Virus record (IMG/VR): IMGVR_UViG_3300042946_000199
Location: 1 to 32,225 of that record
Length of the DNA stretch: 32,225 nt
Reading direction: 5' to 3' (one strand)
From: a virus
Both the position numbers and the translations under genes were made by a program. Within the stretch, counting starts at the first letter, position 1, and each line of letters begins with the position of its first letter. The notes below the pieces were generated by a model. The model ran no database searches. It had not been told where the DNA came from and was given only the letters and a program-made list of their open reading frames with translations. Shown here piece after piece: positions 1-32,225 of the stretch.

Positions 1-182
1 TAACCGAAATCATCAAAATGGTGTTGGATTATGCACCAAATGTTTTGATTGGAGGCCACAACCAATTTGATAACAAAGCGTGCCCATCGTTTTGGGTGCC
101 GGATTTTTTAAAATCAATCGGTGTTCCGGAACGGAACATTTACAAAAACGACCCATTCGGATATGGCAACAAATTGTTTTGA
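1..182 (+). CDS. Endolysin, N-acetylmuramoyl-L-alanine amidase-like, C-terminal fragment
   Basis: The gene enters from upstream; its frame runs from base 3 to the TGA at 180-182, giving about 59 C-terminal residues. The segment GGHNQFDNKACPSF carries the GH...K-x-C-P pattern of zinc amidases of the T7-lysozyme/Amidase_2 type, where His and Cys are zinc ligands and the Lys is catalytic. Such enzymes cut the amide bond between N-acetylmuramate and the stem peptide in the periplasm during lysis. A holin-like and a spanin-like gene follow, which fits a lysis block. The first half of the enzyme is outside the window, so the other ligands cannot be checked. The family call is inference from one motif and context. 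The next gene starts inside this one in another frame. Confidence 0.6.
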   Translation, partial: TEIIKMVLDYAPNVLIGGHNQFDNKACPSFWVPDFLKSIGVPERNIYKNDPFGYGNKLF

Positions 183-1107
183 TAATTTCATTGGAATCAA
201 ATGTGTTTCACAAACCAAACCCAAATCCGGTTTGTACATTGATGATTTGGAGGGAATAAATTTACGTTTTGCGGCCGATGTGGCCGATTCCGGTTATCAA
301 TCCGGAATTGGGTTGGTTCAATCCAAAATAAATTTTGCAACCCAAATTGTGTTGGATGAAATTGCAAAATACTCAATGCCGTATTTTCGGATGAATTCAT
401 TGATTGATTCATTACATGCCGGGGATTGGCAATCATCGTTTTTGGCACCAAATCCAAATCAACGTGGCATTCGAATCACAACCCGGGAATCCCGGATGGT
501 TCGGATTCGTGTTCAATCGGTTCAAATCCGAATCGTTGAAACGGGTTATTCGGGAAACATCGAAATCAATGATGGTATATTTACAACCCAATATCCATTC
601 ACAACCGATTTGGATGGGTTTGCCGAAATATTCCCGGATTATTTATCCGATGGGGCCGAAATATACATCACAACGGATAACACATCCATAAACGTAAACA
701 ACACGAAAATCAAATCATCGTGCAATTGCACAACGGCAAAATCCCGTTATTTATTGGGCAATGGATGGAATGGTGGTTCAACATCATCATCATCGTTTGG
801 TTTATCGGTTAATGTTGCGGCCGAATGTTCGGTTGATGAAATCGGTTGTGTTTTGGCCCAAAAAATCCGTTTCCCGGTTTTATACCGGGCCGGAATCGAA
901 ATTGTTAAGGAGGCCATAACAACCGACCGGTTGAATTCGGTTACATTATTGGATGGTGAAAAATGTGAATTCATGTTGGCCGAATTCGAAAAACAATATC
1001 AATCACATTTTGAAACGGCAATCCAACAATTGCCGGCATTATTTTCAAAAATGGATGATGTTTGCATTGTTTGTAATCAATCCCGTTACGTTTACGGGTT
1101 GCCATAA
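163..1107 (+). CDS. Unknown protein, probably virion-associated (314 aa)
   Basis: The family is not recognised. I chose ATG 163, which overlaps the amidase end by 20 bases; an in-frame GTG at 121 would add 14 residues that read like amidase shadow. The protein has no signal peptide or membrane helix. It is rich in Asn, Thr and Ile with scattered Cys, including CNC near residue 190 and CIVC near the C-terminus, and a Ser/Gly-rich stretch near residue 210. The middle looks beta-rich. Similar Cys-bearing, beta-rich composition is seen in the capsid and tail proteins of this genome, so a structural role is a reasonable guess, no more. Confidence 0.6.
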   Translation: MATNCFDNFIGIKCVSQTKPKSGLYIDDLEGINLRFAADVADSGYQSGIGLVQSKINFATQIVLDEIAKYSMPYFRMNSLIDSLHAGDWQSSFLAPNPNQRGIRITTRESRMVRIRVQSVQIRIVETGYSGNIEINDGIFTTQYPFTTDLDGFAEIFPDYLSDGAEIYITTDNTSINVNNTKIKSSCNCTTAKSRYLLGNGWNGGSTSSSSFGLSVNVAAECSVDEIGCVLAQKIRFPVLYRAGIEIVKEAITTDRLNSVTLLDGEKCEFMLAEFEKQYQSHFETAIQQLPALFSKMDDVCIVCNQSRYVYGLP

Positions 1108-1130
1108 ATAACCAATTAAATCAAATCGAT

Positions 1131-1217
1131 ATGGGATGCAATTGCGGTTCAAATAAACCGAAACCGGCCGGCCGGCCCGTTCAACGGCCCGTGGCAAAAC
1201 CAACACGTGGTAAGTAA
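1131..1217 (+). CDS. Tiny Cys-rich basic protein (28 aa)
   Basis: ATG 1131 to TAA 1215-1217 encodes MGCNCGSNKPKPAGRPV followed by a basic Pro/Arg tail. A short CxC start followed by a Lys/Pro-rich tail is, from general familiarity, a common style of very small phage ORF near lysis genes. The codons follow the unusual genome style (CCG, GGC, CGG), supporting real coding. Function is unknown. The overall small size means it could be spurious. Confidence 0.45.
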   Translation: MGCNCGSNKPKPAGRPVQRPVAKPTRGK

Positions 1218-1285
1218 ATCGAACACGTGTAATTTTTTAATGAAAAACACAAAACAAAATTGTGGTTTTTGGAGTAAATTGATTG

Positions 1286-1495
1286 ATGGCACGTGGTAAG
1301 GTTGATAAAACAAAACGGATTTTGAATGTTGTTTCGAAGCATTGGCGAAAAACCATTGGTTCGTTGGGCGTTTTAACATCGATTGTTTTGTTGATTTTCA
1401 AAATCATATCAACCGAAACATTGGCGGCCATTATTGCGGCATTAATTGCGGCCGGTTATGTTCCAAAATCCAACAACAATGAAACATCAAATTGA
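1286..1495 (+). CDS. Holin-like small membrane protein (69 aa)
   Basis: The protein has a basic N-terminus (residues 3-22 with many Lys and Arg), a hydrophobic helix at about 24-41 and a second, Ala/Ile-rich one at 45-59, then a short polar tail. That size and topology fit a class II/III type holin, which would permeabilise the inner membrane to release the amidase. The start is ATG 1286; a TTG at 1283 is also in frame. A GGAG at 1271-1274 lies about 12 bases upstream, one of few Shine-Dalgarno-like words here. It sits between the amidase fragment and a spanin-like gene. The function is inferred from topology and position only. Confidence 0.5.
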   Translation: MARGKVDKTKRILNVVSKHWRKTIGSLGVLTSIVLLIFKIISTETLAAIIAALIAAGYVPKSNNNETSN

Positions 1496-1952
1496 ATTGG
1501 GTGATACATTAATCATCATGCAACACGAAAAAATCCAAATTTGCAAATCGAAAGGCCATTGCCAAAACCACCCAAACCAATTTATTTGGGTGCATCGAAC
1601 AACCAATGCCGATTCATTGGTTGAAATGGAGCAAAAAACCGATGTTGAACAACCAACGATTCGGATTCCGGTTCAAAAAACAACCGAAAAACATGAATTA
1701 ACGGCATTCGATACCATCAAACCATGTGATTCGAAATGGTTGGAATCCGGTGATTCCCGTTTAACATCGGAGTTCATCGAATTCCCGGCACAAACAATTG
1801 AAAACAAACCTAAATTTCCCGGTGATTCGATTGGATTTGGATTGGTTTGTGGGTTTGTTTCTTACGTGGCAATCAATTATGTTATTGATTGTGTGAAAAA
1901 CGGATATTGGAGTGAATTTTTTACGGAATTGAAAACCGAATGGAATTCATAA
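1479..1952 (+). CDS. Membrane protein of unknown function in lysis block (157 aa)
   Basis: ATG 1479 overlaps the end of the holin-like gene. The first about 115 residues are polar, with Cys/His clusters (KSKGHCQNHPNQ near residues 23-34) and many Thr, Glu and Lys. One strong hydrophobic helix lies at about residues 118-139, followed by an 18-residue polar end. Upstream in-frame starts at TTG 1446 and ATG 1458 exist but lie deeper in the holin-like gene. The location between holin-like and spanin-like genes suggests a lysis accessory or antiholin, but no family is recognised. Confidence 0.6.
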   Translation: MKHQIELGDTLIIMQHEKIQICKSKGHCQNHPNQFIWVHRTTNADSLVEMEQKTDVEQPTIRIPVQKTTEKHELTAFDTIKPCDSKWLESGDSRLTSEFIEFPAQTIENKPKFPGDSIGFGLVCGFVSYVAINYVIDCVKNGYWSEFFTELKTEWNS

Positions 1953-1961
1953 ATTTATGGT

Positions 1962-2360
1962 GTGAAAATTACATTTGGAGTTTTGATGTTTTGGTTAACG
2001 TTTGCCGGTTGTGTTACCGAAAAACGATGCATGGAAAAATTCCCGGCATCAACCCAAACCATCGTTCGTGATACAACCATCATAACCAATTCAAAATCGT
2101 TTGACACGTTGGTGGCATTCGGTTCACGTGATACCATTTTTATTCGTGATTGGAAAACAAAGATTGAAACCCAATTGGTTCGGGTTAACGATTCGGTTTT
2201 CGTGAAAACGATTTGCCCGGGTGATACAATCCGGATTGAAAAAGTTATTCAAAACATCGTTAAACACGAACCGGTTGAACAATCCAACATCCCGTGGTGG
2301 TTGGTTGGAATAACATTGTTGGTTTTGGTTTTATCCATCATTTTACAATTCAAAAGATAA
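1962..2360 (+). CDS. Lipoprotein with C-terminal membrane helix, u-spanin-like (132 aa)
   Basis: From GTG 1962 the protein starts MKITFGVLMFWLTFAGC, a short lipoprotein signal with Cys17 as the likely lipidated residue. The centre (about 18-108) is rich in Thr, Asp, Val and Ile and looks beta-rich. A hydrophobic helix runs from about 112 to 129 and ends in QFKR. An N-terminal lipid anchor for the outer membrane plus a C-terminal inner-membrane helix is the architecture of unimolecular spanins such as phage T1 gp11, which join and fuse the two membranes in the last lysis step. The neighbouring amidase and holin-like genes fit. The Phe at -3 of the lipobox is less usual. The next gene overlaps by one base (TAATG). 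Confidence 0.62.
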   Translation: MKITFGVLMFWLTFAGCVTEKRCMEKFPASTQTIVRDTTIITNSKSFDTLVAFGSRDTIFIRDWKTKIETQLVRVNDSVFVKTICPGDTIRIEKVIQNIVKHEPVEQSNIPWWLVGITLLVLVLSIILQFKR

Positions 2361-2809
2361 TGGAATTAAACGATTTGTTGGCCCGGATTTCCACGTTATC
2401 AACGGCCGTTGCATCGGCCCGTGGTGATGTACTTTATTTGGGTGGATTGGATTTGTTGGGTGAAATGTTGGGCCGAATATTTAACGATGGTAAGGATTCA
2501 ACCGATAAACCGATTGGGAAATACAAATCCAAATCATGGATTAAAACCCGTTCGTTGAATGGGAGGCAAACCGGGTTTGTGGATTTACAATTCACCGGTG
2601 ATTTATTCAATTCAATCCAAGTGGTTAAACGTGGAAACGATGTGTTCATTGCAATCATCAATGATGATGATTACAACAAAGCAATCGGAAACGAAAAACG
2701 GAGGAAAAAAACGATTTTTTTGCCAACCGAAAACGAACGTGATAACACCGAAAAATACATTAACGATTTATTTGAGGATGAATTTTTAAAAGCATTCAAC
2801 AAATTATGA
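2360..2809 (+). CDS. Putative neck / tail-completion protein (149 aa)
   Basis: The start ATG 2360 overlaps the previous stop by one base. Residues about 60-90 read as a linker, then LQFTGDLFNSIQV, a pattern seen in small phage head-tail joining and virion-morphogenesis proteins (HK97 gp10-like and related), where a Gly-x-Leu-x-x-Ser-Ile strand begins a beta domain. A basic KRRKK patch lies near residue 113. The C-terminus is acidic and helical. The following gene overlaps in an ATGA. The neck assignment rests on this weak motif and on size and company. The family was not confirmed. Confidence 0.45.
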   Translation: MELNDLLARISTLSTAVASARGDVLYLGGLDLLGEMLGRIFNDGKDSTDKPIGKYKSKSWIKTRSLNGRQTGFVDLQFTGDLFNSIQVVKRGNDVFIAIINDDDYNKAIGNEKRRKKTIFLPTENERDNTEKYINDLFEDEFLKAFNKL

Positions 2810-3372
2810 TTGATTACATCAACACCATCATTGAATCGGTGAAACAATCGGTTCCGGAAATAAAAAAATCCATTGCATTGGCAAAAATCGATGATGAAAA
2901 CCGGGTTTTGGTTCGTGATAAAACATCGAACGAATATATTTTTGCCGGAATAAACGATTTGGATGATGGTTGGATGTACGTTCGAACACGTGATGATGGG
3001 AGGATTAATTTTTCCGATGCATCAACCAACAAAAAATTTGCGGCAATGCAATCGTTTTTCCGGGTTCGTTATGAATTGAGGATTGTGGCATGTTTGAAAA
3101 ACGTTGATGCGTTTTGTTTGGAGGAATCAATACGTTTTGGGGTTATGAATGCACCATTGGCATCATCGGCCACATTTGCAAACGTTGGAATCGTTCCAAT
3201 CGAATCCATCACCGACCCAATTTCGGTTGCAACGGCCGAATCCCCATCGAAAAAACCGAAACCATTTTCCAAAAATTTAACCATGATTGCATTCGATTTC
3301 GATTTGGTTGGTGATAAAGATATGGCATTGGATGCATATTGTTTGCATCCGTGTTCGGGCCAATCGTGTTAA
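2806..3372 (+). CDS. Unknown protein, possible tail-terminator or neck protein (188 aa)
   Basis: It is ATGA-coupled to the putative neck gene. The N-terminus (1-30) is helical. The middle (30-100) alternates charged and hydrophobic residues, and the stretch FFRVRYELRIVACL at about 84-97 looks like a beta strand of the kind seen in tail terminator proteins. A Pro/Ser/Lys-rich linker sits near 145-155. The last residues contain three Cys (YCLHPCSGQSC). No family is recognised. Position directly after a neck candidate is the only functional hint. Confidence 0.55.
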   Translation: MIDYINTIIESVKQSVPEIKKSIALAKIDDENRVLVRDKTSNEYIFAGINDLDDGWMYVRTRDDGRINFSDASTNKKFAAMQSFFRVRYELRIVACLKNVDAFCLEESIRFGVMNAPLASSATFANVGIVPIESITDPISVATAESPSKKPKPFSKNLTMIAFDFDLVGDKDMALDAYCLHPCSGQSC

Positions 3373-3399
3373 TTTGTAATTTTACCAAAAACAAAAATT

Positions 3400-3702
3400 A
3401 TGAATTGTGGATGTATTAAACATTTGGGTTGTTTCATTCCGGAACAAATAATTGATTTCGGGATTGCGGCACCATTTGGTGATGATTACATTTTTGAAAT
3501 ATGGAGTTCAACCGGGTTTTATACCATAACCGAAACGTTTGGTTTTGGTGTTCCGTTGGTTTTGCCGTTTACGTTCAATGAAAATTCATCAACCATCATA
3601 AAAATTAAAATTTCAACGTATTCGGTTCCCGGATTGCAATACATCACAACATCGGATGGTGCATGTTCATTTGAGGTTTCCGGATTAATCCCAACGTGTT
3701 AA
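3400..3702 (+). CDS. Unknown small protein with N-terminal Cys motif (100 aa)
   Basis: The protein starts MNCGCIKHLGCF and then becomes a beta-rich, hydrophobic domain (Ile, Phe, Thr, Ser), ending in a Cys pair separated by a dozen residues. No signal peptide is evident. The size and composition suggest a compact beta-sandwich, perhaps a small virion protein or decoration protein; this is a guess. It lies 27 bases after the previous gene and one base before the next. Confidence 0.5.
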   Translation: MNCGCIKHLGCFIPEQIIDFGIAAPFGDDYIFEIWSSTGFYTITETFGFGVPLVLPFTFNENSSTIIKIKISTYSVPGLQYITTSDGACSFEVSGLIPTC

Positions 3703-3703
3703 A

Positions 3704-4117
3704 ATGAAAAAGATAAAAGATTCAATAAATCAATTTTTATTCATCACCATCGGAGGAATGTTTGGATTCACAATCGGCAAAATGTTCGGATGTGGATTCG
3801 ACAAACCAACATTGATGTTGATGATTGGCGTTTCATCGGCATTCATTTCGATTTTTATCGATTTCCTCATTCAACCGGAACAAATTTTCGGGTTTTGGGG
3901 CCGTGGGTTGGAATGGTTCAAATCATTAAAACCAAACCCGTTCAAATTTATGGCCAAACCATTGGGAGGTTGTTTATATTGTATGAATGTATGGGTTACG
4001 TTTTTCGTGTTTTTGGCAACACGTGGTGAAACCAACATCGGATGGTGGTGGTTTATATTGATTGCATCAATTTCACACATTACATTGGCCATAACCGAAC
4101 GAAACGTGAACGGATAA
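3704..4117 (+). CDS. Four-helix membrane protein with CxxC motif (137 aa)
   Basis: Hydrophobic helices are visible at about 10-29, 35-56, 91-106 and 112-131. Between the second and third is an amphipathic, aromatic loop. The motif PLGGCLYCMNVW (Cys90, Cys93) just before the third helix resembles the C-x-Y-C...W signature of DUF1360-type small membrane proteins, whose function is unknown. It is the last gene before the terminator and the large non-coding region. It could act in lysis, superinfection exclusion or host membrane alteration. None of these is shown by the sequence. Confidence 0.55.
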   Translation: MKKIKDSINQFLFITIGGMFGFTIGKMFGCGFDKPTLMLMIGVSSAFISIFIDFLIQPEQIFGFWGRGLEWFKSLKPNPFKFMAKPLGGCLYCMNVWVTFFVFLATRGETNIGWWWFILIASISHITLAITERNVNG

Positions 4118-4123
4118 CAAATT

Positions 4124-4205
4124 GGAAAATCCATTGTGGGCACACATTTGGGTTGTTCATGTGTGGGTTTTGCTTAAATTTGTGATGTTTCACAATGGAT
4201 TTTCC
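4124..4205. repeat. 15-bp perfect inverted repeat with nested 7-bp stem
   Basis: GGAAAATCCATTGTG at 4124-4138 is the exact reverse complement of 4191-4205. Between the arms a second stem, CACACAT at 4141-4147 with ATGTGTG at 4159-4165, can form. If transcribed it gives a branched hairpin after the stop of the membrane protein gene. A promoter-like element lies between the arms. It could be an RNA structure, a pair of protein-binding half-sites flanking a promoter, or a replication structure. Confidence 0.85.
4153..4182 (+). promoter_or_regulatory. Candidate promoter TTG-N19-TAAATTTG inside the inverted repeat
   Basis: TTG at 4153-4155 is followed after exactly 19 bases by TAAATTTG at 4175-4182, a match to the Bacteroidota -33/-7 pattern TTG-N17/23-TAnnTTTG. 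The spacing equals that of the two early promoters at 4321 and 6100. Transcription would begin near 4188-4190 and meet the terminator at 4226. That gives a short transcript without an open reading frame. Confidence 0.5.
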
Positions 4206-4256
4206 GTTTTGGGCTTTGCGTATTGAACACCGGGGTGGTTCCCGGTGTTTTTTTTT
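4188..4256 (+). ncRNA. Candidate small RNA of about 65-70 nt
   Basis: This interval has its own promoter-like element upstream, no open frame of note, and ends in a strong intrinsic terminator. Its first 15 or so bases are the 3' arm of the perfect inverted repeat. They would therefore be complementary to the 4124-4138 segment, which lies just after the stop codon of the membrane protein gene and would be in that gene's mRNA. The region between arm and terminator is not self-complementary to my eye. That it is transcribed is inference. Confidence 0.35.
4226..4256 (+). terminator. Strong intrinsic terminator
   Basis: The stem ACACCGGG (4227-4234) pairs with CCCGGTGT (4241-4248) around a GTGGTT loop and is followed by eight more T residues. 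It separates the late (lysis/neck) genes from the early region and would also end the candidate small RNA. Confidence 0.88.
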
Positions 4257-4320
4257 GCATTGATTTTCAATCAATTAATCACAACCAACAAAAAAAACAA
4301 CAAAAAAAATCAATCGATTG

Positions 4321-4350
4321 TTGTTTATATCAAAAACGGGTGTACATTTG
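4321..4350 (+). promoter_or_regulatory. Early promoter 1, TTG-N19-TACATTTG
   Basis: TTG 4321-4323, a 19-base spacer and TACATTTG 4343-4350 match the Bacteroidota promoter consensus. A 10-base perfect palindrome CAATCGATTG (4311-4320) abuts the -33 box and could be an operator. The -7 element and the bases after it (CATATACCAAAAACGCAAT) are repeated almost exactly at the promoter before 6154. It would drive the early gene run starting at 4374. Confidence 0.75.
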
Positions 4351-4373
4351 CATATACCAAAAACGCAATAACC

Positions 4374-4601
4374 ATGAAAACAACCATTGAAAACATCGAA
4401 AAATCTAATGATTCATTTGTTAAACATATTGTATATGTTGCAAATAACTCAAAAAACGAAACCGAATTGAGAAACAAAGTAACGCGAATGTTTAATGTTT
4501 TCGAATCATCCGAAAATTACATTTTCGGTTTCGGTGGCTCACACATGTGGGTTTCGGATAAACAAACCGGCAAACGAATTTTAATAACAATTTTCGCATA
4601 A
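4374..4601 (+). CDS. Unknown small early protein (75 aa)
   Basis: ATG 4374 follows the early promoter by about 24 bases, and the leader word AAAACGCAA ends six bases upstream. This start is preferred over in-frame upstream codons, which would lie before the promoter. The protein is Asn/Lys/Glu-rich in its first half, with an aromatic Gly-rich part (FGFGGSHMW) near residue 52. No family is recognised. As the first gene after an early promoter it may act early in infection, possibly on the host. It is followed by hairpin copy 1. Confidence 0.65.
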   Translation: MKTTIENIEKSNDSFVKHIVYVANNSKNETELRNKVTRMFNVFESSENYIFGFGGSHMWVSDKQTGKRILITIFA

Positions 4602-4607
4602 TAATCC

Positions 4608-4634
4608 GGCCCGGTTTCGGCCGGGCCATTTTTT
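4608..4634 (+). terminator. Early hairpin copy 1 (GGCCCGG/CCGGGCC plus T-run)
   Basis: A 7-bp GC-only stem (4608-4614 with 4621-4627) with loop TTTCGG is followed by A and six T residues. It begins six bases after a stop codon. The same element recurs at 5265, 6355 and 6805. Terminator-like, but the downstream gene has no promoter of its own that I can see, so partial read-through is likely. Confidence 0.75.
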
Positions 4635-4664
4635 CAAAACTCAAAAACGCAAAAACAAAACACC

Positions 4665-5258
4665 ATGAAAACCACAAACAACACATCAAACACTTGCAAT
4701 TTCAACGTTGCCGCTTCAAAATCAGAAACAAACAACGATAATCGTATTTGGATTATTTGGGGTGATGAACAAAAAATTATTGCTCAATTCAAAACAATGG
4801 ATGAATTGGTTTCGGCCGGTTACGTTCAAAAATACGCGGCAAATTTCGGTTACGAACATTTGGTTAATGGTTCATTGAAAAATTGGGCAAATGTTGAAAT
4901 CCACAACATTTTTGTAACATCGGCAAATCCGGTTTACAATTATGGGTTGGATTTCAAAATTTGGATTAATTACAAGGCCGATGGAATCAATTTTATGATG
5001 CAATTAAACATCGGTTCATCATCATTAACATCGGCACCATTGCAACGTGTAATGTTACACATTGCGGTTCCGGCCGGTTTTGATTTCGACAATTTGGAAA
5101 ACAATTCAATGGAAATCATCCAACAATGGATGCATAACCTAAAAAACAATGTTTATTCATCGTTTGAATTTTCAACGAATGCATTTTATGAAAAAGGTGC
5201 AAAATTTCGTCCAATGTTGCGCGAATTGAGCGCAAAATACCAATTCATTTTCGCATAA
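4665..5258 (+). CDS. Unknown early protein (197 aa)
   Basis: The family is not recognised. It starts at ATG 4665 after an A-rich leader containing AAAACGCAA. It is a soluble protein without signal or membrane helix; the first 25 residues are Asn/Ser/Thr-rich and probably disordered. The body has many aromatics (Trp, Tyr, Phe) and alternating strands suggestive of an alpha/beta fold. It is flanked on both sides by copies of the same GC hairpin. It may be translated as an independent unit of the early region. No function can be assigned. Confidence 0.7.
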   Translation: MKTTNNTSNTCNFNVAASKSETNNDNRIWIIWGDEQKIIAQFKTMDELVSAGYVQKYAANFGYEHLVNGSLKNWANVEIHNIFVTSANPVYNYGLDFKIWINYKADGINFMMQLNIGSSSLTSAPLQRVMLHIAVPAGFDFDNLENNSMEIIQQWMHNLKNNVYSSFEFSTNAFYEKGAKFRPMLRELSAKYQFIFA

Positions 5259-5264
5259 ATATCC

Positions 5265-5292
5265 GGCCCGGTTTCGGCCGGGCCATTTTTTT
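5265..5292 (+). terminator. Early hairpin copy 2
   Basis: The stem GGCCCGG 5265-5271 with CCGGGCC 5278-5284 has loop TTTCGG, then A and seven T residues. This is the most terminator-like copy. It is followed by the shared A-rich leader ahead of ATG 5320. Confidence 0.75.
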
Positions 5293-5319
5293 AAACTCAA
5301 AACGCAAAAACTCAAAACC

Positions 5320-5529
5320 ATGAACACGAATCAACCTTTCGAAAATTATGCCGATGCTTATCACACATTGCACGAAATGGGTGCATCGATTAATCCATAT
5401 GTTTTTTCCCATCGTTTATGCATTTCTTATCGATTGGATACATTAAGCATTTATGAATTCGAAATGATTTCAAAACATTTGGTATCCATGATGGAAAAAA
5501 TTTATATTGAAACACCGATTGAATTTTAA
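5320..5529 (+). CDS. Unknown small early protein (69 aa)
   Basis: The protein has no recognised family. It is soluble, His- and Tyr-containing (ADAYHTLHEM near residues 12-21) and predicted mostly helical. The leader before ATG 5320 contains AAAACGCAA and reads almost identically to that before 6411. It lies between hairpin copy 2 and the next small gene. Confidence 0.6.
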   Translation: MNTNQPFENYADAYHTLHEMGASINPYVFSHRLCISYRLDTLSIYEFEMISKHLVSMMEKIYIETPIEF

Positions 5530-5555
5530 TTTTCAAAACCCCAAAACGCAAAATT

Positions 5556-5792
5556 ATGAACACATCAAAAACAAAAATTCAAATTGTTGCAATCACAAAA
5601 TCGGGAATCAATTTAATTTGGGATGAATTAGAACGTGATTTTATTTCATTCGAAAAAGAGGTTGTTGAAACCGATTTGGATGATTTAAAACATGCAAAAA
5701 CATGTGCAACCAAATATTATCCGGGAATCGTTAATGTTTGGGCCGAAATAATCGATATTGAATCAAATGAATTAATTGAGGTTATCCAATAA
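5556..5792 (+). CDS. Unknown small early protein (78 aa)
   Basis: A soluble, acidic protein that looks alpha/beta: a strand near residues 7-22, then an acidic helix EVVETDLDDLKHAKTC. No family is recognised. The A-rich leader with AAAACGCAA precedes ATG 5556. The gene ends 13 bases before a second type of terminator-like hairpin. Confidence 0.6.
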   Translation: MNTSKTKIQIVAITKSGINLIWDELERDFISFEKEVVETDLDDLKHAKTCATKYYPGIVNVWAEIIDIESNELIEVIQ

Positions 5793-5804
5793 AAAACATT
5801 TTTT

Positions 5805-5827
5805 AACCGGTTAAAACCGGTTTTTTT
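5805..5827 (+). terminator. Hairpin with T-run ending at a start codon
   Basis: AACCGG (5805-5810) pairs with CCGGTT (5817-5822) around TTAAAA and runs into T residues up to 5827. The ATG of the next gene begins at 5828, directly after the T-run. The structure may act as a terminator or attenuator, or may control ribosome access to that start. Confidence 0.6.
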
Positions 5828-6082
5828 ATGCGTTACATCATTTATTCAAACGGCACCATCAAACGGGATGGTGCAAACGAAACCAAAAACACAATGGCCG
5901 AACAATTATCCATGTTTGATGAATCCGAATCCCAACCGGTTAATGTTTACATCATCACGTTCGATGTTGGTGCCGGAAAACAAACCATTGAATCCAAACC
6001 AATGAACGAAACCGAATTGGATGATTTCGTTGAATTCATTGATGTGATGGGGATTTGGCACACAATCGAAAAAAAAGATTAA
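5828..6082 (+). CDS. Unknown early protein with clamp-binding-like motif (84 aa)
   Basis: The protein starts MRYIIYSNGTIKRDG, then has EQLSMFDE, where QLSMF (residues 26-30) resembles the QL[SD]LF peptide by which bacterial proteins bind the DNA polymerase sliding clamp. The rest is an acidic alpha/beta domain with a Trp near the end. No catalytic motif is visible. It may modulate host replication or recruit the clamp; this is inference from a short motif. The start codon abuts the T-run of a hairpin, so translation may be structure-controlled. A perfect dyad follows the stop by two bases. Confidence 0.6.
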   Translation: MRYIIYSNGTIKRDGANETKNTMAEQLSMFDESESQPVNVYIITFDVGAGKQTIESKPMNETELDDFVEFIDVMGIWHTIEKKD

Positions 6083-6084
6083 AA

Positions 6085-6111
6085 AATATCAAACAAAATT
6101 TGTTTGATATT
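6085..6111. promoter_or_regulatory. Perfect 13+13 bp dyad overlapping the -33 box of early promoter 2
   Basis: AATATCAAACAAA (6085-6097) and TTTGTTTGATATT (6099-6111) are exact reverse complements around a single A. The right arm contains the TTG of the promoter at 6100. The arrangement is that of an operator for a dimeric repressor; the one-base loop makes an RNA hairpin less likely. No repressor gene is visible in the window. Confidence 0.7.
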
Positions 6112-6129
6112 GAAAAACATGTACATTTG
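6100..6129 (+). promoter_or_regulatory. Early promoter 2, TTG-N19-TACATTTG
   Basis: TTG 6100-6102 is followed after 19 bases by TACATTTG 6122-6129. The stretch from the base pair before the -7 box to the leader (TGTACATTTGCATATACC, then AAAACGCAAT) is the same as at promoter 1. It would drive the genes from 6154 on, through or past the hairpins at 6355 and 6805. Confidence 0.75.
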
Positions 6130-6153
6130 CATATACCAAAAACGCAATCAACC

Positions 6154-6348
6154 ATGAACATTTCACGTAACACATTGAAAACCTACAAAGTAAGCGAAAC
6201 AACCAATTCATTTATTTTTGTAAACACTTGCAACATCACAATCGAATTGAACAAATTTGATGGTTCATTTATCGATGGAAACGTTGTTGATAATGAACAA
6301 ACCCAAAAATTGTTTTTGGCATTATTCAATGCCGCAATAAAAAAATAA
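6154..6348 (+). CDS. Unknown small early protein (64 aa)
   Basis: ATG 6154 is the first start after early promoter 2; upstream in-frame codons lie before the promoter and are rejected. The protein looks like a small beta domain (Thr, Asn, Phe, Ile) followed by a C-terminal helix. It resembles the first gene after promoter 1 in size and position, but I see no clear sequence similarity. Function unknown. Hairpin copy 3 follows. Confidence 0.6.
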   Translation: MNISRNTLKTYKVSETTNSFIFVNTCNITIELNKFDGSFIDGNVVDNEQTQKLFLALFNAAIKK

Positions 6349-6354
6349 TCATCC

Positions 6355-6382
6355 GGCCCGGTTTCGGCCGGGCCATTTCTTT
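6355..6382 (+). terminator. Early hairpin copy 3
   Basis: The same GGCCCGG-TTTCGG-CCGGGCC stem-loop (6355-6374) is followed by A and a T-run broken by one C (TTTCTTT). The weaker T-run suggests more read-through than copies 1 and 2. Confidence 0.7.
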
Positions 6383-6410
6383 AAACTCAAAACGCAAAAA
6401 ACTCAAAACC

Positions 6411-6797
6411 ATGAACACGAATATCGAAACAACAACAAAATCAATGGATTTTTATTTGGCAATGGATGGAAACATTGGATTCAATTTGGCAATTTATAAC
6501 CGGTTTTCATCAATTGGTGATTCGGTTTATTCTGAAATATGTGGTGGTTTCATTGATGGTGTTTACCAATGGGCAATACATAACATTGATGATGTAATGG
6601 AATGCAAAAACCATAAATATACCGGTTGGGAAATCACCTTTGGCACATCAACTTTTTTCACAAAACGCCGTGTTTACATTCCAAATTGGGTGATGAACAT
6701 TACACCAAAGGATTGGAAACATGCAAAATCATTGTTCAACAAATTTTTATTGGAGGATGTTGCGTTTAACAACGAACAAAGGTTAAACGGCAATTAA
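6411..6797 (+). CDS. Unknown early protein (128 aa)
   Basis: It begins MNTNIETTTKSMDFYLAMDG; the leader is nearly the same as before 5320. The protein is soluble with many aromatic residues, Gly-rich in the first half (GGFIDGVYQW) and helical at the C-terminus. No family is recognised and no catalytic motif is visible. It is bracketed by hairpin copies 3 and 4. Confidence 0.65.
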   Translation: MNTNIETTTKSMDFYLAMDGNIGFNLAIYNRFSSIGDSVYSEICGGFIDGVYQWAIHNIDDVMECKNHKYTGWEITFGTSTFFTKRRVYIPNWVMNITPKDWKHAKSLFNKFLLEDVAFNNEQRLNGN

Positions 6798-6804
6798 AAA
6801 TTAC

Positions 6805-6829
6805 GGCCCGGTTTCGGCCGGGCCATTTT
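6805..6829 (+). terminator. Early hairpin copy 4 (weak T-run)
   Basis: The same stem-loop (6805-6811 with 6818-6824) is followed by only ATTTTCG. With such a short T-run it probably does not terminate well. It may serve as an RNA processing or stability element, or be a decaying copy. Confidence 0.6.
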
Positions 6830-6854
6830 CGTAAAATTCGTAAAATTCGTAAAA
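6828..6854 (+). repeat. Three perfect tandem copies of TTCGTAAAA before a start codon
   Basis: The 9-base unit occurs at 6828-6836, 6837-6845 and 6846-6854, with the ATG of the next gene at 6856. It replaces the AAAACGCAA leader used by neighbouring early genes. It may have arisen by slippage or serve as an A-rich initiation enhancer. Confidence 0.85.
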
Positions 6855-6855
6855 C

Positions 6856-7155
6856 ATGAAATCGATTGTAAAATTATCAGTAAACAACCCGGAACAATTC
6901 AATTTTGCCCGAATGTTTCGTTTGCTCAATCAAAAATTCGTGAATGGTGAATTGGTGTTTTGGATGGAATTCGATTCAACCGATGATGCCAAATCACATT
7001 TGAACCAATTGGCCCGTGAATTTTTTTGGAGTGAATCCGATTGGCCAAATGTAAATGAACACATTTACCAAAATGGATTGTGTTTCAACGGAATTTTTGC
7101 CCGGATATTGAATCCGGATGAATCACAAATGTTCAAATCAATAATCAATCAATAA
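6856..7155 (+). CDS. Unknown early protein (99 aa)
   Basis: A soluble alpha/beta-looking protein with aromatic clusters (FARMFRLLNQKF near residue 16 and FFWSESDWPNV near 57). No family is recognised. Translation likely starts at ATG 6856 directly after a triple 9-base repeat. The next gene follows after 11 bases, so the two are probably co-transcribed. Confidence 0.6.
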   Translation: MKSIVKLSVNNPEQFNFARMFRLLNQKFVNGELVFWMEFDSTDDAKSHLNQLAREFFWSESDWPNVNEHIYQNGLCFNGIFARILNPDESQMFKSIINQ

Positions 7156-7166
7156 ACCCACACATC

Positions 7167-7478
7167 ATGTACAAAGTAACACGGGAAACCAAAAACGGGG
7201 TGAACACATCCACAACAACACATGTTCGTTTCAATGATGCATTCGAACAATTCATCGATTTTATGAACGTGCATTGCATCGAAAATTTCGAATCGTTCGG
7301 CATTCCAAATGATTCCGATATCAAACACATCGGTTTCGGATTGATGTTTTGGGCCGAAAACGAATGGATTGATTTAACAATGGTTAAAACGGCAACCGGT
7401 GATGAATTCGGTTCCGGGTTCATTAAATCAATCAACGATGAAATGGAAAACGATTTATTCAACCATTTAAACGGCTAA
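7167..7478 (+). CDS. Unknown early protein (103 aa)
   Basis: The protein starts with a beta-hairpin-like segment (TRETKNGVNTSTTTHVRF), followed by a helix and an aromatic core (IGFGLMFWAENEWIDL). It is acidic overall. No family is recognised. The downstream gene starts two bases after this stop, indicating an operon pair. Confidence 0.6.
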   Translation: MYKVTRETKNGVNTSTTTHVRFNDAFEQFIDFMNVHCIENFESFGIPNDSDIKHIGFGLMFWAENEWIDLTMVKTATGDEFGSGFIKSINDEMENDLFNHLNG

Positions 7479-7480
7479 TC

Positions 7481-7723
7481 ATGGCATCGTTCACCAAATC
7501 CGATGTTGTAACATTCGGGGATTTTTTTGCCCAATTAACCGAAATGGAAATCAATTTTGTGATTACTCATTTAAATCGGAACAACACATTGGGATATCAA
7601 ACATTCCATTCAAACGTGAAAACCTTGGATGCATCATTTATCAAAACATTTGTAAACGAATTGAACGTTGGTGTTATCGGCCAAATCATCGTTCAATCAA
7701 TCAATAATCGAATGGCCGTTTAA
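7481..7723 (+). CDS. Unknown small early protein (80 aa)
   Basis: A soluble protein with alternating hydrophobic residues and a C-terminal helix ending NNRMAV. No motif or family is recognised. It is tightly linked to the gene before it and 18 bases ahead of the coiled-coil-like gene at 7742. It is the last of the run of unknown small early genes. Confidence 0.55.
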   Translation: MASFTKSDVVTFGDFFAQLTEMEINFVITHLNRNNTLGYQTFHSNVKTLDASFIKTFVNELNVGVIGQIIVQSINNRMAV

Positions 7724-7741
7724 CTCACAAAATCCAAAACA

Positions 7742-8221
7742 ATGGAAAATTTATTTGAAATCGTGAATCGTGAACACGAATTAACCAAATCACGTGTTGA
7801 AACAATGGCAAACCAAATTGTGGAAATTGCCGATGCCGGGGAATCCGATTTGTTAACGTTGTTGGCCAAATTGGAATTCGTTTCCCAAATCATTGAAACG
7901 GCCAAATCAAAATTGCGTGAATTCGCCGTGGATGATTTGGATGCATATGGGCCGGAGGCCCGAACCGGGGTTAAACGTTTGGGTGTTACATTCAAACAAA
8001 AAGAAACCGGAGTGAAATACGATTATTCAAACACCGATTCATGGGTTAATTTGAAATCATTGGAGGATTCACAAGCGGAAAAACGCAAAACGTTGGAATC
8101 AACATTGAAAACATTAAAATCACCAATGGCAATTGTTGACCCGGAAACCGGTGAAATGTTTAATGCCAACCCACCAATCAAATCATCCAAAACATCGGTT
8201 GAAATCACATTGCCGAAATAA
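7742..8221 (+). CDS. Coiled-coil-like protein linked to the recombination block (159 aa)
   Basis: Residues 1-60 are a long helix rich in Glu, Ala and Leu. The middle contains GVKRLGVTFKQKETGVKYDYSN, then an acidic Lys-rich helix and VDPETGEMFNANPP near the end, followed by a Ser/Lys-rich beta tail. From familiarity, proteins of this layout (GVKYD...W, then a coiled coil, then a D-x-x-T-G-E turn) often sit next to recT-like genes in phages of Bacteroidota and Firmicutes. Their role is not known to me. It lies 47 bases upstream of the annealase gene. Confidence 0.6.
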   Translation: MENLFEIVNREHELTKSRVETMANQIVEIADAGESDLLTLLAKLEFVSQIIETAKSKLREFAVDDLDAYGPEARTGVKRLGVTFKQKETGVKYDYSNTDSWVNLKSLEDSQAEKRKTLESTLKTLKSPMAIVDPETGEMFNANPPIKSSKTSVEITLPK

Positions 8222-8238
8222 TCAAACAATTATTGTTG

Positions 8239-8246
8239 TATATTTG
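8239..8246 (+). promoter_or_regulatory. Possible -7 element TATATTTG before the annealase gene
   Basis: TATATTTG matches TAnnTTTG and lies 22 bases before ATG 8269, with the AAAACGCAA leader between. No TTG lies at the 19-base spacing used by the other promoters; the nearest upstream one (8210-8212) is 26 bases away. It may be a weak or activator-dependent promoter. Confidence 0.35.
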
Positions 8247-8268
8247 AAAAACGCAAAAAACAAAAACC

Positions 8269-9336
8269 ATGAAAAACATTGAAAAAGCGGCACCGGATTA
8301 TGGTGCCGATGTGGAAAAAATCCGGAAATATTTGGAAACAATGGGGTTGGCCAACAACCTAACCAAATCGGAGGTTGAACAATTTATTGAAATTGCCCAA
8401 GGGTTCCAATTGAATCCGTTTAAACGTGAAATTTATGCGAATAAATACGGGGATAAATTTTCGGTAATCGTTGGGTTTGAAACCTACATTAAACGGGCCG
8501 AACGTTCCGGATTGTTGAATGGTTGGCACGTTCGTGTTTTCGGTTCAATAAACCATCAAAATCCAATGAATTCCGATTTACGGGCCGAAATTACCATTCA
8601 TCGGCGTGATTTTGAACATCCATTTGTGCATGATGTTTATTACATCGAATATGTTGGCCGTAAACGTGATGGTTCGATTACCGAATTTTGGCGAAATAAG
8701 CCCATTACAATGATTAAAAAAGTTGCAATGGCACAAGGGTTTCGATTGTGTTTTTCGGATGAATTGGGTGGCATGCCGTACACATCGGAGGAATTGAGCG
8801 CAATGGAGGCCGATGCAATCGTTGTTGAATCAAAACCCAAAAAACAAAAACCGGTGAATGAAAAACCAATGGTTGATGATACCATCCGGATTCGGGAATT
8901 GTTGGATGCAATACGTTCAACAACCGATTTGGATGAATTGTTGGCCATTTGGAACGCCAATCCGGATTTGCACAATTTAACAATGTTCAAATCGGCATTG
9001 TCAACCCGGAAATCCGAATTGGTTAAAATGGAGGCCGAACGGAAACACAAACAACGAATTGAGGATATTAAAACCCAAATCGATAAAACCGATGATATTT
9101 CCGAATTAATGAGGATTTACAACCGGAACGATGATGTGCAACATGAATTCCGAATGTATATCGGCAAAAAAATCGATGTTGTTGGAATTGAGAAAATACA
9201 AAAATCCGAATCCGTTGAACAAATCATGGATTTAACAATGGAGGAAACACGGCCCGAAATTTTGGAGGTTGCCCAAAACAAAATCAATCAATTAACCGAA
9301 TCAACCCAACCAACATTGTTCGATGAAAACGTTTAA
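8269..9336 (+). CDS. bet: Single-strand annealing recombinase, Bet/RecT family (355 aa)
   Basis: Residues about 25-175 fit the phage Bet family: EVEQFIEIAQGFQLNPFKREIYANKYG, cut here by meaning into a helix and the LNPFKREIYA block, then VGFETYIKRAERSGLLNGW and a conserved PITMIKKVAMAQGFR helix. These proteins bind ssDNA and anneal complementary strands during phage recombination and replication. The C-terminal 180 residues are an added helical, highly charged extension, longer than in lambda beta (261 aa). The last residues QPTLFDENV resemble a clamp-binding peptide. No partner exonuclease gene is recognised nearby. The following gene overlaps the end by 14 bases. Confidence 0.88.
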   Translation: MKNIEKAAPDYGADVEKIRKYLETMGLANNLTKSEVEQFIEIAQGFQLNPFKREIYANKYGDKFSVIVGFETYIKRAERSGLLNGWHVRVFGSINHQNPMNSDLRAEITIHRRDFEHPFVHDVYYIEYVGRKRDGSITEFWRNKPITMIKKVAMAQGFRLCFSDELGGMPYTSEELSAMEADAIVVESKPKKQKPVNEKPMVDDTIRIRELLDAIRSTTDLDELLAIWNANPDLHNLTMFKSALSTRKSELVKMEAERKHKQRIEDIKTQIDKTDDISELMRIYNRNDDVQHEFRMYIGKKIDVVGIEKIQKSESVEQIMDLTMEETRPEILEVAQNKINQLTESTQPTLFDENV

Positions 9337-9793
9337 AGATATCCAAACAATTTCGGAAACATTCAATTCATGGGATTCCGAAAAATTCACAAGTGGGGAA
9401 AATTTCACATTTGGCATGTTTGCCGGAAATGTGAAAACCGAATTGAAAAAACAATATGGTTCAACCCGGCATTTTTGCCGGGTTAACCAATTCAATTATT
9501 TCACCATCACAAACGGATTGAATTTTCGTTTATCATCCGATGCAACAATGGTTGTTTTCCGATGTGTTGCCAAAATTTTGGAAACCGAATTCAACCCGGA
9601 ATGTTCCGAATGCATCACCGAACACCAACGTGAATCAATACGTGTTGCCATTGCAACCAAATTTAGAACCATCAAATCGTTCGTGCAATCCAATCCACAA
9701 TTCACATATCCGTTTGTACACAATGTGATTTCCGGCAAACGTAAATTTGCCGATTCCCGGTTCAATGAATTGTTTAATGAATCCGTGAAATGA
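9323..9793 (+). CDS. Possible DNA-binding protein (156 aa)
   Basis: It begins at ATG 9323 inside the end of the annealase gene. The protein has four Cys, two of them in ECSEC near residue 95. The C-terminal part (FVHNVISGKRKFADSRFNELF, about residues 131-151) resembles the recognition-helix end of XRE-type helix-turn-helix proteins. It is ATGA-coupled to the replication gene. A regulatory or replication-accessory role is possible; no family is confirmed. Confidence 0.6.
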   Translation: MKTFKDIQTISETFNSWDSEKFTSGENFTFGMFAGNVKTELKKQYGSTRHFCRVNQFNYFTITNGLNFRLSSDATMVVFRCVAKILETEFNPECSECITEHQRESIRVAIATKFRTIKSFVQSNPQFTYPFVHNVISGKRKFADSRFNELFNESVK

Positions 9794-10575
9794 AAACACC
9801 GAAAAACGCATCGGAACGTTTACCATCATTCCAATTTTATCCGGGTGATTGGTTAACCGATACATCATTGAGGATGTGTTCACCGGAAACACGTGGTGTT
9901 TGGATTGATTTATTGTGCCACATGCACATGGCAAACGAACGTGGATTTTTGATGGTTGGGGATGTGTTTTTGGATGCAAAAGGAATCCAAAAGTTATCCA
10001 ATTTGAATCCAAAAAAGTTCAAAAAAGTGTTCCATGAATTGAAACTTTTTGGAATCATAAAGGAAAACGAATCCGGGCAATTTTATTCAAAACGAATGGT
10101 GGGTGATGAACGAATCCGTAAGGTTCGGAGGGAATCCGGTAAATTGGGAGGAAACCCGAAATTGATGAAAAATGGTTCAAAAATGGTTGGTGGTTTGGTT
10201 AACCAAAGTTCTAACCAAAATGCAACCCCTTCATTTTCATCTTCAATTTCTTTAAATAACAATAAAAATATTGTTATTAATGAAACGATGTTTAATCCAA
10301 TCACCGAACACATCAACAACCATTGCCCGAACATCAAAAAATTGAAAACTCAATTGAAAATTTCGGATGCCGAAAAATTGGAACAATCGTTCGGAATCAA
10401 AAACGTGATTGAAACATTGGATGCAATGGAAAATTATAAACCATTGAATTCAAAATATTCATCCGTATTTTTAACGTGCAAAAAATGGTTAAACAACAAA
10501 AACGCAAAACCCAATGGAAACATCATTAACAAAAACGGAAAACCAAATTTCGATGATGCGGTTCGTAACTTTTAA
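9790..10575 (+). CDS. Phage replication initiation / replisome organizer-like protein, DUF1376-like (261 aa)
   Basis: The N-terminus contains FQFYPGDWLTDTSLRMCS followed by RGVWIDLLCHM, the typical start of DUF1376 proteins, which are winged-helix DNA-binding domains of phage replication proteins. Residues about 105-155 form a basic, then Ser/Asn-rich linker, and the C-terminal about 90 residues are helical. Such proteins bind the phage origin and load the helicase. The linker-coding DNA (10200-10290) is AT-rich, contains a 10-bp inverted repeat and uses codons otherwise avoided here. That suits an origin inside the initiator gene, as in lambda O. Confidence 0.75.
   Translation: MKTPKNASERLPSFQFYPGDWLTDTSLRMCSPETRGVWIDLLCHMHMANERGFLMVGDVFLDAKGIQKLSNLNPKKFKKVFHELKLFGIIKENESGQFYSKRMVGDERIRKVRRESGKLGGNPKLMKNGSKMVGGLVNQSSNQNATPSFSSSISLNNNKNIVINETMFNPITEHINNHCPNIKKLKTQLKISDAEKLEQSFGIKNVIETLDAMENYKPLNSKYSSVFLTCKKWLNNKNAKPNGNIINKNGKPNFDDAVRNF
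10255..10278. repeat. 10-bp perfect inverted repeat in AT-rich linker, candidate origin
   Basis: AATAACAATA (10255-10264) and TATTGTTATT (10269-10278) are exact reverse complements around AAAA. They sit in the AT-rich part of the replication gene. The surrounding 10200-10260 segment contains unusual CT-rich words. A role in origin melting or initiator binding is plausible but unproven. Confidence 0.5.
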
Positions 10576-10588
10576 CGGCCGGGAAATC

Positions 10589-11392
10589 ATGCAAACAAAA
10601 CTAAATTCAACACCAATTCGTGATTTATCCGATGATGAACCAATCCGGCAATCGTTACGATATGTGTTCACGTTGATTGGATTGAGGCCGGAACATTTCC
10701 CAACGGATTTACAAAAAGCGGTTTTAATCGATTTCATTCGAACCGAATTGAAACAATATTCACCGGAGGAAATAACATTGGCGTTCCGTTTGGCCGCATC
10801 CAAAAAAATCGATGTTGATATCACCCATTATCAAAATTTTTCGGCCGTTTATTTGGCCGATGTGATGGATGCATACAAAACGGCCCAACGAAGCGCATTA
10901 AAGGAATACAACCAACAATTAAATCAAATCAATCAAATGAATCAAACCGATGAATTAACACCGGCCGACAAACAACGAATGTTTTGGGATTACATCGATG
11001 CATGTGTTTTTGATGTTTGGGATGGTTATGCAAAAACCGGAAAAATCAATTTCAAACATTACTCAATCAAACAAATGTTTGATGTGTTGGAAAACCAATT
11101 GTGTTTGTTGGTTTTAACCGGTGAACAAAAACGTGATATTTTCGAACATGCCAAAAACGTTGTGAACGTTGAAATTGCCAACCCACAATGTGAAACATTG
11201 GAAAAATTGCGTTTTTTCAATGCCATGAAATCGGCAATCGAATCCGGCCAACATCATGTTGGGCACCATGATTTGGTGGTGAATAAGGCCCGGGAATTAT
11301 CCATCCGGCAATTTTTTAACAACATAAAGGATTCCGGCGGTTGTTTACGTGAAATGGTTGATGCAATTAAACCCACAATCCAATATCAATGA
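10589..11392 (+). CDS. Unknown replication-associated protein (267 aa)
   Basis: The chosen start is ATG 10589, 13 bases after the replication gene stop. Upstream in-frame ATGs at 10514, 10553 and 10556 lie inside that gene; 10514 is preceded by AAAACGCAA and so cannot be excluded. Residues about 45-90 contain SPEEITLAFRLAASKKIDVDI followed by HYQNFSAVYLADVMDAY, a pattern I associate with helper proteins following phage replication initiators. Their biochemical role is not known to me. A Gln/Asn-rich linker near 105-120 separates it from a helical C-terminal domain with several His and Cys residues. Confidence 0.6.
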   Translation: MQTKLNSTPIRDLSDDEPIRQSLRYVFTLIGLRPEHFPTDLQKAVLIDFIRTELKQYSPEEITLAFRLAASKKIDVDITHYQNFSAVYLADVMDAYKTAQRSALKEYNQQLNQINQMNQTDELTPADKQRMFWDYIDACVFDVWDGYAKTGKINFKHYSIKQMFDVLENQLCLLVLTGEQKRDIFEHAKNVVNVEIANPQCETLEKLRFFNAMKSAIESGQHHVGHHDLVVNKARELSIRQFFNNIKDSGGCLREMVDAIKPTIQYQ

Positions 11393-11634
11393 AAAACGAA
11401 CAAATCAATTTCGGGAACGCCATTTTAATGTTGTTGCAACGGGAATTTATCCGGGAATGCAAAATCGAACCGGCAACCGATGAAAACGGAAACCCAAAAA
11501 CCGATGAAAACGGAATTCAAATTGAACGGGCAATCCATCCCATGAATTTTAATTTCGAAATGTGGATGAAACATCATAAAATCATCGTTGAAAAATCACC
11601 AATCATTCAAAAACCATTTAACATCGTAAAATGA
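11389..11634 (+). CDS. Unknown small protein between replication gene and ssb (81 aa)
   Basis: It is joined to both neighbours by ATGA overlaps, so it is translationally coupled. It contains two nearly repeated turns, TDENGNPK and TDENGIQI, near residues 30-45. The Asp/Glu-Asn-Gly repetition suggests a beta-hairpin. The C-terminus is basic and hydrophobic. No family recognised. Confidence 0.6.
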   Translation: MKNEQINFGNAILMLLQREFIRECKIEPATDENGNPKTDENGIQIERAIHPMNFNFEMWMKHHKIIVEKSPIIQKPFNIVK

Positions 11635-11960
11635 ACAAAGTATTTTTAATTGGGAACGTTGGTTCCGATGTTGATTTTAAAGAAACCAACACAACAAACA
11701 TTTGCAATTTTAACATTGCCGTTACTAAACGAATGAAAAAAAACGGGGAACCGGTTGAACAAACAACATGGTTCCGGATTGCCACATTTGGAAAATTGGC
11801 CGAATTGGCCAACCAATACATTAAAAAAGGACAAAAAGTTCACATTGAGGGTGAAATCGAATTCCGGGATTATGTTTCAAATGAGGGAATCAAAAAAACG
11901 GCAACAAACATCATTGCCGAAAATTTTATCATTTTATCACCAAAAAACCATAACCAATGA
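11631..11960 (+). CDS. ssb: Single-stranded DNA-binding protein (109 aa)
   Basis: The sequence reads as a bacterial-type SSB OB-fold: MNKVFLIGNVGSDVDFKET, then NFNIAVTKRMKKNGEPVEQT followed by TWFRIATFGKLAELANQYIKKGQ and VHIEGEIEFRDY. It binds single-stranded DNA during replication and recombination. It stops right after the OB domain and ends SPKNHNQ, so the flexible linker and acidic DDIPF-type tip that bind partner proteins in host SSBs are absent. This fits small phage SSBs. It is coupled by ATGA overlaps on both sides. Confidence 0.93.
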   Translation: MNKVFLIGNVGSDVDFKETNTTNICNFNIAVTKRMKKNGEPVEQTTWFRIATFGKLAELANQYIKKGQKVHIEGEIEFRDYVSNEGIKKTATNIIAENFIILSPKNHNQ

Positions 11961-12187
11961 ACATCATTTCAAAAATTGCATTGATTTGGGCAATCCCCAT
12001 TTTCATCATCATGGTTGTATTAATGGCAACCAAAACGTTTATTTCCTATGTTTCCAAAATCGTTTTCGTGAAATCCGGAACGGCCGATGCATTGGCATTT
12101 TTGTTTGCCCGGTTGCGGTTGTTTTTGATTCAATACCAATGGAGGGAAATAAAACGAAACGATGTTGAATTCGATATCCGAAATTGA
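11957..12187 (+). CDS. Small membrane protein (76 aa)
   Basis: A single strong hydrophobic helix at about residues 5-27 is followed by a second, weaker hydrophobic patch near 48-58 and a basic, polar C-terminus. The start overlaps the ssb stop (ATGA). Membrane attachment is clear; function is not. It could tether replication proteins to the membrane or act on the host envelope. Confidence 0.55.
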   Translation: MNIISKIALIWAIPIFIIMVVLMATKTFISYVSKIVFVKSGTADALAFLFARLRLFLIQYQWREIKRNDVEFDIRN

Positions 12188-12188
12188 T

Positions 12189-12356
12189 ATGAAATGGTTT
12201 AAACGTGATAATTCAATCGATGGTGGTGTTGAAATTGCCGAACGCAACATTGAATTTTTAATCAAACAACGAAACATGATTGATAACCAAATCAAACGTT
12301 GGGAGGAACGGAAATCCAAATTGTTGAATCAAAAAAACCCGAACGATGATAAATAA
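12189..12356 (+). CDS. Small coiled-coil protein (55 aa)
   Basis: ATG 12189 is one base after the preceding stop; ATG 12162 is also in frame but overlaps more. Residues about 14-48 are a charged amphipathic helix (IAERNIEFLIKQRNMIDNQI then KRWEERKSKLL), likely a short coiled coil. No function is assigned. It overlaps the next start by 11 bases. Confidence 0.5.
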   Translation: MKWFKRDNSIDGGVEIAERNIEFLIKQRNMIDNQIKRWEERKSKLLNQKNPNDDK

Positions 12357-12741
12357 TTTCGAGGAATACACATTTGAATTAACGAATGAGGAACGATTCG
12401 TTGTTGAAACCATCGTTAAACGATTCAATAATTTAAAAGGAAAACGCAACATTGCAACCGGTGAACAAATCCGAACCGGAATCCGGAACCATTTGAAAAT
12501 CGATTTTGCCGAATCCCGAATCCGGAAAATGATTCAATACATTCGTTTGAACAATTTGGTGATGGGGTTGGTTGCAACATCACGTGGTTATTATGTGGCC
12601 GAATCAATTGAGGAAATCCAACAATGGGTTGATTCCCTAATTTCCCGGGAAAACGCAATCCGGGAAATCCGGGAAAAAGCGGAACGGCAAATTGAGGAAA
12701 TGAAAACCCAATTCAAACAAACATCATTGTTCGAATTATAA
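12346..12741 (+). CDS. Winged-helix-like protein with clamp-binding-like tail (131 aa)
   Basis: Residues about 18-85 read as a winged helix: a helix (EERFVVETIVKRFNNL), TGEQIRTGIRNHLKIDF, then SRIRKMIQYIRLNNLVMG and a GYYVAES wing. A helix follows (residues 88-120), and the protein ends KQTSLFEL, similar to clamp-binding peptides. Similar small winged-helix ORFs occur late in the early region of many phages. It may control early-late transcription or act at the replication fork. DNA binding is inferred from the fold pattern. Confidence 0.6.
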   Translation: MINNFEEYTFELTNEERFVVETIVKRFNNLKGKRNIATGEQIRTGIRNHLKIDFAESRIRKMIQYIRLNNLVMGLVATSRGYYVAESIEEIQQWVDSLISRENAIREIREKAERQIEEMKTQFKQTSLFEL

Positions 12742-12748
12742 AACATTA

Positions 12749-12763
12749 ACGATTGCCAATCGT
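12749..12763. promoter_or_regulatory. Perfect 7+7 bp dyad just before the terS start
   Basis: ACGATTG (12749-12755) and CAATCGT (12757-12763) are exact reverse complements around one C. The dyad fills the 24-base gap between the early block and the terS ATG at 12766. It could be an operator, a translational control site or part of the packaging recognition site. No -33/-7 promoter is seen beside it. Confidence 0.5.
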
Positions 12764-12765
12764 AT

Positions 12766-13296
12766 ATGGCACCGGGCCAATCCAACGGCCGTAAATTTTG
12801 GAGGATGAAACGAAAGGAAAAAGCCGAACAAACATTGCAACAACGGATTCAAAAAACCGAATTGATTTGTGATGCATACGAATCCGGAAATGTAACAATC
12901 GAATCGTGTTGTGGTGAACATGGCATTACGGCCCGGTTGTTCAACCAATGGTGTGGTTTATATTCCGAAATTTCGGAACGTTATAAAAAAGCAAAGGAAA
13001 TCCATAACCGGATTGGTAAGGAATCAATACGTGAAAAATCCGTGGATGGGTTAACCCGTTTAATCACCGGATATTGGGTTGATGAAACCGAAACGATGGA
13101 AATTTATGGTAAAACCGGCCAATTGAACGGAAAACGTGTTTTAACTAAACGGCGTTATGTTGGCCCGAATCCAACGGCCGTGATTTTTGCATTGAAAAAC
13201 ACCGACCCGGCAAATTGGGGTGAACATTTGAACGTTGATGTTTCCGGCGAAAAACAAATTTTCAAAATTGGGGAACAAATAATCGAATTCAATTAA
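12766..13296 (+). CDS. terS: Terminase small subunit-like protein (176 aa)
   Basis: After a basic N-terminus, residues about 25-75 form a helix-turn-helix region (AYESGNVTIESCCGEHGI then TARLFNQWCGLYSEI). The C-terminal half includes KRRYVGPNPTAVIFALKNTD followed by NWGEH, the typical end of DNA-packaging small terminase proteins of this kind, where the terminal segment contacts the portal or large subunit. TerS recognises the packaging site and stimulates TerL. The large subunit lies 675 bases downstream, separated by three small ORFs. A perfect dyad lies immediately upstream of the start. Confidence 0.75.
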   Translation: MAPGQSNGRKFWRMKRKEKAEQTLQQRIQKTELICDAYESGNVTIESCCGEHGITARLFNQWCGLYSEISERYKKAKEIHNRIGKESIREKSVDGLTRLITGYWVDETETMEIYGKTGQLNGKRVLTKRRYVGPNPTAVIFALKNTDPANWGEHLNVDVSGEKQIFKIGEQIIEFN

Positions 13297-13511
13297 TGCC
13301 AAAAACACCATTAACACGATTGTTGGATTACATCATCATGGTTGATGATGGTTCCATCCCGGTTAACGTTTATTTTCGAATTGAAAATTTAATGGAGGCC
13401 GAACAACAAATGGTTGTGGATGCATTCAATGATGGTTGTTCAATCCGGGGTGATGGGGATGAATATTTCGAAAAAAAATTTGGTACATTTGGGAAACAAT
13501 TGATTCAATGA
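13296..13511 (+). CDS. Unknown small protein between terminase genes (71 aa)
   Basis: The start overlaps the terS stop by one base (TAATG). It is acidic and predicted helical, with a Gly/Asp-rich turn GCSIRGDGDEYF near residues 47-58. No family is recognised. Coupling to terS and the next ORF suggests co-expression with packaging genes. Confidence 0.55.
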   Translation: MPKTPLTRLLDYIIMVDDGSIPVNVYFRIENLMEAEQQMVVDAFNDGCSIRGDGDEYFEKKFGTFGKQLIQ

Positions 13512-13726
13512 ACGATATTGAATTGGCAATCATCGAAATGGCCGATAAATTAACCGACCGGTTCCACGGGGTTGTGGATGCATTAAAATATACCGAATCA
13601 AAAATCGATTCATGCATCGATGCCGGATTTCAATACAAGTTCGATAAAACATTGGATGATGAATCAATCCGGTTTTGGGTTTTGGTGCATAATGAGTTAA
13701 TTGAACGTTCAAATTTAGAATTGTGA
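13508..13726 (+). CDS. Unknown small helical protein (72 aa)
   Basis: It is ATGA-coupled to the previous ORF. It is an acidic, helical protein (MNDIELAIIEMADKLTDRF...) without signal or motif. No function is recognised. Confidence 0.55.
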   Translation: MNDIELAIIEMADKLTDRFHGVVDALKYTESKIDSCIDAGFQYKFDKTLDDESIRFWVLVHNELIERSNLEL

Positions 13727-13974
13727 AATATTTTTTGGCGTGCCGGGGATTGTTCGAAACCGATGAAAACGAACAACGGGAAACGTTGGGTTTGCCAAAA
13801 TCCGATGATGTGGCAATGATTAACATGCGAATTGATTTAAACGATGTTGTGGCATGGATTGATGGTGGTGAAATGGATTCACAACCCACATCCGTGATTC
13901 ACATGCGAAACGGCAAATCGTTTTGGATTATGGCATCCATTGATGTTATCGATAAAATGATGATGGGAAAATGA
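13723..13974 (+). CDS. Unknown small protein before terL (83 aa)
   Basis: GTG 13723 overlaps the previous stop (GTGA) and the ORF ends in an ATGA with terL. The sequence alternates strands and helices and contains DLNDVVAWIDGGE followed by IHMRNGKSFWIMASIDVI, which has the look of a small beta domain that could bind a ligand or partner. No family is recognised. Confidence 0.55.
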   Translation: MKYFLACRGLFETDENEQRETLGLPKSDDVAMINMRIDLNDVVAWIDGGEMDSQPTSVIHMRNGKSFWIMASIDVIDKMMMGK

Positions 13975-15239
13975 ACGTTGCGTTTCAACCACATCCGAAA
14001 CAATTGGAATTCATGGAGGCCGTGTTTTCATTTAAACACGAATGTTTGATGTTCGGTGGCGCGGCCGGTGGTGGTAAAACATTCGTATCATTGGCAACAT
14101 TAATTGCATTGGCCAAAATATTCCCGAATTCAAAATCACACGTGATTCGTGAATCGTTACCATCATTGAAACGAACAACCATTCCAACGTTTTTCAAATT
14201 GTGCCCGAAATCGTTTATTCGTTCATATCATCAAACCGACCATATCGTTACATTCACCAATGGTTCAACATTGGAGTTTTTCCCGGAAAATTTCAACATG
14301 GACAAAAATTTAACCCGGTTCGATGGATTGGAAACCAATTTTTTTTTGATTGAGGAATCACAAGAAATACAAAAAAAAACATTCGAAAAATGCAAATTGA
14401 GGGTTGGCCGGCACATCATCCCAAACCAACCACCACGTTTGATTTTGTTAACTTGCAACCCATCCCAACAATGGCCCAAAACCGAATTCCATGAACCGGC
14501 AATGGATGGGAAATTAAACCCATCATATTTTTATAAACGTGCATTGATGGTTGATAATCCAACATTGCCGGCCGAATATTTGGCGGCAATGGAAAATTTG
14601 GATGATGTTACACGGGCCGTGTTCGTGAATGGTGATTGGGATGTTGTGGATGTGGAACGGCCATTTGCATATGGATTCAATAAATTCAAATCGGTTAAAC
14701 CCGGTTTACAAATCAAACCAAATGAACCCATCATTTTATCGTTCGATTTTAATGTTGACCCAATAACATGTGTTGCCGGGCAATCATTCGGTGATAAAAT
14801 CAACATCATCCGGGAATTCCGATTGAGGAATTCGGATGTTTACCAATTGTGCCAAACCATCCGGGCCGAATTCGGTGATGTGTTTTATTTGGTTACGGGT
14901 GATGCATCCGGGGCCAATCGTTCGGCAATGACCAAAGGAACATTGAATTATTACATGATTATCCGGGATGAATTGGATTTGCCAAAATCCTCATTTCGGG
15001 TTCCATCGGTTAACCCATCCATCAAAAATTCCCGGGTGTTGCTCAATTCGATTTTGCAAAAACATGCCGGGTTTACAATCGATGCATCATGCCAATTTTT
15101 AATTCACGATTTGCAAAACGTTGAAACAACACCATCCGGTGATATCGATAAAACATCGGATTCAAAATCAACCCATTTGTTGGATTGTTTACGTTATTAC
15201 CTTTGGACATTTCACAATGATTTCATTCGATTGAAATGA
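13971..15239 (+). CDS. terL: Terminase large subunit (422 aa)
   Basis: This is the ATP-driven DNA packaging motor and nuclease. Walker A is GGAAGGGKT at residues 29-37, and a Walker B-like stretch NFFLIEES follows near 123-130. The nuclease domain carries SFDFNVDP near 258-265, GDASGAN near 309-315 and HLLDCLRYY near 402-410, giving the acidic residues expected of an RNase H-like fold. Length is usual for TerL. It starts at ATG 13971, coupled to the preceding small ORF. Confidence 0.95.
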   Translation: MNVAFQPHPKQLEFMEAVFSFKHECLMFGGAAGGGKTFVSLATLIALAKIFPNSKSHVIRESLPSLKRTTIPTFFKLCPKSFIRSYHQTDHIVTFTNGSTLEFFPENFNMDKNLTRFDGLETNFFLIEESQEIQKKTFEKCKLRVGRHIIPNQPPRLILLTCNPSQQWPKTEFHEPAMDGKLNPSYFYKRALMVDNPTLPAEYLAAMENLDDVTRAVFVNGDWDVVDVERPFAYGFNKFKSVKPGLQIKPNEPIILSFDFNVDPITCVAGQSFGDKINIIREFRLRNSDVYQLCQTIRAEFGDVFYLVTGDASGANRSAMTKGTLNYYMIIRDELDLPKSSFRVPSVNPSIKNSRVLLNSILQKHAGFTIDASCQFLIHDLQNVETTPSGDIDKTSDSKSTHLLDCLRYYLWTFHNDFIRLK

Positions 15240-15270
15240 TTATTTTTGATGAAATTTAAAACGATACATC

Positions 15271-15402
15271 ATGCCAAAAAAATTGGAACGTTGTGTTGCC
15301 GATGTGATTAAATCCGGGAAATCCGAATCATCGGCATACGCAATTTGTACGGCATCATTAAACAAAACCCAAAAAGCAAAACCCAAAAAACCCAAAAAAT
15401 GA
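15271..15402 (+). CDS. Small basic Cys-containing protein (43 aa)
   Basis: ATG 15271 to TGA 15400-15402 encodes MPKKLERCVADVIKSGKSES followed by SAYAICTASL and a Lys/Pro-rich tail. The pattern C-x3-V-x-G...AYAIC-x-ASL is one I recognise from short phage ORFs and from the ends of some larger phage proteins; its role is not known to me. It sits in the gap after terL and is coupled by ATGA overlap to the chaperone-like gene. Confidence 0.65.
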   Translation: MPKKLERCVADVIKSGKSESSAYAICTASLNKTQKAKPKKPKK

Positions 15403-15983
15403 ATTGGTTTAAACGAAAACCCAAACACAAACCCATTCCATCCAACCACATCACCGGTTCGGTTATTCCATTGAATCATGTTTACACGGCAAAGGATGGA
15501 ACCAAATGGTTCGAATACAAAAACCCGTTAACCATTCCGGCCCGGCGTGCCATATCGGCCGAAATTGCAACCCGGTTTGCCGAAATGAACATGAATAAGG
15601 AACAAATGAAAACGTTGATTGATGGGATGAAAAAACATGCCAACAATGGAAACATCGTTGAATTGTTTAACATATTGGCCGAAATGGAATTCCGGATGGA
15701 ATACATTGGTGAAGAAAAAACATTGTTGGAATTGGCATCGTGTTATTTCGTTATTGAGGGCGAAAACGAAACCGATTTCAATGATGTTTGGAAATCCCGG
15801 AAAATGGAAATGATGGAAAACGATGGGGAATTAAAGGATTTTTTTTTGCAACGGGCGTTCGTAATCACAACCAAATATTCGGAATTATCCGAATCCGATA
15901 TCCACGATTATTTGAAAACGAACGGCCCGGCAAACGAACGATTCAAACGGGTTTTGCACAAATTGAGATTGATAAATACATAA
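15399..15983 (+). CDS. Tail assembly chaperone-like protein, main frame (194 aa)
   Basis: The start is ATG 15399, overlapping the previous stop. The first 35 residues are basic with Pro; the rest is soluble and helical, with acidic segments around residues 110-145. I see no recognisable family motif. Its place directly before the tape measure gene, and a second open frame that continues past its stop up to that gene, are the layout of lambda G/GT tail chaperones, which hold the tape measure protein during tail assembly. The role is inferred from this context. Confidence 0.6.
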   Translation: MNWFKRKPKHKPIPSNHITGSVIPLNHVYTAKDGTKWFEYKNPLTIPARRAISAEIATRFAEMNMNKEQMKTLIDGMKKHANNGNIVELFNILAEMEFRMEYIGEEKTLLELASCYFVIEGENETDFNDVWKSRKMEMMENDGELKDFFLQRAFVITTKYSELSESDIHDYLKTNGPANERFKRVLHKLRLINT

Positions 15984-16126
15984 ATCAAATTAATTACATC
16001 AACCAAATTATATGTGATAATAAGGTTAGTGAAATGAAGGCTTTGGAATCATTATCAACCGATGAATATTACCAAACAATATCCACGTTTTTTCGAATCA
16101 TGGATGAACGTAACGAATCAAAATAA
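15959..16126 (+). CDS. Candidate -1 frame extension (T-like) of the tail chaperone
   Basis: The -1 frame relative to the chaperone is open through its stop and encodes [19 protein letters not shown] then [20 protein letters not shown] up to TAA 16124-16126, 11 bases before the tape measure start. The composition looks coding, including acidic helices. It has no convincing start codon of its own except ATG 16033, which would give only 31 residues. It may be reached by programmed -1 frameshifting, as in lambda GT. A T9G run at 15839-15848 offers a T TTT TTG slippery heptamer in the right frame, but lies about 110 bases before the point where this frame becomes clearly protein-like. Confidence 0.45.
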
Positions 16127-16137
16127 AATTTGAAATT

Positions 16138-19100
16138 ATGGCCGATGGTGTGAAAAATGTTTTGTTCCGTTTACAAGCCGATACAAGTTCGTTGAGGCGT
16201 GAATTGGATGCCGTTAAAACCCAATTAAAAGATTTGGGAGGAACAACAAAGGTTGCCGAAAACCAATTATCCGGATTGAAACGTGCATTAACCGGGGCCG
16301 CGGCCGCATTCGGTGGAATATCGGTGGCGGCATCGGCAATTGATTTTGGCCGTGGTGCCATTAAAGCGGTGGCCGATTACGAATCCGTGCAAATATCGTT
16401 GGAAACGTTTTTGGGTTCGGCCGAAAAAGCAAAGGAGGTTTTTGCCGAATTGGAACAATTTTCAATCAAAACACCATTCACCCCGGAACAAGTGAACCAA
16501 GCCGGCAAAGCGTTGTTGGCATTCGGGGAACCGGTTGACCAATTAACAACATCATTGCAACGAATTGGTGATGTATCATCGGCAACCGGCAAAGATTTCA
16601 ATGAATTGGCCGTGATTTATGGTAAAGCACGTGTACAAGGAACATTGTTTGCGGAGGATATAAACCAATTAACGGAGGCCGGTGTGCCCGTTATCACGGA
16701 ATTCGCCAAACAATTGGGCGTTTCGGAATCACAAGTTAAAAAATTGGGTTCAGAGGGAAAAATTACGTTTTCAAATTTGGAACGTGCATTCCAATCATTA
16801 ACATCGGAGGGTGGCCGGTTTTTTGGGTTAACTGAAAAATTAGCAACATCCACGGCCGGCCGGATTTCAACGTTGGTTGGAAATTTCGAACAATTGAAAC
16901 GTGATATTGGAACCGGGTTGTTGCCCGTTTTCGAATCGGCGGTTGATGCCGCATTCAAATTAATCGATGGGTTTCGACAAATCCCGGAATTCATTGAGGA
17001 AAACCGAACATCATTATTGTTGTTGGGTGGTGCCGTGGCATTTTATGTTGGGCAACAAAAAGCGGCATTACAAGCGGAATTTATTTCCAATGCACAAAAA
17101 TTAATTTCAATTGCCCGGGAACGTGCATTGGCAATTGCCCGTGGTGTTTCAACGGCGGCAACCCGGATTGCCGCAATCACAACCGGAGTGTTAACCGGGC
17201 AATTGAGAGCACAAGCGGTTGCAACCGGTGTTGCCACGGCGGCACAACGAACGTTTAATGCCGTGATTCGTGCCAATCCATTGGGGTTGTTATTATCGGT
17301 GGCCGCAACGGCGGCGGCGTTTTTTTTGGATTTCGGTGATGCCGTGGATGAATCGGCACAATCAACCGAAAAATTGTTGAATGCACAATCGGCATTGGCC
17401 GAATCCCAAAAACAAACCAATTCCGAAACGGCAAAGGAAATTGCATCATTGGATGAATTGGTTGGGCAAATCAAAAAAGCCAACACCGGTTCATCCGAAC
17501 GGCAAAAATTGATTGATGATTTGAATTCCAAATATGGAACAACAATCAAAAACATAAAGGATGAAACAAAATTCATTGCGGCATTGGATGCCGAATATAT
17601 CAAATTGGCAACATCCATAAAAGGTGCGGCCGAGGCCGAGGCAAAACGGAATGCCATTGTTCGATTGAGTGAACAAAAATTGGGATTGGAGCAAACCCAA
17701 AAACAATTGGCGGCCGAAAAAACATTGCAAAACCAACGTGATGAAAATGCAGCCCGGCAAACGGCGGCATTGGAGCAACAACGAAAGGATGGGGATATAA
17801 CATCCTCCGATTATATCGAACAAACGGCCAAAATCGCATCGGCCAACCGGGGCCGGCGAAATCAAATTGATGAACAAATTGCCCAAAATGAGGCGGCAAT
17901 CACGGCAACCCAAAACGCAATTGATGAATTGGCAACATCGGCCGCAAAATCAACACAAACAACGGCGGCCGTTGATGATAAGGCGGCCAAAGCGGCGGCC
18001 AAATTGGGTGAACAACGGCGTGATTTGTTGAACGATTTAAAAAACGAAATCCGGGATTTGGCGTTGGAAATCCAACAACAACCAATCGAATTTTCATCAC
18101 CGAAAACATCGGAGGATGAAAAAACGAAAATCCGGGAATTGGCAAAATTTCAATCCGATTCAATCGATAATTCCATCAATGACCGGATTAAAAAAGCACG
18201 GGAGGCCGGAACATTAACGGCCGATATCGAAAAACAATTCGAACGAATCCGGCAATTGGAAAAACTCAAATTGCAAAACGAAACCAACAACCAAATCGAA
18301 ACCATCGATATTGAGGCCGCAAAAAAACGGCAACAATTATTGGCCGAAATTGAACAAATTGATATTGAATCCCGGATTGAAAACGAAACCGGATTTACCA
18401 ACGAATTATTGAACCAACGTGCAATTTTGTTTGAACAATTTGAGGCGGCCAAAAACCAAACCGAAAAACAAAATTTACGTGATGCATTGGATGCCAATTT
18501 GGTTGATGTTCGGCAATCGTTGGGTGAACGTGAATCGTTGGAAATTTCGGCAATTGAATCCCGGCGTGATGCCGAATTGGCAAATGAGGAATTAACGAAA
18601 GAGGAACGAATTTTAATCGAAAAAGAGGCCGATTTGGAAATCCTTAAAATCCGAAAAAAATTCAATGATGATTTATCCGGATTGGAGGATGAAACAACCC
18701 AAAAATCAATTGATGATGCAAAAAAACGTAAGGAGGCAATAATTAACGGAATTGAGGAGGTTGCGAAAGCAACATTACAATTGGCCAATGCCGTGATTGA
18801 ATCCCAAATTGCCCAAACCGATGCACAAATCACCGGGCAACAAAAACGAATTGAACAAGCGGCAAAGATTGCCGAAAAAGGGAATGCCGAATTGTTACAA
18901 ATTGAGGAAGATAGGTTAACCAAATTGAACGAAAAACGTGCCCGGTTCGTTCGTGCCCAACAAGCGTTGGCGGCCATTGAATTGGTTGCCAATTCGGCCG
19001 TGGCAATATCCAAAGCGGCGGCCGAAACCGGGGCCGCGGCACCATTTGCCATTGCGGCAACATTAATTGCATTGGCGGCCGGTTTGGTTGCGGCCAAAGC

Positions 19101-19452
19101 ACAAGCACAAGCGGCGGCCGGTTCGTTTGCAAAGGGTGGTTACACGGGTGATGGTGGTAAATATGAACCGGCCGGTGTTGTTCACCGGGGTGAATTCGTG
19201 ATTGATAAAGAAAAAACAAAACGTTTCCGGCCGATGTTGGAACAAATCCAAATGGGCCGCAATCCGTTTTTGGCGAATTCAATAACCGATGCATCACGAT
19301 TCAACACCGGTGTGATGGAAAAAAGATTGGAGGGGATTGAACGGGCCGTACGTGAACAAAAAGGGTTATCAATTTCAATTGATGAAAAAGGAATCAACGG
19401 GATTGTTTCCCGGATTCAATACAAAAACCAAAGGATTCGAAACAAAGCGTAA
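16138..19452 (+). CDS. Tail tape measure protein (1104 aa)
   Basis: This protein sets tail length and helps DNA entry. Residues about 75-235 carry the usual tape measure N-terminal domain ([20 protein letters not shown], then [19 protein letters not shown] and [20 protein letters not shown]). Hydrophobic segments lie near 290-305, 380-400 and 960-990. Long charged helices between about 440 and 950 are likely coiled coil. Near residue 1000 the [20 protein letters not shown] motif is typical of tape measure C-termini. With about 1.5 Angstrom per residue the tail would be near 160 nm, an inference from the family. Confidence 0.93.
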
Positions 19453-19455
19453 ACA

Positions 19456-21222
19456 ATGAATTCATCGATGAAAATTAAAATCAACAACGTGTTGATTACG
19501 GGCCGTGTTGATGGTGTTTCGAATTTTGAAATTACATTGAGGCGTGATGATGATGCCGGGAAAACGGCCCGTTCATTCACATCTGAATTAACATTTTATG
19601 ATGATGGTTACAACATCATTAAAACACAATTGATTGATGATGTTAATGGATTCGGGAAAAAGGTTGATGTTAAAATTTATGATGATTGTTGTTCGGTTCC
19701 GGTTTTTGAGGGTTATATACGTGGGGATGCAATCGATTGGTGTGAACCGGCGTGTTCGGTAACGGCAAACGTGGTTGAAATTGATGATGCATATTCATGT
19801 TTGGAATCCCGGGTTATCAATTTGAAAAATTCGGCATTAACATCCGACCGGGATTGGATTGATGTTCCATATTGCATCGAACACCGGCCAAAATTTGTTC
19901 AAATCATTATTTCCATTTTATTGGCGTTGATTGGGAACATCATTTCGTTTGTGTTGTTCCCTTTTTTTATTTTGATTGTGTTGTTGTCCGGCATTTTTTA
20001 CGTGTTGTGTTCAATCGTTTGTTTTTTGCCATTGACGGATTGTACACAAGACGATTGCGATGAATCCCAATTATCACCAACATCGATTTTGGCCACATTG
20101 GAGGATGCCGTAAACGATACAATTGGTTTTTTCGATACGTGTAACCGGAAACATCCATCCGGGTTGTTGCGTTCGTATATCATCAACACGTGTTCGTTGT
20201 GTGGGTTGAATTTTCAATCATCGATTTTAAACCAACCATCATCGATTTATTACAACACATTGTTGTGGAGCGCACCGGTTGAAAAAGGTATTTTAAACAC
20301 ATTACCATCCGGCGGTTTGATTGAACAAAACAAACCAATCGAAACATTGCAAACGTTGTTTGATAACGTATTGAAACCAACATTCAATGGGGATTATCAA
20401 ATTTCGGGAAACACGTTAATTTTTGAACGGCGTGATTTTTTCCAATCCACAACAACATGGATTGATGCCGAACAAATGTTGAACAACGGGAACATCATTG
20501 ATAACCAAATTTGTTATTCATGGATTGACCGGGAACGATGGGCGTTCGGCCGGTTTGAATATTCGATGGATGCATTGGATATCATCGGAAATGAAGCCAA
20601 ATTACGATTTAACGATATTGTTGAATGGAATATCCCGTTTAACGTTACGCAATCCGGGCAATATCAAAACATTTTGCCGGTTGCAATGGCCCGGTTCCGG
20701 GGTGATGATGTGGATAATGAGGGAACAATTTTTGATTTATTATCCTTTTACCAAGGTGGAATAATCAATGTGTTTTTTTCCGGGTTGTTTTCCAATGACC
20801 AAAACCAAATGTTGTTGAATAATCATTGTGGGTTTCTTTATAAATTATTGATTTGGGATGGTGTGAACATGGATGCCGGTAAAATCGTTCACAATTTTTC
20901 CAATTCGTACACCGGTGGCCCGGTTATCATCGATGGAACAACAATCGATGCCGATGATTTATTCAATTATCCGTATTGGTTTAAAGAAGGTAACACAAAC
21001 AATTTATATTCATTATTCCATTACATTGATGACCCAAGGCAACCCGGTTCAACACAATTCAATTTCGATTTTTCATTCCCGTTTTCGTGCCAACAATTGG
21101 CCGATTTCGATTTTAATAAGGTTGTGAGGTTGCCCAAAAATGGGGCAATCGTTTATGGCCGTGTTAAAGAGGTAAAAATAAATTTCATCAATCGCACAAT
21201 TTCCGTTTCGGGGATTGTTTAA
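19456..21222 (+). CDS. Tail protein with embedded membrane segment (588 aa)
   Basis: It follows the tape measure gene by three bases. The first 100 residues look like a beta-rich distal-tail or baseplate domain (VLITGRVDGVSNFEITLRRD). Residues about 145-193 are strongly hydrophobic (IIISILLALIGNIISFVLFP, then FFILIVLLSGIFYVL) and would form two membrane helices. A Cys-rich loop and a long soluble alpha/beta part follow. Position suggests a distal tail or tail-associated protein. Whether the hydrophobic insert enters the host membrane or packs in the virion is unknown. Confidence 0.65.
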   Translation: MNSSMKIKINNVLITGRVDGVSNFEITLRRDDDAGKTARSFTSELTFYDDGYNIIKTQLIDDVNGFGKKVDVKIYDDCCSVPVFEGYIRGDAIDWCEPACSVTANVVEIDDAYSCLESRVINLKNSALTSDRDWIDVPYCIEHRPKFVQIIISILLALIGNIISFVLFPFFILIVLLSGIFYVLCSIVCFLPLTDCTQDDCDESQLSPTSILATLEDAVNDTIGFFDTCNRKHPSGLLRSYIINTCSLCGLNFQSSILNQPSSIYYNTLLWSAPVEKGILNTLPSGGLIEQNKPIETLQTLFDNVLKPTFNGDYQISGNTLIFERRDFFQSTTTWIDAEQMLNNGNIIDNQICYSWIDRERWAFGRFEYSMDALDIIGNEAKLRFNDIVEWNIPFNVTQSGQYQNILPVAMARFRGDDVDNEGTIFDLLSFYQGGIINVFFSGLFSNDQNQMLLNNHCGFLYKLLIWDGVNMDAGKIVHNFSNSYTGGPVIIDGTTIDADDLFNYPYWFKEGNTNNLYSLFHYIDDPRQPGSTQFNFDFSFPFSCQQLADFDFNKVVRLPKNGAIVYGRVKEVKINFINRTISVSGIV

Positions 21223-21233
21223 TTTTGTAAAAT

Positions 21234-24086
21234 ATGGCCATAAATCGTTTTGGATTCGATGCATGTTTATCCGAACAAGGAACACCGGGTGCATTTGTAA
21301 ACACCATTTATTTGAATTGTTGTTGCACCATTGTTTGCCGGATAACCAATGTTTCAAACAACAAATTAACATTGATTGCATTTAATCAATTTTGGAGTTT
21401 AGGCAATTTTTCGAGCACGTTGGATTCCATTGATGGAACAATCCCGTTGTTTCCAAAGGTTATCCAATCCGGGGATTTTATTGATGTTGAATTAACAATT
21501 TGCAATGATAGTTGCCCCGTTGGAACAATTGAACAATATGCCATTCAATTGATAAGTACGGAACACGGAGTTGAGTTGCATACTTTTGAATTCGGGAATC
21601 CGGCACCGGCAACAATATCACCATCATCAATCAATTTTGGAATCGTGAATTTTGGTGATACATCATCGCCCCAAATTATCGCAATTACCAATAATTCAAC
21701 ATTGTGCATCACACCATTTGAAATTGATGTTTCCGATTGTGGGATTGGGGTTAAACCGGCACCATCGGTTTTAAACGTTGACCCGGGTGGTTTGGATACC
21801 GATTTATCCAATGTAACATGGGAACCGGAATTCGAATGCCAACAATTGGATTGCACAATTGATATTGAGGTTTGTGGCAATCTTATTTTTTCAATTCCGG
21901 TAACGGGCCAATCAACTGATAGGGGGGGAAACCCATGCACCGGGCCGTGTGATTCATGTATTTGTTGTGAGGATATCCACATATTTACGGAATCGACAAA
22001 AACATTGCCGGAATTATTGCCGGAATCAACATGGAATTGTGATGATGCAAACACATTCAATTTGGCGGCCGTTGGTGAACGTAAAATCGTTGAATATACA
22101 TTCATTTATCCAACCGGGTTATCCGATAATATGGAATTTTGGTTCAACCCGTGGTTGTTTTCCAATACATGCAATTTTGCATCGTTATATGCATCCGGTT
22201 CCATCGATAACCCACCACCGGTTGCGTTTTATTATCAATATAATTCATTGGATTCCGGGCCGCAATCAATGGCATTAACCGGGGCCGGGGCGAATGTATT
22301 AAACCAATTAAATTGGGAATGTGAGTTCGAACAAACCGGTGGTAATACGTTCATCATTCGTTTTTCGTTTTTCATGATTAATGATTATGAAAATTGGGTT
22401 ACAAGTGTTTTACATCCGAATTCCCCAAAATGGAGGCGAAACGATGTAAATGCCGCAATCCCGGCATTGAATGCCGTTTACCAAAACACGTTTCCATCGG
22501 TTTATAAAACCAACAAACGTTTGTGTGGGTTACTTTATTTAATTGACCCAAACACATTGGTGGTTGTTCCTCCGAATACCGAACCAACACAACCAACACG
22601 TTGTTGGAACATCGTTTCGGTTCGATTTACGGCCCGTTGGTACAACAAAGGATTGTACAATGGTGCATCGGAGTTCATTAACCCGGCATTCGTTTTCGAA
22701 CGTTCCGGTGTTCCGGTTTCGAATTTATCAACCATTCAAAAAACGGAGGTTAAATTTTACATTCAAATTACCGGTAATTTAACCGGGGTGATTTTCCAAT
22801 TGTTCGATGAAACAACAACGGATAATTCAATCGATTTTTTAACCAATTATGATTCATCACGTGCATTGATTCAATCGGCAATCCCGGGAATCGGTGTTTT
22901 GAATAACCATTTGGAATCACCAACAACAATAACGGCGTTGGGTGGTGGTGATTACGAAATCACGGCATTCATTGGAACCGGGATTCAAATGGGGCACCAA
23001 TACCGAATCATGGCAATCGTTTATTCGGATTCACCAATGGTGAACACGTTTATTTCCGACCCGTTATCCGTTACCAATACACCAACATTCAATTGTGAGG
23101 AATGCCAACCAATCGTTGATTCGGGGTGGAACCAATATTATTTGGCAACAAATGGTGATTGTGTTCGGCCGGTTTCAAAGGAGCGTATTGAACACACTAC
23201 CGAATGGAACGTTGATGATTTGAAATTTTGCATTGGTGAATGGGGAATCACCGATGATTGGTTGAATTATGTAACAACCATGAGGTTGAACGTTTACAAA
23301 CGTGAAACGGATTTCCCAATCCCGGGCAAAACAACGTTTTTCATGATTGAACAATTGCAATCAACCCGGGTTCCCGGATTCCCAAACAATTGGAACAATC
23401 CAACCAATTTGGCGGTTTCCGATTCCGGCCCGGGTGATAATATTTTAACATCGTTCATCCGTAGGGTTGGATGGGAACAAACGGCATTTAATCCATCCGA
23501 TGTTTTAATTGCCGATACGGCCACGTACATGAACCGAACACCGGTTGGTGCATTGGCGGCCGGTTACATTGCAACATTGGGAGCCGATTACGATTGGCGT
23601 GATGAATCGGTGTTTTATGAATACATTTTAACGTTGGATTTTTCATCGTTTTTTGGGGCACCATTCCAAATCAATTTGGTGAAATCGTTTAAAGTGTTGG
23701 CAATCCAAAATGAACCGGATAATTCCGGGTTCCCATCGGTTATTCAATCAATGGTTTTCCAAGGTTTCAACGGAACATCATGGATAACAATAACGGGTGC
23801 ATTTTGCCCAACCGATTATCAATCATTGCGTGCAACATATTGTGCCAATCAACCCGGTGAATTTATATTTTTTGCCGAACCATCACCGGGTGGGAATGTT
23901 ACAACCATCCGGGAATCGGATGGGCAACCGGGATTGTTACCAACATTGTTGAACGTTATTTCGTTGGATGCATCATTCAATTCCGTTGGTGGTGGTTCGT
24001 ATTGTGCCACGGCAATTTTGGATATAAATTCATTATCAAATGGTTTATATTTGTTGTGTGGATATTGGAGTGAATCCGGATTTTAA
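21234..24086 (+). CDS. Large Cys-rich tail-tip or fibre protein with Ig-like domain (950 aa)
   Basis: Residues about 125-215 contain ISPSSINFGIVNFGDTSSPQ followed by IIAITNNST and an ITPFEI strand, matching the style of ASPM-SPD2-Hydin (ASH) immunoglobulin-like domains. Cys clusters occur near residue 30 (NCCC) and 242 (PCDSCICCED). The remaining 700 residues are beta-rich with many aromatics and Asn/Pro/Gly, like multi-domain receptor-binding or tail-fibre proteins. Its place after the tail proteins fits host recognition. No depolymerase motif is visible. Confidence 0.6.
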   Translation: MAINRFGFDACLSEQGTPGAFVNTIYLNCCCTIVCRITNVSNNKLTLIAFNQFWSLGNFSSTLDSIDGTIPLFPKVIQSGDFIDVELTICNDSCPVGTIEQYAIQLISTEHGVELHTFEFGNPAPATISPSSINFGIVNFGDTSSPQIIAITNNSTLCITPFEIDVSDCGIGVKPAPSVLNVDPGGLDTDLSNVTWEPEFECQQLDCTIDIEVCGNLIFSIPVTGQSTDRGGNPCTGPCDSCICCEDIHIFTESTKTLPELLPESTWNCDDANTFNLAAVGERKIVEYTFIYPTGLSDNMEFWFNPWLFSNTCNFASLYASGSIDNPPPVAFYYQYNSLDSGPQSMALTGAGANVLNQLNWECEFEQTGGNTFIIRFSFFMINDYENWVTSVLHPNSPKWRRNDVNAAIPALNAVYQNTFPSVYKTNKRLCGLLYLIDPNTLVVVPPNTEPTQPTRCWNIVSVRFTARWYNKGLYNGASEFINPAFVFERSGVPVSNLSTIQKTEVKFYIQITGNLTGVIFQLFDETTTDNSIDFLTNYDSSRALIQSAIPGIGVLNNHLESPTTITALGGGDYEITAFIGTGIQMGHQYRIMAIVYSDSPMVNTFISDPLSVTNTPTFNCEECQPIVDSGWNQYYLATNGDCVRPVSKERIEHTTEWNVDDLKFCIGEWGITDDWLNYVTTMRLNVYKRETDFPIPGKTTFFMIEQLQSTRVPGFPNNWNNPTNLAVSDSGPGDNILTSFIRRVGWEQTAFNPSDVLIADTATYMNRTPVGALAAGYIATLGADYDWRDESVFYEYILTLDFSSFFGAPFQINLVKSFKVLAIQNEPDNSGFPSVIQSMVFQGFNGTSWITITGAFCPTDYQSLRATYCANQPGEFIFFAEPSPGGNVTTIRESDGQPGLLPTLLNVISLDASFNSVGGGSYCATAILDINSLSNGLYLLCGYWSESGF

Positions 24087-24091
24087 AAATT

Positions 24092-25177
24092 ATGGGATAT
24101 TTATTCGATTCGTACATTAACCCAACCAACCCGGCACAAACGTGGTGTGATTTATCCGTTGATTGTTTGGAGGAACCAACACCGGCCGTTCGTTTGTTTT
24201 GTGATGAAATAAACGTGTTTTGTGGAACCAATGATGATTGTTCCCGAACCATTGTAAATAACGGATTGGTGTTGTGTGGTTGTGATGATACGTGGAACAA
24301 TGATGATTGTGGTTCGGATTTGCCGTTTTGTTATCAATTCCAAACCGGGGATTTATACACGTTCCAATTCCAACAACCGAATGCAACATCATCCAACACC
24401 GGTTGGGCCTCGAATGGAACGTTGATTGCAACCGACCCATTCGGATATTTTGAAATCCGAAAATGTTGTGATGATTCATTGGTGTTTGTGGATTCGGCAT
24501 TATTCGATGAATTCGTGGTTAACTCATTTGTTGGAACATTTAATTTGGCGAATTATGCCGGCACATTATCGGAAAACCAAATCCAACAAATCCAATTCGA
24601 TTTGGGTGCCATTGCCGAACACATGATTTCATTGGGTGATGAACCATGTTTTTATTTCCAATTTTGTTTTTCGAAAACATCATCACCGATTCCATATCCA
24701 ATCAATTATAACAATGTGGATTGTTTTTGCACCGAACAATTCCGGTTGGAACCATGTTTGGAAAAACAAAAATCTGTGTTGATTGAATCACGTTATTCAA
24801 CAACCGATTGTTTCGGCCAATATTTTGGAACCGATTGGCGTGATATCCAAGCCGGAACACCATTCCCGTTTTCGAATCAAATCCGAATCCCGGGATATTT
24901 TGAACCAACCAATTTCACCATTACGAAAAACATCATCGATTCATCCCGGAAAACAACCGGAACCGAATTGTGTGAAACGTGGTTGTTGCGAACGATGCCA
25001 TTACCATTGAGATTTGCCCGTTTAATGGCAACCATTATTGCCGGGGCCGATTTATTCATCAACAACCGGGAATATCAATTCCAAGGTGAAATAAGCAAAA
25101 ACAACGAAACCGGTTCACGTTGGTGTTCCGATTTACAATTCGAATATTGTGATTGTTCCAAAAATTTAACATGTTGA
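24092..25177 (+). CDS. Cys-rich minor tail protein (361 aa)
   Basis: I count about 22 cysteines in 361 residues, many as CDC, CGC or CC pairs, spread through the whole protein, with few basic residues in the first half. The fold looks beta-rich. The last 100 residues are more alpha/beta and carry LPLRFARLMATIIAGADLFI. No family is recognised. It lies six bases after the large fibre-like gene and one base before the portal gene. Whether the Cys bind metal or form disulfides in the assembled particle cannot be read from sequence. Confidence 0.55.
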   Translation: MGYLFDSYINPTNPAQTWCDLSVDCLEEPTPAVRLFCDEINVFCGTNDDCSRTIVNNGLVLCGCDDTWNNDDCGSDLPFCYQFQTGDLYTFQFQQPNATSSNTGWASNGTLIATDPFGYFEIRKCCDDSLVFVDSALFDEFVVNSFVGTFNLANYAGTLSENQIQQIQFDLGAIAEHMISLGDEPCFYFQFCFSKTSSPIPYPINYNNVDCFCTEQFRLEPCLEKQKSVLIESRYSTTDCFGQYFGTDWRDIQAGTPFPFSNQIRIPGYFEPTNFTITKNIIDSSRKTTGTELCETWLLRTMPLPLRFARLMATIIAGADLFINNREYQFQGEISKNNETGSRWCSDLQFEYCDCSKNLTC

Positions 25178-25178
25178 A

Positions 25179-27098
25179 ATGATATCAATTGATGAAATCC
25201 CGGCATTGTTGGGCAATGAAAAATACAAGCCAAAAAATTATGACCATTGGAACCGGGTTCGTGAAACCATGTTCATCCATACACGTGGCAAAAATCCCGG
25301 CGAAATTTTAACCCGGAGGCGGCCAAATGAGGATGATGATGTGAAACGTTATCGATTGGCCATTTATGAACCAATCACAAAGGGTTCAATGAATCGTGCC
25401 ATTGATAAATTGTTCCGGATTTTCCAAGGTGCCAATTTTTCGATTTCGGTTTCCGATGAATTGAACACGTATTTATCGGAACAAAAATTTGATGGGCAAT
25501 ATTTTTATTCATATATCCAAAAATATGTTGTTAGGCGAATGATTGAAGACCCGAACGGATATTTGGTTTGGGTTCCGGTTGGGGATGGGTTGGTTAACCC
25601 GGCGGCAAAAGTTGATGTGCAACCGGTGTTGATTATGAGTGATGAAATAAAGGTGTTGGATAACAACATCATCACATGGGAATCGGAGGATGAAAAATCA
25701 ATGGTTCGTGTAAATGGGAAAATGGTTGAATCCGGTGAAATTTATTATTCCTTAACCGATACCGGATATTTTAAACACGTTCAATTCGGGCAAAAACACG
25801 AACACAAGTTCGAAACGTTTTTGATTTACGAACACAACATTGGTTCGGTTCCGGCCGTGATTTTGGGTGGTGATTACACGGATGAAAATTTTTTCGATTC
25901 GTATTTTTCGGCATTTATTCCATTTGCAAACGAGGCAATCCGGCAATATTCGGATTGGACGGCCGTAATGACAACATCCGCGTTCCCATATCGTGAGGAA
26001 ATGGCCGAAACATGTTCGGCCAAAGGTTGCCGGGATGGTGTTGTTTACAACCCGGATAACGATGAACATGAACGTTGTGGTGTTTGTAAGGGTGCCGGCA
26101 AAGTTATTTCACGTTCACCATTCGGTGTTTTCATGCGTGAAAAAGGGAATGCCGCAATGGGTGGGGATTCGGGTTCATCCGAACCAATGTTGAGGTTTAT
26201 TTCACCGGCCGTTGATATCATTGAATATTCCGGGAATGCATGGGAAACATTATTGAAAAAGGCCGAACAATCGTTGCATTTAAATGTAATCGATGAATCA
26301 CAATCCGGGATTGCAAAACAAATCGATAGGGAAGATTCATTTTCACAATTAACCAAAATTTCCAACAACATATTTGATGAATTAATTTATAAATCGTTGT
26401 TGTTTATTGAAGCATATCGAAACGTGGTTGAACCGGTTGCACCGGTGATTGTTAAACCCATTTCGTTTTCCATGAAAACCGAATCGGATTTGATAACCGA
26501 AATCACAACATTAACCGATAAAAATGCACCGGTGGCATTTTTGGTTGAATCAACCAAAGATTTGGCCCGGAAACGTTTTTCCGGGAATAAATCGGTTACA
26601 CGAATGGTTGAGGTTTTGGTAAGTTATGACCCATTGTTTAACATCAAAACAACCGATAAACAAATGTTGTTGGCATCCGGCACAATTCAAAAAGCCGATT
26701 TAATCCGTTCGTTGTATGCATATCGAACATTAACCAATTTGGTGGCCTTAAATGGAACCGAATTTTTGGAACAACCATTGCCGGATTTGTTTTTGGCATT
26801 GGATAATGCAATGGCACCAATCATTGATAAATACATCCCGAAAACAATTATTGATGTTGGTGCAACATCCGGCATTGATGCCGAATTCCAACGAACACAA
26901 GCCGAAGCACAAGCCAATTTAAAGGGTTCCGTTGGTGGTGTACAAGGTATTTTACAAATCCAACAATCGGTTGCCAATGGTGTAACGGATTATTCGGCCG
27001 CAATTTCGTTGTTGGGAGTTATTTACGGAATTGAGGAACAAACGGCCCGTGAAATTTTGGGAACACCAAAACCGGCCGCATCGGAAACGAATATTTGA
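25179..27098 (+). CDS. Portal protein with Zn-ribbon-like insertion (639 aa)
   Basis: The portal forms the dodecameric gate for DNA entry and exit. The protein has the size, helical C-terminus and position (directly before a MuF-type gene and the capsid genes) of SPP1-type portals, and N-terminal DHWNRVRETMFIHTRG followed by a YEPITKGSMNRAIDKL block resembles portals of Bacteroidota phages. Cys279-x4-Cys284 and Cys300-x2-Cys303, with GCRDG and CGVCKGAGK contexts, form a DnaJ-like zinc ribbon half. It sits in a region that in portals faces the clip or stem. The insertion is unusual. Confidence 0.72.
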   Translation: MISIDEIPALLGNEKYKPKNYDHWNRVRETMFIHTRGKNPGEILTRRRPNEDDDVKRYRLAIYEPITKGSMNRAIDKLFRIFQGANFSISVSDELNTYLSEQKFDGQYFYSYIQKYVVRRMIEDPNGYLVWVPVGDGLVNPAAKVDVQPVLIMSDEIKVLDNNIITWESEDEKSMVRVNGKMVESGEIYYSLTDTGYFKHVQFGQKHEHKFETFLIYEHNIGSVPAVILGGDYTDENFFDSYFSAFIPFANEAIRQYSDWTAVMTTSAFPYREEMAETCSAKGCRDGVVYNPDNDEHERCGVCKGAGKVISRSPFGVFMREKGNAAMGGDSGSSEPMLRFISPAVDIIEYSGNAWETLLKKAEQSLHLNVIDESQSGIAKQIDREDSFSQLTKISNNIFDELIYKSLLFIEAYRNVVEPVAPVIVKPISFSMKTESDLITEITTLTDKNAPVAFLVESTKDLARKRFSGNKSVTRMVEVLVSYDPLFNIKTTDKQMLLASGTIQKADLIRSLYAYRTLTNLVALNGTEFLEQPLPDLFLALDNAMAPIIDKYIPKTIIDVGATSGIDAEFQRTQAEAQANLKGSVGGVQGILQIQQSVANGVTDYSAAISLLGVIYGIEEQTAREILGTPKPAASETNI

Positions 27099-27101
27099 TA
27101 A

Positions 27102-28784
27102 ATGGCCGAATTCACCGAACAAATATTTGATATCATTGAAAAAAAGGATTCCGCAATCAACACGGGTGAATCCAAATTGTTGGAACAATTGGGGCCAACC
27201 GAAAAATTGATTTTTGCCGATATCAAAAAATTGATTGATAAATTCAACGTTTCGGGTGGTAAAATTGAATTCAATGAATCAAATGTGGAATTGGTTAACC
27301 AAATCAATCAAACGATTGTTGATGCAATCCAAAAATCCAAAATGCCGGGAACAATCCGTGAATTTTTACGGGATTTTGATACGATAAAGGAATTCAACGT
27401 TGATGTTCATTCCAAATTAAACGGATTATCCACAAAGGAATTGGAGGATTTGATTAACCCAATTCAACGTGGTGTGGTTCAACAAACATTGGATGGGTTA
27501 ACCGGGGCCGGGGTTGATGCAAATTTCATCGAACCGGTAAAACAAGGTATTTACAAAAACATTGTTGGTGGTGCAACCCGTTCGGATTTGGAAAATTTTT
27601 TAAGGGCCTATGTTGTTGGAACACCGGAATTGAATGGTTTATATTCCCGTTATGTGAAACAAGTTTCCCGGGATGCATTGGGCCAATTTGATGGGCAAAT
27701 AAACGCGAAAATTGCGGAGGAATTCGGGTTGGATGCGTTCCGTTACGTTGGTTCAATCATCGATGATTCACGGGCACAATGTGTTCGATGGGTTGGCAAA
27801 CGTATTTTGGAAAAATCCGAAATGGAATCCGAAATTAATTGGGCCAACAACAATGGTTCGGGGATGATTCCCGGAACAAACCCGGATAATTTTTTGATTT
27901 ACCGGGGTGGTTACAATTGCCGGCATCGTGCCATTCCGTTTAAACTGACAAAATCACAACGTGAACGATTGCAAAAGGAACAAACAACCGAGGCAACAAC
28001 CGAAAAAATAAAATTTGAACCGGATAAATCATTAAATGATGCATTAAAACGGGCCGAACAAAATGGTTTTGCGGTTTATCATTCCGGTGATAATCTAAAA
28101 AATAAAATTATTGAAACACAAATGTTTGGCGAAACATTTGGAAAAACGATTGATGAACAAAAAAATGAAATTCAAAAATTGTTTAGAGAAAATAAAATCA
28201 ATGAATTGGATGAAAAAACAAAATTGCAAATCGTAAATTCGGCAAATGAATTTTATTTTAATAATCCAAAATTGAAAAAAATTGATTTGGTTTTATTTGA
28301 TTCCGAATCAATAAATAATGTTGCACAATACGAACCCATTTCGGATTCAATTGTTTATCCAAACAAAAAAAATTTAATTGATTTCACAAAGGATAAAACC
28401 GAAAAAATTGATTCAACAAATGTTGGTTTTGCAAGTGATAAATATGAAAACAAATTTTTGGGGGTTTATTCCCATGAATATGCACATTTTTATGATTTGA
28501 GAGATTTGCCACGTGAAAAAAGATTATCAACTAACATTAATGCATACAACAACAACAAAAAATTTTTTGATGAAAATTATAAAAAAATTGAATCATTGAT
28601 TTCGATTTATGGGGCCGATGAATTTAAGGCAACCGAATTTATTGCTGAATTATGGGCAACAAAATGGAATCCACAATACGATTTATTGCCGGATGAAACA
28701 AAATCATTTATTGAATCAATTATTAAAACATTTGGTTCATTAAATGAAAATTCATTGGAAGATTGGCGAAAATTGATTATTTAA
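27102..28784 (+). CDS. MuF-type minor head protein fused to an HExxH metallopeptidase-like domain (560 aa)
   Basis: Residues 1-290 are a minor head protein of the SPP1 gp7/MuF type, with RAYVVGT near 168, DDSRAQCVRWVGK near 221-233 and YNCRHRAIPF at 271-280. After a Thr/Glu-rich joint (about 291-310) comes a second domain with SHEYAHFYD, a zinc HExxH motif (His458, Glu459, His462), and FIAELWA (Glu516) as a possible third ligand. Polymorphic toxin domains fused to MuF proteins are known in phages, and zincin-type peptidases occur among phage-injected effectors. The DNA from about 28000 to 28784 is AT-richer and uses codons avoided elsewhere, suggesting separate origin. The target is unknown. 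Confidence 0.78.
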   Translation: MAEFTEQIFDIIEKKDSAINTGESKLLEQLGPTEKLIFADIKKLIDKFNVSGGKIEFNESNVELVNQINQTIVDAIQKSKMPGTIREFLRDFDTIKEFNVDVHSKLNGLSTKELEDLINPIQRGVVQQTLDGLTGAGVDANFIEPVKQGIYKNIVGGATRSDLENFLRAYVVGTPELNGLYSRYVKQVSRDALGQFDGQINAKIAEEFGLDAFRYVGSIIDDSRAQCVRWVGKRILEKSEMESEINWANNNGSGMIPGTNPDNFLIYRGGYNCRHRAIPFKLTKSQRERLQKEQTTEATTEKIKFEPDKSLNDALKRAEQNGFAVYHSGDNLKNKIIETQMFGETFGKTIDEQKNEIQKLFRENKINELDEKTKLQIVNSANEFYFNNPKLKKIDLVLFDSESINNVAQYEPISDSIVYPNKKNLIDFTKDKTEKIDSTNVGFASDKYENKFLGVYSHEYAHFYDLRDLPREKRLSTNINAYNNNKKFFDENYKKIESLISIYGADEFKATEFIAELWATKWNPQYDLLPDETKSFIESIIKTFGSLNENSLEDWRKLII

Positions 28785-28800
28785 AAAATTTGTAATTTTG
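28773..28800 (+). promoter_or_regulatory. Candidate promoter TTG-N17-TAATTTTG before the head genes
   Basis: TTG 28773-28775 and TAATTTTG 28793-28800 are 17 bases apart, within the accepted range for the Bacteroidota pattern. It overlaps the end of the MuF fusion gene and lies 22 bases upstream of ATG 28823. It would allow scaffold and capsid genes to be transcribed apart from the upstream long operon. Confidence 0.5.
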
Positions 28801-28822
28801 AACAAACCCAAATAAATAAATC

Positions 28823-29092
28823 ATGGAAAAAATACGAATTCAAAATGTTCGAACCGGTAAGGTGATGGAAATTACCAAAATGGCATGGGAACAATTAAAA
28901 ATTGGCGGCCATTCAAAAATTTTTGATTTGATACCATCCGAAAAACCGGTGATTAAATTTAATGTTTTGAAACCGGAACCAACATCGGAGGAAACAACAT
29001 TGGAGGAAACAACATCGGAGGAAACAAAACCCGAACCGATTGAATCAACCGAACCAACACCGAAAAAACGCACACGAAAAACAACCAAATAA
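28823..29092 (+). CDS. Small head-region protein with acidic repeat and basic tail (89 aa)
   Basis: Residues 1-45 form a compact domain (IRIQNVRTGKVMEITKMAWE). Then comes a low-complexity segment with imperfect 5-residue repeats TSEET, TLEET, TSEET, coded by matching 15-base DNA repeats, then Pro/Glu/Thr and a strongly basic end KKRTRKTTK. The acidic-then-basic tail suggests binding to capsid or DNA. It overlaps the scaffold start by one base. A candidate promoter lies just upstream. Function not established. Confidence 0.6.
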   Translation: MEKIRIQNVRTGKVMEITKMAWEQLKIGGHSKIFDLIPSEKPVIKFNVLKPEPTSEETTLEETTSEETKPEPIESTEPTPKKRTRKTTK

Positions 29093-29916
29093 TGAAAAAC
29101 GTTGAATCATTTTTAAAACAAATCGGTGTTCCGGCCGATTCAATTTCCAAATTAACATCGGAGGAAACAACATCAATTGATGAAATCGTTTCGGGTTTTA
29201 AGGCAACACAACGTGATGTTTTGAAAAATGACCCGGAATTCATCCAACCAATAAAGGATGAAATACGTGGTTCCGAATTATCGAAAATCGAACACAAAAT
29301 GAAAAAGGTGTTTGCATTATCGGCCGATGATGTACGTGATAAAAAATTCGATGAAATTATTTCCATTGCATATGATAAGGCAAACAAATCATCCGTGGAT
29401 GGTGCCGAATCATTACAACAAAAATTGATTGAGTTAACCAACGAAAATAAAAGATTGGTTGATGAAATCATCCCGGCAAAGGAATCGGAGGCGAAAAACG
29501 CAATAAAATCATTCAAACGTGAATCAATCATAAACGGCATCATTGCCAAAAAATCGTTGATTGTTTCACCGGATGTTGTTTTGCCGGCCGTGAATAATTA
29601 TTTGAATACCAATTTCAATTTGGATGTTGATGATGCCGGGCAATTAATCGTGAAAACCAAAAACAATTTGAATCCATTGAATACCGATGGAACAAAAATC
29701 ATTACATTTGATGAAATTTTGGATTCACATTTGGCAACGTTGGGTGTGGTGAAACAATCGAATGCATCACCATCAACAACAACACCGGGTTTAAATCCAA
29801 AACCGAATCCGAATCCATCACCGGAACCGAATTCAAAATTCAATTTGGTTGGTTTGAAAAAAGCCGAACAAAATGCCGAATCTTTGAAATCGATGAAAGT
29901 GTTTGGTAAGGAATAA
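29092..29916 (+). CDS. Capsid scaffolding-like protein (274 aa)
   Basis: The protein is highly charged and helical, with a likely coiled coil around residues 100-150 (ESLQQKLIELTNENKRLVDE). A Pro/Asn/Ser-rich linker with PNP repeats spans about residues 224-245, and a short helical, basic end (LVGLKKAEQNAESLKSMKVF) follows. Charged helical proteins with a short basic C-terminal helix directly upstream of the capsid gene are typical scaffolds, which guide shell assembly through that helix. No protease motif is seen. Confidence 0.65.
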   Translation: MKNVESFLKQIGVPADSISKLTSEETTSIDEIVSGFKATQRDVLKNDPEFIQPIKDEIRGSELSKIEHKMKKVFALSADDVRDKKFDEIISIAYDKANKSSVDGAESLQQKLIELTNENKRLVDEIIPAKESEAKNAIKSFKRESIINGIIAKKSLIVSPDVVLPAVNNYLNTNFNLDVDDAGQLIVKTKNNLNPLNTDGTKIITFDEILDSHLATLGVVKQSNASPSTTTPGLNPKPNPNPSPEPNSKFNLVGLKKAEQNAESLKSMKVFGKE

Positions 29917-29950
29917 AAAATCGGGGTGGCAACCCAAAATGCATTTTCCG

Positions 29951-30031
29951 GGTTGGCCCAACCTAACGGGCAAACAACGGGGAACCGAACCCATTTCGGA
30001 TTGATTCAACATTGAATCGGTTTGAAATGGG
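29951..30031 (+). promoter_or_regulatory. Structured leader upstream of the major capsid gene
   Basis: The 176-base gap 29917-30092 contains no gene. It holds GGTTGG-C-CCAACC (29951-29963), a 13-base dyad, and a two-part hairpin: CCCATTTC (29990-29997) with GAAATGGG (30024-30031) and, after an unpaired stretch, GATTC (30003-30007) with GAATC (30014-30018) around AACATT. A T8 run follows at 30063-30070, 30 bases later, too far for a classical terminator. The leader may stabilise the capsid mRNA or set its translation. No -33/-7 promoter is seen inside it. Confidence 0.5.
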
Positions 30032-30092
30032 TTTTGTGCGTTATCCCCAAAACAATCAATCATTTTTTTTAACATTTTAAAACAAAGAAATC

Positions 30093-31115
30093 ATGGCCTT
30101 TACTGAAGGATTATGTCAAAAACTACAAACAAGTTTAAACGCGGTTGCCGGACAAAATGCACCGGCGTTAAAACGCGACCGGGTTGGTTACGTTGATGCG
30201 TTAATGAGTGAGGAAAACCGGGCCGGTTTTGAGGCAATACCGGTTCCATCGAACGGAAAATATCGTGCCGTTCAAATCGATTACATCCAACGCGGAACGG
30301 CGGCCGATGTGAATTTTACGTGTACCAATTCATGTGAAACAACACGTGAACCGGCACCAAAACAAACCATTTTTGAGGTTGATAATTGTTTGGAAACCAA
30401 AGGAATGAAATTTGTTGAGGATGAAATGCGTAAATTGTGCGAAGCCGATTCGGTTTATGTTTCAAATGTGATTATGGCACAAATGAATGCATTGAACGTT
30501 GGGTTGAACAAACAATTGTTAACATTACAATCAACCAATTTTGGAAACTTTGCCGATGGAACGCAATTAAAAGAGGTTAAGTTATTTGAACCAACAACCA
30601 ATTCGCCACGTGCAATTGCGGCCGCACAAATTCGCCACGAATATGATAATGTGGGTGGTTCGGGTGCGCCAATGATAATTGGTTCGGGCAATTTCGATTT
30701 GTATGCAAAAACACAACAAATTGCATGTTGTAACTCAACAACCGGAACCGATATGGCCCGTTGGACGGATTACATGTATTTTAACGATAGGTTTGTTGAA
30801 TCAATCATTGGTGCAAACCATTTCATCGTTTTGGCACCGGGTGCCGTTCAATTGGTTACGTGGAACAAATATGTTGGGGATTACGCAAAACGAAATGATG
30901 TGTTTGAACATGGCACAATCACCGACCCATTCACCGGGTTAACATATGATTTAAAGGTTCATTATGATGATTGTGCGGATGAATGGAGCATTAAATTATT
31001 CCTCAATTGGGGATTGTTTTTCATTCCGGCCAATGCATTTGGTGCCGGTGATAATAACGTTGGGGTTAATTACACGTTCGATTTTGAGGATTGTTCAACA
31101 ATCGTTGAATGCTAA
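30093..31115 (+). CDS. Major capsid protein (340 aa)
   Basis: The gene follows the scaffold, has the usual length for a capsid protein and a long structured leader, and its first codons depart from the genome style (ACT, CTA, AGT), as expected at the start of a highly translated gene. The protein is alpha/beta with no signal. It contains about ten Cys, including CTNSC near residue 77 and CC near 213. The end is FDFEDCSTIVEC. The HK97-type fold is assumed by family context; I cannot show it from sequence. Confidence 0.75.
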   Translation: MAFTEGLCQKLQTSLNAVAGQNAPALKRDRVGYVDALMSEENRAGFEAIPVPSNGKYRAVQIDYIQRGTAADVNFTCTNSCETTREPAPKQTIFEVDNCLETKGMKFVEDEMRKLCEADSVYVSNVIMAQMNALNVGLNKQLLTLQSTNFGNFADGTQLKEVKLFEPTTNSPRAIAAAQIRHEYDNVGGSGAPMIIGSGNFDLYAKTQQIACCNSTTGTDMARWTDYMYFNDRFVESIIGANHFIVLAPGAVQLVTWNKYVGDYAKRNDVFEHGTITDPFTGLTYDLKVHYDDCADEWSIKLFLNWGLFFIPANAFGAGDNNVGVNYTFDFEDCSTIVEC

Positions 31116-31151
31116 TTTTTTTATTGTTTAACGTTTAAAATTCGAAAAATC

Positions 31152-31694
31152 ATGGCATTATGTACAAGCGCATGCGCTCCGGAGTTACCGGTAAGTTATT
31201 CCCAAGGTTGTGGAGTAACAACACGAAATGGTGGGATTTCAAAATTGGCATTTATCAAATGTGATGTTGAATTCACCGATATTTCAAACCGAACCGAATG
31301 GATAACAAAAATCACCGATGGTGATGTTGTTTTAACCGGTTTGATTTTGGGCCAAAAACCAAAGGGTTCATTTACCAAAAAACGTTTTTCATCATGTGGC
31401 CCGGAGGGTGTTATTGGTGGGGAAAAATCAATCACATTCCAAGATTACAATTCCGACCCGGAATCATGTGTTGATGTAACGTTTTGGAACACCATACAAG
31501 CCGGGGCCACAAATTACCAAGTGGGTTACTACACGTGTGATGGTTATTTTTACGGCCCAATTCCATCGTTTCAAATTGAGGTTGACCAAGTTATCGAAGA
31601 TAACAACACCGGTTCAATTTATTTTGATGGAACGATTACATGGAATGCCGTAACAATGCCGTGTGGGGTTGCCGTTAATTTGGATGGAATTTAA
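31152..31694 (+). CDS. Putative major tail (tube) protein (180 aa)
   Basis: The protein starts MALCTSACAPELPVSYSQGC and continues as a beta-rich domain with GDVVLTGLILGQKPKGSFTK and a late IYFDGTITWNAVTMPCG strand pair, a layout that fits tail-tube proteins, which polymerise around the tape measure. It lies 36 bases after the capsid gene and ends before a strong terminator, so capsid and this protein share one abundant transcript. Its start codons also depart from the genome style (AGC, GCT, AGT). An alternative is a capsid decoration protein. Confidence 0.5.
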   Translation: MALCTSACAPELPVSYSQGCGVTTRNGGISKLAFIKCDVEFTDISNRTEWITKITDGDVVLTGLILGQKPKGSFTKKRFSSCGPEGVIGGEKSITFQDYNSDPESCVDVTFWNTIQAGATNYQVGYYTCDGYFYGPIPSFQIEVDQVIEDNNTGSIYFDGTITWNAVTMPCGVAVNLDGI

Positions 31695-31719
31695 TTTCCG
31701 TTGATTCGATGTTTGTTTC

Positions 31720-31757
31720 AAATCCCCATTTGTTTTTCGAATGGGGATTTTTGTTTT
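31720..31757 (+). terminator. Intrinsic terminator after capsid and tail-tube genes
   Basis: An 11-bp perfect stem, AAATCCCCATT (31720-31730) with AATGGGGATTT (31740-31750), has loop TGTTTTTCG and is followed by TTGTTTTA. It lies 26 bases after a stop codon and 40 bases before the next start. Strongest terminator in the late region seen here. Confidence 0.85.
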
Positions 31758-31789
31758 ATTTTTGAGTAAAATTTTAAAACCAAAAAACC

Positions 31790-32146
31790 ATGATTGGCAC
31801 AATTGGAAAGGGTGGCACAAAGGATACAACAACCGGCGGCACAAAGGATACAACAACACCATCGAAGGATGGAACAACCGGAGGAACAACCGGAGGAACA
31901 AAACCAACCGATGGGGTTAAACCCGGCACACCAACAAAAGGTGAAACGGCACCATCCAAATCCGTTTTCGGTGATTCGAAATCGGCCGAAATGAAATCAC
32001 GGGTGGCACAAATAACGGCGGCCAATTCGGGTTCGGATGTAACACCGAAACGAACCGGGGAAATTAACGCGGCCGTTAATGCGAAAATTGGAAAATCGTA
32101 TCAATTGCCCAAAGGAATGGGAACCGGCATTAAATTCGGGAAATAA
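31790..32146 (+). CDS. Gly/Thr/Lys-rich low-complexity protein (118 aa)
   Basis: The first 50 residues are built from repeats such as GGTKDTTT (twice) and TTGG (twice), and the DNA shows matching tandem repeats (for example a 20-base unit at about 31811 and 31839). The remainder, from about residue 55, is a more normal helical sequence (SAEMKSRVAQITAANSG) with a basic Gly-rich end. The repeats are disordered and may serve as a spacer or as a phase-variable length tract. No function is recognised. The stop overlaps the next start by one base. Confidence 0.55.
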   Translation: MIGTIGKGGTKDTTTGGTKDTTTPSKDGTTGGTTGGTKPTDGVKPGTPTKGETAPSKSVFGDSKSAEMKSRVAQITAANSGSDVTPKRTGEINAAVNAKIGKSYQLPKGMGTGIKFGK

Positions 32147-32225
32147 TGGTTTATCGTGAACATTTATTGGAGGATGCACCAAAGCATGTACAAACGGCAT
32201 TTCGGTTTTTGAATAAAAATTTATT
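32146..32225 (+). CDS. N-terminal fragment of an unknown protein, cut by window end
   Basis: ATG 32146 overlaps the previous stop (TAATG) and 26 codons are visible: MVYREHLLEDAPKHVQTAFR and on. The segment looks helical and charged. Nothing in it identifies a family. Joining the window end directly to base 1 does not keep frame with the amidase fragment, so the two are not shown to be one gene. Confidence 0.45.
   Translation, partial: MVYREHLLEDAPKHVQTAFRFLNKNL

Follow-up and report, generated by a model that had tools for sequence, protein, structure and literature searches.

The 560-aa open reading frame (ORF) at positions 27102-28784 of the virus record IMGVR_UViG_3300042946_000199 (IMG/VR) raises the question of what the C-terminal half of a phage head protein is for when it differs so visibly from the half before it. 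The whole stretch of DNA analysed, hereafter the window, is 32.2 kb long (positions 1 to 32,225 of the record), and in it this ORF joins a MuF-type half (about residues 1-298) to a different C-terminal domain (residues 299-560; hereafter the tail). A first-pass annotation made from the letters of the DNA had read the tail as a horizontally acquired peptidase effector, packaged in the head and possibly injected to cut a host defence or regulatory protein. Its premise that toxin domains fused to MuF proteins occur in phages agrees with Jamet et al. (2017; PMC5576092), who reported toxin domains on 191 of 1515 MuF proteins, metallopeptidases making up 20% of these, and described MuF-fused metallopeptidases as a class of predicted phage-delivered toxins.

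The assignment of the N-terminal half to the MuF type is borne out by a weak match of PF06152 to residues 182-298 (E 6e-4, under the gathering score), by gene order and by its relatives. Residues 1-291 are 39-93% identical to 14 relatives, the homologous head-operon MuF proteins have the YNCRH core, and the half ends in the conserved RGGYNCRHxAIPFKLTKSQR, which is followed by a short linker. The gene also takes the MuF position in the window's order of portal - MuF - 89-aa gene - scaffold-like gene - capsid-like gene (Table 1); pelagiphage annotations show portal - MuF - scaffold - capsid in that order. The scaffold-like gene is kept 3' of the 89-aa gene in relatives, in an order like that of HTVC026P, and family searches with the capsid-like gene returned no match. 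The sole cellular-genome relative of the MuF half lies on a Bernardetia MAG contig, a hint that the host phylum may be Bacteroidota.

Table 1. Features of the window around the MuF-type head protein gene, with strand and basis of assignment.
Feature	Position	Strand	Basis
Terminase	13971		
Tape measure	16138		
Portal protein	25179..27098	+	phrog_7376 portal, E 6e-10
MuF-type head-protein half, residues 1-298	27102..27997	+	PF06152 weak match, relatives, gene order
Exchangeable AT-rich zincin-like cargo, residues 299-560	27998..28784	+	Borders from L021 comparison
Predicted zinc-binding/catalytic helix motif VYSHEYAHF	28464..28490	+	PROSITE-type pattern match
Predicted third-ligand helix EFIAELWA (Glu512/Glu516)	28635..28658	+	Motif shared with L121
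38-nt gap without ORF; 49-80-aa ORF at this place in zincin-tailed relatives	28785..28822	.	Gap comparison
89-aa gene (KIRIQNVRTGK...)	28823..29092	+	Conserved with or without tail
Probable scaffold protein	29092..29916	+	Position, charged composition
Probable major capsid protein	30093..31115	+	Position only, order as in HTVC026P

Comparison of close phages supports the view that the conserved head protein carries its tail as a module open to exchange. In all, 80 relatives of the MuF half were retrieved, and in the close clade the tail starts right after the conserved YNCRHxAIPFKLTKSQR. The DNA of the relative L021 is 87% identical to the window up to 27997 and 86% identical from 28783, with no aligned stretch at 27998-28782, where L021 has another zincin; this comparison puts the junction at 27998, so that the 27999 given on first pass was almost exact. 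In L001, identity of about 86% extends up to 27979 and is followed by the start of another tail, related to the zincins that we call type A. Type A tails are found in L008, L009, L012, L021 and others, and a second zincin type (type B) in L010, L013, L018 and L022; in L016 the same MuF ends in a zeta toxin (PF06414, E 3e-14), and the tail is absent from L017, L019 and L020. An HExxH motif occurs in 17 of 19 long tails, where shuffling would lead one to expect 0.12. A variable C-terminal domain on a constant N-terminus is a mark of MuF polymorphic toxins, and in close phages the cargo half is present, swapped or absent, and hence not constant. The downstream neighbours of L017 and L019 are the same as in the window although both are tail-less; since there are relatives with no tail or with a zeta toxin, the cargo is not needed to build the head. 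Two details of these relatives may be recorded here. The zeta cargo (L016:1907-2788) is followed by 328 nt in which the opposite strand has an ORF of about 70 aa, a possible antitoxin for it, and the type A-like cargo at L001:4885-5129 has an in-frame stop soon after the junction, near the contig end.

The junction is also a border of base composition. As had been noticed, the DNA becomes AT-richer from about codon 300: G+C drops sharply from about 40-40.2% upstream (codons 1-280, GC3 39%) to 26.5-26.6% in the tail (codons 301-560, GC3 19%); among all 780-nt stretches of the window, G+C is lowest here (0.256; mean 0.389, sd 0.032). The further claim that this part contains AG and CT words rare elsewhere did not hold, as both words are nearly absent throughout the genome, tail included (observed/expected in tail and rest of the window, respectively: AG 0.18 and 0.17, CT 0.11 and 0.05); some single words, for example AGA, are commoner in the tail. 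Nor are its synonymous codons rare ones for the genome; they follow the genome's usage with a shift towards A or T at the codon end. Because the tail has the genome's AG/CT depletion, it was most likely drawn from the gene pool that these phages share or has adapted over time. The proposed horizontal acquisition thus stands in part: the cassette borders show exchange by recombination, but a wholly foreign origin does not follow from them.

The depletion itself is a clade property. Six large genes of the window have no CAG against 190 CAA, no GCT among 324 Ala codons and no CTG, and AGG is partly spared (0.44). The close MuF clade has the depletion in common (L001, L002, L009-L017, L021, L096, L098-L105 and L110), with CT mostly at 0.02-0.15, and distant relatives are without it; a literature search on AG/CT depletion found nothing relevant and no explanation. 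The window also has no GATC against about 113 expected, and GTC at 0.01 of expectation, whereas L001, with about 86% DNA identity to it, shows 25 GATC in 5.1 kb. This contrast looks like the avoidance of a host restriction/modification target that differs between close phages.

What the tail encodes has to be read from its motifs. HEYAH (residues 458-462, 28473-28487) and the downstream Glu in FIAELWA, both pointed out on first pass, are present; the latter string starts at residue 513, within the helix motif whose EFIAE spans residues 512-516. VYSHEYAHF (residues 455-463) fits the PROSITE zinc-protease pattern, which 1e-4 of tail shuffles do (any HExxH, 0.0015), and sets the HExxH helix in the hydrophobic context that is expected of zincins. 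Searches for relatives of the tail gave no family match among sequence family profiles, none in a peptide-pattern scan, chance matches only in tblastn of phages and plasmids, no sequence relative among viral contigs, none in a scan with the DNA pattern HE[YF]AHFYD and none in 395 Bacteroidota genomes, where five weak matches leave the HExxH motif unaligned. Against type A, a single pairwise hhalign comparison gave E 5e-4 at a probability of only 30%, and by hmmsearch the likeness is restricted to the motifs; an AF2 model of the tail, built with distant rows, reached a pLDDT of 38.8. When all viral contigs were scanned for the second motif by itself (EF-x-AELWA), four matches came out. One of them, L121, lends independent support: in this unrelated protein, MuF-like by eye, EFIAELWAT lies about 60 aa after HEFGH, in the layout of the window. 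The other three, L120, L122 and L123, lack HExxH and were not considered further. As there are neither detectable relatives nor a confident fold, the assignment rests on these motifs, by which the tail is likely a zincin.

The sister cargoes at the same junction can be placed more firmly. In an alignment of 20 type A members, the H, E and H, one Asp and two Glu are invariant, and Pfam ATLF matches 9 of the 20. The type A profile, run against PDB sequences, finds the lethal-factor catalytic domain and the Pro-Pro endopeptidases (PPEP) at E 2e-4 to 3e-3. The predicted model of the L021 cargo (pLDDT 92.3, pTM 0.91) aligns with the lethal-factor catalytic domain at Z 13.1 and with PPEP-1 at Z 11.5 over about 160-169 residues. 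A Foldseek search of the PDB with this model had its best match at E 1.2e-3 (probability 1.0) and none under E 0.001. For the fold we therefore rely on the VIA Z-scores together with the sequence profile; on these, the L021 cargo is confidently predicted to be a lethal-factor/PPEP-type zincin. Type A zincins occur on three different head-protein carriers, among them a portal-MuF protein (L113, L115) and a second MuF type (L116, L117), as expected for shared toxin cassettes. In L113 and L115 the zincin ends a protein of roughly 990 aa, by eye a portal-plus-MuF fusion. The 1194-aa MuF protein of L081 (gene ending at 7609) combines a HEFGH zincin with another region, similar to L078, that by eye is ADP-ribosyltransferase-like.

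The window departs from these sisters in what follows the gene, a point that the first-pass annotation had missed. An ORF of 49-80 aa, 66 aa in L021, lies directly 3' of all 30 distinct zincin-tailed head proteins found (28 non-redundant ones plus L121 and L125), starting within about ten bases of the tail stop and in many cases overlapping it by 4 nt; the window has no such ORF. The gap to the conserved next gene is accordingly 217-307 nt in zincin-tailed relatives, against 43 nt in L017, 30 nt in L019 and 38 nt in the window. The ORF families track tail type, and type A ORFs are homologous even where the MuF halves are only 31-35% identical to that of the window. Such downstream ORFs are immunity genes according to Jamet et al. 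(PMC5576092), found in 89% of cases, that is, usual but not obligatory. A search for a small ORF elsewhere in the window gave chance matches only, and for a small ORF fused into the tail no support was found; the 89-aa gene was ruled out as an immunity gene, since tail-less relatives carry it too. A small gene after MuF is not specific, as some distant tail-less phages have one and the tail-less L020 has an unrelated one, and the argument for a partner therefore rests on gap size and on the match of ORF and tail type within the clade. The window's cargo stands without its usual partner ORF, and the small ORF directly downstream that usually marks a MuF toxin is missing here.

An orphan of this kind might be a decaying or inactive cassette whose partner ORF was lost and on which selection is weak; this would fit the extreme AT richness of the tail, its lack of relatives and the in-frame stop within the tail of the near relative L001. 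We regard this as unlikely, because the frame is intact over 262 codons, the zinc-peptidase pattern and the second motif are both complete, and active fast-evolving toxins can be without relatives as well. A head-maturation or self-processing peptidase, trimming MuF, scaffold, portal or capsid and not directed at the host, would suit a gene within the head operon, and a harmless enzyme could do without a partner; self-processing has been proposed for zincins in phage polyvalent proteins (PMC5512222). Such a role nevertheless appears improbable to us, given that L017 and L019, with no tail, and L016, with a zeta toxin, keep the same downstream gene order and that three short-tailed pelagiphages do without the peptidase. 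That HEYAH is a chance motif in an unrelated host-interaction or structural domain would accord with the missing family match and the AF2 pLDDT of 38.8 but is very unlikely in view of shuffle frequencies of 1e-4 to 1.5e-3 and of the HExxH in nearly all other long tails at the same junction.

By architecture and modularity, the best reading of the protein's class is the MuF polymorphic toxin type (Zhang et al., 2012, PMC3482391; PMC5576092), with which it shares the MuF N-terminus and an exchangeable, toxin-like C-terminal domain. Metallopeptidases are one class of these toxins, and the small downstream ORF recurs in the window's relatives; the window differs in having no such ORF and a peptidase domain that matches no named family. 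A metallopeptidase cargo on a MuF toxin is a known kind, of which the window would be a variant without the small partner gene. The MPTase of polyvalent proteins (Iyer et al., 2017, PMC5512222; Pfam MPTase-PolyVal) is likewise a virion-linked, HExxH zincin-like domain with a Glu on the following helix, and the HEYAH-FYD of the window puts an Asp three residues after HExxH, as in one phage-type clade (PMC5512222). However, polyvalent proteins are multi-domain giants, whereas the window has a single cargo domain on a MuF protein, and the MPTase-PolyVal profile does not match its tail significantly (for type B tails there is a weak match, E 1e-4). The lethal-factor/PPEP (M34-like) zincins have the layout of HExxH and downstream Glu in common with the tail, which shows no sequence match to these families, has a different carrier and delivery and lacks a cell-binding or translocation part. 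Among cultured phages, a close counterpart is HTVC026P gp30-gp31, where a MuF head protein likewise ends in an HExxH domain (ATLF, E 8e-4); it differs in zincin subtype, in having a small ORF and in infecting SAR11 bacteria. The MuF-zincin of this pair (L004:4347-6345) is unannotated and overlaps a 60-aa ORF. HTVC111P, HTVC112P and HTVC202P, related to HTVC026P, have a short MuF only.

MuF proteins are present in a few copies at the portal. For the window tail, we infer fold, activity, packaging, injection and target, and we think it probable that the ORF encodes a minor head protein whose conserved N-terminal half is the virion anchor. Its C-terminal 262 residues are a swappable cargo, which most likely is a zinc metallopeptidase and belongs to the zincin superfamily. 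By analogy with other MuF proteins, the cargo would be packaged in the virion; it would then enter the host together with the DNA, where it may cut a host protein early in infection.

The lifestyle of the lineage bears on how such a cargo might be used. Described MuF toxins are on temperate phages, and Jamet et al. saw none of the known toxin domains on MuF proteins from virulent phages (PMC5576092), whereas the window and 15 related records (several 30-46 kb long, many of them fragments) yielded neither a tyrosine integrase nor a resolvase. Nor is either annotated in the complete isolate HTVC026P, which has a MuF-zincin with a 60-aa partner. A non-integrating lifestyle is a lead, IMG/VR records being mostly incomplete. 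We offer as speculation, and at rather long odds, that apparently non-integrating phages carry swappable head peptidases and kinases to open infection, with partners that inhibit these enzymes during assembly and do not serve lysogen immunity; the orphan peptidase of the window, of a previously undescribed zincin type, would need no partner since the protein that it cuts, perhaps one of host defence, is missing while phages are being made or can then be cleaved without harm.

Should the cargo be injected, this lineage amounts to a natural experiment, in which virions that are nearly the same carry one peptidase or another, a zeta toxin or no cargo at all, and HTVC026P, with its annotated pair gp30-gp31, set against HTVC111P, HTVC112P and HTVC202P is the cultured counterpart. 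One could then examine directly how a MuF cargo affects infection and whether immunity is what the small ORFs provide.
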